A stretch of DNA of 64,000 nt, taken from assembly GCF_947503385.1 (NCBI RefSeq), contig NZ_CANNDO010000003.1, forward strand, positions 310,001-374,000, read 5' to 3'. The notes under the pieces are model-generated. The model saw only the letters and a list, made by a program, of their open reading frames with translations. It ran no database searches and was not told the origin of the DNA. Source of the stretch: an uncultured Tateyamaria sp. GTDB lineage: Bacteria > Pseudomonadota > Alphaproteobacteria > Rhodobacterales > Rhodobacteraceae. A program made the translations under genes and the position numbers. This document shows positions 1 to 64,000 of the stretch, piece by piece; position 1 is the stretch's first letter, and every line of letters begins with the position of its first letter.

Positions 1-1001
1 ACGCTGCGCAGATCAAGCGCACCGGCGCTCAGTTGGGCATTCACCTGCGGCGTGCCGTTGAGGTTGATATCCGCCGCGCCGGTCAGCGCGTTGCCCCCCA
101 GATCCGCCGTCAGGTCGCGCAAGGACAGCCGCCGGTCAGCGGTGAGTGTCAGATCTGTTGTGACATCCATCGCCCGCCCCAACTTGGCCGGCAGACCCGG
201 TTGCGGCAGCGCAAGTGCCGCAAAAAAAGCGTCCGTGTCGGGGATATCAAGGCGCAGCCGTCCCGCCACGTCTCCTGCCGTGCTGGCCCGACCGTTCAGC
301 GCGGCACGTCCACCACCCGCCGAAATCACGGCGTCCACCGGCTGGACCTGCCCTGTGATGAACCCGGCAAAGCCGCCGATGGTGGCATCCACCTGCACTT
401 CACTTCCCGCCGGGCGCAAAGTGGCTGCGATGGTGGCAGGCCCCAGTCGCTCGGGCCAGTCCAGCGTCAGGTCAACACCGGAATAGGATACCAGGTCCGC
501 CCCTTCGGCGTCATAGATCAGCGTCGCGTCCGTCACCGCCAGCCGCTGGATCGACACCGCTTGCGGGGCGCGGTCCGGGGCGGTTTCCGTCTCGATCTGG
601 GCCTCGCCGCTGGCATCAGTAAACACCCAAGACGCGCGCCCGTCACTGCGGCTGTCCAGACGGATGGTCGGGCTTGTCGCCTCGATATTGGTGATGCGGA
701 TTTCGCGGTTGGTGATATAGGCCATCAGGTCCACGCCTATGGCTGCGTTCTGCGCCGACAGCATCGGCCCCTGCTCGGACCAGTCGGCATTGCCGACCTC
801 CAATTCGCCCAGCGACACGCCCAATACCGGCCACAAGGTCATCGACACATCGCCCGAAATCGTCACGTCGCGCCCCGTCGCGACCCGCAACTGATCCGCG
901 GCCAGTTTTGCGATCCGGTCCGCAGGCAGGAAAAACAGCGACACCCCCGCGACAAGAACCACCACGAGCACAAATGCGATAAGGCGACCGATCCACTTCA
1001 T
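1..1001 (-). CDS. AsmA family protein (3' part outside window)
   Basis: Read leftward from an ATG at 1001 with GGAG about 8 nt upstream; the frame stays open to the window edge, so the C-terminus is missing. The N-terminus is a single membrane anchor (MKWIGRLIAFVLVVVLVAGV) followed by a segment typical of AsmA proteins: a short helix, then GRDVTISGDVSMTLWPVLGV, where the family has its conserved start of the periplasmic beta-rich groove. Later parts repeat beta-strand text such as LSLRDLTADLGGNALTGAA. AsmA/TamB-like proteins are inner-membrane-anchored, span the periplasm and affect lipid transport or outer-membrane assembly; the exact role here is inferred from family only. It is divergent from rimO across about 100 bp. 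Confidence 0.85.
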   Translation of the reverse strand, partial: MKWIGRLIAFVLVVVLVAGVSLFFLPADRIAKLAADQLRVATGRDVTISGDVSMTLWPVLGVSLGELEVGNADWSEQGPMLSAQNAAIGVDLMAYITNREIRITNIEATSPTIRLDSRSDGRASWVFTDASGEAQIETETAPDRAPQAVSIQRLAVTDATLIYDAEGADLVSYSGVDLTLDWPERLGPATIAATLRPAGSEVQVDATIGGFAGFITGQVQPVDAVISAGGGRAALNGRASTAGDVAGRLRLDIPDTDAFFAALALPQPGLPAKLGRAMDVTTDLTLTADRRLSLRDLTADLGGNALTGAADINLNGTPQVNAQLSAGALDLRS

Positions 1002-1101
1002 AAAACTGCTCCGTTCTGGCGACGTGTTGCCGCCAGCCTAGCAAGGCCAGCCCCCCAACCCCACCCTTTTCCACAGCCATGTGATCGCCTATGACGCGGG
1101 G

Positions 1102-2472
1102 ATGAGCACAAACCCGCCCGATCTTCGCCCCGACATCGCACCCATGCTGCGGATGGACGCCCGCACCCGCCCCGGCCAACCCACCATTGGCATGGTGTCG
1201 CTGGGCTGCCCCAAAGCGCTGGTGGACAGCGAACGCATCCTCACGCGCCTGCGTGCCGAAGGGTACGGCATTTCGCCGGATTACGCCGGTGCCGACGCGG
1301 TGATTGTAAACACCTGCGGCTTTCTTGACAGCGCCAAGGCCGAAAGCCTCGACGCCATTGGCGAGGCGCTGAACGAAAACGGGCGGGTGATTGTGACCGG
1401 CTGCCTTGGGGCTGAGCCCGATTACATCACCGGCGCCCATCCCAAAGTGTTGGCGGTGACCGGCCCACACCAATACGAACAGGTGCTTGATGCGGTGCAC
1501 GCCGCGGTGCCGCCGGACCCCGATCCATTTATAGACCTGCTGCCCGCAAGCGGGGTCAGCCTCACCCCACGCCATTTCAGTTATCTCAAAATTTCAGAAG
1601 GTTGCAATCACAAGTGCAAGTTCTGCATCATCCCTGATATGCGCGGACGGCTGGCCTCCCGTCCGGCGCACGCGGTGATCCGCGAGGCGGAAAAACTGGT
1701 GGACGCCGGGGTCAGGGAACTGCTGGTGATCTCGCAGGACACCTCCGCCTACGGCGTTGACATCAAACACGCAGAGGACCGTGGCCACCGAGCCCACATC
1801 ACCGATCTGGCGCGTGATCTGGGCGGGTTGGGCGCGTGGGTCCGCCTGCATTATGTGTACCCTTATCCACATGTGCGCGAGCTTATTCCGTTGATGGCCG
1901 AGGGGTTGGTCTTGCCTTATCTCGACATCCCGTTCCAACATGCCCACGCCGACACGTTACGGCGCATGGCGCGCCCCGCCGCTGCCGAACGCACACTGGA
2001 CCGGATCGCGGAATGGCGCGGCATCTGCCCGGACATCACGCTGCGCTCGACCTTTATCGTAGGTTATCCGGGCGAAACCGAAGCGGAATTCCAGACCCTG
2101 CTTGACTGGATGGACGAGGCGCAGCTCGACCGGGTGGGCTGTTTTCAATATGAAAACGTCGAAGGTGCGCGGTCCAACGCCCTCCCCGATCATGTTGCGC
2201 CCGAGGTGAAGCAAGACCGCTGGGAACGCTTCATGGAAAAGGCGCAGGCCATTTCCGAAGCAAAGCTCGCCGCCAAGGTCGGCACCGCGCTTGAAGTGAT
2301 CGTGGACAGCATCGATGAGGACGCCGCCACCTGCCGCACCAAAGCAGACGCGCCAGAAATCGACGGCAATCTGTTTATCGACGAAGGCTTTGAAGATCTG
2401 AGCCCCGGCGACATCCTGCGGGTCGAAGTGGACGAGGCCAGCGATTACGATCTTTGGGGCAAAATGTGCTGA
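1102..2472 (+). CDS. rimO: Ribosomal protein S12 methylthiotransferase RimO
   Basis: A radical-SAM enzyme that adds a methylthio group to the conserved Asp of ribosomal protein S12. The 456-residue protein has the family layout: an N-terminal MTTase domain with three cluster cysteines (Cys36, Cys72 in VNTCGF, Cys101 in TGCLG), the radical-SAM triad at 168-175 ([10 protein letters not shown]), and a C-terminal TRAM domain (about 390-456). [15 protein letters not shown] and the IIPDMRG stretch after the triad favour RimO over MiaB. An upstream GTG at 1081 is in frame, but the ATG at 1102 gives the usual short N-terminus, so I chose it. A CtrA-like box follows directly downstream. Confidence 0.95.
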
Positions 2473-2488
2473 CAGGCCCAAATGCCTG

Positions 2489-2504
2489 TTAACCAGTTCT
2501 TAAC
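2489..2504 (+). promoter_or_regulatory. CtrA-type box TTAA-N7-TTAAC
   Basis: TTAACCAGTTCTTAAC matches the alphaproteobacterial CtrA consensus TTAA-N7-TTAAC exactly. It lies just after the rimO stop and 175-190 bp upstream of the 49-codon gene at 2679. Binding is inferred from the motif only. Confidence 0.5.
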
Positions 2505-2538
2505 TTCTGGCCCCAGGGCAATCTATTAATTTCAGAGT

Positions 2539-2571
2539 GTTAACGCTTAATACTTATTGTGTTGCGTTAAC
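2539..2571. repeat. Inverted repeat GTTAACGC-N17-GCGTTAAC
   Basis: Two perfect 8-bp arms (2539-2546 and 2564-2571) flank a 17-bp AT-rich spacer, in the intergenic region that also holds the CtrA-like box. The arms are about two helical turns apart, as expected for two DNA-bound protein subunits or for cooperative half-sites. It could be an operator for the small gene at 2679; function unknown. Confidence 0.4.
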
Positions 2572-2678
2572 AAAGGCGCGCACCTGCACGCAGCGTTGAA
2601 ACAGCGTTAAGGATCGACGTGCATCTTTTGATTCGAATGCAACATGACGGCACAGGTGCCGCACCGTTTGGATCAACG

Positions 2679-2828
2679 ATGGTAAAACAGATTTTCGAGC
2701 TTCTCAAAGACGCCAGTTTCGAATTTGGCCGGGCCAAGGGCACGGGCCTCGGCGCTCTGTATCTGTTTGTTGTGATCCTTGTGTTCGCGCTGATTGCTGG
2801 TCCTGATGTGGTTGCCATGTTCTTCTGA
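2679..2828 (+). CDS. Small single-pass membrane protein, 49 aa
   Basis: Short ORF starting at the ATG at 2679 (an in-frame start at 2619 would add 20 unlikely residues). It has an amphipathic N-terminus (MVKQIFELLKDASFEFGRAK) and then one hydrophobic segment, LGALYLFVVILVFALIAG, predicting an inner-membrane anchor. I recognise no family. No strong Shine-Dalgarno is visible. The 206-bp upstream region is unusually rich in TTAAC motifs, including a CtrA-type box, so it may be cell-cycle or motility regulated; that is inference. The alternative is a non-coding stretch, but the clean hydrophobic profile argues for a gene. Confidence 0.55.
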   Translation: MVKQIFELLKDASFEFGRAKGTGLGALYLFVVILVFALIAGPDVVAMFF

Positions 2829-2860
2829 TCACGAGCCGAACTTGAAAAATGAAATCTGAT

Positions 2861-2875
2861 GTTCTATATTTGTTC
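2861..2875 (+). promoter_or_regulatory. LexA (SOS) box GTTC-N7-GTTC
   Basis: GTTCTATATTTGTTC is an exact match to the direct-repeat LexA operator known from Alphaproteobacteria (GTTC-N7-GTTC). It sits 26-40 nt before the ATG at 2901, the right place to overlap the promoter. The AT-only spacer is also typical. No other such box was noticed in the intergenic regions I read closely. Confidence 0.65.
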
Positions 2876-2900
2876 TCACTCAAGAGAACGGATATGTCAC

Positions 2901-3251
2901 ATGAGCTATCATTCGACCCAACCCGGACTTTTTGACCCCGCACAGGGGTCGTTGCCGATTGCGCCAGCGCAGCCCGCGACTGAAAAACAAATCAGTTACG
3001 CCAAGGCGTTGGCCGCCAAAACCGGCAAAGCGCTGCCGCAGGCCGTCATGCGCGACAAGGCGATGTTGTCGGCATGGATCGACAGCGCAAAGCCGCCAAA
3101 ACCTGAAGGCCGGTTCTCGGATTATCCAAGTGCCAAGCAGGTGCAGTTTGCCGAACGCATCGCGCGTCTGAAGCGGCGTGACATTCCACAAATGTGTTTC
3201 AAGGATCGCACGCTCATGTCCCGCTGGATTGACGGCAACAAACCACGCTGA
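2901..3251 (+). CDS. Putative SOS-regulated protein with two 37-residue repeats, 116 aa
   Basis: I do not recognise a named family. The ATG at 2901 is chosen over 2859 because the longer form would run through the LexA box. Residues 29-65 and 79-115 are an ungapped internal duplication, each beginning KQ, then an aromatic-Ala pair, P-Q, R/K-D, and ending in WID followed by KP. Similar short KQ...A...WID modules occur, in my recollection, at the ends of topoisomerases and other DNA enzymes. Near the N-terminus, QPGLF (residues 7-11) fits the loose beta-sliding-clamp-binding pattern QxxLF. With the LexA box upstream this suggests a small DNA-damage-response protein, possibly acting at the replication clamp. 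The gene is certain enough; the role is inference. Confidence 0.75.
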   Translation: MSYHSTQPGLFDPAQGSLPIAPAQPATEKQISYAKALAAKTGKALPQAVMRDKAMLSAWIDSAKPPKPEGRFSDYPSAKQVQFAERIARLKRRDIPQMCFKDRTLMSRWIDGNKPR

Positions 3252-3304
3252 CCTGCGGCACCTTGTCGGCCTGCACGCCGTGCTTTTCGCGCTAATTCTG
3301 CAAT

Positions 3305-3685
3305 ATGAGCCAAAACACCCGCGTCCTTTACAACGCCGAATGCCCGGTCTGTAACTTCGAGATCACGCATTACGCCAACTACAGCAGCAAAGAGGGTCTG
3401 CCGATCCGCTTTGACGATCTGAATTCCGACGCGCTCGCCGATTGGGATCTGGACGCCGACACCGCTGCGCGGCGGTTGTACGTTCTCAAGGACGACGCGC
3501 TTTATTCCGGCATCCCGGCCTTTATTCTGCTTTGGCAGGAAATGCCGCGTTACCGGTGGTTGGCGCGGCTTGTATCGCTGCCGGGCGTGCACAAACTGGC
3601 GTCGCTGACCTATGACCATGTGCTTGCGCCATTGATCTATCGCTGGCACCTGCGCCGCAAAGCTCGCGCAACGTCAACAGTTTAG
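3305..3685 (+). CDS. DUF393 (DCC) family thiol-disulfide-like protein
   Basis: A 126-residue protein with the N-terminal motif YNAECPVCNFE (Cys13, Cys16), the CxxC of the DCC/DUF393 family (usual form DGxCxxC). These proteins have a thioredoxin-like fold and are predicted thiol-disulfide oxidoreductases; substrates are unknown. The rest fits: an acidic middle (RFDDLNSD), then GIPAFILLWQEMPRYRWLAR and a helical basic C-terminus. Asn instead of Asp before the first Cys region is a mild variation. It is separated by 53 bp from the putative SOS gene upstream and could be cotranscribed with it. Confidence 0.8.
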   Translation: MSQNTRVLYNAECPVCNFEITHYANYSSKEGLPIRFDDLNSDALADWDLDADTAARRLYVLKDDALYSGIPAFILLWQEMPRYRWLARLVSLPGVHKLASLTYDHVLAPLIYRWHLRRKARATSTV

Positions 3686-3735
3686 TGATGAATTGAGGGC
3701 TAGACTGAGGCTCCCTGATGCAGGAGCCTCGGGTC

Positions 3736-4368
3736 ATGCCATATCCGTACTCACTCAAGGAAACATTGGCCGATGCGTCGGTTCATGCGGTGGGTGTGAC
3801 CGCGGCCATCGCGGCCGGAACCGGCCTTATCCTATATGTCACACAAACGCAGGATGCCTCGCAAATCGCGGCAACAAGCGTGTATGCGGGCTTACTGATC
3901 CTGTCGTTGTTGGCCTCTGCGGCCTATCACCTGCTGCCGTGGGAACGGTCGCGCCCGGTGTTTCATCGTATGGATCACGCTGCCATTTACCTTAAGATTG
4001 CGGGGACTTACACGCCGTTGGTGGTCTTGATTGGATCATGGTTCGCTTATGTGGTGCTGGCCGCTGTCTGGGTCGTGGCACTGCTGGGGGCTGTGGCCAA
4101 ACTCAGCTTTTGGGCCACAAATGCGCGCGGTTCGCTGGCGCTGTATCTGCTGCTGGGGTGGGCGAGCGTGTTGCTGATCTGGCCAATGTGGCAGAATCTG
4201 CCCGGCGCCGCTGTTGCGCTGATCGCCGCTGGCGGGTTGCTTTACACCGTGGGGACGGTGTTTTTTGCGATGAAAGTGCTGCGCTTTCAGAACGCCATCT
4301 GGCACAGTTTTGTGCTCGCCGCCTCCACCTGCTTTTTCTGCGCGGTCAGTATGGGCGTCTCAGCCTGA
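3736..4368 (+). CDS. trhA: Hemolysin III / TrhA family membrane protein
   Basis: A seven-helix membrane protein of 210 residues in the PAQR-related HlyIII family. Signature pieces are visible: an early His in ADASVHAVG, SAAYHLLPW with the conserved His, RMDHAAIYLKIAGTYTP (the family's D-H and GTYTP region), and a late WHSFVLAASTCFF. These His/Asp residues form the metal site of the family. TrhA-type proteins have been linked to membrane energetics and fluidity homeostasis. The start at 3736 has AGGAG 10 nt upstream; an ATG at 3718 is the alternative. Its stop overlaps the convergent DUF6455 gene by 9 bp. Confidence 0.85.
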   Translation: MPYPYSLKETLADASVHAVGVTAAIAAGTGLILYVTQTQDASQIAATSVYAGLLILSLLASAAYHLLPWERSRPVFHRMDHAAIYLKIAGTYTPLVVLIGSWFAYVVLAAVWVVALLGAVAKLSFWATNARGSLALYLLLGWASVLLIWPMWQNLPGAAVALIAAGGLLYTVGTVFFAMKVLRFQNAIWHSFVLAASTCFFCAVSMGVSA

Positions 4369-4626
4369 GCCGAGCCGGGCCAACGTGTCGAACACCTTTG
4401 CGTTGCGGCAAAACTCGGGCGTTTCGGACACAGCCCCCACCTGCGAGGCCAACCAGCTTTCACAGCTGTCTGGCTGCGTACAACCGGCACAGCGATGCAC
4501 CATATCTGCCAAGTCGTCAGGGGTCAGACCCGCGCGCAGCGATGCGTCTTGTAGGTCAATGCCGCGCGCCTCTGCCATGTCGTCAACAAGGGCGGCGTGT
4601 CGTTTCAGGCGATGGGTCGAGGTCAT
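4360..4626 (-). CDS. DUF6455 family protein, 88 aa
   Basis: A small cytoplasmic protein typical of Rhodobacterales, begun at the ATG at 4626 (a longer form from 4671 is possible). After RLKRHAALVDDMAEARGIDL it carries four cysteines, 46, 49, 55 and 73 (RCAGCTQPDSC ... EFCRN), spaced C-x2-C-x5-C-x17-C. This arrangement suggests a metal site (zinc or an iron-sulfur cluster). The biochemical role is not known to me. It converges with the TrhA gene, so neither neighbour helps to assign function. Confidence 0.75.
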   Translation of the reverse strand: MTSTHRLKRHAALVDDMAEARGIDLQDASLRAGLTPDDLADMVHRCAGCTQPDSCESWLASQVGAVSETPEFCRNAKVFDTLARLGSG

Positions 4627-4712
4627 GTGCAGCTCCGATTGCAGCGGGGGTGTGCACATAGAATGCCCCAAGGCGCGCAGGGCGCACCTTGACCAAGATC
4701 AAAGTCGGGGTG

Positions 4713-5429
4713 TCAGAGTTGGCTGGCCGTGCGCCGCACAATCTCGATCCGCTGCGCATTGGGCGGATGCGTGCCAAGGAAACGATCACCGGGGTCAGGA
4801 ATGCGGTTAAAGAACTCTGCCCCTTTCAGCGGGTCATAGCCCGCGCGGGCCGTCACGATTGTTCCCAGTTCGTCCGCTTCCAGTTCGAAATCCTTGGAAT
4901 AGGTCCGCGCGCCGACATTGGCGCCGATGCGCTGCGCCGCTTCGACAGCGCCTGCATCACCGCCGGTGATCGACGCAAGCCCCGCAAAAATGACCGCACC
5001 GGCGGCGGCGTTCTGCTTTTGCCGCGCAATATGGCCACGAATGTGATGCGCCGCCTCGTGGCTCATCACAAAGGCCAGTTCATCTGCATTGCGGGCATCG
5101 GCAATCAGCGCCACGGTAAAGGCAATGATCGGGCGGCCATTGTCGTCCAGCGTCTGATACGCATTGGGCGGCAGACGGGGGCGGTCGTCCACGAGGATGC
5201 GAAAATCACAATCCACCCCCGTCGTCCTCTCGCGGCAGACGCGTTCGGCCACGGGCTCCACGCGCCGCACCACTTGGGCAAAGGCGCGGGCGGCCTGATC
5301 CGGCGTGCGCAACTCGTCCGGTGTTTGCACCGCTGTGACCGTCCCTGTTGGTGCTGGCGCAGGGGCAACCGCATCATCGCAGGCAGCAACAAGGCCAAGG
5401 GCAAACAAGGCGGACAAGATACGAAGCAT
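4713..5429 (-). CDS. M48-family metalloprotease lipoprotein
   Basis: A 238-residue periplasmic zinc protease. The ATG at 5429 gives a lipoprotein signal ending LVAAC (lipidated Cys17), so it should be anchored to a membrane on the periplasmic side. The active site HEAAH is at 124-128, with the third zinc ligand in ELEADE (about Glu184), and HPPN near the C-terminus is also family-typical. Relatives such as LoiP and BepA degrade misfolded envelope proteins; that role is inferred. An in-frame ATG at 5453 would push basic residues ahead of the signal and is less likely. Confidence 0.9.
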   Translation of the reverse strand: MLRILSALFALGLVAACDDAVAPAPAPTGTVTAVQTPDELRTPDQAARAFAQVVRRVEPVAERVCRERTTGVDCDFRILVDDRPRLPPNAYQTLDDNGRPIIAFTVALIADARNADELAFVMSHEAAHHIRGHIARQKQNAAAGAVIFAGLASITGGDAGAVEAAQRIGANVGARTYSKDFELEADELGTIVTARAGYDPLKGAEFFNRIPDPGDRFLGTHPPNAQRIEIVRRTASQL

Positions 5430-5525
5430 CGGGCGGGCTTTCCTCGATTTCACATGCGGGCCTCAGTGTATCACGACCAAGCCCGGGTGCCAGTCCTGTT
5501 CACGCGCACGTGTGCGGGGATCAGC

Positions 5526-5879
5526 TCAGAGCTTGCTTTCCAACAAAGCGACGGGCGCATCCGCAGCCTTTTCGAAATCCAGCGCAGCGCGATCAGAAAC
5601 GGCTGTCAGCCGTTTGAATTCAAAGCGCTTCTCGCCAGCCTCTTCTTCGGAGGCGACGACAAGGCACTGAAAGAGGTGCACAGCGCCATCATGCAGATCC
5701 ACGAACCCGCGCAAAGATGGGGCCGTCTCCGCCTCCATCGCAAAGCCGGTTTTCCACATGCGCAACACCGGATAGGACGCGCCCCCCGTCTCAATCCGCA
5801 AACGCGAGGCGTTGCGGATGGATTGGCGGCGTGCGTGGTCAAGACCCGCTTGCACTTCTTTGGGGACAAATGTGGACAT
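5526..5879 (-). CDS. Conserved hypothetical protein, 117 aa
   Basis: ATG at 5879 with GGGAAG upstream. The product (begins MSTFVPKEVQAGLDHARRQS) is a compact alpha/beta-looking soluble protein with no signal peptide, no membrane segment and no cysteine pair. Motifs such as RIETGGASYPVLRMWKTGF and GFVDLHDGAVHLFQCLVVAS suggest a small beta-rich domain. I associate proteins of this type with Rhodobacterales but cannot name a function. It lies between the M48 lipoprotein and a divergent glutathionyl-hydroquinone reductase; the 209-bp divergent region should hold both promoters. Confidence 0.7.
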   Translation of the reverse strand: MSTFVPKEVQAGLDHARRQSIRNASRLRIETGGASYPVLRMWKTGFAMEAETAPSLRGFVDLHDGAVHLFQCLVVASEEEAGEKRFEFKRLTAVSDRAALDFEKAADAPVALLESKL

Positions 5880-6088
5880 CGCAGACTTCCCTCTTCAGAC
5901 CCACAACTTGAGGCAGAGTGTGTTGAGGTCCAGTAAATTTCTTTTACGCGACCGCTTGGACCAGATCACTGTGATATTCTCGTGACGGCCCCGCATGTGC
6001 AGGGGCGCAGGTGCCCTGCGCGCGCCAAAACGTTGGTCAGGGCGGGCAAACCGCTACATATGCCGCACCAAGCGACAGGAGACGCGAT

Positions 6089-7075
6089 ATGGGTGTTTTG
6101 GTGGATGGCGAATGGCGGGACCAGTGGTACGACACCAAGTCGACTGGTGGCAAATTTCAGCGCAGCCAGGCCAAGTTCCGAAACTGGATCACCGCCGACG
6201 GCGCGCCGGGTCCGAGCGGTATCGGAGGCTTTCCTGCCGAATCAGGGCGTTATCACCTCTATGTCTCTTACGCGTGTCCGTGGGCGCATAGGACACTGAT
6301 CTTTCGTGCGCTCAAAAACCTGACCGATCACATCACCCTGTCTGTCGTGCATCCCGACATGCTTTCCGATGGCTGGACGTTCCAGACGGACGACCATGGG
6401 GCCACGGGTGACACCTTGTACGGCCTGCCCTTTGCCCGCGATATCTATACCAAAGCTGACCCGACAATCTCGGGCCGCGTGACAGTTCCGATCCTTTGGG
6501 ACAAGACCCAAGAGACCATCGTAAACAACGAAAGTGCCGAGATCATCCGCATGTTCAATTCGGCCTTTGACGGGATCACCGGCAACACAGACGACTACTG
6601 GCCCGAGGCCTTGCGGGACGACATCGCATCGGTCAACGACCGCATCTATGACACGCTGAACAATGGCGTCTACAAATCCGGCTTTGCCACCACGCAAGAC
6701 GCCTATGACGACGCCGTGGGGCCCCTCTTTGACACTTTGGACTGGCTGGAGGACCGGCTGAGCACGCAGCGCTACCTTATGGGTGATCGTCTGACCGAAG
6801 CGGACTGGCGGCTGTTTCCCACGCTGGCGCGGTTCGACGCAGTGTATCACCTGCACTTCAAATGCAACCGCAAACGGTTGATCGATTACCCACACCTGTG
6901 GGCCTACACGCGCGACCTCTATCAGACGCCGGGCGTATCCGCGACGGTGAACATGAAGCACGTCGTGCGCCACTATCACTACAGCCACGAAAGCATCAAT
7001 CCGCACCGGATCATTCCGATCAACCCGGTTATCGACTTTGACACACCGCACGGTCGCGATCAGGTGATGGCGTAA
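6089..7075 (+). CDS. Glutathionyl-hydroquinone reductase (Xi-class GST)
   Basis: A 328-residue protein of the YqjG/ECM4/PcpF group, which uses glutathione to reduce glutathionyl-(hydro)quinones. ATG at 6089 is preceded by AGGAGA at 6077-6082. The catalytic motif YACPWAHRT has Cys63, the nucleophile of this class. The thioredoxin-like half is followed by an all-helical GST C-domain containing NNESAEIIRMFN (glutathione gamma-glutamyl contact) and the late YHYSHESINPHRIIPINP tail characteristic of the Xi class. Length fits the family (about 320-330). The 3' end overlaps the convergent receiver-domain gene by 16 bp. Confidence 0.92.
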   Translation: MGVLVDGEWRDQWYDTKSTGGKFQRSQAKFRNWITADGAPGPSGIGGFPAESGRYHLYVSYACPWAHRTLIFRALKNLTDHITLSVVHPDMLSDGWTFQTDDHGATGDTLYGLPFARDIYTKADPTISGRVTVPILWDKTQETIVNNESAEIIRMFNSAFDGITGNTDDYWPEALRDDIASVNDRIYDTLNNGVYKSGFATTQDAYDDAVGPLFDTLDWLEDRLSTQRYLMGDRLTEADWRLFPTLARFDAVYHLHFKCNRKRLIDYPHLWAYTRDLYQTPGVSATVNMKHVVRHYHYSHESINPHRIIPINPVIDFDTPHGRDQVMA

Positions 7076-7419
7076 TGCTCCACCATCGCGGCCAGATCCT
7101 CTGGACGTGTGCCTGCGGGCAAAAACGCGCAGGCATTCGCCGCGTGGGCAAAAATTGACCCATCCGAGAAAAAGCTGGTGTCTGTGACGAAAATCACCCG
7201 TGCATCGGGATGTCGGTAGCTGGCAAAGTCGGCCACGGCCAACGCGCTGCCCTCTTCAAGCACCAAATCCAGCAGGATGATATCGGGGGCATGTGTATCC
7301 AAATGGTCGACAGCCGCGCTCTGGTCAGTGACCTGATGCACGTTCATCCCCATTCTTTGTAAGTGCCGCGACCAAATAGCCCCAAGCTCTGGCCGGCTTT
7401 CTACGATCAAAACGTTCAT
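7060..7419 (-). CDS. Stand-alone receiver-domain protein (divergent)
   Basis: A 119-residue single-domain response regulator from the ATG at 7419. The phospho-acceptor aspartate is Asp51 (IILLDLVLEEG), and the switch Thr is in VIFVTDTS. Two usual features are altered: the N-terminal acidic pair is reduced to VES (only Glu7), and the conserved Lys-Pro after FL is replaced (FLPAGTRP). It may therefore be phosphorylated weakly or act without phosphorylation. No output domain is present, so it would signal by protein contact. A CtrA-type box lies 56-70 bp upstream of the start. Confidence 0.8.
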   Translation of the reverse strand: MNVLIVESRPELGAIWSRHLQRMGMNVHQVTDQSAAVDHLDTHAPDIILLDLVLEEGSALAVADFASYRHPDARVIFVTDTSFFSDGSIFAHAANACAFLPAGTRPEDLAAMVEHYAIT

Positions 7420-7474
7420 AACGACTCCGGGCCGACCCAACTTCGGCCCCTGCCTTCTATTTTTCCCGGATTCC

Positions 7475-7489
7475 TTAACAAAGGGTTAA
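7475..7489 (-). promoter_or_regulatory. CtrA-type box TTAA-N7-TTAA
   Basis: TTAACAAAGGGTTAA carries two TTAA half-sites separated by exactly 7 bp, 56-70 bp before the receiver-domain gene start at 7419 and 98 bp before the divergent cobalamin gene. A further TTAAC occurs at 7506-7510. Regulation is inferred from the motif only. Confidence 0.45.
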
Positions 7490-7586
7490 TACACGAGAAC
7501 AAACCTTAACAGCGCATCTGAGCATTGAGTTTTGCGCGGATTTTCGCTCTTAGGGCGCAGGAAATGCTTAATGGGTGCCCGCTCGA

Positions 7587-8537
7587 ATGGATAAATCCAA
7601 CGACGCAAGACAAAAGCGTGACCATGGCGGTGGGCTGGATCAGGCTGTTCAACGCTATGGTGGGGCGCGCGCGGATTGGATCGACCTGTCCACAGGTATT
7701 AATCCTATTCCCTATGCGTTTACGCCGCCAACCGCCGCTGCGTGGACTGCGTTACCCGATTCTGGCGCGCAATCGGCGCTGTGTGCTGCCGCCCGCACAT
7801 TCTGGACTGTACCGGATCATTTGGACGTGCTGGCCGTGCCCGGTGCGTCAGCCGCAATCGCGCAGATGCCCCGCCTGAAACCGGCAGGCACCGTGCGCAT
7901 TCCCCGCCCCACCTACAACGAACACGCCGCTGCCTTTGTCACCCACGGATGGGACGTCACAGACACAGGTGGCGACGGCCAAGTGCTGGTCCATCCCAAC
8001 AATCCAACGGGACATTTTTGGAACGCGAACGATCTGGGACATGGGTTGCAGATCATCGACGAAAGCTTTTGCGACATTGCGCCGGACCGCAGCCTCGTTC
8101 CCCATGCTGGCGCCGATACGATCGTGCTGAAAAGTTTTGGCAAGTTCTGGGGGTTGGCGGGGCTGCGTCTGGGCTTTGTCATCGGTGAGCCCGACCATCT
8201 TGGGCGTCTGGCCGAGTGGTTGGGTCCGTGGCCCGTCTCCGGCGTGGCGCTGGACGTCGGGCGGCAGGCGTTGCGCGATGTCGCATGGGCCGATGCGACA
8301 CGCACGCGGCTGGACGTCGATGCCATTCGGATGGACAGTATTTTGGCGGATGCGGGCGCAGAATGCGTTGGCGGCACCGCACTTTTTCGCCTGTATCAGG
8401 TCGATGACGCTGCCCGCTGGCAGGACCGATTGGCGCAGCATCATATCTGGAGCCGGACATTCCCATATTCGGACCGTTGGCTGCGCCTTGGTCTGCCGGA
8501 TGCATCCGGGTGGTCCCGACTGGCCGACGCAGTATGA
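7587..8537 (+). CDS. cobD: Threonine-phosphate decarboxylase (cobalamin synthesis)
   Basis: A PLP-dependent class-I/II aminotransferase-fold enzyme that makes (R)-1-amino-2-propanol O-2-phosphate, the linker between the corrin ring and the nucleotide loop of cobalamin. In aerobic-pathway nomenclature the same gene is cobC. The 316-residue product shows the start HGGGLDQAVQRYGG, DLSTGINP, the substrate region VHPNNPTGHFW, and the PLP lysine in IVLKSFGKFWGLAGLRLGF. Start 7587 is chosen over 7575. It overlaps cbiB by ATGA, so the two genes form a translationally coupled pair whose products act in consecutive assembly steps. No cobalamin riboswitch is visible upstream. Confidence 0.88.
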   Translation: MDKSNDARQKRDHGGGLDQAVQRYGGARADWIDLSTGINPIPYAFTPPTAAAWTALPDSGAQSALCAAARTFWTVPDHLDVLAVPGASAAIAQMPRLKPAGTVRIPRPTYNEHAAAFVTHGWDVTDTGGDGQVLVHPNNPTGHFWNANDLGHGLQIIDESFCDIAPDRSLVPHAGADTIVLKSFGKFWGLAGLRLGFVIGEPDHLGRLAEWLGPWPVSGVALDVGRQALRDVAWADATRTRLDVDAIRMDSILADAGAECVGGTALFRLYQVDDAARWQDRLAQHHIWSRTFPYSDRWLRLGLPDASGWSRLADAV

Positions 8538-9454
8538 GCATCGCGTTGCAATTGACACTGGCCCTGTGCCTCGACGCGCTGCTGGGCGAGCCCAAATGGC
8601 TGTGGAACCGCCTGCCCCACCCTGCTGTTCTGATGGGGCAGCTTGTTCGCTGGTTGGATGTGACGTTGAACCGGACGCATGTCGCACGCACCACCGGCGT
8701 CGTGGCCCTTGTGGTGATGGTGACGCTGGCGGGGGCGGTCGGGTGGGCGCTGTCCCTCTTTGGTGATGTCGTGGCCATCTGCGCCGCTGCAATTCTGCTG
8801 GCACACAGGTCGCTTGTGGAACATGTCGGCGCTGTCGCTGCGGGCTTGCGCCTGTCGGATGCAGCGGGCCGCCAAGCGGTGCGCATGATCGTCAGCCGCG
8901 ACGTCAGCGATGCCGCCCCACAGGATGTGGCCCGGGCAGGAATAGAATCGCTGGCTGAAAATTTCAGTGACGGCGTTGTCGCACCGGCCTTTTGGTTCCT
9001 TGTGGCTGGCCTGCCTGGCATCGCAATCTACAAGATGGTCAACACCGCCGACAGCATGATAGGCTACCGCACGCCGCGATACGCGGATTTTGGGTGGGCC
9101 GCGGCACGCTGTGATGACGTACTGAATTGGGTGCCCGCCCGCCTGACCGCACTGGCACTTACTCTGATGGGCGGCGCGTGGCACGCGTGGGCCGCAATCC
9201 GTGCCGATGCCGCCCTGCACCGCTCTCCCAACGCGGGCTGGCCCGAAGCAGCACTGGCCCACAGCCTGTCCTTCGCCCTCGCAGGACCGCGCAGCTATGA
9301 CGGCGCGGTGCAGACCTTTCCGTGGGTCAATGGCGCTGGCAAACGCGCCCTGACATCATCCGATATTGATACCGGTGTTGCGCTGATATGGAAAACCTGG
9401 GGCGGGATCGTGGCCGCCCTCTTTGTTCTGGGAGGCCTTCAATGGCTCTTGTAA
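8534..9454 (+). CDS. cbiB: Adenosylcobinamide-phosphate synthase CbiB
   Basis: An integral membrane protein of 306 residues that attaches aminopropanol phosphate to adenosylcobyric acid (called CobD in Pseudomonas denitrificans). Family motifs are clear: LLGEPKWLWNRLPHPAVLMG near the N-terminus, ARAGIESLAENFSDGVVAP, and YKMVNTADSMIGYRT, followed by the FGWAAARCDDVLNWVPARLT segment. The ATG at 8534 overlaps the upstream stop (ATGA). The 3' end overlaps the start of the transglycosylase gene by 13 bp, so the cobalamin pair and the murein hydrolase probably share a transcript, although they are functionally unrelated. Confidence 0.92.
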   Translation: MSIALQLTLALCLDALLGEPKWLWNRLPHPAVLMGQLVRWLDVTLNRTHVARTTGVVALVVMVTLAGAVGWALSLFGDVVAICAAAILLAHRSLVEHVGAVAAGLRLSDAAGRQAVRMIVSRDVSDAAPQDVARAGIESLAENFSDGVVAPAFWFLVAGLPGIAIYKMVNTADSMIGYRTPRYADFGWAAARCDDVLNWVPARLTALALTLMGGAWHAWAAIRADAALHRSPNAGWPEAALAHSLSFALAGPRSYDGAVQTFPWVNGAGKRALTSSDIDTGVALIWKTWGGIVAALFVLGGLQWLL

Positions 9455-10614
9455 ATCGCCTCGCCATCGCCCTGGTGGTCACATTTCTGCCGCTTGGGGC
9501 ATGGGCGCAATGCGGTGGCAGCTTTGCCAGTTTCAAATCCGCGCTGGCAGCCGAAGCCATCGCCAAAGGCATGTCCAAGAACACCGTAGAAAGGTTCCTT
9601 GCGGGCGTGCGGCAAGATCCGTCCGTGCTCAAGGCTGACCGCGCCCAAGGCGTTTTTCAACGTCCGTTTATTGATTTCTCGCGCCGATTGATTTCGCAAA
9701 ACCGGATCAATGCGGGCCGCCAAAAGGCGCAACAATATGCCAGTGTCTTTGACCGGATCGAACGGCAATATGGTCTCGATCGCCATGTTCTCTTGGCCTT
9801 TTGGGCGTTTGAGACGGATTACGGCGCGTTTCAGGGCGATTTTAATACGGCCAACGCTCTCGTCACTCTTGCCCATGACTGCCGCAGGCCCGATCTCTTT
9901 CGCCCCCAAGTCTTTGCCGCGATGGAGCTTTTCGCCCGTGGTGCCTTTGATCCTGCCCGCACAACTGGCGCGTGGGCCGGTGAGATTGGCATGGTGCAAA
10001 TGCTGCCCCGAGACATTCTAGAAAACGGAGTGGACGGCGACGGCGACGGGGCTGTGCGCCTGAAATCCTCTGCCCCGGACGCATTGATGTCAGGCGGCAA
10101 GATGCTGCAGCATCTGGGCTGGCGTGCAGGCGAGCCGTGGTTGCAGGAGGTCACAGTGCCCACGTCCATGGATTGGAGCCTGAGCGGTGTCGGCACCAAA
10201 CTGTCCGCCGCGCAATGGGCAAAGCTGGGGGTGCAACCGCGTCAGGGTCGCCTCGCTGATTTGCCCGCATCGCTGATCCTGCCGCAAGGGCACAAAGGCC
10301 CTGCCTTTCTCGCTTATCCGAATTTCGATGTCTATTTCGAGTGGAACCAGTCCTTTACCTACGTTCTTACCGCCGCTTATTTCGCCACGCGGCTGGCGGG
10401 CGCTCAGGTCTATGACGCCGGGACCCCAGATCCTGGGCTGAACGCGAACCAAATGAAAACACTGCAAAAAAAGCTTCAGGCACGCGGGCACGATGTCGGC
10501 AAGATCGACGGTATCCTCGGCGCAGGCACGCGCGCCGCCGTGCAAGCCGAACAAAAACGGCTGGGCCTGCCCGCCGATGCCTGGCCGACGCCCGCGCTTC
10601 TGCGACGTTTGTAA
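9442..10614 (+). CDS. Lytic murein transglycosylase (MltB-type) with peptidoglycan-binding domain
   Basis: A 390-residue exported murein hydrolase. The ATG at 9442 follows GGAGG at 9431-9435 and opens a signal peptide ending AWAQ. The SLT_2/MltB domain spans about 25-310: IERQYGLDRHVLLAFWAFETDYG contains the catalytic Glu, then GEIGMVQMLPRDILENGVDGDGDG, the substrate-binding stretch of this family. Residues about 335-390 form a PG_binding_1 domain (LQKKLQARGHDVGKIDGILG ... RAAVQAEQKRLGL). It cleaves glycan strands to 1,6-anhydro-muropeptides in the periplasm. A strong terminator follows 66 bp after the stop. Confidence 0.9.
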   Translation: MALVNRLAIALVVTFLPLGAWAQCGGSFASFKSALAAEAIAKGMSKNTVERFLAGVRQDPSVLKADRAQGVFQRPFIDFSRRLISQNRINAGRQKAQQYASVFDRIERQYGLDRHVLLAFWAFETDYGAFQGDFNTANALVTLAHDCRRPDLFRPQVFAAMELFARGAFDPARTTGAWAGEIGMVQMLPRDILENGVDGDGDGAVRLKSSAPDALMSGGKMLQHLGWRAGEPWLQEVTVPTSMDWSLSGVGTKLSAAQWAKLGVQPRQGRLADLPASLILPQGHKGPAFLAYPNFDVYFEWNQSFTYVLTAAYFATRLAGAQVYDAGTPDPGLNANQMKTLQKKLQARGHDVGKIDGILGAGTRAAVQAEQKRLGLPADAWPTPALLRRL

Positions 10615-10680
10615 TTTGGTAACGTTTGGATTATATTCCGAGCCAGCGGTAATTGTGTTCAGTGCACGCACCGAACAAAC

Positions 10681-10719
10681 GACCCGGCAGAGCCGCTACT
10701 CTGCCGGGTCACTCTTTTT
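10681..10719 (+). terminator. Rho-independent terminator after the transglycosylase gene
   Basis: GACCCGGCAGAG and CTCTGCCGGGTC form a perfect 12-bp stem (10681-10692 and 10699-10710) with a 6-nt loop CCGCTA, followed by a T-run (CTCTTTTT, to 10719). It should stop transcripts from the cobD-cbiB-transglycosylase operon and, as a symmetric hairpin, may also act weakly on the opposite strand below the tiny ORF at 10724. Confidence 0.85.
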
Positions 10720-10723
10720 CAGG

Positions 10724-10813
10724 CTATAGCCCGATCAAGAGACGGATGATACCAATCACGAGCGTCGCTATTGCAATCGCCATCATCCATTTGCGGTATT
10801 TGCTTTCCGTCAG
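10724..10813 (-). CDS. Putative 29-aa membrane peptide with CTG start
   Basis: A short hydrophobic ORF downstream of smc. A perfect nine-base Shine-Dalgarno (AGGAGGTGA, 10827-10819) is followed after 5 nt by CTG, giving MTESKYRKWMMAIAIATLVI and a further nine residues, IIRLLIGL at the end: a charged head and a single membrane helix. No ATG sits at the right distance; the first is 33 nt further on, and a GTG lies inside the Shine-Dalgarno itself. CTG initiation is rare, so the start remains uncertain, but the exact ribosome site and clean helix argue for translation. Function unknown. Confidence 0.4.
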   Translation of the reverse strand: MTESKYRKWMMAIAIATLVIGIIRLLIGL

Positions 10814-10902
10814 TGCACTCACCTCCTCGCACGGTCCATTGGGGACCGCTGCCAAGGGATATCGGTGAAAGATTAACTCAATTTGAATGCATCTGACGCG
10901 CA

Positions 10903-13900
10903 CTAGGCTACTAGCGTCTCGGCCTTTTTCAGATCCACCGACACCAGCTGGCTCACACCTTGCTCCGCCATGGTCACCCCGAACAATCGGTCCATCCGCG
11001 CCATGGTGACGGCGTGGTGCGTGATAATCAGGAACCGTGTGTCGGTGCGGCGGCACATCTCGTCCAGAAGATCGCAGAACCGTGTCACGTTCGCATCGTC
11101 CAGCGGCGCGTCGACCTCGTCCAGCACACAGATTGGGGCCGGGTTGGCCAAAAACACTGCAAAGATCAGCGCCAAAGCGGTCAACGTCTGCTCCCCACCC
11201 GACAGCAGCGAGAGGGTCGACAGCTTTTTGCCCGGCGGCTGACACATAATCTCAAGCCCGGCTTCCAGCGGATCGTCGCTTTCCACCATTACGAGGTTAG
11301 CCTCACCGCCACCGAACAAGTGTTTAAAGAGCATGGAGAAATTCGAATTTACCTGTTCAAAGGCAGTTAACAGCCGCTCACGGCCCTCGCGGTTGAGGCT
11401 GGCAATGCCGCCGCGCAGCGTCTTGATTGCCTCCTCAAGGTCGTTCTTTTCGGACAACAAGTTGTCGTGCTCTTCTTGCACCTCTTTGGCGTCTTCCTCT
11501 GCGCGCAGGTTCACAGCACCCAATGCATCGCGCTGACGTTTCAGCCGCGCCACTTCGGTCTCCAGTGTCTCGGCCCCCGGCATCGCATCCGGCGTCACGT
11601 CCAATGCCGTCAGCAGCTGGTTCGGCGTTTGCTGATGTTCGTCCGCAATCCGCTCTGCCGCAGCCTGCACCGTCTCGCGCGCCGCTTCTGTCAGGGCCTC
11701 GGCCCGCGCCCGGTCCTCGCGCGCTTCGGACGCGGCACGTTCTGCATCCCGTTCCGTTTGTGCGGCCGTGCGCAGCGCCGCTTCACCGGTGCTGAGCGCG
11801 TCGGCGCTGTGCGCCTTGCGCGCTTCGGCTTTCGTGATCTCTTCGGCAAGGCTCGCGCGGGTCTCGGCCAATTCCGATGGCAGTTTTTCGGCGACGGCCA
11901 GTTCTGCCTCTGTCGTTTCCTTGCGGGCCACCAATTCGGCGCTGCGGCGCTCCGCCGTTTCAAGCCGGTGCTTCCAACCACTGACCTCCTTGGTGATCTC
12001 CTGTGCGCGTTTGATCCGCGCCTCACCTGTGCGACGCAGATCGTCATGGGCCGAGCGGCGCGACATCATGGTGATGCGGGCCGCCTCGACCGTCATGCGG
12101 ATATCCTCCACTTGCGCGCGCGCGGCATCGAGGTCCGGCAAATCGGCCAAGGCCGTCTCCGCTTCGGCCAAACGGCTGCGCGCGCCCATCGCCTCTTCCT
12201 CGTGTCGCGTCACGGCAAGGCCCAGCGAATCCAGTCGGCTTTGCGCCAGATCGCGGTCCGCCTCTGCCCGGCTCAGTGCGCGGGCGGCGTCCGCCATCAT
12301 CCGGTCTGCCACCCGCCGCGCCTCGCGCGCACGCTTATCTGCATCCGTCAACTCGGTCAGGCGCGCGGTCAGTGCCTCATGCGCCTGCCGCGCCCCATCG
12401 GCACGTGCGGTTGCACGCTCCTGCGCCTGTTTCAGCGCCTCCAGCCGATTGAGTTGTTGCAACCGCAGTGCTGCCGCACTGGGCGCATCTTCGGCCCACG
12501 CGCGGAAGCCGTCCCACCGCCACAAATCGCCCTCGCGCGACACAAGGCGCTGCCCGGGTTTGAGTTGGTCATGCAGGCGGGCCGCATCGTCGGAATCGGC
12601 AAGTCCGATCTGGCTCATCCGGCGGGCAAGTGCCGATGGGACAGAAACATGCAGGGACAAGGGCGTCACACCCGCAGGCAGTTGCTGCACCCCCTCGTAA
12701 TCCGGCAATGTCGCCCAACCCGACGGGCCATCCGCATCCACCTCTGGTGCGCGCAAATCGTCGGCCAAGGCTGCCCCCAGCGCTTTTTCGAACCCGGCCT
12801 CGACCTGCAAACGGTCCACAATCTGGCCACCCTCGGCGGTATCCCGTTCGACCAGCTTGGCCAGCGCGCCCGCTTCGGCGCGCAGCGCATTCAGCTCGCC
12901 TTCGGCCTCGGACCGTTCGGCACGTGCATCCGCTTCGCGCGCCTGCACATCCGCCCGCGCCTCTTCGGCGGACAGGAGCGTCTCATCAGCCCGCTGCGCT
13001 GTCGCTTCGGCCTCGACAGAGGCCGCTTGCGCCGCTGTCACATCCGTTTCGGCCTGCCGCAACGCATCTGCGCTTGTCGCCACCGCCGCGCGCGCCTTTT
13101 CCGCCTCGGCCTGCGCGCGTGCTTCGACCTTGCGGTTGTCATCCAGCAAGCGCTGCGCCGACCCATGCCGCGCGGCAAGCCGGGCCACATCCTCGGTCTG
13201 TTCGGCCTGATCCTCTTCGCGGGCCTGTAAGACCTGTGCGGCCTCCCGCGCCCCGCTTGCCGCCTCATCCAGAAGCGCTTCATGCCCGTCGCTGGCTTTG
13301 GCGATCTCGCCCGCCTCCCATTCGAGACGCTGGATCGTCTCGCCCGCGTCACGGTTGAGGCCACCTTCGCGATCGATGTCATGAGTCAGCTGCACGATCC
13401 GCTGGCTGAGCGTTTCGATCGTCTTTTGCGCCTGCCTGTCCTGTTCGTCCAGCGTGTCCCGCTGCACGGTGAGCCGCTGCAGCACCGCTGCTGCGATCGC
13501 CTCTTCCTCGCGCAGGGGCGGCAAGGCCTCTTCGGCGGCGGCGCGCGCCTTCAGCGCCACCTGAACTGCGGCTTCGGCTTGCGCCGCCGAGGTGGTGCGG
13601 TCGCGCAAAGCCTCTTCGGCGCGTGCCCGCGCCTCATCGGCCTCACGCCAGCGCCGGTAGAGCAACTGCCCTTCCGCTTTGCGCAGGCTGTCGCCGATCT
13701 CGCGGTAGCGCGCCGCCTGCCGGGCTTGCCGGGCCAGTTGCGCCAGTTGCGTGGCCAGTTGCTCGATCACATCATCAACGCGGGCAAGGTTCTGTTCGGC
13801 ACCCTTCAGCTTTAGCTCGGCCTCGTGGCGCCGCTGGTACAGCCCGGAGATGCCTGCCGCCTCTTCCAGAATGCGCCGTCGGTTCTTGGGCTTGGCGTTG

Positions 13901-14394
13901 ATCAGCTCGCTGATCTGGCCCTGCCGCACCAATGCGGGCGAATGCGCGCCGGTGGACGCATCGGCAAACAGCATCTGCACGTCGCGCGCCCGCACATCCT
14001 TGCCATTGGTCTTGTAGGCGCTGCCAACGTCCCGCGTGATCCGGCGCACAATCTCAAGTGTGTCCTGATCATTGAACCCCGCGGGCGCCAAGCGGTCCGA
14101 ATTGTCGAGATGCAGGGACACTTCGGCAAAATTGCGCGCGGGCCGCGTTGCAGCACCTGCAAAGATCACGTCCTCCATGCCCCCGCCGCGCATCGCTGTG
14201 GGCCGGTTTTCACCCATCACCCAGCGCAGCGCTTCGAGCAGGTTCGACTTGCCACAGCCATTGGGCCCGACAACCCCCGTCAGCCCATCCGCGATGATGA
14301 GGTCAGTGGGATCGACAAAGGATTTGAACCCCGTCAGTCTGAGTTTGGAAAAGCGCAAGGGCAGGTCCGGCTCTGAGTCTCTCTGGCCTGTCAT
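10903..14394 (-). CDS. smc: Chromosome segregation ATPase SMC
   Basis: The 1163-residue core of the bacterial condensin complex, which with ScpA and ScpB compacts and segregates the chromosome. The N-terminal head has Walker A GPNGCGKS at 43-50. Long coiled coils rich in Ala, Glu and Arg (about 165-510 and 660-980) flank a hinge near 515-650. The C-terminal head has the ABC signature LSGGEQ from 1064 and Walker B CVLDE at 1089-1093. Length is normal for the family. An extensive open frame antisense to it is a codon-bias artefact. It is transcribed alone, with the lipoprotein gene about 90 bp upstream on the same strand. Confidence 0.97.
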   Translation of the reverse strand: MTGQRDSEPDLPLRFSKLRLTGFKSFVDPTDLIIADGLTGVVGPNGCGKSNLLEALRWVMGENRPTAMRGGGMEDVIFAGAATRPARNFAEVSLHLDNSDRLAPAGFNDQDTLEIVRRITRDVGSAYKTNGKDVRARDVQMLFADASTGAHSPALVRQGQISELINAKPKNRRRILEEAAGISGLYQRRHEAELKLKGAEQNLARVDDVIEQLATQLAQLARQARQAARYREIGDSLRKAEGQLLYRRWREADEARARAEEALRDRTTSAAQAEAAVQVALKARAAAEEALPPLREEEAIAAAVLQRLTVQRDTLDEQDRQAQKTIETLSQRIVQLTHDIDREGGLNRDAGETIQRLEWEAGEIAKASDGHEALLDEAASGAREAAQVLQAREEDQAEQTEDVARLAARHGSAQRLLDDNRKVEARAQAEAEKARAAVATSADALRQAETDVTAAQAASVEAEATAQRADETLLSAEEARADVQAREADARAERSEAEGELNALRAEAGALAKLVERDTAEGGQIVDRLQVEAGFEKALGAALADDLRAPEVDADGPSGWATLPDYEGVQQLPAGVTPLSLHVSVPSALARRMSQIGLADSDDAARLHDQLKPGQRLVSREGDLWRWDGFRAWAEDAPSAAALRLQQLNRLEALKQAQERATARADGARQAHEALTARLTELTDADKRAREARRVADRMMADAARALSRAEADRDLAQSRLDSLGLAVTRHEEEAMGARSRLAEAETALADLPDLDAARAQVEDIRMTVEAARITMMSRRSAHDDLRRTGEARIKRAQEITKEVSGWKHRLETAERRSAELVARKETTEAELAVAEKLPSELAETRASLAEEITKAEARKAHSADALSTGEAALRTAAQTERDAERAASEAREDRARAEALTEAARETVQAAAERIADEHQQTPNQLLTALDVTPDAMPGAETLETEVARLKRQRDALGAVNLRAEEDAKEVQEEHDNLLSEKNDLEEAIKTLRGGIASLNREGRERLLTAFEQVNSNFSMLFKHLFGGGEANLVMVESDDPLEAGLEIMCQPPGKKLSTLSLLSGGEQTLTALALIFAVFLANPAPICVLDEVDAPLDDANVTRFCDLLDEMCRRTDTRFLIITHHAVTMARMDRLFGVTMAEQGVSQLVSVDLKKAETLVA

Positions 14395-14484
14395 GGTGGC
14401 GGGGCGCAGGGGCGTCTGTCAACGCGAAGACCCCAGAAACAGCGGCCTGAAGCGATTTATCCACAAGATATTGCGGTTCCCCGC

Positions 14485-14886
14485 TCAGATCAGGGTGCAA
14501 TCCAGGTCCAGCACCAACTCATTCGTGGCTGCGCTGATATAGCTGTCCACCGTGTAACAGTCGTATTCACCCTGCGGTTTCAGCCGGTCAATCTTTGGCC
14601 CGCCTTTGCCGCAATCGAGAATGCCGGTGGCCTGTGCCTGATCCCCGCGCACCTCTTTGACACTGCAACCGCTCACCATTTCCATCGCGCGGCCCGCACG
14701 TGACTGGATCGGGCCAAAACGCGGCGCGTATTGCATGTTCGTACGGATTGCCTCCGCCAGACGCCCATTGACGCGCACGTCAAAGGTCGAGCCGTCAATC
14801 GTCACCGTCGTCACCGGAAGTCCGCGAAAATGCGGGCCTGCGGTGTTGCAGGCGGCCAGCAAACACAAGAGCGCAAGATACCTCAT
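14485..14886 (-). CDS. Putative lipoprotein, 133 aa
   Basis: From the ATG at 14886 the protein begins MRYLALLCLLAACNTAG, a short lipoprotein signal with lipobox LAAC and lipidated Cys13. The mature part is a small beta-rich domain (VTTVTIDGSTFDVRVNG, FGPIQSRAGRAMEMVSGCSV) with several Cys (near SGCSV, ILDCG, YDCYT, LDCTLI) that could pair as disulfides in the periplasm. I recognise no named family. It lies upstream of smc on the same strand. A CtrA-type box is 24-39 bp upstream of its start, close enough to overlap the promoter. Confidence 0.75.
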   Translation of the reverse strand: MRYLALLCLLAACNTAGPHFRGLPVTTVTIDGSTFDVRVNGRLAEAIRTNMQYAPRFGPIQSRAGRAMEMVSGCSVKEVRGDQAQATGILDCGKGGPKIDRLKPQGEYDCYTVDSYISAATNELVLDLDCTLI

Positions 14887-14909
14887 CCCGGCACCCTGCC
14901 CGGTCATGG

Positions 14910-14925
14910 TTAACGCCGCCTTAAC
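14910..14925 (+). promoter_or_regulatory. CtrA-type box TTAA-N7-TTAAC
   Basis: TTAACGCCGCCTTAAC fits TTAA-N7-TTAAC exactly. It sits between the divergent lipoprotein gene (start 14886) and the FCD regulator (start 14990). Being 24 bp from the lipoprotein start, it could repress or activate depending on the unknown transcription start. Confidence 0.45.
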
Positions 14926-14949
14926 GCTTGCATTGCACCGCATCGGAAC

Positions 14950-14968
14950 TGGTCATATGATTTTACCA
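14950..14968. promoter_or_regulatory. Putative regulator operator TGGT-N11-ACCA
   Basis: TGGTCATATGATTTTACCA is an interrupted palindrome 22-40 bp upstream of the FCD/GntR regulator start at 14990. FadR/GntR-family proteins often bind TGGT/ACCA half-sites, so this may be an autoregulatory operator. It covers an alternative in-frame ATG at 14957, which favours the later start. Confidence 0.35.
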
Positions 14969-14989
14969 ATTCGCAATCAGGTGCCCGAA

Positions 14990-15757
14990 ATGCCCTTCCG
15001 CCCCGTCCAACCGGAAAAACTCTCTTCCGCCGTGATCCGCCAGATCGAACAATTGATCCTGCGCGGCATCCTGCGGCCCGGCGAACGGTTGCCGCCCGAA
15101 CGGGATCTGGCCGACCGGCTGGGCGTGTCGCGCCCGTCGCTGCGCGAGGCCATTGGCCACTTGCAGGATGAAGGGCTGCTGGCCACCCGGCCCGGCGCGG
15201 GGGTATTTGTGGCGGATGTGCTGGGGTCTGCCTTTGCGCCTGCGCTCACGCAGCTGTTTGCCCGCCACGACGAGGCGGTGTTTGACTATCTCAGCTTTCG
15301 CCGCGACATGGAGGGGCTGGCAGCCGAACGCGCCGCGCGCCTCGCGTCCGACACCGATCTGGCCGTGGTCAACACCGTCTTTGAAAAGATGGAGGCCGCC
15401 CACCCCAAGCGCAATTCTGACGAAGAGGCGCAGTTGGATGCGCAGTTTCACATGGCCATCATCGAGGCCAGCCATAACGTGATTATGCTGCATATGATGC
15501 GGTCGATGTACCAATTGCTGCGCGATGGCGTCTTCTACAACCGGCAGGTCATGTTCAAACAACGCACCACCCGTCAGGCCTTGCTGGACCAGCACCGCAG
15601 CATCAATGCGGCCTTGCAGGCCCGTGACCCGGACGGCGCCCGCGCCGCGGTGCACACCCATCTGGACTATGTCGAACGCGCCCTGCGCGATCAGCAAAAA
15701 GCCGAGCGGAACGAAGATGTGGCGCGCCAACGGCTGGATCACGAAACTCAGGCCTGA
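14990..15757 (+). CDS. FadR/GntR-family regulator with FCD ligand domain
   Basis: A 255-residue transcription factor. Residues about 10-75 are a GntR winged helix (LRPGERLPPERDLADRLGVS, then RPSLREAIGHLQDEGLL and RPGAGVFVAD). The remaining part is an all-helical FCD domain, with the metal/ligand His pattern DAQFHMAIIEASHN and HRSINAALQARD ... HTHLDYV. Such proteins usually sense small organic acids; PdhR and LldR are the nearest types by general look, but no ligand can be assigned. Neither neighbour is an obvious target: the lipoprotein gene is divergent, and the EamA exporter converges. Start 14990 is preferred over 14957. Confidence 0.88.
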   Translation: MPFRPVQPEKLSSAVIRQIEQLILRGILRPGERLPPERDLADRLGVSRPSLREAIGHLQDEGLLATRPGAGVFVADVLGSAFAPALTQLFARHDEAVFDYLSFRRDMEGLAAERAARLASDTDLAVVNTVFEKMEAAHPKRNSDEEAQLDAQFHMAIIEASHNVIMLHMMRSMYQLLRDGVFYNRQVMFKQRTTRQALLDQHRSINAALQARDPDGARAAVHTHLDYVERALRDQQKAERNEDVARQRLDHETQA

Positions 15758-15801
15758 CCGGGGGTATCCCGTTTTGACACGTACCGTGGCCGCCGGGGCT
15801 G

Positions 15802-16677
15802 TCACGCAGGTTTGGACACCAATGGCGGGCGGATGCGCGCCGCGCGCTGGCCCAGCCAAATCGCGCCCAGAACGATAAGCGCTCCGCCAATCTGGACCAA
15901 TGTCAGCGCCTGACCCAGCAGCAGCCAGCCAATCACCACAGCCGACAGCGGGCTCAGAAACCCCAAGGCCGACACCGCACCCGGATCAATCCGGGCGATG
16001 CCACGGAACCACAGGACATAGGTAAGCGCTGCGCCAATCAGCCCGAGATAGACGATGCCCAGCAGGTTGCCCGCCTCAAGCGGTGGCAAGGGTGGCTCCA
16101 GCAGGAGGGCGAGCGGAACCAGCAGGATACCTCCCGCCGTCAATTGCCACGCCGCAAAGGCAAAGAGCGGCACCGGCGGCTGCCATTTTCGCGTCAGCAC
16201 AGTGCCCGCCGCCATGGACGCGGCCCCGGCAAGCCCTGCCATCAGGCCCAGCGGGTCCAGCGCGACCCCGGACCCCAACACCAGCATTCCGACGCCCACC
16301 ATGCCAAGCAGCGCGGCAATCACCGCCGCAGCGCGGACCGCTGTACCGATCAGCAAAGCGGCGAGGAACACGACGATCAGCGGTTGCACCGCCCCCACCG
16401 TCGCGGCGACACCCCCCGGCAACCGGTAGGCCGCCACAAAGAGAAATGACCAGAACAGGGTAAAATTCAGCGCCCCAAGCACAAAGATGCGGCCCCACCA
16501 GATGCCCTGCGGCATGTGCCGCGCAATCGCCAGCATCAAGAGCCCGGCGGGCAAAGCGCGCAGCGCCGCCATGGTGACCGGGAACCCGTCCGGCAAAAGT
16601 TCGGTGGTGACATAGTAGGTGCTGCCCCAGATCAACGGCGCAAGCGCGGTAAGGGCGATATCCAACTGGCGTTTCAT
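15802..16677 (-). CDS. EamA-family (DMT) exporter
   Basis: A 291-residue inner-membrane transporter with ten predicted helices made of two EamA repeats (about 1-135 and 145-280). The opening LTALAPLIWGSTYYVTTELL is typical of RhaT/PagO-type drug/metabolite transporters. Substrate unknown. It is divergent from a MarR regulator across 78 bp holding two copies of a 16-bp palindrome, so the regulator very likely represses this exporter until its ligand arrives. That suggests export of a toxic or signalling small molecule. The ATG at 16677 is the natural start. Confidence 0.9.
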   Translation of the reverse strand: MKRQLDIALTALAPLIWGSTYYVTTELLPDGFPVTMAALRALPAGLLMLAIARHMPQGIWWGRIFVLGALNFTLFWSFLFVAAYRLPGGVAATVGAVQPLIVVFLAALLIGTAVRAAAVIAALLGMVGVGMLVLGSGVALDPLGLMAGLAGAASMAAGTVLTRKWQPPVPLFAFAAWQLTAGGILLVPLALLLEPPLPPLEAGNLLGIVYLGLIGAALTYVLWFRGIARIDPGAVSALGFLSPLSAVVIGWLLLGQALTLVQIGGALIVLGAIWLGQRAARIRPPLVSKPA

Positions 16678-16692
16678 GGCGCGCCTCCATTT

Positions 16693-16734
16693 ATCTCGAC
16701 GTCAAGATACTTTGATATATCTTGACGTCAAGAT
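16693..16734. promoter_or_regulatory. Doubled MarR operator between exporter and regulator
   Basis: A perfect 16-bp palindrome ATCTTGACGTCAAGAT at 16719-16734 is repeated with one change (ATCTCGACGTCAAGAT) at 16693-16708. The centres are 26 bp apart, about two and a half helical turns. The sites sit 16-57 bp from the exporter start and 22-63 bp from the regulator start, ideal for dual repression by a MarR dimer. Confidence 0.75.
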
Positions 16735-16755
16735 AAAATCGAATATGCAGGTTCC

Positions 16756-17247
16756 ATGGATCACGTGGACCGCATCATCCAGCAGTGGAAAGAAGCCCGG
16801 CCCGATATCGACACCGGCCCTATGGCGACGATCGGGCGGATCGCGCGCCTGTCCGCCCAGCTCCGTTCCGAAATGGAAAAGACGTGGAAGCGTTACGGGC
16901 TGAACGCGGCGAGCTTTGACGTGCTGGCGACATTGCGCCGGTCGGGCAAACCCGAAGGGTTGTCGCCGGGAGAGTTGCTGGAATTGACGATGGTGACGTC
17001 GGGCACGATGACAAATCGCGTGGATCAACTGGTCAAATCAGGGCTGGTTGAGCGGGTGCCGAACCCAAACGACAAGCGGGGGTTTCTGATCCGGCTCACG
17101 CCCACCGGGTTTTCAACGATCGAAACCGCCGTGGGCGAACATGCAGCCACGCAAAAGCGTCTGGTTGCGGGTATCTCGGACAATCAGCGGTCGGAACTGG
17201 ACACCTTACTGCGCGCCTTGGGTGATGCGCTGAACGACGACGGCTAG
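16756..17247 (+). CDS. MarR-family transcriptional regulator
   Basis: A 163-residue winged-helix protein. After a helical dimerisation region (ARLSAQLRSEMEKTWKRYGL) comes the recognition region LSPGELLELTMVTSGTMTNR, followed by the wing VERVPNPNDKRGFLIRLTPT, with the conserved D-x-R-G of MarR proteins. It probably represses itself and the divergent EamA exporter through the paired palindromes between them. Its ligand is unknown. It converges with gshA at 58 bp; no terminator hairpin is evident there. Confidence 0.9.
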   Translation: MDHVDRIIQQWKEARPDIDTGPMATIGRIARLSAQLRSEMEKTWKRYGLNAASFDVLATLRRSGKPEGLSPGELLELTMVTSGTMTNRVDQLVKSGLVERVPNPNDKRGFLIRLTPTGFSTIETAVGEHAATQKRLVAGISDNQRSELDTLLRALGDALNDDG

Positions 17248-17305
17248 GCGGTGCGCTGGCCTGCGACGACGCTTGACTGCGGTGACAGGGCCGGATCGGC
17301 GCGGA

Positions 17306-18676
17306 TCAATAGGAATACTCCGCGAATATCCGTGTCAGATCGCCGTTCCAGTCGCCGTGATAATGTTCCAGCAGTTCATCCGCCGGGGTCTGCCCGCTTT
17401 CCACGCTTTCCTGAAGCGCGTTCAGAAAGTGGGTCTCGTCCGGGATCATACCACCTGCCCCCGGACGTGCACGGGCCTTGAGGCCCGCATGGCTGATCGC
17501 CACCGCCTGCCGGGCGACCTCGTGCATGTCGATGCCATCAACCCGCGCCTGCAGGCCGTCAACCGACGCCGCAACCCGCAGCGCTTCGCGCTGTTCGGCG
17601 GTCCAGTCTTTGCAAAGGTCCCATGCCGCATCCAGTGCAGTCTGATCGTACATCAGGCCAACCCAAAATGCGGGCAGCGCACATAGCCTGCGCCACGGTC
17701 CGCCATCGGCACCGCGCATTTCGATGTATTTCTTGATCCGCGCTTCGGGGAAGGCGGTGGTCAGGTGGTCCGCCCAATCGCTCAGTTGCGGCGTTTCACC
17801 CGGCAGCGCGGGCAGACGACCGTCGAGGAAATCGCGAAAAGACTGCCCCAACGCGTCGATATATTCCCCATCGCGGTAGACAAAATACATCGGCACATCG
17901 AGCGCATAGTCCACCCAACGTTCAAATCCGAACCCGTCCTCAAAGATAAACGGCACCATGCCCGCCCGCGCGTTGTCGGTGTCGCGCCACACGCGGCTGC
18001 GCCAGCTTTTGTGCCCGTTCACCTTGCCCTCAAAGAAAGGCGAGTTGGCAAACAGAGCCACTGCAACCGGTTGCAAGGCAATCGCCACCCGCAGTTTCTG
18101 CACCATGTCCGCCTCGGACCCGTAGTCGAGGTTCACCTGCACGCAAGCGGTGCGGCGCATCATGCTGCGCCCCATCGTGCCGACCTTGCCCATATAGGCG
18201 TCCATCAGCTTGTAGCGCCCTTTGGGCATCAGCGGCATCTCGTCATGCATCCACGTGGGCGCGGCCCCCAGCCCGATGAACCCCACGCCGATCTCCTTGG
18301 AGATGTCCATCACCTCCTTGAGATGGGCGTTCACCTCGTCACAGGTTTCGTGAATGGTCTCGAGCGGTGCGCCCGACAGCTCCAACGCGCCGCCCGGTTC
18401 AAGCGACACATTGGCCCCGTCTTTTTGCAAACCGATCAGCTTGCCGCCCTCTTCGATTGGCGCCCAGCCATGGCGGTCGCGCAGCGCGCTGAGAACCGCG
18501 TGGATCGACCGGTCGCCCGCGTAGGGCAGTGGTTTCAGGCTGTCGACGCAATAGCCGAATTTCTCGTGCTCGGTGCCGATACGCCAGTCGGCCTTGGGCT
18601 TGCAACCGCTTGCAAGGTATTCGGCCAGCTGGTCGTGATGTTCAATCGGGCCGCCGCCGGACTGGGGGATGGACAT
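17306..18676 (-). CDS. gshA: Glutamate-cysteine ligase (alphaproteobacterial/plant type)
   Basis: Catalyses ATP-dependent joining of glutamate and cysteine, the first step of glutathione synthesis, in the cytoplasm. The 456-residue product matches the class related to plant GSH1, rather than the E. coli type: GTEHEKFGYC at about 33-42 (metal and substrate Glu residues), LEPGGALELSGAPLETIHET, the MMRRTACVQVNLDYGSEADM stretch, and NGHKSWRSRVWRDTDNARAG. Length is normal (about 450). It lies downstream of an uncharacterised membrane protein gene and rsmE on the same strand, an arrangement common in related bacteria as far as I recall. Confidence 0.94.
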   Translation of the reverse strand: MSIPQSGGGPIEHHDQLAEYLASGCKPKADWRIGTEHEKFGYCVDSLKPLPYAGDRSIHAVLSALRDRHGWAPIEEGGKLIGLQKDGANVSLEPGGALELSGAPLETIHETCDEVNAHLKEVMDISKEIGVGFIGLGAAPTWMHDEMPLMPKGRYKLMDAYMGKVGTMGRSMMRRTACVQVNLDYGSEADMVQKLRVAIALQPVAVALFANSPFFEGKVNGHKSWRSRVWRDTDNARAGMVPFIFEDGFGFERWVDYALDVPMYFVYRDGEYIDALGQSFRDFLDGRLPALPGETPQLSDWADHLTTAFPEARIKKYIEMRGADGGPWRRLCALPAFWVGLMYDQTALDAAWDLCKDWTAEQREALRVAASVDGLQARVDGIDMHEVARQAVAISHAGLKARARPGAGGMIPDETHFLNALQESVESGQTPADELLEHYHGDWNGDLTRIFAEYSY

Positions 18677-18764
18677 GGGCTGGCTCCAATCTCTTTGCTG
18701 GCGACTACCGGCTTACAGGGATGGTGCGAATTGCCCGGGGTGTCAATGCGCCCCGTCTGTGCGC

Positions 18765-19301
18765 TCAGGCACGGCCCTGTGGCGCAATCTGCGCAAGATC
18801 GGGTGTCCGCCGCTCCCATATCACCACCGCTTGGTGCGGTTGGGTCTGAAGCTGGCTGAGCATTCGTTCGGTGCGCAGCCCCGGCAGACTGGCGAACGCA
18901 TCAAATAGCGCATCCGACCCGTCCGCGTTCACGGGAATGTGCACATCCGGCAGCCCCTTTTGTTCCAGCAGCCAATGCGCCGGGTGTTGCGTGCCGTCGA
19001 GGGTCAGCCGCGTCATCTCGCGCATGGCCACGGCACCGCCCGTCAGCGGGCCGTAATAGGTGATCTGCCCTTCGATCACCTGCACCGTGCCCACACCCCC
19101 ACCGGGGCCGCGAAAACGTCCGCGCTGAAATCCCACCATGATCAACGCACCCGCCCCCACCAGCACCGCAGGCGCGACGTAGCGCAAAAGCCCCGTGAAA
19201 TCCGCCAGCCACCACAGGCCCAGCACGGCGAGCGCCAAGCCGATCAGCACCTCGCGCCAGCGCCAGATGGCGGCCCGTGCCGCAGGTCGGACAAAGCTCA
19301 T
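18765..19301 (-). CDS. Hypothetical membrane protein, 178 aa
   Basis: The ATG at 19301 overlaps the rsmE stop as ATGA, so it is translationally coupled to rsmE; a start at 19328 is less likely. Two membrane helices lie at about 15-33 and 37-56 (LIGLALAVLGLWWLADFTGL, then YVAPAVLVGAGALIMVGF), followed by a soluble domain with beta-rich text (VQVIEGQITYYGPLTGGAVA, LTLDGTQHPAHWLLEQKG). I know no function for this family. It sits between rsmE and gshA in what looks like one operon. Confidence 0.8.
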   Translation of the reverse strand: MSFVRPAARAAIWRWREVLIGLALAVLGLWWLADFTGLLRYVAPAVLVGAGALIMVGFQRGRFRGPGGGVGTVQVIEGQITYYGPLTGGAVAMREMTRLTLDGTQHPAHWLLEQKGLPDVHIPVNADGSDALFDAFASLPGLRTERMLSQLQTQPHQAVVIWERRTPDLAQIAPQGRA

Positions 19302-20017
19302 CGCCAGTCTCCCAAGTGCGTTTGCCACAGGGTCAGCGCCGCAACCGCCGCCGTATCGGCCCGCAAAATGCGAGGGCCAAGCGACACGGCATGTGCGCTG
19401 TCCAAGCCCACCAACCGCTTGCGTTCCCGCTCAGAAAAGCCGCCCTCCGGCCCGATCAATATGGCCCATGGGCCTGCTGTCCCGTGCAGGATGGGTGATG
19501 CGCCCACCATGGCTTCGTCACAAAACATGATCTGGCGGCGGCCCAGTTCGGCCAGCGCACGATCCAAGCGCACCATGTCCGCCACCTCTGGCACATAGGT
19601 GCCGCCGCATTGCTCTGCCGCCTCTATGGCGTGGGCCTGCAAGCGGCTTTGCTGGATACGGCCTGCGTTGGTGAATTCGGTCTGCACCGGCACGATGCGA
19701 CGCACGCCCATCTCGGCGGCCTTTTCCACGATGAAATCCGTCCGCGCCTTTTTGATCGGCGCAAAGAGCAGCCACAGGTCTGGCGGCATTTGCAAGGCCC
19801 GCGTCTGTTCGGCGCAGACCAGTGTGCCGCCACGCTTGCCAGCCTCGGTCACGGTGGCGCGCCATTCCCCGTCACGGCTGTTGAACAACAGAACCTGCGC
19901 CCCAATCCCCTGCCGCATCACGCCAAAGAGATAATGCGCCTGCTCCCGCGACAGCGGGACCGATTGCCCCTGCCCCAAAGGGTGCTCTACATAAAGGCGG
20001 ATCTTTGCGTCACTCAT
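19298..20017 (-). CDS. rsmE: 16S rRNA (uracil-1498-N3)-methyltransferase RsmE
   Basis: A SPOUT-class methyltransferase of 239 residues that modifies U1498 in the decoding region of 16S rRNA. The N-terminal PUA-like part (VPLSREQAHYLFGVMRQGIG) precedes the knotted SAM domain, with LIGPEGGFSERERKRL and SLGPRILRADTAAVAAL, the two motifs that build the trefoil knot and SAM pocket. It begins only 12 bp from the divergent ubiA start, so its promoter must overlap ubiA coding sequence or lie in that tiny gap. The next gene overlaps by ATGA. Confidence 0.95.
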   Translation of the reverse strand: MSDAKIRLYVEHPLGQGQSVPLSREQAHYLFGVMRQGIGAQVLLFNSRDGEWRATVTEAGKRGGTLVCAEQTRALQMPPDLWLLFAPIKKARTDFIVEKAAEMGVRRIVPVQTEFTNAGRIQQSRLQAHAIEAAEQCGGTYVPEVADMVRLDRALAELGRRQIMFCDEAMVGASPILHGTAGPWAILIGPEGGFSERERKRLVGLDSAHAVSLGPRILRADTAAVAALTLWQTHLGDWR

Positions 20018-20029
20018 GAGCCCCTACAT

Positions 20030-20992
20030 ATGACCAACACCCCGCCCGCACCAGAGACGCAAGTGGCAGACGCCGCCCCGGACAACTGGGTCGACACAAT
20101 GGCCCCTGCCGCCACACGCCCTTACCTGCGGCTCAGCCGCGCGGATCGGCCCATCGGGACGTGGCTTCTGTTGCTGCCGTGCTGGTGGGGCCTGACGCTT
20201 GCCATGCTTTATGATCAGAGCGCGCGCTGGGAGGATGCATGGATTGCCATCGGCTGCGGCATCGGCGCGTGGCTGATGCGGGGCGCGGGCTGCACGTGGA
20301 ACGACATCACCGACCGGAATATCGACGGTCAGGTCGCGCGCACCCGGTCGCGGCCCATCCCGTCGGGACAGGTAACAGTGCGCGGCGCGGTGATCTGGAT
20401 GTGCGTGCAGGCGCTGCTGGCCTTTGGCATCCTGCTGACCTTTCACCCGGCGGCGATCCTGCTGGGGGTGCTGGCGCTGGTGCCGGTGGCCATCTACCCC
20501 TTTGCCAAGCGGTTCACATGGTGGCCGCAGGTGTTTCTGGGCCTTGCCTTCAACTGGGGCGCGCTGCTGGCGTGGACGGCGCATCGGGGGCAGCTTGATG
20601 CGCCTGCGGTGCTGCTCTATGCCGCCGGGATTGCGTGGACGCTGTACTACGACACGATCTATGCGCATCAGGATATCGAGGATGACGCCCTGATCGGGGT
20701 CAAGTCCACAGCGCGCCTGTTTGGCGCAAACACACCGCAATGGTTGCGCCGGTTTCTGGTGGCGACGGTCGGCCTGATGGGGCTGGCGGTGATCTTTGCG
20801 GGCACCGAACAGGCGTCGGTTCTGGCGCTTGTCGCTGCCCTCGCGGGTCCGTGGGCGATGGGCTGGCATCTGGCATGGCAGTTGCGCGGCCTCGACATCG
20901 AGAGCCCGGAAAAGTGCATGATCCTGTTTCGGGCCAACCGCGACACCGGCTTTATCCCGCTCATCTTTTTTGTCGGCGCGCTGTTGGTGTGA
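20030..20992 (+). CDS. ubiA: 4-hydroxybenzoate polyprenyltransferase UbiA
   Basis: An integral membrane prenyltransferase of 320 residues that joins 4-hydroxybenzoate to the polyprenyl tail in ubiquinone synthesis. Both Asp-rich motifs are intact: NDITDRNIDGQVARTRSRP (NDxxDxxxD) and YDTIYAHQDIEDDALIGVKS (DxxYxxxDxxxD). Around nine helices are predicted. The first 30 or so residues are a soluble leader rich in Pro and Ala. The start at 20030 lies only 12 bp from the divergent rsmE start and no clear Shine-Dalgarno fits in between, so the message may be leaderless or very short-leadered. Confidence 0.95.
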   Translation: MTNTPPAPETQVADAAPDNWVDTMAPAATRPYLRLSRADRPIGTWLLLLPCWWGLTLAMLYDQSARWEDAWIAIGCGIGAWLMRGAGCTWNDITDRNIDGQVARTRSRPIPSGQVTVRGAVIWMCVQALLAFGILLTFHPAAILLGVLALVPVAIYPFAKRFTWWPQVFLGLAFNWGALLAWTAHRGQLDAPAVLLYAAGIAWTLYYDTIYAHQDIEDDALIGVKSTARLFGANTPQWLRRFLVATVGLMGLAVIFAGTEQASVLALVAALAGPWAMGWHLAWQLRGLDIESPEKCMILFRANRDTGFIPLIFFVGALLV

Positions 20993-21056
20993 TTGAAACT
21001 CTGGCCTGCCGGGCTTAGACCAAGGGTCTGAGTTGGCCTTTATTGGAAGCAACGGA

Positions 21057-22976
21057 ATGCGTCTGTCGTCACTGTTTCTGATCGCCGCGATTTTTGCCGG
21101 TGCTGCGGTTTTGTCGCTCGTTGCGGCCAACCTGTCCGTCCAACTGATTGAAGAGACCTCTGAGATCGGCGTGCGCGATGCGCTGGACACCGAAGGCATG
21201 ACGTGGGCCGAGGTGCAGGCCGATGGGTTACAGGTCACCCTCGCAGGCCAAGCACCCACCGAAGCGGTGCGCTTTGCCGCCCTGTCGACGGCTGGCACCG
21301 TCGTGGACGCGGCGCGCGTGATTGACGAGATGCAGGTCGAGGCCGCCGCCGCCATCGCCCCGCCACGGTTTTCCGCGGAAATCCTGCGCAACGACGCAGG
21401 CCTGTCCGTCATCGGCCTGATCCCCGCCTCGACCGACCGCGAAGAGGTGGTGGACCGTATCACTGCCATCAGCGGCGATTCCCCCGTGACCGACCTGATC
21501 GAGATTGCCGACTATCCAGCGCCGTCCGGCTGGGACGATGCGCTGGCCTTTGCGCTGACCGCGATGGAGCGGCTGCCGCGCGCCAAAGTGTCGGTCGAGG
21601 CGGGCCGCGTGTCGATCACCGCGATCACCGACAGCGCCGAGGAAAAGGCGCGGCTGGAGGCGCAATTGAACCGCGCCGCGCCGCCCGGATTGCGCGTCGC
21701 ACTGGACATCGCGGCCCCGCGGCCTGTGATCACGCCCTTTACCCTGCGCTTTGTGAAGGACGAAAACGGAACACGCTTTGACGCCTGTTCTGCCGAATCC
21801 GAACGGTCAGAGACCCGGATCATGGGGGCGGCCTTTTCCGCCGGGCTGACCGGGCCGGGCACCTGCACCATCGGCATGGGCGTGCCCAGCCCCAATTGGT
21901 CCACCGCCGTTGTGCAATCCATTGAGGCTGTGAACGCGTTGGGCGGCGGCTCTGTCACCTTTTCGGATGCCGACATTACGCTGATCGCACCCGAAGGCAC
22001 GGTGCAGGGTGAGTTTGACCGGATCGTGGGAGATCTGGAAAACGCGCTGCCCGAGGTGTTCGCACTGTACGCCAAGCTGCCGGAAACCGTGGACCCCAAT
22101 CAGGGCCCACCGGAATTTGTGGCCACGCTCAGCCCCGAGGGGCTGGTGCAGTTGCGCGGCCGCGTGTCGAGCGAGAACCTGCGAACCGTTGCCGAAAGCT
22201 ATGCCAAGGCGGCCTTTGGATCGGACAGCGTCTACACTGGCGCACGTGTGGTCGAGGACCTGCCCGGCGACTGGTCCGTGCGGGTGCTGGCGGGCCTGGG
22301 CGCGCTGGCGGAGTTGTCGAACGGGGCCGTCACAGTGACCCCGGACAGCGTTGTCGTAACCGGCAACACCGGCAACCCCCAAGCCAGTACGACAATCGCG
22401 TCCCTGTTGGCCGCCCGGCTGGGCGAGGCCGAAGGTTTCGATATCAACGTGACCTATCAGGAAAAGCTGGACCCGGTCGCAGCCCTGCCGACGCCCGACG
22501 AATGCGAGGCCGAGATTGCCGAAATCGTGGCGTCGTCCAAGATCACCTTTGAGCCCGGAAGCGCCACCATCGACACCAGCGCCTTGGGCACCATGGACGA
22601 CATCGCCGAAGTGCTGCGCCAGTGCGGCGATCTGCGCCTTGAGATTCAAGGCCACACCGACAGTCAGGGCCGCGAAGAGATGAACCTGAACCTCAGCCAA
22701 GCGCGGGCCCAATCGGTCCTGAACGAATTGCGCGCACGGCGTGTTCTAACCTCGACCTTTTCCGCCAAGGGCTATGGCGAAAGCGACCCCATCGCCGAGA
22801 ACGACAGCGAAGAGGGCCGCGAAGCCAACAGGCGCATCGAGTTTCGCCTGATCCGTCCCAAACCCTCTGCGCCGGAGGGTGAAACAACGCTGGAAACCCT
22901 CGCCGGATCAGGCAATACAGAGGAGACGGCCGAACCGGCCACAGAGGAGGAGGCCCAGAGCGATGAGCAGAACTGA
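21057..22976 (+). CDS. OmpA-domain envelope protein with repeated BON-like modules
   Basis: A 639-residue envelope protein. ATG 21057 opens a signal or anchor helix (MRLSSLFLIAAIFAGAAVLS). Between about 40 and 480 are several small alpha/beta modules resembling BON repeats, for example GLQVTLAGQAPTEAVRFAAL, VQLRGRVSSENLRTVAESYA and VTPDSVVVTGNTGNP. Residues about 500-605 form an OmpA C-domain: ITFEPGSATIDTSA, EIQGHTDSQGREEMNLNLSQ, RAQSVLNELRARRV and NRRIEFRLI, which binds peptidoglycan. The tail is acidic and disordered. The architecture recalls BON-OmpA proteins. Its stop overlaps the next gene by 14 bp. A TTG at 21033 is an alternative start. Confidence 0.88.
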   Translation: MRLSSLFLIAAIFAGAAVLSLVAANLSVQLIEETSEIGVRDALDTEGMTWAEVQADGLQVTLAGQAPTEAVRFAALSTAGTVVDAARVIDEMQVEAAAAIAPPRFSAEILRNDAGLSVIGLIPASTDREEVVDRITAISGDSPVTDLIEIADYPAPSGWDDALAFALTAMERLPRAKVSVEAGRVSITAITDSAEEKARLEAQLNRAAPPGLRVALDIAAPRPVITPFTLRFVKDENGTRFDACSAESERSETRIMGAAFSAGLTGPGTCTIGMGVPSPNWSTAVVQSIEAVNALGGGSVTFSDADITLIAPEGTVQGEFDRIVGDLENALPEVFALYAKLPETVDPNQGPPEFVATLSPEGLVQLRGRVSSENLRTVAESYAKAAFGSDSVYTGARVVEDLPGDWSVRVLAGLGALAELSNGAVTVTPDSVVVTGNTGNPQASTTIASLLAARLGEAEGFDINVTYQEKLDPVAALPTPDECEAEIAEIVASSKITFEPGSATIDTSALGTMDDIAEVLRQCGDLRLEIQGHTDSQGREEMNLNLSQARAQSVLNELRARRVLTSTFSAKGYGESDPIAENDSEEGREANRRIEFRLIRPKPSAPEGETTLETLAGSGNTEETAEPATEEEAQSDEQN

Positions 22977-23289
22977 GTTTGTCATTGCAACAGCCATCAT
23001 CCTGTTCGTGGCGTTTTGCCTTGGCTGGTTCGCCAATTGGCTAATCCACCGTTTTACCCGCGTGGCCGCCGGTGACGTGGCAGAACTGGACCGGATGAGC
23101 CAGGAACTGCACGAAGCCGAAGAAACCCGCGATCAGGCGATCACGTACCTGCAACAGCGCGAGGCGGAGCTGACCAACCAGCTGCAACAAACCGAGGCTG
23201 AACTGCGCGCCGCGATGGACGGTCTGCGCGATGCGCGCCACGAGGCCGAAGAGCTGCGCGCCTGGATCGACCGCCAGCGTACGGGCTGA
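22963..23289 (+). CDS. Membrane-anchored coiled-coil protein, 108 aa
   Basis: Starts at ATG 22963, inside the 3' end of the OmpA-domain gene, with GGAGGAGG about 10 nt upstream. A single N-terminal helix (FVIATAIILFVAFCLGWFAN) is followed by a charged heptad-rich coiled coil (LDRMSQELHEAEETRDQAIT, LQQREAELTNQLQQTEAELR) to the C-terminus, presumably cytoplasmic. The tight overlap with the OmpA-domain gene suggests that the two are made together and may connect the cytoplasm or inner membrane to the cell wall. No named family recognised. The gene converges with moaE at a 3-bp gap. Confidence 0.82.
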   Translation: MSRTEFVIATAIILFVAFCLGWFANWLIHRFTRVAAGDVAELDRMSQELHEAEETRDQAITYLQQREAELTNQLQQTEAELRAAMDGLRDARHEAEELRAWIDRQRTG

Positions 23290-23292
23290 GCC

Positions 23293-23733
23293 CTACCAGC
23301 GCTTCAGCGCGTCCTCATCCTCGTCCCGAGCAGCCACCCACGCCTCGCCGTCACCGGTCACTTCGCGTTTCCAGAACGGCGCGCGGGATTTGAGGTAGTC
23401 CATCAGGAACTCCGCCGCCTCGAACGCATCCTTGCGGTGGCGGGCGGCGGTGGCGACCATCATGATCTGCTCGCCCACCGTGAGCGTGCCGTGCCGGTGG
23501 ATCACCAGCGCATCCTCAAGCGACCATCGGTCCATCGCCTGCTGCGCAATGTCGGTCAATGCGCGTTCGGTCATGCCGGGATAATGCTCGATCTCCATCG
23601 CTTGCAGCCCACCTGACACGTCCCGCACCACGCCCGTAAAGGTTACGACCGCGCCAGAGTGCGATTGCGCCGACGCAAATCGGGCGGCCTCATCGCCAAG
23701 GTCGAACGGTGCGGTCTGGACAGCGATGCGCAT
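23293..23733 (-). CDS. moaE: Molybdopterin synthase catalytic subunit MoaE
   Basis: A 146-residue subunit that inserts sulfur, carried by MoaD, into precursor Z to make molybdopterin. Family motifs are present: GAVVTFTGVVRDVSGG, LEIEHYPGMTE-like text (MEIEHYPGMTERALTDIAQQ), IHRHGTLTVGEQIMMVATAA, and the catalytic-lysine region KSRAPFWKREV near the C-terminus. It directly follows moaD (3 bp), as the large and small subunits of one heterotetrameric enzyme. The C-terminal ARDEDEDALKRW is an acidic extension. Confidence 0.95.
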   Translation of the reverse strand: MRIAVQTAPFDLGDEAARFASAQSHSGAVVTFTGVVRDVSGGLQAMEIEHYPGMTERALTDIAQQAMDRWSLEDALVIHRHGTLTVGEQIMMVATAARHRKDAFEAAEFLMDYLKSRAPFWKREVTGDGEAWVAARDEDEDALKRW

Positions 23734-23736
23734 CGG

Positions 23737-23982
23737 TCAGCCGCCAGTCATAGGCGGAAAGAACGCCACTTCGCGCACGCCATCAAGCGGCGCATCAAAA
23801 TCGGCCAGTTCCTGATCAATGGCCACACGCAGGGCACTGACGTCTTCGAACGCGGCGGCATAGCGGTCTTCCCGCGCGCGCAACTCATTGACGAGATCCA
23901 TGACCGTGGCGGCACTGCTGTCGACACGTTCCTTTGGGATACCGATCCGCTCGCGCACCCAAGCAAAATAGAGGACGTCCAT
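23737..23982 (-). CDS. moaD: Molybdopterin synthase sulfur-carrier subunit MoaD
   Basis: An 81-residue ubiquitin-like protein starting MDVLYFAWVRERIGIPKERV and ending PPMTGG. The terminal Gly-Gly is the site that is adenylated by MoeB and converted to a thiocarboxylate, the sulfur donor for MoaE. Length and fold pattern are normal. It lies 4 bp after pgsA and 3 bp before moaE on the same strand, so the three genes (and probably uvrC upstream) form an operon of mixed function, an order seen in many related alphaproteobacteria as I recall. Confidence 0.95.
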   Translation of the reverse strand: MDVLYFAWVRERIGIPKERVDSSAATVMDLVNELRAREDRYAAAFEDVSALRVAIDQELADFDAPLDGVREVAFFPPMTGG

Positions 23983-23986
23983 GCTG

Positions 23987-24646
23987 TTACCCTTTCAGAT
24001 ACGGCATTGCCTTGCGAAAGTAATCATAGCCCGTGATCATCGTCAGCGCCGCTGCAATCCACAAGAGCCACAGACCGATCCGGCCCGACCATTCGGCGCC
24101 GGCCAGTTTCCAGCCAAGGCCTTGCAGGTCCGGTTCCTCGCCGCGCAGGATCGCCGCCACAAGCTCGTCATCCATCCCCCAGACCGACATGCCAAAGTAG
24201 TGTTCGAACACGCCTTGGGAAAACAGGACAGCGATAGCGACCATCTGCAACGTCGTTTTCCATTTGGCCAATGGCGTGACCTTGAGCGTACCGGCCGTAT
24301 CCCCCAGAAACTCGCGCAGGCCCGACACGAACACTTCGCGAAAGAGGATCATCGTGGCGGGCAACACCAGCCATGGCGACCAGCTGGAAAAGCCGATGAT
24401 GACCATCAGCGCGATCACGACCATCGCCTTGTCCGCGATCGGGTCAAGCATGGTGCCCAGCTTGGTTTGCTGGCCCCACGCGCGGGCAAGATAGCCGTCA
24501 AACCAGTCGGTGATGGCCGCACCGATAAACAGGACCACCGCCAGAATGTCCGCATAAGGCCGCGTGAAGTAAAGAAACATGACCGCGACCAGAGGGGCTG
24601 CCAAGAGCCGCAATGTGGTCAGGAGGTTTGGAATATTCCACGTCAT
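23987..24646 (-). CDS. pgsA: CDP-diacylglycerol-glycerol-3-phosphate 3-phosphatidyltransferase
   Basis: An inner-membrane enzyme of 219 residues that makes phosphatidylglycerol-phosphate, the first committed step to phosphatidylglycerol. The CDP-alcohol phosphotransferase motif is complete: DWFDGYLAR, then GTMLDPIADK (DG-x2-AR-x8-G-x3-D-x3-D). The opening MTWNIPNLLTTLRLLAAPLV is typical of PgsA, which fixes the start at ATG 24646 rather than 24688. About five membrane helices are predicted. It lies 45 bp after uvrC. Confidence 0.94.
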   Translation of the reverse strand: MTWNIPNLLTTLRLLAAPLVAVMFLYFTRPYADILAVVLFIGAAITDWFDGYLARAWGQQTKLGTMLDPIADKAMVVIALMVIIGFSSWSPWLVLPATMILFREVFVSGLREFLGDTAGTLKVTPLAKWKTTLQMVAIAVLFSQGVFEHYFGMSVWGMDDELVAAILRGEEPDLQGLGWKLAGAEWSGRIGLWLLWIAAALTMITGYDYFRKAMPYLKG

Positions 24647-24691
24647 GCGGTCATCTCTATCCCGAAGCGTTGGCGGCTGGAAGGGCACCGC

Positions 24692-26578
24692 TCACTGGTC
24701 GTGGAAATAGTCGTACACCTTTTGCGCCAGCCCCTCTGACACCCCCTCCACCGCCTTGAGGTCGGCGAGGTTTGCGCGGGCCACCGCCTTGGCCGATCCG
24801 AAATGCGCGAGCAACGCGCGTTTGCGCGCGGCCCCCACGCCCGCAATGTCGTCGAGCGGGTTTTTCATGTTGGCCTTGGCGCGTTTGGCGCGGTGCGTGC
24901 CAATGGCGAACCGGTGCGCCTCGTCCCGCATCCGCTGAACAAAATAGAGCACAGGGTCGTTGTGGCGCAGGGCAAAGGGGCGTTGGCCCACACGGTGGAA
25001 CTCCTCCTTGCCCGCGTCGCGGTCCACGCCCTTGGCGACGCCAACCATCGGGATGTCCTCGACCCCATGTTCGCGCATGATCTCGGCCACGGCGGACACC
25101 TGCCCTGCCCCGCCGTCGATCAGCAGCAGGTCCGGCCACATCCCCTTGGCGCGGTCCGGATCTTCGGACAGGAGGCGCTTGAACCGGCGGTGCAGCACTT
25201 CTTTCATCATGCCAAAATCGTCGCCGGGGGTCAGGTCGTCACCCTTGATGTTGAACTTGCGGTAGCTGTTTTTCATAAACCCGTCGGGGCCCGCGACGAT
25301 CATGCCGCCCACCGCATTTGTGCCCTGGATATGGCTGTTGTCGTAGACCTCGATCCGTTGTGGCACCTCTGACAGTTCGAATGCCTCGGCCAGGCCCCGC
25401 AACAATTTGGCCTGCGTGGCGCTTTCGGCCATCTTACGGGCAAGGCTTTCGCGGGCGTTGCGCAATGCTGAATCCACCAGTTCCGCCTTTTCGCCACGCT
25501 GCGGCACCAGCAGTTCGACCTTGCGACCCCGTTTCTGGCTGAGCGCCTCGGCCATCAGGTCGGGGTTTTCGATCTCGTTGGACAGGATCAACTGCCGGGG
25601 TGGTTCCTTGGTGTCGTAGAACTGGCCAAGGAATGCCTCCAGCACTTCGGCGGCGTCCACATCCGCACCGACACGCGGATAGAAATCGCGGTTGCCCCAG
25701 TTCTGGCCCGCGCGGATGAAAAACACCTGCACGCAGGCTTGCCCTTGTTCCAGATGCAATGCGACGATATCGGCCTCGTGCACATTCTTGGGATTGATCC
25801 CTTGGGCGGTCTGAACGGACGTCATGGCACGGATGCGGTCGCGCAGGGCTGCGGCGCGCTCGAATTCCATCGCTTCGGACGCCGCCTGCATCTCGGCGGC
25901 GAGGCGCGCCTGAATGTCGATGGATTTGCCGGTCAGAAACTTTTCCGCGTCCTTGACCGTCTGAGCGTAGGCGTCTTTGTCGATCAGCCCGACGCACGGT
26001 CCCGAGCAGCGCTTGATCTGATATTGCAGGCAGGGGCGCGTCCGGCTGTCGAACATCGCGTCTGTGCAATTGCGCAGCAGGAACACCCGTTGCAACTGAT
26101 TGAGCGTCCGGTTCACGGCACCTGCGCTGGCGAAGGGTCCGTAATAGGCCCCTTTTTGTTTTTTGGCGCCGCGATGTTTCTTGATCTGCGGAAAGGCGTG
26201 GTCGCCCGTGACCAAAATATTGGGAAAGCTCTTGTCGTCGCGCAAGAGCACGTTGAACTTGGGTTTAAGCTGTTTGATCAGGTTCTGTTCAAGCAGCAGC
26301 GCCTCGGTCTCTGTCCGGGTGGTCAGGAACATCATCGAGGCGGTCATAGAGATCATCCGCGCGATCCGCCCGCTATGTCCGGATGGCCGCGCATAGTTCG
26401 ACACCCGCGCGCGCAGATTGCGCGCCTTGCCGACGTACAAAACGCGGCTTTCGCGGTCCAGCATCCGGTACACGCCCGGCGAGTTATCGAGCGTTTTCAG
26501 ATAGCCTTGGATCACCGTGTGACCCACCGGCACAGGGGCTGCAACCTGAGGCTGATCTTCGGGTGTCAAATTCGCCAT
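24692..26578 (-). CDS. uvrC: Excinuclease ABC subunit C
   Basis: The 628-residue incision subunit of nucleotide excision repair; it makes both cuts around a lesion after UvrAB loading. In order: GIY-YIG endonuclease ([20 protein letters not shown], about 34-110), the Cys-rich stretch [17 protein letters not shown], a UVR motif ([20 protein letters not shown], about 230-250), an RNase-H-like nuclease domain ([33 protein letters not shown]) and a C-terminal helix-hairpin-helix (about 570-628). The N-terminal extension is ordinary. No LexA box is evident in the 287 bp upstream. Confidence 0.96.
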
Positions 26579-26865
26579 GCGATTCTACCTTGATTCCCGT
26601 TCTGGCTGCCTCAGCGTCCCGTCTGGCGCAAGACATGAGACATCCACCATTCCTGTGGATAAACTTGGAGACAACTTCTGGACCTTAAGGATTTTCCTTT
26701 GTTTTTTGGGGCCTTCACACGACTGCCTAAAATTTGGGCATATTTTCAAGCCGCTGATTTGAAAGGATAATTTTTTATCCCCGAACCAAGTGACTGAAAA
26801 TAAAGGCATTTCAGTAACAGATTTGTAACGAAGATTAACGCGGTGCAAAACTTACCTAGCGTCGC
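26579..26865. other. AT-rich intergenic region upstream of uvrC
   Basis: A 287-bp gap clearly less GC-rich than its surroundings. It holds the perfect hairpin GGATAATTTTTTATCC (26765-26780; 6-bp arms, TTTT loop) and several T-rich stretches such as TTTTCCTTTGTTTTTTGG. The 87-codon frame reading leftward through it has no ribosome site or protein-like composition. The uvrC promoter should be here. No RNA gene was recognised. Confidence 0.5.
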
Positions 26866-27645
26866 CTATTCGACCCCCACCACATCGGGTGTTTCCCACG
26901 CCAGATGCTGTCCGCCATCCACACACAAAATCTGCCCCGTGACCGCCGGGGAATCGAGGAAATAGCCAAGCGCACCAACGATGTCTTCGGGGTTAGAACC
27001 GCGCTGCAAAACAGTCGCTTCGCGCTGCTTGGCAAAGTGCTCGGCGCTTTGGCGACCCCCCTGCAAAGTGGGGCCCGGACCGATGGCATTCACGCGGATC
27101 GCGGGCGTCAGGGCGCGCGCGCTGGTCTGGGTCAGCGCCCAGAGGCCCATCTTGGCAATTGTGTAGGTCATGAACTCGGGCGTGAGCTTGCGCACGCGCT
27201 GGTCGACCATGTTCACGATCAGGCCCACGGCCTGCGGTTCGCCCCGGTTGTCCGTCCGTGGCTCAAGGCCCTGTGCCGCCATCGCTTGGCTCAGCACAAA
27301 GGGCGCGCGCAGGTTGCTGTTCAGGTGCTTGTCCCACGTGTCGCGGGTGGCCGACGAGATGTCGTCATATTCAAATATAGACGCATTGTTGACGAGACAG
27401 GTGATTGGTCCTCCCAATGCCTCGACCGCGCGCGGAAACAGCCCTTGGGTCGCATCCTCGTCCAGCAGGTCGGCCTGTAGCGCAACCCCGCGCTGGCCTG
27501 CCGCTTCGATCTGGGCCACGGTCTCGTCCGCGCCCTTGGACGACGACGCATAATGCACCGCCACGTCATAGCCACGCCCCGCAAGATATACCGCCATTGC
27601 CTGGCCCAGCCTGTGGCCTGCCCCTGTCACCAGCGCTCGTGTCAT
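26866..27645 (-). CDS. SDR-family oxidoreductase (pteridine-reductase-like)
   Basis: A 259-residue short-chain dehydrogenase. The nucleotide site is TGAGHRLGQAMA, the structural motif is NNAS, and the catalytic Tyr-Lys pair is YTIAK after NMVDQRV. The TGxGxRLG form and the absence of a usual Ser in the expected place (NMVDQ) resemble FolM/pteridine reductases more than general SDRs, so dihydromonapterin- or folate-type reduction is possible. It ends VDGGQHLAWETPDVVGVE, also reminiscent of FolM. The gene lies upstream of uvrC on the same strand, separated by 287 bp. Confidence 0.85.
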   Translation of the reverse strand: MTRALVTGAGHRLGQAMAVYLAGRGYDVAVHYASSSKGADETVAQIEAAGQRGVALQADLLDEDATQGLFPRAVEALGGPITCLVNNASIFEYDDISSATRDTWDKHLNSNLRAPFVLSQAMAAQGLEPRTDNRGEPQAVGLIVNMVDQRVRKLTPEFMTYTIAKMGLWALTQTSARALTPAIRVNAIGPGPTLQGGRQSAEHFAKQREATVLQRGSNPEDIVGALGYFLDSPAVTGQILCVDGGQHLAWETPDVVGVE

Positions 27646-27670
27646 GCCACCCGCTCCTTCAATGTTGTTG

Positions 27671-28633
27671 TCAGCTGAGTACGATAGCCAAATAGGCGAG
27701 ATAGAGCGCCGTCAAGATCACGCCCCACACCCGGTTGATATCGCGGCGCATATAGACAAACGGCACCAGCAGGATCGACGCGCCCAGCATGACCCACAGA
27801 TCGAATTTCAGGAACGCCGGATCCACCGGGATGGGACCCACAAGGCTTGCAATGCCGATGATGGCCAAAAGGTTGAACATGTTCGAGCCGATGACGTTGC
27901 CCAAGGCAACGTCCGCCTGACGGCGCAGGGCGGCCATGACGGTGGTGGCCAGTTCCGGCAGCGACGTGCCCACCGCCACAAGGGTAAGCCCGATGACCGT
28001 GTCGCTGACCCCGTAGGTGCGGGCGATGATCGTGGAATTGTCCACCAGCAGATCCGCGCCCAGCGGCAGCCCAATCAGACCAAGCGTGACAAACACGGCA
28101 ATGCGCCACCACGGCAGGTCGGGGTCCACGCCCTCAATCTCTTCGGCATCGTCCGTGCCATCAGCAGAGGCGGCCCGGTGGCCCTTGGCCTCCATCGCTG
28201 CATCGAACAGGACAAGCGCCAGTGCAAAAAGCAGCACAGCCGCTGCGATCCAGTCAAAAACCCCGCGAAAGGCGAGCGCGATGAACAGGACCGACGCGGC
28301 AATCATATAGTTGAACGTCTTGCGCGTTTCGCATTCGGATGTGTGCATTGTGGCCAAAAGGGCCGGTATCCCCAGCACCAGCAGGATGTTGGCCGTGTTC
28401 GACCCCACCACGTTGCCCAGAGCGATACCCGGTGCATCCTCCAGCACCGCTTGTATCGCGATCAGCATTTCGGGCGCCGACGTGCCAAAGGCCACGATGG
28501 TCAGACTGACGATCAGCGCGGGCACACCCAGCCGCAGCGACAGGTTCACCGCCCCTTTGACCAGACTGTCACCGGCAAGCAGCAAAATCAGCAGGCCCAA
28601 CCCGCTGAGCAGCCATGGCATAATCTCGGTCAT
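27671..28633 (-). CDS. Calcium/sodium antiporter (CaCA family)
   Basis: A 320-residue inner-membrane cation/proton or cation/sodium exchanger of the YrbG type. Both alpha repeats are present: VAFGTSAPEMLIAI with GNVVGSNTANILLVLG in the first half, and VAVGTSLPELATTV with GNVIGSNMFNLLAIIG in the second. About ten helices surround an acidic cytoplasmic loop (DGTDDAEEIEGVDPD) that may bind cation. ATG 28633 lies 2 bp after the stop of the 53-codon gene, so the two, and the S49 protease before them, are one transcription unit. Confidence 0.92.
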   Translation of the reverse strand: MTEIMPWLLSGLGLLILLLAGDSLVKGAVNLSLRLGVPALIVSLTIVAFGTSAPEMLIAIQAVLEDAPGIALGNVVGSNTANILLVLGIPALLATMHTSECETRKTFNYMIAASVLFIALAFRGVFDWIAAAVLLFALALVLFDAAMEAKGHRAASADGTDDAEEIEGVDPDLPWWRIAVFVTLGLIGLPLGADLLVDNSTIIARTYGVSDTVIGLTLVAVGTSLPELATTVMAALRRQADVALGNVIGSNMFNLLAIIGIASLVGPIPVDPAFLKFDLWVMLGASILLVPFVYMRRDINRVWGVILTALYLAYLAIVLS

Positions 28634-28635
28634 TT

Positions 28636-28797
28636 CTATGCCCCTCGCCCGCAGGCGCAGGGGCCTTTGCCGATGCGGTAGCGTCCGCAATCACACTTCA
28701 TGCTTTTCAGACGCGGTCCACCGATCCAGTGCAGCTTGCCCACCATCCCCAACACGGCGATGAAGACCAGAAACAGCAGAACGATCTTTGACAGCAT
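28636..28797 (-). CDS. Small membrane protein with CxC...CxC motif, 53 aa
   Basis: A short gene fitted exactly between the S49 protease stop (28801) and the antiporter start (28633), which strongly supports translation. It begins MLSKIVLLFLVFIAVLGMVG, one membrane helix, followed by KSMKCDCGRYRIGKGPCACG: four Cys at 35, 37, 47 and 49 that look like a miniature zinc ribbon or metal site. No family name recognised. Context suggests a partner of the antiporter or protease, for example an accessory in metal handling; this is inference. Confidence 0.7.
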   Translation of the reverse strand: MLSKIVLLFLVFIAVLGMVGKLHWIGGPRLKSMKCDCGRYRIGKGPCACGRGA

Positions 28798-28800
28798 CCG

Positions 28801-29598
28801 TTACAGTCCAAACTGGGCATAGGCTGCCCGTTCTTCGATGGAACTGATTGTGTCGTCAACCACTTGCGCGCCCAATCGGGAAAAGAGTGGCTTGCGGACG
28901 CCGTAGCGGCGGAGCTTGACCTTGTCCCCAAAACGCTCCTTCAGCACAGGCTTCAGATGCCCAATCCCGTCGATCAGACCCAGCGCCTTGGCGCGTTCGG
29001 CCAACCAAACCTCACCGGTGAACAGCTCTGTTTCGGTGTCCAGCTTGCCACCGCGCCGCGCCTCCACGTGAGAGATGAAATTACCGTGGATGTCGTCGAG
29101 GATACCTTTGAGCCGTTTAACGTCTTCGGGTTTTTCAGGCCGAAACGGGTCCAGCATGGATTTCGACTTGCCCGCGGTGTAAACGCGCCGTTCGACCCCG
29201 TAGCGGCCAATGAATTCATGTGCGCCAAAGCTGGCGGAAATCACCCCGATCGAGCCCAGCACCGAACTGGGATCGGCAAAGATTTCATCAGCCGCCGCCG
29301 CCAGCCAGTAGCCGCCCGATGCGGCCACATCCTCGACAAAGGCGATCACGGGGATCTCCTTTTCCTCGGCGAGGCGGCGAATGCGTGCGCCGATCAGCGA
29401 CGACTGCACCGGGCTGCCACCCGGCGAATTCACCTCAAGCGCGACAGCAACGGGTTTGCCACGGCTGAACGCCTTTTCGATCGCAGGCGCAAGCGCCTGA
29501 TCGTTCAGCGTCCCGCGCGACCCACCGGCGATGACCCCTTGCAGCCGGATAACGGCCACGGTGGGGTCGGATTTCAGGAAGGGGATCCAGCGTTTCAT
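28801..29598 (-). CDS. S49-family signal-peptide peptidase-like protease
   Basis: A 265-residue SppA/SohB-type serine protease with a Ser-Lys dyad. The nucleophile lies in EDVAASGGYWLAAAADEIFA, with SSVLGSIGVISAS after it and the general-base Lys in YTAGKSKSMLDPFRPEKPED. It starts MKRWIPFLKSDPTVAVIRLQ at ATG 29598; there is no obvious N-terminal membrane helix, so it may be cytoplasmic or peripheral, as for short archaeal-type SppA proteins. It degrades signal peptides or misfolded membrane proteins in related bacteria. First gene of a three-gene unit. Confidence 0.9.
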   Translation of the reverse strand: MKRWIPFLKSDPTVAVIRLQGVIAGGSRGTLNDQALAPAIEKAFSRGKPVAVALEVNSPGGSPVQSSLIGARIRRLAEEKEIPVIAFVEDVAASGGYWLAAAADEIFADPSSVLGSIGVISASFGAHEFIGRYGVERRVYTAGKSKSMLDPFRPEKPEDVKRLKGILDDIHGNFISHVEARRGGKLDTETELFTGEVWLAERAKALGLIDGIGHLKPVLKERFGDKVKLRRYGVRKPLFSRLGAQVVDDTISSIEERAAYAQFGL

Positions 29599-29683
29599 CC
29601 CAGCCCATGTAGATTGCACAGTACATGCAAACAAGGGCGGCCCTGCAGACGGTGCCCCGCCCGTGACAGGAATGCACCCAACG

Positions 29684-30445
29684 TTACTGCCGGATGCGCC
29701 ATCCCGACTTGAATATCCACCAGATTGCGCCGAGGCACAGGCCCGTAAATCCGGCGATCGCCAGTAGCGATGTCAGGATCGGCACATCAGCCAACCCAAA
29801 GAACGACCAGCGAAATCCCGAAATCAGATAGACCACCGGATTGAACATCGAAATGGTCTGCCACACGGGTGGCAGCATCGAGATGGAATAAAACGATCCA
29901 CCTAAGAAAACCAGCGGGGTCACGATCAGCAGGGGCACCAGTTGCAGCTGTTCAAAGCTGCCCGCCCAGATGCCAATGATAAAGCCGAACAGCGCAAAAC
30001 TGACGCAAGTCAGCACGAGGAATGCCACCATCGCCAGCGGGTGTTGAATGGTGATGTCGACAAAGAAGAACGAGGTGATGAGGATGACCACGCCGATGAA
30101 CATCGCCTTGGTCGCCGCAGCGCCCACATATCCCATCACGATCTCGAGAAAGTTCACGGGCGCGGACAGCAATTCGTAAATCGTGCCGATGAATTTTGGA
30201 AAGTAGATGCCAAAGGACGCGTTCGATATGCCCTGCGTCATCACGGTCAGCATCACCAGCCCCGGCACGATGAATGCGCCGTAGCTGACGCCTTCGACCT
30301 CCTGAATGCGGCTGCCGATGGCCGCGCCGAACACCACGAAATACAACGACGTGGACAGCACAGGTGAGATGAGGGATTGTGCGATAGTGCGGAAAAAGCG
30401 CGCCATTTCAAACACATATATGGCGCGCACGGCGGACCAGTTCAT
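29684..30445 (-). CDS. ABC-2-type transporter permease
   Basis: A 253-residue inner-membrane permease with six helices, of the YadH type. It opens [20 protein letters not shown], has the ABC-2 signature region [20 protein letters not shown] and later [20 protein letters not shown], and ends with a helix before WRIRQ. It overlaps the ATPase gene by 4 bp (ATGA), so the two form one exporter of two permease and two ATPase subunits. Substrate unknown; YadGH-type exporters are widely conserved but poorly characterised. Confidence 0.92.
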
Positions 30446-31377
30446 GCGGCATCCTCCCCTTTATGCACCAGCGAGACAAAAATGTCCTCAAGGCTCGACT
30501 GCTGCGTTTCCACGTCGCGCAGGTGCAGACCCGCCTTTGCCACATCCTGCAACAGACGGGTGATCCCGGTGCGTTCGGATTTGGTGTCATAGGTGTAGAC
30601 AAGGCTTTGACCGTCCTTGCCAAGTACGAGCGCATAGTCGGCCAGTGCCGCCGGAACCTTGGACAGCGGATCGGTCAATTGCACGATCAGTTGCTTTTGT
30701 CCCATCCGGGTCATCAGCTTGTCCTTGTCTTCGACCAACAGGATTTCACCGTCATTGATCACCGCGATACGGTCCGCGATGGCCTCGGCCTCTTCGATGT
30801 AGTGGGTCGTCAGGATCGTTGTGACGCCGTCAGCACGCAATTGGCCCACGATGTCCCACATATCCTTGCGCAGTTCCACATCCACCCCGGCGGTGGGTTC
30901 GTCGAGAAACAGCACCCGCGGATCGTGCGCCAGTGCCTTGGCGATCAGCACCCGGCGCTTCATGCCGCCTGACAACTCGCGGATCTGATTGTTGCGTTTG
31001 TCCCAAAGCGACAGTCGGCGCAGGATGTCCTCGACGGCGGAATCCTTGCGCCCCTTGCCAAACAGACCGCGCGAAAAACGAACCGTGTTGATCACCTTTT
31101 CGAACGGTTCGAGCGCGATTTCCTGCGGCACGAGCCCAATCAGGCTGCGGGCCGCACGGTATTGACGAACAATGTCATGGCCCGCGACCGTGACGGTACC
31201 GGCGGTTGGCATCGTGATCCCGCACACGGTGGAAATCAGCGTCGTCTTGCCCGCGCCGTTTGGACCGAGCAGCGCCAGAATCTCGCCCTCTTCGATGTCG
31301 AGCGACACGCCCTTGAGCGCCTCGAACCCATCGTCATAGGCCTTGCGCACGTTCTTGATGCTGAGGATGGGTGCCAT
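30442..31377 (-). CDS. ABC transporter ATP-binding protein
   Basis: A 311-residue ATPase of the YadG/CcmA type. Walker [11 protein letters not shown]-loop in GLVPQEIAL, signature [16 protein letters not shown], Walker [13 protein letters not shown], and the H-loop TTHYIEEA all appear intact. A C-terminal extension (about 225-311) of beta-rich sequence is usual for this subfamily. It partners the permease that follows with ATGA overlap. GGAG precedes the ATG at 31377. The gene is 88 bp downstream of a CoxG-like gene on the same strand. Confidence 0.94.
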
Positions 31378-31465
31378 GAGAACTCCGGAAGATCACGAAC
31401 CCGAGAGGTAGCGGACCAATTCACCGGTGGCCAGCGCACCCATGCACAACGCGATGTGCGCGAGG

Positions 31466-31984
31466 TCAGCTTTTGCCGGTGATCCGGCCAAGCCAGCCCT
31501 TTTTGCCGTCGGCCTCAGGTGCGTCGTCGGCTTCGGAATCGGCAGGACCTTCAAGATGCGTTTGCAGGTTGGAAAAGAACTGGTCGGCCATCTTTTTGGC
31601 AAACCCGTCGATGATACGGCTGCCCAACTGGGCCAGCTTGCCGCCCACCTTGGCCTCCACATCGTAGCTGAGCGTCGTGCCGGTGTCGGACGGGGCGAGG
31701 CGCACTTCGGCGCCGCCTTTGGCAAAACCGGCTGCGCCGCCCTTGCCCTCGCCCGAGATTGTGAGGCTTTCGTTTTCGGTCATGTCGGACAGGGCCACCT
31801 GCCCTTTGAACGTCGCCTTGACCGGGCCGACCTTCTGAACAACCGTGGCCTCGAACCCGGTTTCAGGTGAACCGCTGACTTCGGTGGCACCGGGCACGCA
31901 GGCCTTGAGCGTATCGGCGTCCAGCAAGGCGGCATAAACGGCGGCGGGCTGTGCGGCGATTTCGCGGGTGTCGGACATTTTCAT
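31466..31984 (-). CDS. CoxG-like SRPBCC-family protein
   Basis: A 172-residue protein of the carbon-monoxide-dehydrogenase subunit G (CoxG) family, starting MKMSDTREIAAQPAAVYAAL at ATG 31984 with GGGAG upstream. The SRPBCC/START-like lipid-pocket fold is indicated by the spaced motifs CVPGATEV, KATFKGQVALSD, GKGGAAGFAKGGAEVRL and TTLSYDVEAKVGGKLAQLGS. Some members help recruit molybdenum hydroxylases to the membrane, but no CO or xanthine dehydrogenase genes are in this window, so the role is open. The C-terminus is an acidic linker and a short basic tail (GWLGRITGKS). Confidence 0.88.
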   Translation of the reverse strand: MKMSDTREIAAQPAAVYAALLDADTLKACVPGATEVSGSPETGFEATVVQKVGPVKATFKGQVALSDMTENESLTISGEGKGGAAGFAKGGAEVRLAPSDTGTTLSYDVEAKVGGKLAQLGSRIIDGFAKKMADQFFSNLQTHLEGPADSEADDAPEADGKKGWLGRITGKS

Positions 31985-32099
31985 CGGGTTGGCTCCCTCA
32001 AGCGTGCGGCAGGTCTGTTTCAGGGATAGCGCAGGCATGATCACACCGCCATATGCGAATCTGCGCGACAGCGCTGTGCATCGTGATATGGGCAGAACC

Positions 32100-33080
32100 A
32101 TGAGTGGAGCGGATCGCAATATTGCCGGGCTGGGTATCCTGTTCGTGTTGGTGGGGGTGTTCTGCATCTCGATCAACGACCTGCTGATCAAACAATTGTC
32201 CGGTGGTTATCCGCTGCACGAACTGGTGTTTGTCCGCTCGGCCATTGGCATTCTGTTCAGCCTGATCATCCTCCAATACGAAGGCGGCTGGAGCATCTTG
32301 CGCACCCGGCACCCGTGGCTGCACGCCATGCGCGGCCTGCTCATCGTGATCGCCAATATGACGTTCTTCGTGGCGCTGGCCGTGTTGCCGCTGGCGGATG
32401 CGACCGCGCTGTTTTTCGCCGCGCCGCTGTTCATCACGCTGCTGTCGATCCCGATCCTTGGTGAAAAGGTGGGGCCTTTGCGGATGGGGGCCGTCGTGGT
32501 CGGTTTCATAGGTGTTTTGGTGATGCAGCGCCCGTGGGCCGGCTCCGACACGTTGGAGGTCAACAGGATTGTCCTGCTGCTGCCGGTACTGTCGGCGCTG
32601 ACCTACGCGCTGAACCAGCTCCTGACGCGCAAGCTGGGCGTCGAGAGCAAAGCCAGCGCCATGGCAATCTACATCCAATCAACATTCATTCTGGTGTCTG
32701 TGCTGTTCTTTGTGGTGGCCGGAGACGGCCGCTTTGCCGAAGGATCGACAAATCCGTCGGTCACGTTCCTGCTGCGCGCATGGGTGTGGCCCGCGCCGGG
32801 GGACACTTGGATCTTTTTGGGCTTGGGCCTGAATGCGGCCATCATCGGCTACAGTCTGAGCCAGGCCTACCGATTGGCGGACGCGGCCACCGTCGCCCCG
32901 TTCGAATATGTCGGTCTGCCGCTGGCGGTGTTTTGGGGCTTTGTCGTCTTTGGCGACATCCCCTTGTGGGAGGTGTGGCTGGGCATGGCTCTCATCCTCG
33001 GCGCCGGGTTGTTCGTGTTCCTGCGCGAACGCCAAAAGGCGCAGGTGCTGGCCCGTGGCAAGATCAAGGGCCGGTACTGA
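32100..33080 (+). CDS. DMT-family (EamA) transporter
   Basis: A 326-residue inner-membrane protein with ten predicted helices and two EamA repeats. Typical phrases are VGVFCISINDLLIKQLSGGY, LPLADATALFFAAPLFITLL with PILGEKVG (first repeat), and YRLADAATVAPFEYVGLPLA (second repeat). These latter motifs are common in the RarD/SAM-exporter-like branch, though no substrate can be claimed. ATG 32100 is taken as start; 32088 is equally in frame. It is divergent from the CoxG-like gene across 115 bp. Confidence 0.9.
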   Translation: MSGADRNIAGLGILFVLVGVFCISINDLLIKQLSGGYPLHELVFVRSAIGILFSLIILQYEGGWSILRTRHPWLHAMRGLLIVIANMTFFVALAVLPLADATALFFAAPLFITLLSIPILGEKVGPLRMGAVVVGFIGVLVMQRPWAGSDTLEVNRIVLLLPVLSALTYALNQLLTRKLGVESKASAMAIYIQSTFILVSVLFFVVAGDGRFAEGSTNPSVTFLLRAWVWPAPGDTWIFLGLGLNAAIIGYSLSQAYRLADAATVAPFEYVGLPLAVFWGFVVFGDIPLWEVWLGMALILGAGLFVFLRERQKAQVLARGKIKGRY

Positions 33081-33095
33081 GCGGGCGCAGGATCG

Positions 33096-34061
33096 CTAGC
33101 CCGTGACCTCGATCACGACCTTGCCCGTTGCCCGCCGGGTCCGCAGCAGCTCCAGCCCGTCATTCGCCGCTTCGAGCGGCAGCACATTGCTGACATGCGG
33201 TGTCAATCGACCTTGGGCATACCAGCCGAACAGCACCTCAAAACTGTCCGTCAGGACCTTGGGGTTCACTTGCATGTAGCCGCCCCAATAGAATCCCAGT
33301 ACCGTCAGGTTTTTGACCAGCAGGTAGTTTGCCGGTATTTGCGGCACCGTCCCGCTGGCAAATCCAAGCGGCAGCAGCCGCGCCTCCGGATTGCAGGCTC
33401 GCAAGGCCGCATCAAACAGATCGCCCCCCACTGGGTCATAGACCACGTCAGCCCCCCCCAATGCCTTCACTTCGGCGCGCAGATCACATGTATCGCTGTC
33501 CAACAGGTGGTCTGCGCCCGCTTGGCGCGCCACCTCCAGCTTGTCGGCGCCACGGGCACAGGCGATCACCTCCGCGCCCATCAGTTTGCCCAGTTCAACC
33601 GCTGTCAGACCAACCCCGCCCGACGCCCCAAGAACCAGCAACCGTTCACCGGGCTGCATCCGCGCCTTGTAGTCCAGCGCGACATGGCTGGTGCCATAGG
33701 CCACGAGGAACGCCGCCGCATCGACAAAGCTCATCTCGTCGGGGATCGGCACGCAAATTTCGGCGGGCAGGGCCGCGTATTCCGCCAGCCCACCGAACCC
33801 GGCATAGGCCGCAACGCGCTGGCCCACGGCCAGATGGGTCACCCCCTCGCCTACGGCATCAACCGTCCCGGCCATTTCCATGCCAAGGGTCGCGGGCAGT
33901 ATTGGTTTTTCCTGATAAGTCCCCTTCACGATCAAAAGATCGCCAAAGTTCAGACCACAAGCGGCCACCCGCACCAGTACCTCGCCCGCACCGGGCGACG
34001 GCACTGCCACATCACGCAGGGCCAGAGGATGACCCAGTTCCACCACTTGCATTGCACGCAT
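33096..34061 (-). CDS. NADPH:quinone oxidoreductase family protein (zinc-free MDR)
   Basis: A 321-residue medium-chain reductase of the quinone oxidoreductase type. It lacks the zinc-binding residues of alcohol dehydrogenases and shows GLNFGDLLIVKGTYQEKP, PATLGMEMAGTVDAVGEGV, and the NADPH site VLGASGGVGLTAVELGKLMG. Such enzymes reduce quinones or enoyl compounds with NADPH; substrate unknown. ATG 34061 (MRAMQVVELG) is chosen over 34118. The preceding gene on this strand is a 77-residue membrane protein, 25 bp away. Confidence 0.9.
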   Translation of the reverse strand: MRAMQVVELGHPLALRDVAVPSPGAGEVLVRVAACGLNFGDLLIVKGTYQEKPILPATLGMEMAGTVDAVGEGVTHLAVGQRVAAYAGFGGLAEYAALPAEICVPIPDEMSFVDAAAFLVAYGTSHVALDYKARMQPGERLLVLGASGGVGLTAVELGKLMGAEVIACARGADKLEVARQAGADHLLDSDTCDLRAEVKALGGADVVYDPVGGDLFDAALRACNPEARLLPLGFASGTVPQIPANYLLVKNLTVLGFYWGGYMQVNPKVLTDSFEVLFGWYAQGRLTPHVSNVLPLEAANDGLELLRTRRATGKVVIEVTG

Positions 34062-34086
34062 ATCGACCCCTCGCAGTTCCGGGGGC

Positions 34087-34320
34087 TTAATCCGCGTCCC
34101 CAATCCGGTGCACGGCATACCCCACCTGCACGGCAGCGAAAAGCAGGCCGTTGGACACCCAGATCAGCACAAGCGCCAGCAACGCATCACCCGATGGCGC
34201 CAGCGTGTCGTAAAAGCCATTGATGTTGAAGTGCCACAGCGCCGTGATCAATGCCGCAGACAGCGTCAGACCAATGGCCGTGGCGTTCAGGAACAGGCGA
34301 GGCAGCGAAACATAAGACAT
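34087..34320 (-). CDS. Small two-helix membrane protein, 77 aa
   Basis: ATG 34320 gives a protein with two membrane segments (NATAIGLTLSAALITALWHF and ALLALVLIWVSNGLLFAAVQ) joined by a short polar loop (NINGFYDTLAPSGD). No family recognised. It sits 48 bp after nusB and 25 bp before the quinone oxidoreductase gene on the same strand, and may be the tail of the riboflavin-nusB transcript. Confidence 0.72.
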   Translation of the reverse strand: MSYVSLPRLFLNATAIGLTLSAALITALWHFNINGFYDTLAPSGDALLALVLIWVSNGLLFAAVQVGYAVHRIGDAD

Positions 34321-34368
34321 GTGCCTTAAGACTAGCCGCCCCAGCCACAAAGTCCACGCCAGTGCAGA

Positions 34369-34836
34369 TCAGAACGCGTCGGGCCGCGCCTCGCGCGCCA
34401 TGTGATCCAGCACGGCATTGACGAATTTTGGCTCCTGACCATCGGGAAAGAACGCGCGCGCGACGTCAACATATTCCGTGATCACCACCCGCGGCGGCGT
34501 GCCGGTGTCGCGCAACTCTGCACCGGCCGCCCGAAACAGCGCCCGCAATGTCGGATCAATGCGCGCAATCGGCCATTTCGCCACCAGCGCCCGGTCGGTC
34601 GCCTGATCAATCGGAGCCTGATAGTTGACAGCATCTTCCATCACCCGGGCAAAGTGATCGGGATCGCCCTCTGCCAGTTCGTCCCCGTCATAGACCGCAC
34701 CGAAACGGTGATCCATGAACTCGGCCCGGACTGCATCGACGGTCTGGCCCGATTGCTCCATCTGAAACAGCGCCTGCACGGCATAAAGCCGTGCTGCCGA
34801 CCGCATCTTGCGTTTCTGATTTCCCGAAAGGGTCAT
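34369..34836 (-). CDS. nusB: Transcription antitermination factor NusB
   Basis: A 155-residue all-helical RNA-binding protein that with S10 (NusE) promotes antitermination on rRNA operons. The family opening SAARLYAVQALFQMEQSGQT and the C-terminal pattern RAGAELRDTGTPPRVVITEY followed by DVARAFFPDGQEPKFVNAVL are clear. Its start overlaps the ribH stop by 4 bp, the usual ribH-nusB coupling in proteobacteria. Confidence 0.96.
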   Translation of the reverse strand: MTLSGNQKRKMRSAARLYAVQALFQMEQSGQTVDAVRAEFMDHRFGAVYDGDELAEGDPDHFARVMEDAVNYQAPIDQATDRALVAKWPIARIDPTLRALFRAAGAELRDTGTPPRVVITEYVDVARAFFPDGQEPKFVNAVLDHMAREARPDAF

Positions 34837-35378
34837 GCTTGGTTGGGCCTCATCTCACCGGCAAGGATCGTGTCTTCTCCGGTCGGTTTGAAACCGACCC
34901 CCTTGCTCTGGCGGCCCCACTTACGGCTGAGCGCGATCAGGTGCAAGGCCGCAGCAGCCGCTCCGCCGCCTTTGTTCTGGCCTTCGGGATCGGCGCGCAC
35001 CTCGGCCTGTTCCACGGTCTCGACCGTCAGAATTCCGTTGCCAATGCACAGCCCCTGCAGACCCAGCAATTGCAAGGCCCGGCTGCTGTCGTTGCACACC
35101 GTCTCGTAGTGGGTGGTTTCGCCCCGGATCACGCAGCCAAGGGCCACGTATCCGTCAAAATTCGACATCCGCTCGGAAATGCCAATGGCCGTGGGAATCT
35201 CCAGTGCACCGGGCATTTCGACCAGATCCCACGTGGCACCTGCCGCCTCGATCTCGGCTTTGGCCCCGGCGACCATGTTGTCGGCAATCGCCTTGTAATA
35301 GGGCGACACCACGATCAACAATTTCGTGGGTGCGTCAAAGCTGGGCCGTTCCAGCACGTGATGTTCGATGGATGCCAT
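34833..35378 (-). CDS. ribH: 6,7-dimethyl-8-ribityllumazine synthase
   Basis: A 181-residue enzyme that condenses the RibB and RibD-derived products to lumazine, the precursor of riboflavin. Motifs: SPYYKAIADNMVAGAKAEIE, EMPGALEIPTAIG, the conserved ALGCVIRGETTHYETVCN with the catalytic His, and GILTVETVEQA. A short C-terminal extension follows (KGVGFKPTGEDTILAGEMRP). The gene begins directly at the ribB stop (35379) and overlaps nusB. Confidence 0.96.
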   Translation of the reverse strand: MASIEHHVLERPSFDAPTKLLIVVSPYYKAIADNMVAGAKAEIEAAGATWDLVEMPGALEIPTAIGISERMSNFDGYVALGCVIRGETTHYETVCNDSSRALQLLGLQGLCIGNGILTVETVEQAEVRADPEGQNKGGGAAAAALHLIALSRKWGRQSKGVGFKPTGEDTILAGEMRPNQA

Positions 35379-36503
35379 TCAGGTGTCTCCGGGAATGGGG
35401 CGTGTGCCCACGATCTCAAGGTCATAAGCGCTGAGGCCCACATAAGTTGTCCGCGGGCTGTTGGTCAGCAGGATCAGGCGGGTCAGACCCATATTCGACA
35501 GCATCTGCGCGCCCAGACCGATATTCTTGACCACGCGCGGGCCATCATCCTCATCGTCCGAAAACAGCGCCTTGCGCGGCTCGCGGAAGAGGCAGACGAC
35601 ACCGCGCCCCTCCGCGGCAATTGCCTCCATCGCGCGCGGCAGTTCGCCCACAGGTTTGGGCCCAAGGCCAAGGATATCCGTCACCTCGTTTAGCGCATGG
35701 GTGCGGACCAATACAGGCGCGTCCGAACTCAGATCACCCTTGGACAGCGTCACATGTTCAATCCCATGGGTCTGGTCCGTGAAAATCCGCATGTCCCAGT
35801 CGCCGCCATGTTGCGAGGTGATGGTCCGGCGATCCGTCTCGACCACCAGATTATCGTGCCGCCGCCGGTAAGCGATCAGATCAGAAATTGTCCCGATCTT
35901 CAGCCCGTGGGTCCGCGCATAGGCCACCAGATCGGGCAGCCGCGCCATCTCTCCGTCTTCCTTCATGATCTCGCAGATCACGCTTGACGGGTAGTGCCCG
36001 GCCAGCCGCGCCACATCACAGCCCGCCTCGGTATGGCCTGCACGAACCAGCACGCCCCCCTTGCGGGCGCGCAGCGGAAAAACATGGCCCGGTGTGGCGA
36101 TGTCAGCGCCCGTGGCCTGCGGATTGATCGCCGTGGCAATAGTTCGCGCCCGGTCACCGGCGGAAATGCCGGTGCTCACCCCCTCCCGCGCCTCAATGGA
36201 CACGGTAAAGGCCGTCTCATGCCGGGACGAATTGTGCATCGCCATCATGGGCAGTCCCAGCGCCTCAATGCGCTCCGCAGGCAGCGTCAGGCAAATCAGC
36301 CCGCGCCCATGGGTGGCCATGAAATTCACCGCCTCGGGCGTCGCAAAATCGGCGGGGATCACCAGATCACCCTCATTCTCGCGATCCTCATGATCAACCA
36401 GAACAAACATCCGGCCCTGCCGCGCCTCTTCGATGATCTCCTCGATGGGAGAAATGGCGTTGACCAGATCCTTCTCGACCGGTCCGGGCGTTTCAAAGCT
36501 CAT
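35379..36503 (-). CDS. ribB: 3,4-dihydroxy-2-butanone-4-phosphate synthase RibB with degenerate RibA-like domain
   Basis: A 374-residue protein. Residues about 12-215 are a complete RibB domain: MFVLVDHEDRENEGDLVIPA (acidic metal-binding loop), THGRGLICLTLP, and HVFPLRARKGGVLVRAGHTE. It makes dihydroxybutanone phosphate from ribulose 5-phosphate. The C-terminal part looks like GTP cyclohydrolase II, yet the zinc-ligand cysteines are missing: where RibA has a Cys triad, the sequence runs VRTHALNEVTDILGLGPKPV, and only a single Cys (VVCLF) remains nearby. So RibA activity must come from elsewhere. ATG 36503 (MSFETPG) has AAAGG upstream. Confidence 0.93.
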   Translation of the reverse strand: MSFETPGPVEKDLVNAISPIEEIIEEARQGRMFVLVDHEDRENEGDLVIPADFATPEAVNFMATHGRGLICLTLPAERIEALGLPMMAMHNSSRHETAFTVSIEAREGVSTGISAGDRARTIATAINPQATGADIATPGHVFPLRARKGGVLVRAGHTEAGCDVARLAGHYPSSVICEIMKEDGEMARLPDLVAYARTHGLKIGTISDLIAYRRRHDNLVVETDRRTITSQHGGDWDMRIFTDQTHGIEHVTLSKGDLSSDAPVLVRTHALNEVTDILGLGPKPVGELPRAMEAIAAEGRGVVCLFREPRKALFSDDEDDGPRVVKNIGLGAQMLSNMGLTRLILLTNSPRTTYVGLSAYDLEIVGTRPIPGDT

Positions 36504-36583
36504 TGGGGCACCTTTGGCAGCGATTGTGCGCGACATAACCGAACCAAACCCCACTTGCCAGTGGGACGCCACGCACATCCCAT
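36500..36583 (-). CDS. Possible upstream ORF in ribB leader, 27 aa
   Basis: ATG 36583 follows GGAGG by 6 nt and encodes a 27-residue peptide beginning MGCAWRPTGKWGLVRL, ending with TGA that overlaps the ribB ATG (ATGA). Spacing and ribosome site suggest translational coupling. Against it, the composition (Arg, Cys, Trp) is not that of a stable protein, and a hairpin (CCCACT-TGCC-AGTGGG, 36550-36565) lies within it. Low confidence; it may be a leader peptide or chance. Confidence 0.25.
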   Translation of the reverse strand: MGCAWRPTGKWGLVRLCRAQSLPKVPQ

Positions 36584-36715
36584 GCGCGCCTCCGTCTCTG
36601 TCCCCAAAAATCCCCCCCCGGGAGGGCCGGTCAGCCGCCCACCCGCACCACAACATGATGCGAGCACGGCAGCCATTCGCACCAGAATCGTGTCAGGCGC
36701 AGCCTGTCCTTTGGC

Positions 36716-37303
36716 TCAGCCGACCTCGGCCAAGCGGGCGACATAGCGGGCCAGCGTGTCGATCTCGAGGTTCACACCATCGCCAACGGCCACATCACCC
36801 CAGGTCGTAACCTGTTTGGTATGGGGGATAAAATTGATACCAAACACCGCCCCCTCGACCTCGTTCACGGTCAGGGATGTCCCGTTCAGCGCAACCGACC
36901 CTTTGGGCGCGATGAACCGCGCCAGCGCCTCTGGCGCGCGCAACTGCACCCGTGTGCTGTCACCTTCGTCCTTGACCGAAACCACCTCGGCCACGCCGTC
37001 CACATGGCCGGATACGATATGCCCGCCCAATTCGTCACCCACACGCAACGCGCGTTCAAGGTTCACGCGCTTTCCTACAGCCCATGACGACAAGTTGGTC
37101 TTTGACACCGTTTCGGCGCTCACCTGCACCTCGTACCAGTCGGGGCCCAGATCGACGACCGTCAGGCACACACCATCAGACGCAATCGACGCGCCCAAAT
37201 CGATAGTGTCTGTGTCATACCCTGTGCCGATCCGGACCCGCAGATCGCCTTCCTCGACCATCTGTGTGATGGTGCCGATATCCGTGATAATGCCTGTGAA
37301 CAT
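36716..37303 (-). CDS. ribE: Riboflavin synthase alpha subunit
   Basis: A 195-residue enzyme that dismutates two lumazines into riboflavin. It opens with the invariant MFTGIITDIGTI, which fixes the start at ATG 37303. Two homologous lumazine-binding halves are visible (DGVCLTVVDLGPDWYEVQVS and NGTSLTVNEVEGAVFGINFI), and the GDELGGHIVSGHVDGVAEVV stretch spans the interdomain site. Upstream, the strand switches to a capsule gene. Between its stop and ribB are 212 bp with no recognisable FMN riboswitch. Confidence 0.96.
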   Translation of the reverse strand: MFTGIITDIGTITQMVEEGDLRVRIGTGYDTDTIDLGASIASDGVCLTVVDLGPDWYEVQVSAETVSKTNLSSWAVGKRVNLERALRVGDELGGHIVSGHVDGVAEVVSVKDEGDSTRVQLRAPEALARFIAPKGSVALNGTSLTVNEVEGAVFGINFIPHTKQVTTWGDVAVGDGVNLEIDTLARYVARLAEVG

Positions 37304-37454
37304 GCCATATCTCCCACGCTTGCGACCGAGGTAGCTGCGGCAACGTCCAAGGGCAAGAGCCCAGCCATTTGCGTTAAACCGCGCCATGAGCCATAAAATC
37401 GCCCCAGTCACCTGTTCATCTTGGGTTAACGACATGCCGCGTATTAGAAACGAG

Positions 37455-38747
37455 ATGACATTGACCGCCCCCGACACACGCGTGTTCCTGTTTCTGCAGG
37501 GACCTCACGGGCCCTTCTTTCACCGCTTGGGCGCGATGCTGCGCCGTGCGGGTTCTGCTGTGTGGCGTGTGGGCTTCAACGCGGGAGACCGCGCCTTCTG
37601 GTTTCACCCGCGCAGCTACATCCCCTATCGCGGCACCGCCACAGACTGGCCTGCCACATTTGCCCGGCTGATCGATGACAAGGCCGTCACCGACATTGTG
37701 CTCTATGGCGACGTGCGTCCCGTTCACGCCGAAGCGGTGGCCGAGGCCGAGCGCCGGGGCCTGACCGTCCATGTCTTCGAAGAGGGGTATATGCGGCCCT
37801 ATTGGGTCACGTATGAGCGGGGCGGCACCAACGGAAACTCCCGGTTGATGGACATGTCCGTCGCGGACATGCAGGCCGCACTTGCCCTGTCGGATATGGA
37901 GGCGCCCTTGCCCCCCGGTCACTGGGGCGACATGCGCCAGCATGTCTTTTACGGCGCGCTCTACCACTGGTTCGTGATGTTCCGAAACGGCGATTACCGT
38001 AATTTCCAACCACATCGCTCGCTCACTGTGGCCAAGGAATTCCAGTTGTATCTCAAACGCTTGCTGCTGATGCCGTTCCAAACGCTGGACCGGGTACAGG
38101 CGACACTGCGCATCCGATATGGTGGGTTTCCCTACCACCTCGCACTCCTGCAGCTCGAACATGACAGCAGCTTTCAGGAACACTCGCCCTTTTCCACCAT
38201 GACCGACTTTCTGGAACTGGTCATCGACGGTTTTGCCAAGGGCGCGCCGGGGCACCACCACCTCGTGATAAAGGCGCACCCGCTCGAAGATGGGCGCACA
38301 CCGATCCGCCGCACCATCCGCCAACTGGCCCGCCAAAAGGGTCTGCAAGACCGGGTCCATTACGTGCGCGGCGGCAAGCTCGCCCAGCTTTTGAACGACG
38401 CGCGCAGTGCCGTGACAGTAAACTCCACGGCTGCTCAACAGGTGCTGTGGCGCGGCATCCCGCTCAAGGTCTTTGGCCGCGCCGTGTTCGCGAAACCAGA
38501 ATTTGTCAGCGATCAGCCCTTGCCGGATTTCTTTGCCGGGGCCAGTCGCCCGGACAGCCGCGCCTACAAGGATTACCGCCGCTACCTGCTGGAAACGAGC
38601 CAGTTGCCCGGCGGCTTCTATTCGGCCCGCGGGCGCAGGCAATTGTTGCGACAGGTTGTCGACATGATGCTGTCGCCCGAAGATCCCTATGATGCACTCG
38701 CCTCCGGCACCGCGGCCCCAAGGCAACAGTTGCGGTTGGTCACATGA
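37455..38747 (+). CDS. kpsS: Capsular polysaccharide glycosyltransferase KpsS-like
   Basis: A 430-residue cytoplasmic protein of the KpsS/LipB family, which together with KpsC builds the Kdo linker on phosphatidylglycerol that anchors group-2 capsules. It opens RVFLFLQGPHGPFFHRLGAM and shows HVFEEGYMRPYWVTYERGG, FKxHPL-type text (LVIKAHPLEDGRTPIRRTIR) and VTVNSTAAQQVLWRGIPLKV, the conserved nucleotide-sugar region shared with KpsC. ATG 37455 is preferred; 37434 is in frame too. It is divergent from ribE and followed after 146 bp by the exporter gene. Confidence 0.9.
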   Translation: MTLTAPDTRVFLFLQGPHGPFFHRLGAMLRRAGSAVWRVGFNAGDRAFWFHPRSYIPYRGTATDWPATFARLIDDKAVTDIVLYGDVRPVHAEAVAEAERRGLTVHVFEEGYMRPYWVTYERGGTNGNSRLMDMSVADMQAALALSDMEAPLPPGHWGDMRQHVFYGALYHWFVMFRNGDYRNFQPHRSLTVAKEFQLYLKRLLLMPFQTLDRVQATLRIRYGGFPYHLALLQLEHDSSFQEHSPFSTMTDFLELVIDGFAKGAPGHHHLVIKAHPLEDGRTPIRRTIRQLARQKGLQDRVHYVRGGKLAQLLNDARSAVTVNSTAAQQVLWRGIPLKVFGRAVFAKPEFVSDQPLPDFFAGASRPDSRAYKDYRRYLLETSQLPGGFYSARGRRQLLRQVVDMMLSPEDPYDALASGTAAPRQQLRLVT

Positions 38748-38893
38748 GCGGCACAACCCCTATGGCTGGATTTTTGATCGTGACTCCGGTAGGTTGACAC
38801 GCAATTGGCACCGAAAAATCGGGCCAGACAACAATAATCAGGTGCTGCAAACTGGCACCGCGAGGCAGAAAATCAGGTCGAGGAGACCAAGCA

Positions 38894-40030
38894 GTGACTT
38901 TCCCGACATTCCGCTGGGCGCGCGTCGTCGCGTTGTTTTTGATTTGCACGCTGGTCGCATCCTGTGGTCTGCCGCGCGTCGGCCCCAACAAACGCGAGAT
39001 TTTCGCAGGCTCCGTACAAAAAGAAGGCGACGCCTTTGTCGTGGCGGTGAATGACCGCGTGACGCGGGCCACTGCCGTGACACCCGCCTTGGGCTTTTCG
39101 GAAAACCTTGTGAATGCGGGGCTTGTGGGGTCCGACACGATCCGGCCCGGTGACGTTCTGGGTCTGACCATATGGGAAAATGTCGACGATGGCCTGCTGG
39201 CGGGCGAAGGTGCAAACTCCACCATCCTCGAAGAGGTGCAGGTGGACGGCGCTGGCTTTATCTTTGTGCCCTATGCGGGCCGCATCCGCGCAGCAGGCAA
39301 CACGCCCGAAGCGATCCGCCGCATCATCACCAACCGTCTCGAAGAACAGACGCCCGATCCGCAGGTGCAGGTCCGCCGTGTTGCGGGCGACGGTGCCACC
39401 GTATCGCTGATCGGTGCCGTCGGCGCTCAGGGGGTGTTCGCGATAGAACGTCCCACCCGCACCCTTGCCACGATGCTCGCCCGCGCGGGCGGCGTGACCA
39501 TCGAACCCGAAGTGGCCCAAGTCACCGTCATCCGCGGCAACGTGCGCAGCCAGATCCGCCTGCAAGATCTCTACGATCATCCGGAACTGGACATTGCACT
39601 GCGCGCCGGAGACCGCATTCTGGTCGAAGAGGACACGCGCGCCTTTACCGTTCTGGGTGCAACGGGCGGTCAGGCCCGCATCCCATTTGAAAGCCCGACG
39701 CTCAGCGCCATTGAGGCCATCGCGCAAGTGGGGGGGCTGTCGGCCACGACAGCCGACCCAACCGGCGTCTTTGTGCTGCGCAACGAACCGGCGGAAATTT
39801 CCAACGTGGTGCTTGGTCGCGACGACCTGATTGGCGCGCAACGCATGGTTTACGTGCTGGACCTGACCCAACCCAACGGGCTGTTTCAGGCGCGCGACTT
39901 TGTGATCCGCAATGGCGATACCGTCTATGTGACCGAAGCGCCCTACACGCAATTCTCGCGCATCATCACCGCGCTCACGACACCGGTGGCGGGCATCAAC
40001 CAGCTCTCGACCAGCGTGAGCGGCAACTGA
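38894..40030 (+). CDS. Wza/KpsD-type polysaccharide export lipoprotein
   Basis: A 378-residue outer-membrane polysaccharide exporter. The GTG at 38894 has AGGAGA 7 nt upstream (38881-38886). A signal with lipobox LVASC places lipidated Cys24. The Poly_export domain is seen in IRPGDVLGLTIWENVDDG and QVDGAGFIFVPYAGRIRAAG, followed by two SLBB-like segments (VSLIGAVGAQGVFAIERPTR; FTVLGATGGQARIPFESPTL). It forms the periplasm/outer-membrane channel for capsule export. Its place between kpsS and kpsC supports this. The ABC exporter partners (KpsM, T, E) are not in the window. Confidence 0.92.
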   Translation: MTFPTFRWARVVALFLICTLVASCGLPRVGPNKREIFAGSVQKEGDAFVVAVNDRVTRATAVTPALGFSENLVNAGLVGSDTIRPGDVLGLTIWENVDDGLLAGEGANSTILEEVQVDGAGFIFVPYAGRIRAAGNTPEAIRRIITNRLEEQTPDPQVQVRRVAGDGATVSLIGAVGAQGVFAIERPTRTLATMLARAGGVTIEPEVAQVTVIRGNVRSQIRLQDLYDHPELDIALRAGDRILVEEDTRAFTVLGATGGQARIPFESPTLSAIEAIAQVGGLSATTADPTGVFVLRNEPAEISNVVLGRDDLIGAQRMVYVLDLTQPNGLFQARDFVIRNGDTVYVTEAPYTQFSRIITALTTPVAGINQLSTSVSGN

Positions 40031-40040
40031 CGCCGCGCCT

Positions 40041-42053
40041 ATGACCGGCACGGACACCAAGGCCGCCGGACCTGAAAAGGCCCGGCGGCTTTATGTTTAC
40101 AATGGTGGATTTCTGACCCAGCGCCGCCTGCGGCGCATCCTGCACCACGCGGGCTATACCATCCGCGTGGGGCGGCCCGGTGCGAATGATCTGATCGGCG
40201 TCTGGGGCAATTCACCCACCGCGCATCGCGGACTGGCCGCCGCCACCCGCCATGATGTCCCTGTGGTCCGGGTGGAGGATGCGTTCCTACGGTCGTTGTT
40301 TCCCGGGCGCGCGGGCGCACCGCCGCTGGGTCTGCTCATTGATCACAAAGGCGCGCATTTCGACCCTGCACATCCTTCTGACCTTGAGGTGATGCTGACC
40401 ACGCACCCGCTTGATGACAGCGCTTTGTTGGACCGCGCGCGCGGCGCAATGGCGCGGATGGCCGAGGCGCATTTGAGCAAATACACCGCCTTTGACCCCG
40501 CGCGCCCTGTGCCTGACCCCGGCTATGTGCTGGTGATCGACCAGACCTTTGGCGATGCGTCCGTCACCGCGTCCGGCGCCGACCGCAACCGGTTTCGTGA
40601 GATGCTTTTCGTTGCACTGGACGAACACCCCGGCGCACGCATCGTGATCAAGACACATCCCGAAACCCGTGCAGGGCACCGCCCCGGCTATTTCACGGAT
40701 GCCGACCTGAACGACCGCGTGTCATTTTGCAGCGATCCGGTCAGCCCGTGGACCCTGATGGAAGGGGCGGTGGGCGTCTATACGGTGTCGTCTGGTCTGG
40801 GGTTCGAGGCGATCCTAGCAGGGCACAAACCGCGCGTTTTTGGTCAGCCGTTTTATGCCGGATGGGGCCTCACGCAGGATGAGTTTCCCGTCCAGCGCCG
40901 CCAGCGCAATCTGACGCGGGCGCAGATCTTTGCGGCAGCGATGATCCTGTACCCCACATGGTACGATCCGCATCGCGACTGTTTGTGCGGCCTCGAAACC
41001 GCGATGGAGGCGCTGGCCGCCGAAACCCGCGCCTGGCGCGCCGACCACCGGGGCTGGGTGGCGAGCGGGATGCGCCTGTGGAAACGCGCGCCCCTGCAAC
41101 AGGCCTTTGGACAGTGGAAAGCCGTTACGTTCGAGGACACCCTGGCCCGCGCTCGCGCCAAGGGACAGCCGTGGATGGTCTGGGCAGGCAAGGCAGAGGT
41201 TGGCCACGCGGACGCGGTGCGGGTCGAGGACGGCTTTCTCCGGTCGCGCGGGTTGGGTGCCGCACTTGTGCCGCCGCTGTCATTGGTGACCGATGCCAAG
41301 GGCATCTACTATGACCCCGCACGCGCCAGCGATCTCGAAGACATGATCCGCGCGCGGCGCACCCTGCGCCCCGACCAAAGCCTGCGCGCCGAACGACTGG
41401 TCGCGGCACTGACGCAAAATGCGCTGAGCAAATACAATCTGGGCGGGGCCGTCCCGGATATGCCCGATGGGCCGCGCGTTCTGGTGGTTGGACAGGTCGA
41501 GGATGACGCATCCGTGCGCCTCGGCGCGGGAGAGGTCAACACAAACGCGGCCCTTTTGGCCGCTGCACGTGCGGCACACCCGGATGCCACGCTGATCTAC
41601 AAGCCGCATCCAGATGTTGAAGCGGGGCTGCGCCGCGGCGCGGTAGATGCAAGCGCGCTGGCGGATGTGGTGGCCGAAAACGCAGACATTGCCGCGCTGC
41701 TGGACAAGGTTGATACCGTGTGGACCATGACATCGCTTTCGGGGTTCGAGGCGCTGATGCGGGGCGTGCATGTGGTCACAACCGGCGCGCCCTTTTACGC
41801 CGGATGGGGCCTGACCGAAGATCGTGGCACAGTACCGCCACGGCGGCGTGAGGACGTGCCGCTGCTGGGCCTCGTGCACGCAACGCTCATCGACTATCCC
41901 CGCTACTTTGATCCGGTGACCCGAACGGCCTGCCCGGTTGAGGTCATCGTGGACCGGTTGCGCCGGGATGATGTGCCGCGCCGGGGTCTGGCAAACCGCA
42001 CGCTGTCAAAGTTACAAGGCTTGCTGGCCAGTCAGTCACATCTGTGGCGTTGA
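40041..42053 (+). CDS. kpsC: Capsular polysaccharide glycosyltransferase KpsC-like
   Basis: A 670-residue protein made of two related beta-Kdo-transferase modules. The first (about 15-310) contains VRVEDAFLRSL, YTVSSGLGFEAILAGHKPRV and GQPFYAGWGLTQDE; the second (about 350-640) repeats these as VRVEDGFLRSRGLG, MTSLSGFEALMRGVHVVT and GAPFYAGWGLTEDR. KpsC proteins alternate beta-2,4 and beta-2,7 linked Kdo on the lipid anchor, one module per linkage. Length matches the family. It lies 10 bp after the exporter gene, and its 3' end overlaps convergent ribD by 18 bp. Confidence 0.93.
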   Translation: MTGTDTKAAGPEKARRLYVYNGGFLTQRRLRRILHHAGYTIRVGRPGANDLIGVWGNSPTAHRGLAAATRHDVPVVRVEDAFLRSLFPGRAGAPPLGLLIDHKGAHFDPAHPSDLEVMLTTHPLDDSALLDRARGAMARMAEAHLSKYTAFDPARPVPDPGYVLVIDQTFGDASVTASGADRNRFREMLFVALDEHPGARIVIKTHPETRAGHRPGYFTDADLNDRVSFCSDPVSPWTLMEGAVGVYTVSSGLGFEAILAGHKPRVFGQPFYAGWGLTQDEFPVQRRQRNLTRAQIFAAAMILYPTWYDPHRDCLCGLETAMEALAAETRAWRADHRGWVASGMRLWKRAPLQQAFGQWKAVTFEDTLARARAKGQPWMVWAGKAEVGHADAVRVEDGFLRSRGLGAALVPPLSLVTDAKGIYYDPARASDLEDMIRARRTLRPDQSLRAERLVAALTQNALSKYNLGGAVPDMPDGPRVLVVGQVEDDASVRLGAGEVNTNAALLAAARAAHPDATLIYKPHPDVEAGLRRGAVDASALADVVAENADIAALLDKVDTVWTMTSLSGFEALMRGVHVVTTGAPFYAGWGLTEDRGTVPPRRREDVPLLGLVHATLIDYPRYFDPVTRTACPVEVIVDRLRRDDVPRRGLANRTLSKLQGLLASQSHLWR

Positions 42054-43145
42054 ACGGACCCATTCGTGCACAATATCGGGTCCGACAGGCCGGACCGACG
42101 CCAGCGCAAAGCGCGGTGCGGTGTCTAACTTGCTCAGCCCCAGAGCGCCGATATTGGGCAGACCTTCGGCACCGATGGCCAAACCGGCCGTGAATCCAAT
42201 GAGCCGGTCAACAAGATCAGCGTCGATCAGAGACGCCGCGAGCGCGCTGCCGCCTTCGCAGAAGACGCGCGTCAGCCCGTGCGCGCCCAGTTGCTGCACC
42301 ACGTCCCGCGCCTCAAGCTGCCCGGCGGAGGTGGCACAGGGCAGCAAGGTTGCACCCAGATCGCGCCACGTCTGGCACAGCATCGGATCGGCGTCTTTGC
42401 CATGGCATATGATCACCGGTAATTCATGCGCGGTGCGGGCCAGTTGCCCCATCAAGGGTAGGTCGAGACGCCGGGACACGACCACGCGCGCGGGCTGCGC
42501 TGCGATGCCAAGGTCACGCACGGTCAGGGACGGGTCATCGTGGCGCGCTGTGCCGCCGCCAACCATCACGGCATCGTGCCGTGCGCGCATCGCGTGTACC
42601 AAGCGGCGCGCGTCAGAGCCGGTGATCCACTGGCTTTCGCCGGTGCCGGTGGCGATGCGACCGTCAAAACTGCTGGCAAGTTTGAGCGTTACTTCGGGAC
42701 GGCCCTGCTCTGTCTTCAGGAAAAACCCGGCCAGATCGGCGCTTGCTTCGTCCGCGCACAGACCTGTTTCCACGGTGATCCCGGCAGCCTCTAGCGCCGC
42801 AATGCCCTGTCCGTCCACGCGTGGGTCGCTGTCGGGCACCGCAATCACGACGCGTGCCACCCCTGCGGCAATCAGCGCATCAACACAGGGCGGTGTCTGG
42901 CCGTGATGGGCGCATGGCTCAAGCGTCACATAGACTTCGGCGCCACGCGCCGCCGTTCCGGCTTGCGCCAGTGCTACAGTTTCCGCATGGGGCCGCCCGC
43001 CGGGCTGCGTCCAGCCGCGACCGACAATCCTGCCCTTCTGAACGATCACGCATCCAACCGCAGGATTGGGCGCACAGCGCCCCTGCCCGCGCCGCCCCAA
43101 TCCCAAGGCGAGCAGCATAAAGCGCGTGTCGCGCGCCCGGCTCAC
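42036..43145 (-). CDS. ribD: Bifunctional riboflavin deaminase/reductase RibD
   Basis: A 369-residue enzyme doing two consecutive steps of riboflavin synthesis. N-terminal cytidine-deaminase-like half: zinc site [14 protein letters not shown] and [16 protein letters not shown]-terminal NADPH-dependent reductase half: [40 protein letters not shown] and [14 protein letters not shown]. Complete and of normal length. It overlaps nrdR by ATGA upstream, the usual nrdR-ribD pairing, and converges with kpsC (18 bp overlap). Confidence 0.96.
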
Positions 43146-43609
43146 TCGTCCGTGGCGCCGTCAGGCCGCAGCTCTGCGACGAACTTGTCAAAGTCGTCAG
43201 CCGCTTGGAAGTTCTTGTAAACACTGGCAAAGCGCACATAGGCCACCGTGTCGATGCGGTTCAGCGCTTCCATGACGATCTCGCCGATCTGCTTTGACTG
43301 GATGTCCGTCTCGCCCATGGATTCAAGCCGCCGCACGATACCGGAAATCATCTGGTCGATGCGTTCGGGGTCGATGGGCCGTTTCTGCATCGAAATGCGG
43401 ATGGAGCGTTCCAGCTTGTCGCGGTCGAAATCTTCGCGTTTGCCGTTGGATTTGATAACCACCAGATCGCGCAACTGCACGCGTTCATATGTGGTGAACC
43501 GACCACCACATGCCGGGCAGAACCGCCGCCGCCGGATCGAAACGTGATCCTCAGCCGGTCGGCTGTCTTTTACCTGAGTGTCGATATTGCCGCAAAATGG
43601 ACAGCGCAT
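43142..43609 (-). CDS. nrdR: Ribonucleotide reductase regulator NrdR
   Basis: A 155-residue ATP/dATP-sensing repressor of ribonucleotide reductase genes. The N-terminal zinc ribbon is [18 protein letters not shown] ... [14 protein letters not shown] (Cys3, Cys6, Cys31, Cys34 by count), followed by an ATP-cone domain ([20 protein letters not shown]). No nrd gene is near. It is coupled to ribD, consistent with general proteobacterial synteny. Confidence 0.97.
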
Positions 43610-43733
43610 GGCCCATCCCCTCTTCGTTCGTCCCGCCTGTAGTGGGGGTGTTCCCCCTTGTCCACGAAACTATACGGGCTTGCCTAGGTTTTGGGTAGGG
43701 GGGAAATGCCACCGCAACATGAGCGGTGCAACG

Positions 43734-44156
43734 TCATGGCCGTAAAACGCGCACCCGCACCACCCGGTCAGGCAGCATGGACCGACATTGCGCATAGGCG
43801 TGGGTCATGCTGAATTGCAGCCCTTCGGTGCGCACGCCCGTAGAATAGGAGGATTTCGGGTTCGCCACGGGTTGTGTCGTGAAAATCACGCTCTTGCGGC
43901 CCGGATAATTCGCCGATGGCCCGCGCGCTTGCACGATCGTCAGGTCGCCCCCTCGCAGGCCCATCACCTTGCGCGAGAATATCCCCGCCGCGCACCACAT
44001 CTGCATACCGCCCGCGCCGTCCGCTTCGATCACTTCGAAACGGGTCGCATCGATCTGGCGAACCGGGATGACAATCAGTTCGCGAAAGATGATCCGTTCG
44101 GCATGGGCCACCGTTGGCAGCGCTGCGAGGGCAAGGATGGCAAAGTGTTTGAGCAC
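43734..44156 (-). CDS. Secreted hypothetical protein, 140 aa
   Basis: ATG 44156 opens a signal peptide MLKHFAILALAALPTVAHA, cleaved before ERII. The mature protein is a single small beta-rich domain: IIFRELIVIPVRQIDATRFE, MQMWCAAGIFSRKVMGLRGG, and a late AQCRSMLPDRVVRVRVLRP; the two Cys could form one disulfide in the periplasm. I know no family name. It lies upstream of none of its neighbours on the same operon clearly; nrdR begins 124 bp further left. Confidence 0.75.
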   Translation of the reverse strand: MLKHFAILALAALPTVAHAERIIFRELIVIPVRQIDATRFEVIEADGAGGMQMWCAAGIFSRKVMGLRGGDLTIVQARGPSANYPGRKSVIFTTQPVANPKSSYSTGVRTEGLQFSMTHAYAQCRSMLPDRVVRVRVLRP

Positions 44157-44203
44157 AGGTCACACTCCTTTGGCATCAAGGTTAACCCATATGCCCGGAT
44201 TCG

Positions 44204-44608
44204 CTAAGCCAAGTGTCCGATGACCCGTCTGACATGGGGTGCGTCACGATGTTCGAATAGGTAGATGCCCTGCCACGTGCCCAACGCCATGCGTCCACCT
44301 GCCACCGGGATTTGCAAACTCGTGGGCAGCAGTGCCGCCTTGATGTGCGCAGGCATGTCGTCCGGCCCTTCGTAGGTGTGGGTCAAATACGACATCGACG
44401 GATCGGTGGTCGGCGGGACCAGACGGTGAAAGAATGCCGCAAGGTCCGTCCGGACCTCGGGATCCGCATTTTCCTGGATCATCAAGGAACAGGAGGTGTG
44501 CTGAACAAACAAGGTCAGCAGACCATCACCCGTGACCCACGCGTCAACCTCGCGCGTCACCTCGTACAATCCCGGACCTGACGTCTGCCATTCAAATACC
44601 TTTTGCAT
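44204..44608 (-). CDS. YjbQ family (UPF0047) protein
   Basis: A 134-residue protein of the YjbQ family, reported to include secondary thiamine-phosphate synthase activity. Family features: GLYEVTREVDAWV, LTLFVQHTSCSLMIQENADP (conserved HTSC), a middle DPSMSYLTHTYEGPDDMPAH with His residues, and the end GTWQGIYLFEHRDAPHVRRV, where WQGIYLFEHR is diagnostic. The ATG at 44608 (MQKVFEWQT) is the family start. It is divergent from an SDR gene across 55 bp. Confidence 0.92.
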   Translation of the reverse strand: MQKVFEWQTSGPGLYEVTREVDAWVTGDGLLTLFVQHTSCSLMIQENADPEVRTDLAAFFHRLVPPTTDPSMSYLTHTYEGPDDMPAHIKAALLPTSLQIPVAGGRMALGTWQGIYLFEHRDAPHVRRVIGHLA

Positions 44609-44663
44609 GAAACCATCCCCCGCCGTGCGGGTTGACTGAGTAGCGCACGCAAAGGAGAGCACA

Positions 44664-45323
44664 ATGACCAAAACAATTTTTATCACGGGGGCCAGTTCAG
44701 GCATCGGCGCCGCGACGGCCAAGGCGGCAGCCGCTGCGGGCTGGCATGTGGGACTGTTCGCCCGGTCCGAAGACAAGCTCAAGAAGATCGCAGATCAGAT
44801 TGGAGACAACGCAACCGTGTTGCCGGGTGACGTCACCAAGATGGACGACCTGACCCGTGCACTGGACCAATTGGAGCAGGTCGATGCCGTATTTGCCAAT
44901 GCGGGCAAGGGCCTGAACACCGCCGGATCGGAAGAGGGCGACCCCGACGAATGGCACGAGATGATCCACATCAATATTATGGGCGTCCTCTATACCGCCA
45001 AAGCCGCCCTGCCTCGCTTGCGCCAGACCAAGGGGCACATGGTTCTCACGGGTTCCGCCGCAGGCCGGCGCCATATCAAGGGCTCGATCTACGGCGCGTC
45101 AAAGTGGTTCATTCACGGTTACGCGGGCAACCTTGCCGAAGAGATGGCGGAATGGGGTGGCCGGTGTACGGTGGTTGCTCCGGGGATGGTCGATACGGCG
45201 TTTTTTGACGAGGCGAAACCGGACAAGCTACAGCCTGAAGACGTGGCGGATGCGGTGATGCTCGCAATTGACGCTGACCCGCGCTGCGCTGTGCGCGAAG
45301 TGTTCCTGATGCCGACGCAGTGA
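44664..45323 (+). CDS. SDR-family oxidoreductase
   Basis: A 219-residue classical short-chain dehydrogenase starting MTKTIFITGASSGIGAATAK with AAAGGAGA upstream of the ATG. It has the TGASSGIG NAD(P) site, a variant NAGKG in place of NNAG (FANAGKGLNTA), Ser in TGSAAGRR and the catalytic YGASK. The substrate is unknown; similarity of layout to YdfG-type serine/3-hydroxy acid dehydrogenases is only general. Divergent from YjbQ. Confidence 0.9.
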   Translation: MTKTIFITGASSGIGAATAKAAAAAGWHVGLFARSEDKLKKIADQIGDNATVLPGDVTKMDDLTRALDQLEQVDAVFANAGKGLNTAGSEEGDPDEWHEMIHINIMGVLYTAKAALPRLRQTKGHMVLTGSAAGRRHIKGSIYGASKWFIHGYAGNLAEEMAEWGGRCTVVAPGMVDTAFFDEAKPDKLQPEDVADAVMLAIDADPRCAVREVFLMPTQ

Positions 45324-45458
45324 CGCGCAGGATAATGTCCCGGAACTGCAATGTACCCGTTAGCGGCCCGGACGGAACGCACGGCCAGGACGCGGTCAGC
45401 GAAAGGTGACATTTGAAACCGGCATGGGCGACCCCCGCGGTTGCCTGTGCTGCCCGAC

Positions 45459-45734
45459 TCAGCGGAAAATACGCAGTCCCTGTTCGTCGATCACCTGTTT
45501 GGCCTTGCCAATGGAAGCCGTGACCGCACTGTCGTGATCGTTCAAAGTATCTGCACGCACAAGCATGTGCGTTTTGGTCTCACCATTCACCTCTGTCTCG
45601 ACCCGTGCCGCGATGCGGTAGACATTTCCTTCGGCCATAGGCTCGGGGTAGATGCGAAAATCACCATAAGTTTCGCACACAGGCTCTGACGCGGGCGCGT
45701 CTTTGCGTCCCAGCAGGCGCGACAGGAGCGACAT
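45459..45734 (-). CDS. HlyU-family protein
   Basis: A 91-residue protein of the HlyU family (pfam10115). It begins MSLLSRLLGRKDAPASEPVC, then ETYGDFRIYPEPMAEGNVYR and the family-typical HMLVRADTLNDHDSAVTASI, ending with IDEQGLRIFR. Despite the HlyU name, members lack a DNA-binding helix-turn-helix, and their true function is unclear. It follows rpoD by 55 bp on the same strand. Confidence 0.85.
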   Translation of the reverse strand: MSLLSRLLGRKDAPASEPVCETYGDFRIYPEPMAEGNVYRIAARVETEVNGETKTHMLVRADTLNDHDSAVTASIGKAKQVIDEQGLRIFR

Positions 45735-45789
45735 GGCAAAACCTCCACTTCTGTGATGCGGGCGGCCATTCGGGCAGCCCGCATTCTGG

Positions 45790-47772
45790 TCACTGATCGA
45801 GGAAGCTGCGCAATTTGCGGCTGCGGCTGGGGTGCTTGAGCTTGCGCAGAGCCTTTGCTTCGATCTGGCGGATTCGTTCGCGGGTCACGCTGAACTGCTG
45901 GCCCACCTCTTCGAGCGTGTGATCGGTGTTCATGCCGATGCCAAAGCGCATCCGCAGCACACGTTCCTCTCGCGGTGTAAGTGAAGCGAGAACGCGTGTT
46001 GTCGTCTCCTTCAGGTTTTCCTGAATGGCGCTGTCCAGCGGCAGAACCGCATTTTTGTCCTCGATGAAATCGCCAAGTTGGCTGTCTTCCTCGTCGCCGA
46101 TGGGCGTTTCGAGCGAGATCGGTTCCTTGGCGATTTTCATCACCTTGCGGACCTTTTCCAGCGGCATTTGCAGCTTGTCCGCCAGTTCTTCCGGCGTCGG
46201 TTCGCGGCCGATCTCGTGCAGCATCTGGCGGCCCGTACGGACCAGTTTGTTGATTGTCTCGATCATGTGCACCGGGATACGAATGGTGCGCGCCTGATCC
46301 GCGATGGACCGGGTGATCGCCTGACGAATCCACCATGTGGCATAGGTCGAGAACTTGTAGCCGCGGCGGTACTCGAATTTGTCGACCGCTTTCATCAGGC
46401 CAATGTTCCCCTCCTGAATCAGGTCAAGGAATTGCAGGCCGCGATTGGTGTACTTCTTGGCGATGGAAATCACGAGGCGCAGGTTCGCCTCGACCATTTC
46501 TTTCTTGGCCTGACGGGCTTCTTTCTCGCCCTTCTGGACCTGTTGCACGATGCGGCGGAATTCAGAAATATCGAGGCCCACATACTGGCCAACCTGCGCC
46601 ATATCGGCCCGCAGCTCTTCAACCTTTTCGGCGGAGCGTTCGATGAACATCTGCCAGCCGCGCCCTGATTTCTCGCCCATCTCGTCCAGCCAGCCGGGAT
46701 CAAGCTCGCGCCCGCGATAAGCGTCTACGAATTCCTTGCGGTTGATGCGCGCCTGATCGGCGAGTTTCACGATGGAACTGTCGATCTGCATGATCCGGCG
46801 GTTGATGCCATAAAGCTGGTCAATCAGCGCTTCAATCCGGTTGTTATGCAGGTGCAGATCGTTGACCAGTGCCACGATCTCGGATCGCAATTTCTGGTAA
46901 ATCTCTTCGTCGCCAGAGGAGAACGAGCCATCCTCGTTCAACGTGGCAGAGATGCGATTGTCCTGCATCTCGCTCAGTTGTGCGTAGTCATTTGCGATCA
47001 CATCCAGCGTTTCAAGCACTTGCGGCTTGAGAGCGGCTTCCATCGCTGCCAGCGACATATTGGCCTGATCGTCCTCGTCGTCGTCGTCATCTTTGGCAAT
47101 CGGGTTGCCGTCAGCGTCGAGTTCCGGGCTGTCGTCAGTTTTTTCTTCTGTGGCGCCGGCGGGCTGCACGACAGGTTCCTGAACCTCGCCATCCTCACCC
47201 AATTGGTTGCCAAATGTCGCCTCAAGGTCGATCACATCGCGCAACAAGATCTCTTCTGACAAAAGCTCGTCACGCCAGATGGTGATGGCCTGAAAGGTCA
47301 GAGGGCTTTCGCACAAGCCCGCGATCATAGTATTGCGGCCTGCCTCGATGCGTTTGGCGATAGCAATCTCGCCCTCGCGGCTCAGCAATTCAACCGAGCC
47401 CATCTCGCGCAGATACATGCGGACAGGATCGTCGGTCCGGTCCAGTTTTTCCTGACCCGTGGCCCCCAGCGTCAGATCGCGAGTGCCTTCGGTTGTGGTG
47501 ACCTCGGTCGAGCCCTTTTGCTCTTCCTCTTCGGCCTCTTCGTCTTCGATGATGTTGATGCCCATTTCGGACAGCATCGACATCACGTCCTCGATCTGTT
47601 CGGAACTGACCTGATCGGGCGGCAGCACCGTGTTTAGCTGATCGTAGGTGATGTACCCTTTTTCGCGGGCCTCACCGATCATCTTCTTGACGGCGGCCTG
47701 ACTCATATCGAGCGAGTGGGCGTTGTCCTGGTCTTCGGTCTTGGCGTCTTCGTTCGTGTCTTTCGCGGCCAT
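45790..47772 (-). CDS. rpoD: Primary sigma factor RpoD (sigma-70)
   Basis: The housekeeping sigma factor, 660 residues. Region 1.1 is near the N-terminus ([20 protein letters not shown]), with acidic linkers between 1.1 and 2. Region 2 is fully conserved: [60 protein letters not shown], which recognises the -10 element. Region 3 follows ([20 protein letters not shown]) and region 4.2 is [20 protein letters not shown] for the -35. Length is typical for Alphaproteobacteria. It follows dnaG, the classic order. Four GANTC sites and a 9-bp inverted repeat lie in its leader. Confidence 0.97.
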
Positions 47773-47800
47773 GCCGGGCTCCTCTGATCGGGGCTCCTTG

Positions 47801-47855
47801 GCGAATCACCCCCGTGTGATTCGCTTAGAGAATCATTTAGCGCTTTGAGTGATTC
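47801..47855. promoter_or_regulatory. Cluster of four GANTC (CcrM) sites and inverted repeats upstream of rpoD
   Basis: GANTC occurs at 47803, 47818, 47830 and 47851, four sites in 53 bp where about one per 256 bp is expected. The first two form a perfect 9-bp inverted repeat GCGAATCAC-N6-GTGATTCGC (47801-47824), and the outer two are arms of a 6-bp one. CcrM methylation of such sites changes promoter activity through the cell cycle in Alphaproteobacteria. The cluster is 29-83 bp before the rpoD start. Confidence 0.6.
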
Positions 47856-47903
47856 GGCCACCCATCTAGCTGCATTTTCCTAAGGTTTCGCGGCCAAAAC
47901 GCA

Positions 47904-49841
47904 TCACCGTCCCGGCTTTGAGAACCTGATTTGGTCCATCAGGGCGGCGAATGCGTCGCGTTCCTGACGGCTGATACGGGCGCCGTTGTCGCCCGTGTCG
48001 TATTCTGCGTTGTCTTCCTGCCCGCTCCGAACGGCGCGGGATGCAGCATCGGCAGCTTGGCTCAGGCGCCATGTCACACCTTCATCGGCCACCCCTTCGA
48101 GGTCCTGTACCGCATCCGCAATCTCTGCGTCCAAACCCCTCGTCGCGCTGAGTTTTGCGAGCTCTTCGGCCACGGTCATGCGGGCCATGTCGGCATCGCC
48201 GGGTGTGCGAACACAGGGGACAATGGCCACATGGCGCGCAGACAGCAGATTATCAAGGGCATCCGGCCCCAGTGCGCTGATAATCTTTTCGCGCAACACC
48301 TCCGGGCCACCTGTGCTGTGGCGGAGAATCAGGTCGCGCAGCGTCCGGTGCGTGTGGTCGCGGCAGGGCAAATCTTCGATCCCACTTTCGAACTCTTCGG
48401 CCACATCAGGGGTCAGGATCAGCGCGGCAAGGATCACCGCTTCGCGCAGGTCATCCGTGGTGTCGGTCCCCGCTTGGGCCAGCACGGACGATTTGGTGCT
48501 GGGCAGCGCAGTGGGCGGCGCATTCCACGCACGCCGGGCTTGGGGGCCGCGCTGCGGGCGGAAGAGTTGCCAGCGCAGGTCCTTGATTTCCTGACCGTAG
48601 TGCTGGCGGATCGAAGGGTCTTGGATCAGCTTGATCTTGTCGCGCAGGGCCTTGTCGAGCGCCGCCTTACGCTCGGGACTGTCAAAATTCTTGCCTTCGG
48701 TTTCGCGTTGCCACAGCAGTTTCACCATGGGCTGGGCTGCCTCCAGCAGCTTTTGCAGCGCGGCCGCCCCTTGCGATTTCAGCAGATCATCCGGGTCCTG
48801 CCCGTCAGGCATCAGAGCAAAGCGCAGGCTTTTGCCGGCCTCAAGGGATGGCAGCGCCAGATCAATAAGGCGCATGGCCGCCCGGATACCCGCGGTATCG
48901 CCGTCCAGCGCGATGACCGGCTCATCGGCAATACGCCACAGCATGGCCAACTGATGTTCCGTCACCGCAGTGCCCAACGGCGCCACCGCCGCGCCAAAGC
49001 CATGTTCGGCCAGCGCGATCACATCCATATACCCTTCGGCCACGATCAACGGCTGGCCTTTGCCCGCAGCGGTCCGCGCAGGACCGTGGTTGTAAAGGGT
49101 GCGGCCCTTGTCAAACAATTCTGTCTCGGGCGAATTCAGGTATTTTGCGTTGTCATTGGGGTCCATGGCCCGCCCCCCAAAGGCCACACAGCGCCCGCGC
49201 GCATCGCGGATCGGGAACATGATACGGCCCCGGAACGTGTCATAAGGTTTGCCGCCCTTTTGACTGGGCTTGGCCAGACCTGCGGCAAGGATCAGATCGT
49301 CCTCAACCCCCTTGGCCTTGAGCGCGTCCCAAAGACCCTGCCACGTATCCGGCGCAAACCCGATCTCCCACCGGTCCCACGCGTCGGGGCCCAGACCCCG
49401 GCGCGCTTCGAGGTAATCCCGCGTTGCTGCTGCGGCCCCCGTTTTCAGTTGCAGCCGGAAATGCTGCACCGCCATTTCCATGACGTCCGCCAGCATCGTG
49501 CGCCGGTCCGCCTTTTCTTGCGCGCGCGGATCGCGTTCAGGCATGGGCATCCCGGCCTCACCAGCCAGAATTTCCACCGCCGCCATGAAACCAACATTTT
49601 CCGTCTCCCGCACAAAGGAGATGGCATCCCCTTTGGCGTGGCAGCCAAAGCAGTAGTAATACCCTTTGCGGTCATCCACATGGAAGGACGCAGTCTTTTC
49701 GTGGTGAAACGGGCATGGCGCCCACAGATCGCCCTTGCCCTGATTGGACTTGCGCGCATCCCACATCACCTTGCGGCCCACCACCTGACCAAGGCTCAGG
49801 CGCGTGCGCAATTCATCAAGGAATCCGGGGGGCAGGCTCAT
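47904..49841 (-). CDS. dnaG: DNA primase DnaG
   Basis: A 645-residue primase that lays RNA primers for replication. N-terminal zinc finger CPFHHEKTASFHVDDRKGYY with CFGCHAKGD (about 42-65). The catalytic TOPRIM part has LIVAEGYMDVIALAEHGF with the conserved Glu, and LDGDTAGIRAAMRLIDLAL with DxD-like Asp. The C-terminal helicase-binding domain is weaker (about 480-645). Length is somewhat above the E. coli protein. It lies 131 bp upstream of rpoD. Confidence 0.96.
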   Translation of the reverse strand: MSLPPGFLDELRTRLSLGQVVGRKVMWDARKSNQGKGDLWAPCPFHHEKTASFHVDDRKGYYYCFGCHAKGDAISFVRETENVGFMAAVEILAGEAGMPMPERDPRAQEKADRRTMLADVMEMAVQHFRLQLKTGAAAATRDYLEARRGLGPDAWDRWEIGFAPDTWQGLWDALKAKGVEDDLILAAGLAKPSQKGGKPYDTFRGRIMFPIRDARGRCVAFGGRAMDPNDNAKYLNSPETELFDKGRTLYNHGPARTAAGKGQPLIVAEGYMDVIALAEHGFGAAVAPLGTAVTEHQLAMLWRIADEPVIALDGDTAGIRAAMRLIDLALPSLEAGKSLRFALMPDGQDPDDLLKSQGAAALQKLLEAAQPMVKLLWQRETEGKNFDSPERKAALDKALRDKIKLIQDPSIRQHYGQEIKDLRWQLFRPQRGPQARRAWNAPPTALPSTKSSVLAQAGTDTTDDLREAVILAALILTPDVAEEFESGIEDLPCRDHTHRTLRDLILRHSTGGPEVLREKIISALGPDALDNLLSARHVAIVPCVRTPGDADMARMTVAEELAKLSATRGLDAEIADAVQDLEGVADEGVTWRLSQAADAASRAVRSGQEDNAEYDTGDNGARISRQERDAFAALMDQIRFSKPGR

Positions 49842-49878
49842 GCTCTATATAATGGGGTCGCAGGGGCCAGAGTCGAGC

Positions 49879-50178
49879 CTATTGCTGTAGGCACAGCTCG
49901 TTCCATGCAGCCGACAGGTCCTCTTTGCGGATCACCCGGCGCTTTTGCTCGTAGACCCACGGCGCAATCAGTGGGATCGCGTTGTTGAACCGTTCCGGCC
50001 ACGTGGGCTCTTGCGCGAGGATATGCGCGCTGACCTCTCGTTCGGGCACGCGGTCAAGACGGGCCTGCTGGACGGCGGCGACCACCTCGGCCTGATATCC
50101 GCAGCTTTCGGCCTTTTCATCGGCAAAGGCGGGAAGCGCAAACAAGGCGGCGGCACAGGACAGGGCGAAACGGGTCAT
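49879..50178 (-). CDS. Small secreted hypothetical protein, 99 aa
   Basis: ATG 50178 gives a signal peptide MTRFALSCAAALFALPAFA cut before DEKAESC. The mature part is helical (AEVVAAVQQARLDRVPEREV, WPERFNNAIPLIAPWVYEQK) and has two Cys (SCGY and ELCLQQ), likely one disulfide bridging the ends. I recognise no named family. It lies 37 bp before dnaG and 36 bp after soxG on the same strand. Confidence 0.75.
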   Translation of the reverse strand: MTRFALSCAAALFALPAFADEKAESCGYQAEVVAAVQQARLDRVPEREVSAHILAQEPTWPERFNNAIPLIAPWVYEQKRRVIRKEDLSAAWNELCLQQ

Positions 50179-50214
50179 GGTGGGCGAGGCTCCTTCGGAA
50201 TCGTTCGGCGCAGT

Positions 50215-50754
50215 CTACAGGCGCGCCGCGACGCTTTCCATGGCCCTTTCCAGATCGTGACGCAGGGTGCCCGCCATTGACCGGAACACCATCAACAGGA
50301 ATGTATCCGCCCCGATCCGCGTGACAGACCCGGTCATGTGCTGGATCAGCGTGCGCGCGGTATGGCCACGCTTGAATGCTTCGGCAGACAGGTCCAGCGG
50401 TACCAGCCGCGCCAAAACAGCCTCCACTTCCGCGCCGGACAGCGTCACGCACGCCCACGCATCGCTTTGCAGCGTCATCGCCCCATAGGCATTGAGAGCT
50501 GCATCCGGTTCAGGCCCCGCCAACATCACCATCTCACGGCCAAACCAGATCGCCCGCGCGCCCGTCTTGCCCGTGGCGCGGCCCGGACCGGGCCACGCCA
50601 TGCCATGGGCGTCCTTGAACACATCGCCAATGGTCTTGCCCGTGTAGGGCGCGATCGAGGTAAGCGTGCCAAGGTCAACCTCAGCCAGCGTCACCGTGCC
50701 AATGGTCGTTTCGGTCATCCCGCGCAGCGGGGTCTCGGCCACCAAGTCAACCAC
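50215..50754 (-). CDS. soxG: Sarcosine oxidase gamma subunit
   Basis: A 179-residue subunit of heterotetrameric sarcosine oxidase. The start is GTG 50754, which overlaps the soxA stop by 8 bp and has GGGAGG about 6 nt upstream; it gives MVDLVAETPLRGMTETTIGT. Typical regions are GMAWPGPGRATGKTGARAIW and ALNAYGAMTLQSDAWACVTL, then LARLVPLDLSAEAFKRGHTA. The fold is GcvT/YgfZ-like and helps to form the folate site with SoxA. ATG 50718 would be an alternative, shorter start. Confidence 0.92.
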   Translation of the reverse strand: MVDLVAETPLRGMTETTIGTVTLAEVDLGTLTSIAPYTGKTIGDVFKDAHGMAWPGPGRATGKTGARAIWFGREMVMLAGPEPDAALNAYGAMTLQSDAWACVTLSGAEVEAVLARLVPLDLSAEAFKRGHTARTLIQHMTGSVTRIGADTFLLMVFRSMAGTLRHDLERAMESVAARL

Positions 50755-53677
50755 GCGCGCGCCCTCCCTCTGGGTCCAGAAACACCGGATCGCAAATTTC
50801 CACCCGTGTACGGATGTCCCGCAGGTGGTCGACCATCTGCAACACCTCGCCATGACGCGCCTGACCGTCGCGGACAAATCCAAGGCCGAGGAAATGCCCA
50901 AAGCTCGGTGAAAAGCCGACAGAGGTGACATAGCCCTGATCATGCGCACGCACCGGCTCTTCGCCATCGGTATAGATCTTGGCCCCACCGGTCAGTTGCC
51001 TGACCGGGCCAACGGGTTTCAGGCCGACCAATTGCGCGCGCCCCTGCTCGACCAGACCGGGCCGGGCCGCCATCGTCTTGCCGATGAAATCCTTTTTGGC
51101 CGACAGCATCCGGGCCATGCCGATGTCCGCCGCCGTCACGCGACCGTCGATCTCGGAATGGGTGATGAACCCTTTTTCGATCCGCAGCACGTTCAACGCT
51201 TCCATCCCGTACGCGCCGCCGCCCATAGTATCGGCGGCCTCAACAAGCGCCGCAAACAGGCTCGCCCCAAACCGCGCGGGCACAGCGACCTCATAGGCAT
51301 GTTCCCCCGAAAACGAGATGCGGAACAGCCGCCCCGTGACACCCCCGATGGAAATGGCCCCGCACGCCATGAACGGCCAGCTTTCATTGTCGATGGGTTG
51401 GTCAAGCATCCCGTTCAGCAGCGCCCGCGCCTGCGGCCCCGCCACAGCGAACTGCGCCCATTGTTCGGTCACCGACATGATCCGCACATCCCATTCCGGG
51501 TGCAGCGCCTGACTGACAAACTCCAGATGCCGCATCACCTGACCCGCCGCAGCGGTGGTCGTGGTCATCACAAAATGCGCAGGCCCCAACCGCGCGGTGG
51601 TGCCATCATCCATGACAAACCCGTCCTCGCGCAGCATCAGCCCATAGCGCACGCGCCCCTCTTTGAGCGTCGAAAACATGTTGGTGTAGACGAAATCCAG
51701 CAATTTGCCTGCATCCGGCCCCTGAATGTCGATCTTGCCAAGCGTCGAGACATCACAGACGCCCACTGCCTCGCGCACATAGCCGACCTCACGATCACAG
51801 GATTGCCGCCACGACGTTTCTCCGTCCCGCGGGAAATACGACGGGCGATACCAAAGCCCGGCTGCAATCATTGGCGCTTTCATGTCCATCGAGGCCGCAT
51901 GGCTGGTTGTCTTGCGCTCAGGCGCAAACCCCGTGCCCTGCGCGCCGGCCCCCAGTGCCGCCAGCGCCACGGGGCCAAAGGGCGGTCGAAATGTCGTTGT
52001 CCCCGTCTCTGGAATGCCGCGCCCTGTTGCATCTGCCAGCACGGCAAGTGCCGCGACATTCGAATTCTTGCCCTGATCCGTGGCCATGCCTTGGGTCGTG
52101 TAACGCTTCATATGCTCGACGGAGGCATAGTTTTCCGCCGCCGCCTGCTTCACATCCTTGACCGTCACATCGTTTTGGAAATCCAACCACGCGCGCCCCT
52201 TGCCCGGCACGGCCCAAAGCGGCGCGATGGCGTATGGCGCATCTTCGGCTGTTGGCACAATGCTGTCCTCCGCGCGCAAGCCCAAAGCCTCAAGGCTCTC
52301 GCGTGCCGCCGATGCCCCCGCCGCCAAACAGGCCGCTGTCGAAAAAGCGCCATTGCAGGCCCCCGCCGCGATCATTCCCGGAATGGCTCCGGGTGTGGGT
52401 ACAAATGATGCGATGTCATCCGACCATGTGGGGCGCCCGTTCATATGGCACGTCACATGCACCGTCGGGTTCCAGCCGCCAGACACCGCCAGACAATCCG
52501 TCGCGATCTTCTCAGATCCGGCGGGTCCATCGACCGAAATCGCCTCAAGACCCCTGCGGCCTTCTGCGCCGGTGACCTGACTGCCCGCAATGACCCTGTA
52601 ATCGCCCTGCGCGACCGCATCTGCGCGGCTGTCGACCACAGCAGCCACATGCACACCTGCTTCGACCATATCCCGCGCCGTCCGGTGTGCATCGTCATTG
52701 TTGGCAAAGACCGTGATTGCCTTGCCCGGTGCCACACCCCACCGGTTCAAATACGCGCGCACAGCCCCCGCCATCATCACGCCCGGACGGTCATTGTTTC
52801 GAAACGCGATGTGCCGCTCCAGCGCACCCGCCGCCAGCACGGACCGCCGCGCAACAATCCGCCAGAACGTCTCCTTGACCCCACCCTCGGGGCGTGTCCG
52901 GTGATGCGCCACGCGCTCCAGCGCGCCAAAGGTGCCGCCGTCATAGGCCCCGGTAACCGTCGTGCGCGTCATCAGCCGAACAGTGTCCATAGCTGCGAGT
53001 TCCGCCACAGCCTCCGCCGCCCAAGCGTGTCCGGGCGCGCCCCCAATCTCCAGCGTTTCCGCGTTGAGCCGCCCACCCATCACGAAATCCTCATCTGCCA
53101 GAATGACCCGCGCCCCTGCGCGCGCAGCTGTCAACGCAGCCATCAATCCGGCAGGACCCGCACCGACCACCAACAGATCACAGAACGCATAGGCCTTTTC
53201 ATAGTGATCACCGTCCGCCTCTGCGCCCAGTGCCCCCAAGCCCGCCGCCCGCCGAATGAACGGCTCATAAAGCCGCTCCCAAAACGCGCGTGGCCACATG
53301 AACGTCTTGTAATAGAACCCGGCCCCCAGAAATGGCGCGGCCAAATCGTTCACGCTCAACAGATCAAATCCCAGCGACGGCCACGCATTCTGCGGACGCG
53401 CTTCCAACCCGTCATAGATTTCCTGCACCGTCGCCCGCACGTTTGGGTCTGTATCGGGGCCCCTACCAACAGTCACCAGCGCATTCGGCTCTTCGGAGCC
53501 TGCGGTCAAAATCCCCCGCGCCCGATGATACTTGAACGATCGCGCCACATGCCGCACGTCATTGGCCAGCAGCGCAGAGGCCAGCGTATCGCCTCCAAAT
53601 CCGCGATATGTGTTGCCATCAAACTGAAACGACAGCCGCTGTGACCGGTCGATCAGGCCTTTACCTTCGACCCTCAT
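50747..53677 (-). CDS. soxA: Sarcosine oxidase alpha subunit
   Basis: The 976-residue large subunit. N-terminal about 1-90: ferredoxin-like segment (FQFDGNTYRGFGGDTLASAL). About 165-480: NAD/FAD-type fold (DLLVVGAGPAGLMAALTAAR, then ARRSVLAAGALERHIAFRNN), here binding NAD. About 600-976: aminomethyltransferase (GcvT-like) domain, which moves the formaldehyde-level carbon from sarcosine onto tetrahydrofolate (GVCDVSTLGKIDIQGPDAGK). The heterotetramer oxidises sarcosine to glycine with methylene-THF and hydrogen peroxide. The gene overlaps soxD by ATGA and soxG by 8 bp. Confidence 0.96.
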   Translation of the reverse strand: MRVEGKGLIDRSQRLSFQFDGNTYRGFGGDTLASALLANDVRHVARSFKYHRARGILTAGSEEPNALVTVGRGPDTDPNVRATVQEIYDGLEARPQNAWPSLGFDLLSVNDLAAPFLGAGFYYKTFMWPRAFWERLYEPFIRRAAGLGALGAEADGDHYEKAYAFCDLLVVGAGPAGLMAALTAARAGARVILADEDFVMGGRLNAETLEIGGAPGHAWAAEAVAELAAMDTVRLMTRTTVTGAYDGGTFGALERVAHHRTRPEGGVKETFWRIVARRSVLAAGALERHIAFRNNDRPGVMMAGAVRAYLNRWGVAPGKAITVFANNDDAHRTARDMVEAGVHVAAVVDSRADAVAQGDYRVIAGSQVTGAEGRRGLEAISVDGPAGSEKIATDCLAVSGGWNPTVHVTCHMNGRPTWSDDIASFVPTPGAIPGMIAAGACNGAFSTAACLAAGASAARESLEALGLRAEDSIVPTAEDAPYAIAPLWAVPGKGRAWLDFQNDVTVKDVKQAAAENYASVEHMKRYTTQGMATDQGKNSNVAALAVLADATGRGIPETGTTTFRPPFGPVALAALGAGAQGTGFAPERKTTSHAASMDMKAPMIAAGLWYRPSYFPRDGETSWRQSCDREVGYVREAVGVCDVSTLGKIDIQGPDAGKLLDFVYTNMFSTLKEGRVRYGLMLREDGFVMDDGTTARLGPAHFVMTTTTAAAGQVMRHLEFVSQALHPEWDVRIMSVTEQWAQFAVAGPQARALLNGMLDQPIDNESWPFMACGAISIGGVTGRLFRISFSGEHAYEVAVPARFGASLFAALVEAADTMGGGAYGMEALNVLRIEKGFITHSEIDGRVTAADIGMARMLSAKKDFIGKTMAARPGLVEQGRAQLVGLKPVGPVRQLTGGAKIYTDGEEPVRAHDQGYVTSVGFSPSFGHFLGLGFVRDGQARHGEVLQMVDHLRDIRTRVEICDPVFLDPEGGRARG

Positions 53678-53934
53678 GACGCATCCCTCGCCAGCACTGC
53701 TGCCTTCACCTCATGGCTCGATACATTGCGCGTCACCCGTAACCACGCGCCGCAACCCGCATCGTGGCTCCAAAGCTCATCCAGATCGCCCGCACTGTTT
53801 TCACGGAGATGCAGATAGTCGTCCCACGCAGCCTCTCCTGCATCCGGCGCAGGACGGGCCAGAGCCACAGCGGCGCCCTGATAGTAGAACTCGCGCCGGT
53901 CGCGGGCACCGCAAATCGGACAGGGAATGCGCAT
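53674..53934 (-). CDS. soxD: Sarcosine oxidase delta subunit
   Basis: An 86-residue zinc subunit. ATG 53934 follows GGAGG and starts MRIPCPICGARDRREFYYQG. The four likely zinc ligands are Cys5, Cys8, His57 and Cys61 (CPIC ... HDAGC), equivalent to the known Cys-Cys-His-Cys set of the delta subunit. WLRVTRNVSSHEV near the C-terminus is family-typical. It lies 73 bp after soxB and overlaps soxA by 4 bp. Confidence 0.95.
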   Translation of the reverse strand: MRIPCPICGARDRREFYYQGAAVALARPAPDAGEAAWDDYLHLRENSAGDLDELWSHDAGCGAWLRVTRNVSSHEVKAAVLARDAS

Positions 53935-54007
53935 CAGACAATCCTCCGGGAACAGGTCCCCTGCTTCTTCTCTTTCCAAATACTCAACTGCACCATGACC
54001 ATCTCTC

Positions 54008-55261
54008 CTAGTGCAGATTGTGCTGAGACCCGGTGGCCTCTTCGTCCATGATCCCGCGTCCGGTGCGGAATCGGTCCAGACGGTGCCGCACTGTTGTTTC
54101 GTGCGGCTGCCCCGTTGCCAGCAAATGCGCAAAGGTGTGGCCCGATGCCGGGGTCGCCTTGAACCCGCCATAGCACCACCCGCAATTGACAAAGAGACCC
54201 TCGATGTCCGTTTTGTCGATGATAAAGGACCCATCGGGTGACATGTCCATCACCCCGCCCCAACTGCGCAGCATCCGCGCCTTGCCCAACACCGGCATCA
54301 GCGTCATCGCCGCCTCGGACACATGTTCGACCAGCGGCAGATTCCCGCGCGAGGCATAGCTGGCATACATATCCAGATCGCCGCCAAACACGAGCCCACC
54401 CTTGTCGGACTGACTGATATAGAAATGCCCCATGCCGTAAGTGACCACGTGGTCGAGGCAGGGTTTCAGCCCCTCGGTCACAAAAGCCTGCAAGACGTGG
54501 CTCTCGATGGGCAAGCGCAGACCTGCCATTGCCGCCACTTGCGAGGACCGGCCCGCAGCGACCATACCGATCTTCTTGGCCCGGATCGGACCGCGGGTGG
54601 TCTGCACGCCCCTCACAACACCGTTTTCCACGTCGATCCCGGTCACTTCGCATTGTTGGATCAGGTCTACGCCCCGGTTGCTGGCCGACCGGGCAAAGCC
54701 CCACGCCACGGCGTCATGCCGCGCAGTGCCGCCACGCCTGTGGTAGAGGCCACCGAAAATGGGAACGCGTGTCTGATCGAAATCGATCATCGGCAGCAGC
54801 TTACGCAAATCGCCGGGTGTCAGCATCTCGGCGTCGTCACCCTGCGCACGCATCGTATTCCCCCGCCGGACAAAGGCGTCCCGCTGCCCGTCCGAATGCA
54901 CGAGGTTGATGATACCGCGCTGCGAATGCATCACATTGAAATTCAGGTCCTCCTCCAGACCCTCCCACAGTTTCAGTGAATGCGAATAGAATTCCGAATT
55001 GCCCGGCAGCATGTAGTTGGCGCGCACGATTGTGGTGTTGCGCCCGACGTTTCCACCTCCAAGATAGCCGCGCTCCAGTACCGCCACATTGGTGATCCCG
55101 TGCACCGAGGCGAGGTAATGCGCCGTGGCCAGCCCGTGCCCACCACCGCCGATCAGCACGATGTCGTAGTTGGGCTTGGGTTCGGGGCTGCGCCAATGCG
55201 GCCCCCAGCCCTTGTTGCCCGTCAACCCTTCGGTCAGGATTTTGAGCCCTGAGAACCGCAT
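54008..55261 (-). CDS. soxB: Sarcosine oxidase beta subunit
   Basis: A 417-residue flavoprotein that carries out sarcosine dehydrogenation. It has a DAO-type FAD fold (DIVLIGGGGHGLATAHYLAS) and the cofactor-transfer region GGLYHRRGGTARHDAVAWGF: His174 sits where the family carries covalent FMN on His173. The C-terminus GLFVNCGWCYGGFKATPASG is conserved. Length agrees with known SoxB. ATG 55261 follows GGAGG. It is the first gene of the operon and has a 16-bp palindrome upstream. Confidence 0.96.
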   Translation of the reverse strand: MRFSGLKILTEGLTGNKGWGPHWRSPEPKPNYDIVLIGGGGHGLATAHYLASVHGITNVAVLERGYLGGGNVGRNTTIVRANYMLPGNSEFYSHSLKLWEGLEEDLNFNVMHSQRGIINLVHSDGQRDAFVRRGNTMRAQGDDAEMLTPGDLRKLLPMIDFDQTRVPIFGGLYHRRGGTARHDAVAWGFARSASNRGVDLIQQCEVTGIDVENGVVRGVQTTRGPIRAKKIGMVAAGRSSQVAAMAGLRLPIESHVLQAFVTEGLKPCLDHVVTYGMGHFYISQSDKGGLVFGGDLDMYASYASRGNLPLVEHVSEAAMTLMPVLGKARMLRSWGGVMDMSPDGSFIIDKTDIEGLFVNCGWCYGGFKATPASGHTFAHLLATGQPHETTVRHRLDRFRTGRGIMDEEATGSQHNLH

Positions 55262-55281
55262 GTCGCCTCCACGCACTTTTG

Positions 55282-55297
55282 TGATGGAATACCATCA
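55282..55297. promoter_or_regulatory. Putative operator TGATGG-N4-CCATCA upstream of soxB
   Basis: TGATGGAATACCATCA has perfect 6-bp arms and a 4-bp spacer, 21-36 bp upstream of the soxB start. Such short palindromes with a 4-bp spacer suit GntR-type or similar dimeric regulators. No regulator gene is adjacent, so the ligand and protein are unknown. It could also fold in the mRNA leader. Confidence 0.4.
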
Positions 55298-55401
55298 ACT
55301 CTGTGCAGGAGTAGCAAGGGGCGGCATCCACATCCGCCCCATTTCGACACAGGTTGGCCCGTCAGCGACGGAATGTAGCGGCACATTTCCCCGGCAGCAT
55401 G

Positions 55402-56286
55402 TCAGCGGATAAAGTTCGGCCCCAACAGCGTTTGCGCCAAAGTGGTGTTCGGCACGCGAATATCCCGGCCGCCCTTGCGCAGGGTCGCAATGAAAATGGC
55501 GCGCGACGTGCGTTTGTTCCCATCCGGCGCGGATTGCGCGCGAATGTACGCCCCATAGAGAAAACAGGCCAGATCGTCCCAGCGACGACTTTGATCCCCC
55601 GGCGTCAGTTGCAGTGTCATGGCAAGCCGCTCAATGTGTTCGGTGAGCCACTTTGCCCCCGCCGAACTGGGATAGGCACCGCCACGATTGACCATGCGCC
55701 CGTGTGCGTAAGCCGGGGTGGCCATCACTTCGGCGCCGATCAATTCATGATTGGCGCGGTCGAACGTGTTCTTTTGACGCACGTCATAGTCGCGGTGCAG
55801 GATCATCATTAGGCGCAGCGTCTTGCGGCGCGCCTCAACCGACGGATCATGACTGTTGACCCAGTTCACACCCTTCCATAGATCGTCTTCCATCGGGTTG
55901 GTGGGAATGCGCCATTCAAATGGATCGATGTTGTTGCGGCGCAAAAGCGGCTCAAGTTCGCAATTGCTGCATCTGGCCCACAATCCGTTGATCTGCGCCT
56001 GCACGTCGAGGATCATCCGGGTCTCATAGAGCAGGTAGCCGTTGATCAGCGGCGCGTACATTTCCGCCGCGTCCTCTTCGTAGTCCATCCAGCGCACGGC
56101 GCGCTCGATATATTCCTCGTACACCTGAATGACGGCATCGGCATGGTTCTGGCCAATGACCAGACGCAACCCGGCAAACGAGGGCAATTGCTTCCATGCG
56201 GCGACTGCCGCTCTGCGGTCCACCTGCACCCGGTTACGCCGACGGTTGCGCGTGCGTTTCTTTTTCCAGAAGGCAAAACCAGACAT
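55402..56286 (-). CDS. Fic-fold-like protein with degenerate active-site motif
   Basis: A 294-residue protein of no family I can name with confidence. The C-terminal third reads like a Fic domain: a flap-like AYAHGRMVNRGGAYPSS (193-208), helices (AKWLTEHIERLAMTL; WDDLACFLYGAYIRA), then QSAPDGNKRTSRAIFIATLR (251-270). Compared with the Fic signature HxFx[D/E]GNxRxxR, it keeps Asp255, Gly256, Asn257, Arg259 and Arg262 but has Gln251 in place of the catalytic His and Ala253 for Phe. It may thus be inactive as an AMP transferase or use other chemistry. The N-terminus is very basic (WKKKRTRNRRRNR); a CxxC is at 106-109. ATG 56286 overlaps the stop of a 35-codon ORF. Confidence 0.75.
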   Translation of the reverse strand: MSGFAFWKKKRTRNRRRNRVQVDRRAAVAAWKQLPSFAGLRLVIGQNHADAVIQVYEEYIERAVRWMDYEEDAAEMYAPLINGYLLYETRMILDVQAQINGLWARCSNCELEPLLRRNNIDPFEWRIPTNPMEDDLWKGVNWVNSHDPSVEARRKTLRLMMILHRDYDVRQKNTFDRANHELIGAEVMATPAYAHGRMVNRGGAYPSSAGAKWLTEHIERLAMTLQLTPGDQSRRWDDLACFLYGAYIRAQSAPDGNKRTSRAIFIATLRKGGRDIRVPNTTLAQTLLGPNFIR

Positions 56287-56393
56287 CAGATGGTCCCCCA
56301 TGTGGAATGGGAACTGGCTGACACAGCGATGAAATACGTGTTCGCTGTGTCGCCAGTGGAAATGACTTTTTCAAAATTCGGGAACCAAGGCAC
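56286..56393 (-). CDS. Small ORF (35 aa) translationally coupled to the Fic-like gene
   Basis: GTG 56393 lies 7 nt after AAAGGAG (56407-56401) and encodes MPWFPNFEKVISTGDTANTY followed by 15 more residues ending SSHSTWGTI. Its TGA overlaps the ATG of the Fic-like gene (TGATG), the classic arrangement for stop-restart translation. A 10-bp inverted repeat lies inside it (56320-56351). No similarity recognised; the peptide is uncharged at its C-terminal half and not a membrane helix. It might be a leader, a partner or an antitoxin-like regulator of the next gene. The overlap and ribosome site make translation plausible. Confidence 0.5.
   Translation of the reverse strand: MPWFPNFEKVISTGDTANTYFIAVSASSHSTWGTI
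56320..56351. repeat. 10-bp inverted repeat in the small ORF ahead of the Fic-like gene
   Basis: GACACAGCGA (56320-56329) and TCGCTGTGTC (56342-56351) are perfect arms with a 12-bp spacer; a GGC/GCC pair could extend the stem past a bulge. In mRNA it would form a hairpin 34-66 nt ahead of the Fic-like start, which ribosomes reading the 35-codon ORF would melt. It may also serve as a DNA operator. Confidence 0.5.
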
Positions 56394-56427
56394 GTGATGT
56401 CTCCTTTCGCGCAAACGCGTTATCGGA

Positions 56428-56449
56428 CACGAGCCATGGGTCGCTCGTG
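56428..56449. repeat. 7-bp inverted repeat CACGAGC-N8-GCTCGTG
   Basis: Perfect 7-bp arms around an 8-bp spacer, 35 bp ahead of the 35-codon ORF start at 56393. Probably part of its promoter or leader; could be an operator. The 56394-56590 gap holds this, the larger hairpin at 56510-56537, and no convincing gene. Confidence 0.4.
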
Positions 56450-56509
56450 CAATTCATGTTGTTCGAAGGTTTGGACAGGATCTGCGCTGTGCCTTCACAT
56501 GAATTACAC

Positions 56510-56537
56510 GCGGGGCCGAAGAGTTATTCGGCCCCGC
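56510..56537 (-). terminator. Strong hairpin after the glutamate dehydrogenase gene
   Basis: GCGGGGCCGAA and TTCGGCCCCGC make a perfect 11-bp GC-rich stem with a 6-nt loop, 54-81 bp after the end of the dehydrogenase gene. On the minus strand a run of seven T precedes rather than follows the stem, so it is not a canonical intrinsic terminator; it may still stop transcription or protect the 3' end. Confidence 0.45.
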
Positions 56538-56590
56538 TGCAAAAAAAGTGATTTTAGTCTGAACTGGCCACTGCCAGACGGCGCTTGGGG

Positions 56591-58021
56591 CTAGAGCCCC
56601 TTGGCACGGTAGCTGTCCGCCACCTTGCCGATGGACACGAGGTAAGCCGCCGTGCGCAGATCATCGACATCGTCGCGATCATGCCAGACCGATGCCATCG
56701 ACTGGTAGGCCGCCCGCATCGTGTCATCAAGGCCCGAGCGGACCAGTTCCAGTTCATCCGCGCCACGCAGGTATTTCTGCTTGAAGTCCGGCGTCATGCT
56801 CCACGCATCGCCCAGATGACGGCTGAGCCGCTCAAGCTCGTCCACAACCAACTGGTGCCGCGCCTCTTCCTGACGACGCTGCATCCGCCCAAAGCGGATA
56901 TGGCTGAGGTTTTTGACCCACTCGAAATAGGACACGGTCACACCACCGGCATTCGCATACATGTCGGGAATGATCACGGTGCCCTTATCCCGGAGGATGC
57001 TGTCAGCGCCAGCGGTCACCGGACCGTTCGCGGCCTCGATAATCAGCGGTGCCTTGACCTGTGCCGCATTGCCCATGTGAATGACCCCCTCGAGCGCGGC
57101 GGGGATCAGGATGTCGCATTCCTCCTCAAGCACGGTCGAGCCGTCTTCGACAAAGGTGCCGTCGGCATAGCCTGCCACACCGCCATGCCCGGCGATCCAG
57201 TTCCGAACCGCATCCACGTCAAGTCCGCGCGGATCGGTCAGCGCACCATCGCGTTCGATGATCCCGACGATCTTGCAGCCATCCTCCGCAGCGAGGAACT
57301 TGGCCGCGTGGTAGCCCACATTGCCCAGCCCCTGCACCACGACCGTCTTGCCATCCAGCGTTCCGCTCATCCCCGCCTTTTTGACACCTTCGGCATCGCG
57401 GAAGAATTCGCGTAGCGCATATTGCACGCCCCGACCGGTCGCCTCCGTACGGCCCTGAATGCCGCCCGCATTGGTCGGTTTGCCGGTCACGCAGGCCACG
57501 CCGTTGATGTCGGTCGTGTTCATCCGTTTGTACTGGTCCGCAATCCACGCCATCTCGCGCTCGCCCGTGCCCATGTCGGGGGCGGGCACATTCTGCGCGG
57601 GGTTGATCATGTCGCGCTTGATCAGCTCATAGGCAAACCGGCGCGTGATCAGTTCCATCTCATGATCGTCATATTCGCGCGGATCAATGTGCAGCCCACC
57701 CTTGGAGCCGCCAAACGGTGCCTCCACCAATGCGCATTTGTAGGTCATCAGCGCTGCCAGCGCCTCCACCTCGTCCTGATTAACGCCCAAGGCAAAGCGA
57801 ATGCCCCCCTTGACCGGTTCCATGTGTTCGGAATGTACAGACCGGTAACCTGTAAACGTCTGGATCTGCCCGCGCAGACGCACGCCAAACCGGACAGTGT
57901 ACGTCGCATTGCACACACGTATCTTTTCCTCGAGCCCGGGCGGCAGGTCCATCAGCGCAACAGCGCGGTTGAACATAATGTCGACGCTCTCGCGAAAGCT
58001 CGGTTCCTGGGGTGTGCTCAT
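56591..58021 (-). CDS. NAD-type glutamate dehydrogenase (Glu/Leu/Phe/Val family)
   Basis: A 476-residue dehydrogenase that interconverts glutamate and 2-oxoglutarate plus ammonia. Substrate region: PVKGGIRFALGVNQDEVEAL, KCALVEAPFGGSKGGLHIDP with the catalytic Lys and NVPAPDMGTGEREMAWIADQ. Rossmann NAD site: TVVVQGLGNVGYHAAKFLAA. ATG 58021 (MSTPQEPSFRES) follows GGAGA; the frame extends upstream to 58174 without a ribosome site. The C-terminal extension (RFGRMQRRQEEARHQLVVDE) is typical of the eukaryote-mitochondrial-like hexameric class. Confidence 0.92.
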   Translation of the reverse strand: MSTPQEPSFRESVDIMFNRAVALMDLPPGLEEKIRVCNATYTVRFGVRLRGQIQTFTGYRSVHSEHMEPVKGGIRFALGVNQDEVEALAALMTYKCALVEAPFGGSKGGLHIDPREYDDHEMELITRRFAYELIKRDMINPAQNVPAPDMGTGEREMAWIADQYKRMNTTDINGVACVTGKPTNAGGIQGRTEATGRGVQYALREFFRDAEGVKKAGMSGTLDGKTVVVQGLGNVGYHAAKFLAAEDGCKIVGIIERDGALTDPRGLDVDAVRNWIAGHGGVAGYADGTFVEDGSTVLEEECDILIPAALEGVIHMGNAAQVKAPLIIEAANGPVTAGADSILRDKGTVIIPDMYANAGGVTVSYFEWVKNLSHIRFGRMQRRQEEARHQLVVDELERLSRHLGDAWSMTPDFKQKYLRGADELELVRSGLDDTMRAAYQSMASVWHDRDDVDDLRTAAYLVSIGKVADSYRAKGL

Positions 58022-58325
58022 CCGGGGTCTCCTCTCTCCGGCACGACTCGGCCGCATGGCCAGTCTGTGACCGCAGGCTATGACGGTTTCGTTAACCAGC
58101 GCCAGATTCTCTTTTTTGGCATTTTCAACATGTCGCGCACGATCCCCCGCAAAAGCCTTGATTCCGACCCACAATGCACCCTTCGGCCGCGTATTGGTTC
58201 CAAAGCGTAGAAAAACACCCCGAACACTCCGTTGTTTTGCCTGATTTCAGCCATATTCCGCCGTCACACCAATGATTGGAAAATTAGGCCTGCTTTGGGC
58301 CCATTGGTTGAAATGAAGGTGCAAA
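58022..58325. other. Divergent intergenic region, dehydrogenase and TadG-like genes
   Basis: This 304-bp gap must hold promoters for both genes. Visible features: GANTC sites at 58105 and 58160, and a short palindrome CCAATGATTGG (58269-58279). A single TTAAC (near 58092) has no partner half-site, so no CtrA box is claimed. No RNA gene or credible ORF was seen. Confidence 0.4.
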
Positions 58326-59780
58326 ATGCCTCGGAAATGGAACAGAACGCAGATGACGCTCGCTGATTTGCGGAGCTCAGTCGCACAGTTCAAACGGGAC
58401 GAGCGCGGCACAGTTACTTACTTTGCGGTCTACATGCTCATGATGATGCTGCTTGTAGGTGGCATTGCCGTTGACCTCATGGAAAACGAAATGATGCGGA
58501 CTCGCGTACAGAATACGCTGGACCGCGCGGTGCTGGCGGCGGCTGACCTCGATCAGACGCTGGAGCCTGCCGCCGTTGTACAAGACTATTTCGACAAGGC
58601 GGGCATGGGCCAGTACCTGACGTCCGTGACGGTCGATGAAGGTCTGAACTATCGTACCGTGACCGCACGGGCCGACGCCACAACCAATACACAGTTCATG
58701 CGCCTGATGGGCGTGCCCGAACTTCAGGTGCCCGCCGGTGGCGCCGCCGAAGAACGGGTGTCCAATGTCGAAATCTCCATGGTGCTGGACATCTCCGGCT
58801 CGATGGGCAGCGACAACAAGATGAACAACCTGCACGACGCGGCGGGCGTGTTCATCGACACCGTTCTCAAGCCCGAGAATGCAGACCTGATCTCTGTGTC
58901 GTTGATCCCCTACACCGCGCAGGTCAGCGCCGGTGAGGACATCTTTAACGCCATGAATATCTCGCGCTGGTCCGGCAACCCCGGCTGGTGCATTGATTTC
59001 GAGGAAACCGACTTTTCCACCACAACGGTGCGAATGGACGGCACTTACGAGCACATGCAGTTCTTCGACGAAGGCTGGAACTACTCCAACCCCGTCTCCA
59101 ATCCGGGCTGCCCGGGCCGCGACGACGGCTATTACAGCTCGGACCCCGAACAAACGAAACGCGAGTACGAGCAGATCATCGGCTTTAGCCAGAACGCAAC
59201 GACGCTCAAAAACCGCATCAACAACTACCGCGCACGTGCCAACACCTCCATCCACATCGGGATGAAATGGGGCGTGGCCATGCTCGACCCGTCTTTCCGC
59301 CCGGTGACGCAGGCCTTGGGTTTGCAGAACAAGGTGGACGCGGCCTTTGGCAACCGTCCAGCCGACCACTCGGACACCGAAACGCTGAAAACCGTACTGC
59401 TGATGACCGACGGTCAGAACGTGAACACGACGCGGATCGACGATTACTACTACAGCTGGCACAACGCCCGCGTCCATTGGACCAAGTATCCGCTGCATTG
59501 GTATCTCAACAACTATGTCGGAGGCAGCTGGGACAACTGGCGTTACACCAAGTACACGTCCGGCCAAGCCGACACCATGCTGAGCAACATCTGCACGGCG
59601 GCCAAGAACAAAGGCATCGTCGTCTGGTCGATCGGCTTTGAGGTCACCAACTACTCCGCCGGCGTCATGCAAGACTGCGCTTCGTCCCCCTCCCACTTCT
59701 TCCGCGTGGAAGGTGTCGAGATCACCGAAGCCTTTGAAGCTATCGCCAAACAGATCAACCAGCTGAGGCTCACACAATGA
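58326..59780 (+). CDS. TadG-like protein with vWA domain
   Basis: A 484-residue protein of the TadG family. A TadE-like N-terminus (FKRDERGTVTYFAVYMLMMM, then LLVGGIAVDLMENEMMRTRV) is a pseudopilin-like membrane segment. A von Willebrand A domain follows: MIDAS motif DISGSMGSD at 155-163, the threonine region around 330 and TDGQN around 370. It has several Cys (PGWCIDF, NPGCPG, SNICTAA, MQDCASS). TadG proteins sit in the envelope and belong to Flp/Tad pilus systems. The AAGGTG before ATG 58326 fits a ribosome site. It overlaps the next gene by 4 bp. Confidence 0.9.
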   Translation: MPRKWNRTQMTLADLRSSVAQFKRDERGTVTYFAVYMLMMMLLVGGIAVDLMENEMMRTRVQNTLDRAVLAAADLDQTLEPAAVVQDYFDKAGMGQYLTSVTVDEGLNYRTVTARADATTNTQFMRLMGVPELQVPAGGAAEERVSNVEISMVLDISGSMGSDNKMNNLHDAAGVFIDTVLKPENADLISVSLIPYTAQVSAGEDIFNAMNISRWSGNPGWCIDFEETDFSTTTVRMDGTYEHMQFFDEGWNYSNPVSNPGCPGRDDGYYSSDPEQTKREYEQIIGFSQNATTLKNRINNYRARANTSIHIGMKWGVAMLDPSFRPVTQALGLQNKVDAAFGNRPADHSDTETLKTVLLMTDGQNVNTTRIDDYYYSWHNARVHWTKYPLHWYLNNYVGGSWDNWRYTKYTSGQADTMLSNICTAAKNKGIVVWSIGFEVTNYSAGVMQDCASSPSHFFRVEGVEITEAFEAIAKQINQLRLTQ

Positions 59781-60319
59781 CCCGGACAGTACGCACTATC
59801 CTCCGCCGCTTTCGGCGCGACGAAGACGGGGCGGCACCTGTGATCGAATTCGTGATCATGTTCCCCATCCTGATCTTTCTCCTGCTGTCCGCGTTCGAAC
59901 TTAGCATCTACGCTTTCCGCCAGAACTGGCTGGACCGCGGTCTCGACCTTGCTGTGCGCGACATTCGCCTGAACACGGGCCAGAATTACACGCACACGCA
60001 GGTCAAGGCGATGATCTGCGAAAAGTCAGGCTTCCTGCAGGACTGCAACGCGCATCTGAAACTTGAGATGAACCCGGTCGATCCGCGCGGTTTCGTGGCC
60101 TTTGAAGGCGGCGCGGACTGTGTCGACACCGCGCAGCCGCTGGCCCCCTCGCGGTCCTTTGTTCACGGCGCGGAACACTCGCTGATGATCCTGCGGGCCT
60201 GTTATCTCTATGACCCGGTCTTCCCCCGTATCGGTATGGGCGAGGCCATGACGAAGGATGGCAACGAGTACTATCCGCTCATCGCTGTATCCGTCTTTGT
60301 TCAGGAGCCAAGCTCATGA
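59777..60319 (+). CDS. TadE-family pseudopilin-like protein
   Basis: A 180-residue protein with the TadE pattern: a basic cytoplasmic start (RRFRRDEDGAAPVIEFVIMF), a conserved Glu in the hydrophobic helix (PVIEFVIMFPILIFLLLSAF) and a periplasmic domain with two Cys (MICEKSG, LQDCNA) and later CYLYD. TadE/TadF pseudopilins are matured by the TadV prepilin peptidase and form part of the Flp pilus machine. It overlaps tadG-like upstream and the next gene downstream by 4 bp each. Confidence 0.88.
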   Translation: MTRTVRTILRRFRRDEDGAAPVIEFVIMFPILIFLLLSAFELSIYAFRQNWLDRGLDLAVRDIRLNTGQNYTHTQVKAMICEKSGFLQDCNAHLKLEMNPVDPRGFVAFEGGADCVDTAQPLAPSRSFVHGAEHSLMILRACYLYDPVFPRIGMGEAMTKDGNEYYPLIAVSVFVQEPSS

Positions 60320-60876
60320 TGAATATTTCCCGCTTCCTGCGCCGCTTCCGCGACAACGAACGCGGCAGCATCGCACTGGAATGTGTTCTGGTGATCCCGA
60401 TGCTGATGTGGGCCTACTTGTCCATGTACTCGTTCTTTCACGCCTACCGGACGCATTCGCTGAACATCAAAACGGCCTATGCCATTGGCGACGTTATTTC
60501 GCGTGAAACGAACCCCCTGGACACCTCGTATCTGACAGGCATTCACGAAATGGCCGCATATATGTCGTGGACCCAGCCCAGCAACTTTGCGATCCGCATC
60601 ACCAGCGTAAAATACGACGCCGATGCGGACGAATACCAACGCGACTGGAGCCAGGTCAAAGGCTGGGTGCCTGCGCTGGACAATGCCGCCGTCGAGGCGC
60701 TGCGCAACCACCTGCCGGTTATGCCTGACGGAGAGCGTGTGGTCGTGGTCGAGACGTTCGAGCAATACGATCCGCCGTTCAACATGGGGCTGAGCGATCA
60801 CGAGATCCACAACTTCGTGTTCACCCGTCCCCGCTATGCGCCGCGCGTCTGCTTTGACGAGTGCGCAGGCGTCTAA
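60316..60876 (+). CDS. TadE/TadF-like pseudopilin protein
   Basis: A 186-residue protein resembling its neighbour: RRFRDNERGSIALECVLVIP, followed by a hydrophobic helix (MLMWAYLSMYSFFHAYR). The Glu at +5 of the pseudopilin-like motif is kept (IALECVLVIP). The rest is soluble and includes HEMAAYMSWTQPSNFAIRIT. Likely TadF or a second TadE, matured and placed with the other two. It overlaps a convergent gene by 4 bp. No Flp, CpaA-F or TadB/C genes are in the window. Confidence 0.82.
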   Translation: MMNISRFLRRFRDNERGSIALECVLVIPMLMWAYLSMYSFFHAYRTHSLNIKTAYAIGDVISRETNPLDTSYLTGIHEMAAYMSWTQPSNFAIRITSVKYDADADEYQRDWSQVKGWVPALDNAAVEALRNHLPVMPDGERVVVVETFEQYDPPFNMGLSDHEIHNFVFTRPRYAPRVCFDECAGV

Positions 60877-61364
60877 ACGCCGTCACGCTCCGCAATCATG
60901 GCCGAGATCATCTCGGCCATGAACTTTGCCTGATGACCGGGTGTCATACCGCCCACCCCAATCCGCGCGCCCATCCGCCACCACATGCCGGGATGCCAGC
61001 TGCGTGGCGCCTTATGCGACAGTTTCAGCAAAAAACCGTTGGAAGGTTTGAACGCAAACATGCCTCGGTCCACACTCACGATCTGATCCACAGGTGCCAG
61101 CACCATGCCGCGGGTGTCGCGCAGCTCTGACCGGGTCAGTTCAATCGCGTGCGACGTGGCGCGCCGCATCTTTTCCGCCATCCAGATCGCGCCGCCGCCC
61201 ACGACAAACAGGAACACCTGCCAGCCCGGCTCGGGCGGGTTCACAACCGCCACATACAGCACCAGCACCGCCAGCACCCAGATTGATCCGACGCCAAGAA
61301 TACGCCGCCCGGCCGAAGAGTGGACGGTGGCGAGCACTTCGTCTTGTTTTGCAGCTTTGCCCAT
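60873..61364 (-). CDS. Hypothetical membrane protein, 163 aa
   Basis: A protein with two membrane helices (ILGVGSIWVLAVLVLYVAVV and VFLFVVGGGAIWMAEKM) followed by a soluble part (ELTRSELRDTRGMVLAPVDQ, VDRGMFAFKPSNGFLLKLSH) that looks like a small beta-barrel; the motif MGARIGVGGMTPGHQAKFMA is near the end. No named family recognised. It is not clearly tied to either neighbour, although the upstream oxidoreductase gene is on the same strand and only 38 bp away. Confidence 0.8.
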   Translation of the reverse strand: MGKAAKQDEVLATVHSSAGRRILGVGSIWVLAVLVLYVAVVNPPEPGWQVFLFVVGGGAIWMAEKMRRATSHAIELTRSELRDTRGMVLAPVDQIVSVDRGMFAFKPSNGFLLKLSHKAPRSWHPGMWWRMGARIGVGGMTPGHQAKFMAEMISAMIAERDGV

Positions 61365-61402
61365 GTCGGCCTCCTACCCGTCAGGTGGCCCGCTCACAAG
61401 GG

Positions 61403-62347
61403 TCAGCGGCGCACGATCACTTCAGCGCCCCGCTCTTCGGGTTCATCATCTACCATTTCAGACGGAAAACCGGGGGCCGTGACGTCCAACCCGGTGACCT
61501 CTTCGAGCCGCTTTATGATGTTCGGGCTCAATTCGCGCGGCCCAAACCGCGCAATTCCATCGTTAAAAATTTCGATCAGCAGCGGGTTAAGCTCAAGCGG
61601 CACACCGGCCCGGTCGGCCACGTCCTGAAACAGGCCGATATCCTTGGCCACAAGGTCCATCGTAAACGAGATGTCGCGGGAACCGTTCAGGATCACCTGG
61701 CTTTCGGTTTCGTGCACAAAGGACGTGCCCGAACTGATCGCCATCGCCTCGTAGGCCACGGCCAGATCCATGCCCGCACCCTTGGCCACGGTCAGCGCTT
61801 CGGCGCACGACACAAGATTTGCGGTCGCGAGGTAATTGGTCAGCACCTTCAGCACCGATGCAGATCCCAGATCGCCTGTGTGCAGCACCCGCCGACCCAT
61901 CGTGGTCAAAAGCGGCAGAATGCGCTCGAACGTCTCCCGGTCACAGCCTGCAAAGATACTGATATTGCCTGTATCTGCCCGGTGGCAGCCACCCGAGACC
62001 GGGCAATCCACCGCCGCGCCGCCCTTTGCTATGACCGCGCCGCCCAAACGTTTGACCTCCGCCTCATCGGTTGTCGACATCTCCATCCAAATCTTGCCGG
62101 GACCGATATGCGGCAGCATCTCGTCCATCACCGCTGCCGAAGCTGCGGGGCTGGGCAAGCAGGTGATCACGGCATCGCAGGTCTGCATCAATTCAGCCGG
62201 GCTGCCGCCGTCACGCGCGCCATCGCCGACCTTGGCCGCGACCAGCGCCGCATCCAGATCGTGCACCGCCACGTCGTGGCCGTTGCGCAACAAGCTGCCC
62301 GACAGCTTGCCCCCAACATTTCCCAGCCCGATGAATCCGATTTTCAT
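61403..62347 (-). CDS. 3-hydroxyisobutyrate-dehydrogenase-like enzyme
   Basis: A 314-residue beta-hydroxyacid dehydrogenase. NAD site MKIGFIGLGNVGGKLSGSLL, substrate site CPVSGGCHRADTGNISIFAG, and catalytic Lys in SASVLKVLTNYLATANLVSC. Enzymes of this group reduce or oxidise short 3-hydroxyacids such as tartronate semialdehyde, 2-hydroxy-3-oxopropionate or 3-hydroxyisobutyrate. ATG 62347 is chosen because MKIGFIGLG is the usual opening. It lies 103 bp after the uronate-dehydrogenase-like gene on the same strand, and the two plus the FAD gene appear to be one catabolic unit. Confidence 0.88.
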   Translation of the reverse strand: MKIGFIGLGNVGGKLSGSLLRNGHDVAVHDLDAALVAAKVGDGARDGGSPAELMQTCDAVITCLPSPAASAAVMDEMLPHIGPGKIWMEMSTTDEAEVKRLGGAVIAKGGAAVDCPVSGGCHRADTGNISIFAGCDRETFERILPLLTTMGRRVLHTGDLGSASVLKVLTNYLATANLVSCAEALTVAKGAGMDLAVAYEAMAISSGTSFVHETESQVILNGSRDISFTMDLVAKDIGLFQDVADRAGVPLELNPLLIEIFNDGIARFGPRELSPNIIKRLEEVTGLDVTAPGFPSEMVDDEPEERGAEVIVRR

Positions 62348-62450
62348 GACAATGTTCCCCTTGGACGATACGCATTTCGCCGCAGGCAATCCGGTCCATC
62401 GTGCAAAGTCCGTCCCGTTTGCGACACCTCTCACATGATGTCAGACCAAC

Positions 62451-63293
62451 TCAGCCCTTGCCCGTGTCATCTTTGTTAAGGTTGAGCAACGACATCGCGG
62501 ATTTACCCAGTTCGATGCCCGCAAAAGGCCCTCCATGGCGCGCGTTCGACACATCATGGGGGTCAAGCGCGCCATATTCGGCAAAAATCGCCTCGGCAAA
62601 CTGCTCTGCATTGTCCTGCGGCTTGTAGCCCAAATGCCGTGCCCCTGAATTGTCGACCGGCGCGCGGTCATTGTTTGACACGCCATAAATGATCGAAAAT
62701 TCAGTGATCGGCGTGTCGATGGCCCGCTGCACGAGGCGCACACAATCGTCATAGCTCAACCATGTGCCCACGGCCCTGGGGTTCGTCACTTGGGCGCAGG
62801 ACAGGATACGCAGACACACTGCCTCTAACCCTCGTTTTTCCCAATACATCCGACCCAAATCTTCGGCAAAGCACTTGGCCAGCCCGTAGAACGTGTCGGG
62901 CCGGTGCGGCACATCGATGCCGATGGCTTCTGTTTTGGGATACATCCCAACCGCATGGATGGACGAGGCATAGACCACCCGACGGCAGCCATTGCGATGC
63001 GCGGCCTCCCAAATGTTGTACGCTCCGATGAAATTTGGCCCCAGCAATTCCTCGAACGGGCCTTCGTCCACGATCGCGCCAAAATGCACAACCATATCAG
63101 CACCTTGCAGCATCTGTTCGAACGGCGCCAGTTCAGACAGATCGGCCTTAATATAGGTCTCGTTTGCCGCAAGACCGGGCACGCTGTCGGCAATGTCCGT
63201 GCTCACGAACTCCTCGCACATTGCAGCCAGCGGCCCCCGCAGATAAGAGCCGAGCTTGCCCGCCGCTCCCGTCAAAACCAGTTTCTTCAGCAT
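62451..63293 (-). CDS. Uronate-dehydrogenase-like NAD-dependent SDR
   Basis: A 280-residue extended SDR starting MLKKLVLTGAAGKLGSYLRG. The pattern of conserved stretches (FGAIVDEGPFEELLGPNFIG, then YNIWEAAHRNGCRRVVYASS, ending YGLAKCFAEDLGRMYWEKRG) is that of uronate dehydrogenase (Udh) from Agrobacterium and Pseudomonas, with the catalytic YxxxK as YGLAK. Udh oxidises D-glucuronate or galacturonate to the aldaro-lactone. Substrate here could be another sugar acid. It lies 10 bp after an FAD oxidoreductase gene. Confidence 0.85.
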   Translation of the reverse strand: MLKKLVLTGAAGKLGSYLRGPLAAMCEEFVSTDIADSVPGLAANETYIKADLSELAPFEQMLQGADMVVHFGAIVDEGPFEELLGPNFIGAYNIWEAAHRNGCRRVVYASSIHAVGMYPKTEAIGIDVPHRPDTFYGLAKCFAEDLGRMYWEKRGLEAVCLRILSCAQVTNPRAVGTWLSYDDCVRLVQRAIDTPITEFSIIYGVSNNDRAPVDNSGARHLGYKPQDNAEQFAEAIFAEYGALDPHDVSNARHGGPFAGIELGKSAMSLLNLNKDDTGKG

Positions 63294-63303
63294 TGCGCGC
63301 TCC

Positions 63304-64000
63304 TCATATCACGGCCCGTTCGATGATCGGCTTTTGCGCCAGAACACGATCGAAATGGAAGGGGGTCAGATCAAGACTTCGGTACGCCCCGTATGTCAGC
63401 CATTCGGCTGTGCCACGCCCCATGGCGGGCGATTGTTGCAGACCATGCCCCGAGAACCCGTTGAGAAAGACGAAATTCTCCACCTCCGGGTGCGGCCCAA
63501 GGATCGCATTATGGTCCAATGTGTTCATCGCATAGTGCCCAGCCCATTCCGCTGTAACCTTGATCGTCTCAAACTGCGGGATGCGCGTGGCCAGCACCGG
63601 CCAGATGTGATCCTGCCACAGCGCATGATCCATCGCGAAATCATCGTATTCCACGGCCGGGTCGACCCCCGAATGCCCACCCGCCTGATAGGTACCGCCT
63701 CCGTTTTCGCGCACATGCACGCCGGACGGATCAATGGTCAGCGGCAAGTCCTGATCCAGAGGCCGTTCCGCCGCGAACACCCACGAATAGCGCTTGCGCG
63801 GCTCGACCGGCACGTCGATCCCGGCCATGGCGGCGGTGCGTGCCGCGCGCGGGCCAGAGGCATTGACCACCTGCCCGCATCCAACAACCTCTCCGCTGGC
63901 GAGCGTCACAGATTCAACGCGGGCACCACTGCGCGTGATCGCGACGACTTCGTTCTGGATGTACTCTACCCCGCGCTCGCGCGCCTGACGGCGCCACCAT
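63304..64000 (-). CDS. FAD-dependent oxidoreductase (DAO family), 5' end outside window
   Basis: Reading leftward the frame is open from the right edge, so the N-terminal FAD motif is missing. The visible part has ERGVEYIQNEVVAITRSGAR, VNASGPRAARTAAMAGIDVP, VRENGGGTYQAGGHSGVDPA, and the terminal FLNGFSGHGLQQSPAMGRGT, all typical of the D-amino-acid/glycine-oxidase and sarcosine-oxidase-like DAO fold, where GFSGHGLQ(Q)SP contacts the flavin. Substrate unknown; the gene is 10 bp ahead of the Udh-like gene, suggesting a joint catabolic pathway. Confidence 0.85.
   Translation of the reverse strand, partial: WWRRQARERGVEYIQNEVVAITRSGARVESVTLASGEVVGCGQVVNASGPRAARTAAMAGIDVPVEPRKRYSWVFAAERPLDQDLPLTIDPSGVHVRENGGGTYQAGGHSGVDPAVEYDDFAMDHALWQDHIWPVLATRIPQFETIKVTAEWAGHYAMNTLDHNAILGPHPEVENFVFLNGFSGHGLQQSPAMGRGTAEWLTYGAYRSLDLTPFHFDRVLAQKPIIERAVI

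Follow-up and report, generated by a model that had tools for sequence, protein, structure and literature searches.

A LexA-boxed repeat protein from a Tateyamaria genome as a probable, previously undescribed DNA-damage response protein

A 116-codon gene of an uncultured Tateyamaria sp. probably encodes an undescribed DNA-damage response protein, consisting of two tandem repeats of the kind found in the tails of type IA topoisomerases and lying behind a conserved LexA box. The gene was analysed within a window of 64,000 nucleotides (the whole stretch under study, contig NZ_CANNDO010000003.1, positions 310,001 to 374,000). At the level of sequence, the geometry of operator and promoter is conserved, the repeats are homologous to topoisomerase tails, the enzyme core is absent and the charge is basic. 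We infer that LexA binds the operator and that the gene is induced by DNA damage because the box is conserved, because known SOS genes of the same genome carry it, and because the operator form GTTCTTGTTATGTTC of some homologs matches one already described. A description of the repeat-protein gene was not found in the open-access literature searched. The features of the window to which the text refers are as follows.

2842 to 2847, + strand: −35 hexamer TTGAAA, 17 bp ahead of the −10 hexamer
2861 to 2875, + strand: putative LexA operator GTTC-N7-GTTC, GTTCTATATTTGTTC; exact box kept by 89 of the 92 homolog rows
2865 to 2870, + strand: −10 hexamer TATATT, between the two GTTC half-sites
2901 to 3251, + strand: putatively SOS-controlled repeat protein gene, 116 codons plus stop; 66 of the 295 genomes scanned in the window's family have a homolog
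2919 to 2933, + strand: QPGLF peptide, residues 7-11, part of the N-terminal tail modelled at low confidence; as QxxLF not conserved
2976 to 3098, + strand: repeat 1 (residues 26-66), three predicted helices
3126 to 3248, + strand: repeat 2 (residues 76-116), the most conserved part, with the basic helix R86-R93 and W109

The box, the 116-codon gene, the internal duplication and the QPGLF peptide reported in a preliminary description of this DNA were all located where it had placed them. Translation is assigned to the ATG at 2901, 25 nt downstream of the end of the LexA box; an alternative start at 2859, which would give a protein of 130 aa, is unlikely because it lies inside the operator and −10 region. 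The duplication is real: residues 29-65 and 79-115 align ungapped with 13 of 37 positions identical, a score reached by only 1 of 2000 shuffles when offsets of 20-79 were scanned, and profiles of repeat 1 and repeat 2 from 32 sequences align with an hhalign probability of 98.2 (E 4.5e-14). The predicted structure of the window protein has a mean confidence of 80 and a pTM of 0.47, falling to 54-57 in the N-terminal tail, and gives the unit helix lengths of 14-5-11. All proteins in the homolog set are basic (pI 9.64-11.57 across the 92 rows), and their near-invariant positions lie mostly in repeat 2, including R89, K91, R92, R93, W109, I110 and N113.

The 92 rows comprise the window gene, L033-L077, L112-L156 and L162, and contain 88 distinct proteins; left aside were two contig-edge fragments (L157, L158), a 48-aa fragment (L160), the topoisomerases L159 and L078, places already counted (L161, L104-L106) and the weak G212 place of the family scan. 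The scan of named genomes returned 17 loci, 16 from Tateyamaria and one from a Persephonella MAG. At least 8 of 385 genomes in the class scan had a match, the window's family accounting for three, as did at least 5 of 398 in the phylum scan, all from that family, both counts being lower bounds with only 11 candidates scored in many genomes. Matches were also found in 149 plasmid records (76 typed conjugative, 61 non-mobilizable and 12 mobilizable), and no relative in the phage records and viral contigs searched. Given its presence in only 66 of the 295 family genomes, the protein does not belong to the core repair machinery. The ORF upstream of the window gene, which we take to be rimO, recurs as a rimO-like ORF nearby at 14 of the 16 Tateyamaria loci and at all six of a further group (L033-L038), whilst none of the window's neighbours recurs at the 23 loci L039-L061. 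Outside the family, one repeat unit on its own is present in a small ORF, L107 (G520:C56).

Counting boxes in one genome was rejected as evidence for LexA control. The window contains one exact GTTC-N7-GTTC match, at 2861-2875, against 2.08 expected, and the whole genome 115 against 155 for the reversed control pattern, numbers that would suit a box present by chance in front of a gene that LexA does not control. The preliminary description had proposed a search for homologs with the same box, and here the picture is different: an exact box stands near the promoter in 89 of the 92 rows, in a fixed promoter geometry, against 0.2 rows expected (calculated from 91 of the loci, whose 234,593 bases beyond the operators hold 5 boxes). 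The window box alone is not above chance, but its conservation in homologs raises it above chance, and we regard a fortuitous box as extremely improbable. The three rows without an exact box are L059 and L150, which by eye have apparent one-mismatch versions, and L148, in whose upstream region no box was seen. The form GTTCTTGTTATGTTC is present in nine homolog rows and is reported in PMC12700426 as the LexA box for a pair of SOS genes in Caulobacter.

The operator takes up either of two registers on one promoter, the second shifted by 11 bp. In 59 rows the box occupies the 17-bp spacer from −35 to −10, and in 25 rows, including the window type, it lies 11 bp lower with the −10 hexamer between its half-sites; at either position a bound repressor would be expected to block RNA polymerase. 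Three rows (L038, L039 and L050) have three half-sites covering both registers, where about 0.3 such operators would be expected by chance on a hand estimate, and two rows have an exact box in some other setting. Among the 87 rows that have a GTTC-TA anchor, 81 show a TTG-type −35 hexamer at a distance of 16-18 bp, four show a relaxed form and two show none. The triple-half-site forms could be intermediates of an operator shift by one helical turn. A quick tree gave 5 register changes without the triple forms and 6 with these assigned to the downstream register, its strongly supported branches forcing only about 2, and the number of shifts is uncertain because 51 of the 85 inner branches are unresolved.

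The same exact box precedes established SOS genes in the window's genome. A LexA domain is present (8.1e-16), its match at C2:354795 having a box upstream at 354726, and the recA match on the minus strand (C2:148301-149089) is preceded by a box at 149205; an imuB-like gene (IMS domain, 2.3e-19) and dnaE2 each have one as well. SOS control by LexA, as first proposed, thus gains strong support from a box that is conserved across the homologs and also present before lexA, recA, imuB-like and dnaE2 genes, and on sequence grounds we consider it close to certain that the repeat-protein gene is under LexA control.

A separate observation concerns DnaE2 (ImuC). A GTTCTATATATGTTC box lies at C4:212311, ahead of a 139-codon OB-fold gene (PF01336, 1.1e-11; L092:1501-1934, corresponding to G000:C4:212311-212744) that is related to the DnaE2 C-terminus. 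The main dnaE2 frame has 1000 codons (L188:580-3579, G000:C1), and the OB domain is absent from its protein and from the surrounding 4.7 kb. Within the genus this domain is found in a frame of 152-392 codons in 17 of 19 genomes and in a 1116-codon frame in the other two; outside the genus it is found in frames of over 1000 codons in 6 of 12 genomes, with no match in the remaining six. An exact LexA box lies a short way ahead of the gene at each of the 12 stand-alone OB loci examined. DnaE2 therefore seems to be split in this genus, with the polymerase core and the C-terminal OB domain separate and each behind its own LexA box; the term OB-fold was not found in the papers retrieved on this subject.

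The tandem units of about 41 residues are, very probably, homologous to C-terminal repeats of type IA topoisomerases. With E-values that are flattering, because these topoisomerases came from a search with the repeat-protein family itself (per-genome values are 4.8e-6 to 7.8e-5, and 5.3e-12 for L159), the repeat 2 HMM had its best match in L159 (3.7e-22) and the repeat 1 HMM matched L078 (8.7e-15), L108 (3.7e-7), L109 (4.2e-7), L111 (3.5e-6) and L110 (1.3e-5), against a best E of 0.26 among 1200 shuffled sequences. Repeat 2 alone reached only 0.077 for L110 and gave no match for L111. Pfam recognised a topoisomerase core in L078, L159, L108 and L109, and we take L110 and L111, by eye, to be topoisomerases too. 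The matching unit in the L078 tail has predicted helices of 14-5-17, from an alignment made with the window family. No Toprim or Topoisom_bac core was found by Pfam in the window protein. The unit itself is unlabelled in the type IA topoisomerases L108:1234-3168, L109:1204-3153, L159:538-2910 and L078:1345-3375, with no Pfam name above the cut-off for the tail units of any of the four; two of these enzymes end in DUF5710, L109 above the cut-off and L108 just below it.

Such a kinship raises the alternative that the free tail influences the host topoisomerase in trans and alters supercoiling or decatenation during repair, by providing an extra grip on DNA or by competing for the binding sites of the enzyme's own tail. 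In support of this, repeat 2 and the last L159 repeat share 55-63% identity across 40-49 residues in all nine genomes or records searched. However, no topoisomerase with these repeats was found in the window's own genome, where the match between the type IA enzyme and L159 is confined to residues 9-593, and the same genome has no convincing second copy of the unit (only L002, E 0.15, taken as chance), so that we consider an action on the host topoisomerase fairly unlikely.

Searches for a family name or a known fold returned sub-threshold candidates. The window protein has no name above threshold in Pfam, NCBIfam or PHROGs and no PADLOC match. DUF3072 (PF11272) was rejected at 13.4 bits against a cut-off of 27.5 (E 0.072); among 32 relatives, six gave a hit to it with E no higher than 1, the best at 0.0075, and no paper on it was found in the open literature. 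Also rejected were IS4_FS_Nterm (0.071) and an Arc-like repressor phrog (0.065) for the window protein, and TfoX_N (16 of 32 relatives, best 0.031) and TyeA (9 of 32, best 0.002), sub-threshold Pfam matches that were not taken as real. In the PDB there was no match at E 0.001 or better, either by sequence or by fold with models of the window protein and of the L078 tail. With no solved relative, the argument for DNA binding rests on charge and topoisomerase context, from which we consider it likely that the repeat protein binds DNA.

The plasmid copies offer a further explanation, namely that the protein is a plasmid-establishment factor which later settled in the chromosome beside the rimO-like ORF and which might, for example, temper the SOS response or protect incoming single strands, like PsiB or SSB. 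The LexA box is present in all five plasmid copies inspected, and antirestriction genes lie close by in four of the five contexts, two of them independent. In L099-L101 a zincin-like metallopeptidase gene is two genes from the repeat-protein gene, and farther away are a ParB-like gene and DUF3768; the metallopeptidase of L099, the one tested of the three, has the Pfam ArdC N-terminal domain (2e-32). In L172 (pAMI8) an antirestriction protein gene adjoins the repeat-protein gene. These neighbours, and the 76 conjugative types among the 149 plasmid records, favour a mobile-element role, but L099-L101 share one plasmid type (rep_cluster_579) and count once, plasmid 1 of Paracoccus denitrificans (L171) has ordinary metabolic neighbours and no antirestriction gene, and 61 of the 149 plasmids are typed non-mobilizable. 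Moreover, the copy beside rimO keeps its synteny across several genera and is therefore chromosomal and old, phage records and viral contigs gave no match, and no likeness to PsiB came up; we consider an origin as a plasmid helper unlikely. On pTPRO2 (L099:6181-8466), the neighbours are the ArdC-type antirestriction gene and two hypothetical genes, for which no Pfam or PADLOC names were obtained.

The preliminary description had gone further than SOS control and proposed that QPGLF, read as a QxxLF motif, docks the induced protein on the DnaN clamp as a checkpoint or repair helper. The peptide does lie near the N-terminus, a PGLF-like core is kept in the rimO-side group, and L047 (MQLSLF, with QLSLF) and L041 (MQHSLF, with QHSLF) look like good clamp motifs. 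Against this, QxxLF is found in only 10 of the 92 rows; among the 18 nearest, eight have it and ten carry L in place of Q (LPGLF). Such a lack of conservation is what the preliminary description had itself named as counting against its proposal. In addition, plasmid forms start MESTTYALPATPKQ or similar, without the motif, and the tail is modelled with the low confidence given above. A motif so distributed does not define the family, and whilst a weak or lineage-specific contact with the clamp may exist, clamp docking as the protein's working principle is very unlikely. The earlier interpretation is thus supported in part, strongly for SOS control by LexA and weakly for the clamp-docking checkpoint.

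The reading we prefer is that of a LexA-repressed SOS gene, and the odds somewhat favour the whole chain up to DNA binding at damaged sites. DNA damage would lead to RecA filaments that trigger LexA self-cleavage, which would free the operator over the −10 hexamer and allow the strongly basic 116-residue protein to be made. This product would consist of two three-helix topoisomerase-tail units and a short variable N-terminal tail, with no enzyme core, and would bind DNA, probably single-stranded or forked, through the conserved basic helix and the Trp-Ile-Asp helix of repeat 2. It may then help as a small accessory protein at sites of damaged or stalled replication, its binding site and effect being a guess. 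The idea can be put to a direct test in the harmless laboratory strain Paracoccus denitrificans PD1222, which carries a copy with the box (PDEN_RS25350).

Most of what is known about SOS regulons comes from a few model species, and small SOS proteins without an assigned function have in the past been a source of new checkpoints and repair aids. If the reading is right, it adds an SOS effector that lives on both chromosomes and plasmids, assigns the unlabelled topoisomerase tail unit a name and a probable function connected with DNA, and provides a natural series of LexA operators shifted by one helical turn. More tentatively, and with the odds against it, LexA-controlled free-standing tail repeats might be a dedicated SOS effector of the order Rhodobacterales and its plasmids, concerned with DNA topology or with single strands at damaged forks, and might belong to a broader tendency of this genus to detach C-terminal domains of DNA enzymes and place them under their own LexA operator, the OB domain of DnaE2 being the second case.

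Among known systems, SidA is a membrane protein, and a transmembrane helix defines division inhibitors of the SidA/DidA type. No sufficiently hydrophobic stretch for such a helix was found in any of the 92 rows, the highest 19-residue hydropathy being 1.07 over all rows and 0.37 in the window protein, which argues against the SidA- or DidA-like role suggested in the preliminary description; DidA is, moreover, described as SOS-independent (PMC4211646). Caulobacter SidA, a LexA-regulated small protein and SOS-induced division inhibitor, shares the GTTC-N7-GTTC operator over the promoter (motif in PMC12700426), but unlike SidA the window protein has no predicted transmembrane helix. The likeness to DUF3072 (PF11272) is limited to repeat 1, which weakly resembles its K-Q...I-D pattern (hhalign probability 19.8, P 0.0012), whereas repeat 2 of the window protein fails to align. 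The closest likeness is to the tails of type IA topoisomerases, the TopA of a Persephonella MAG (L078) and the topoisomerase III-like L159, L108 and L109, with which the window protein shares the unit of about 41 residues and its predicted helix pattern; unlike these enzymes, it stands without the enzyme core and has its own promoter and LexA box.
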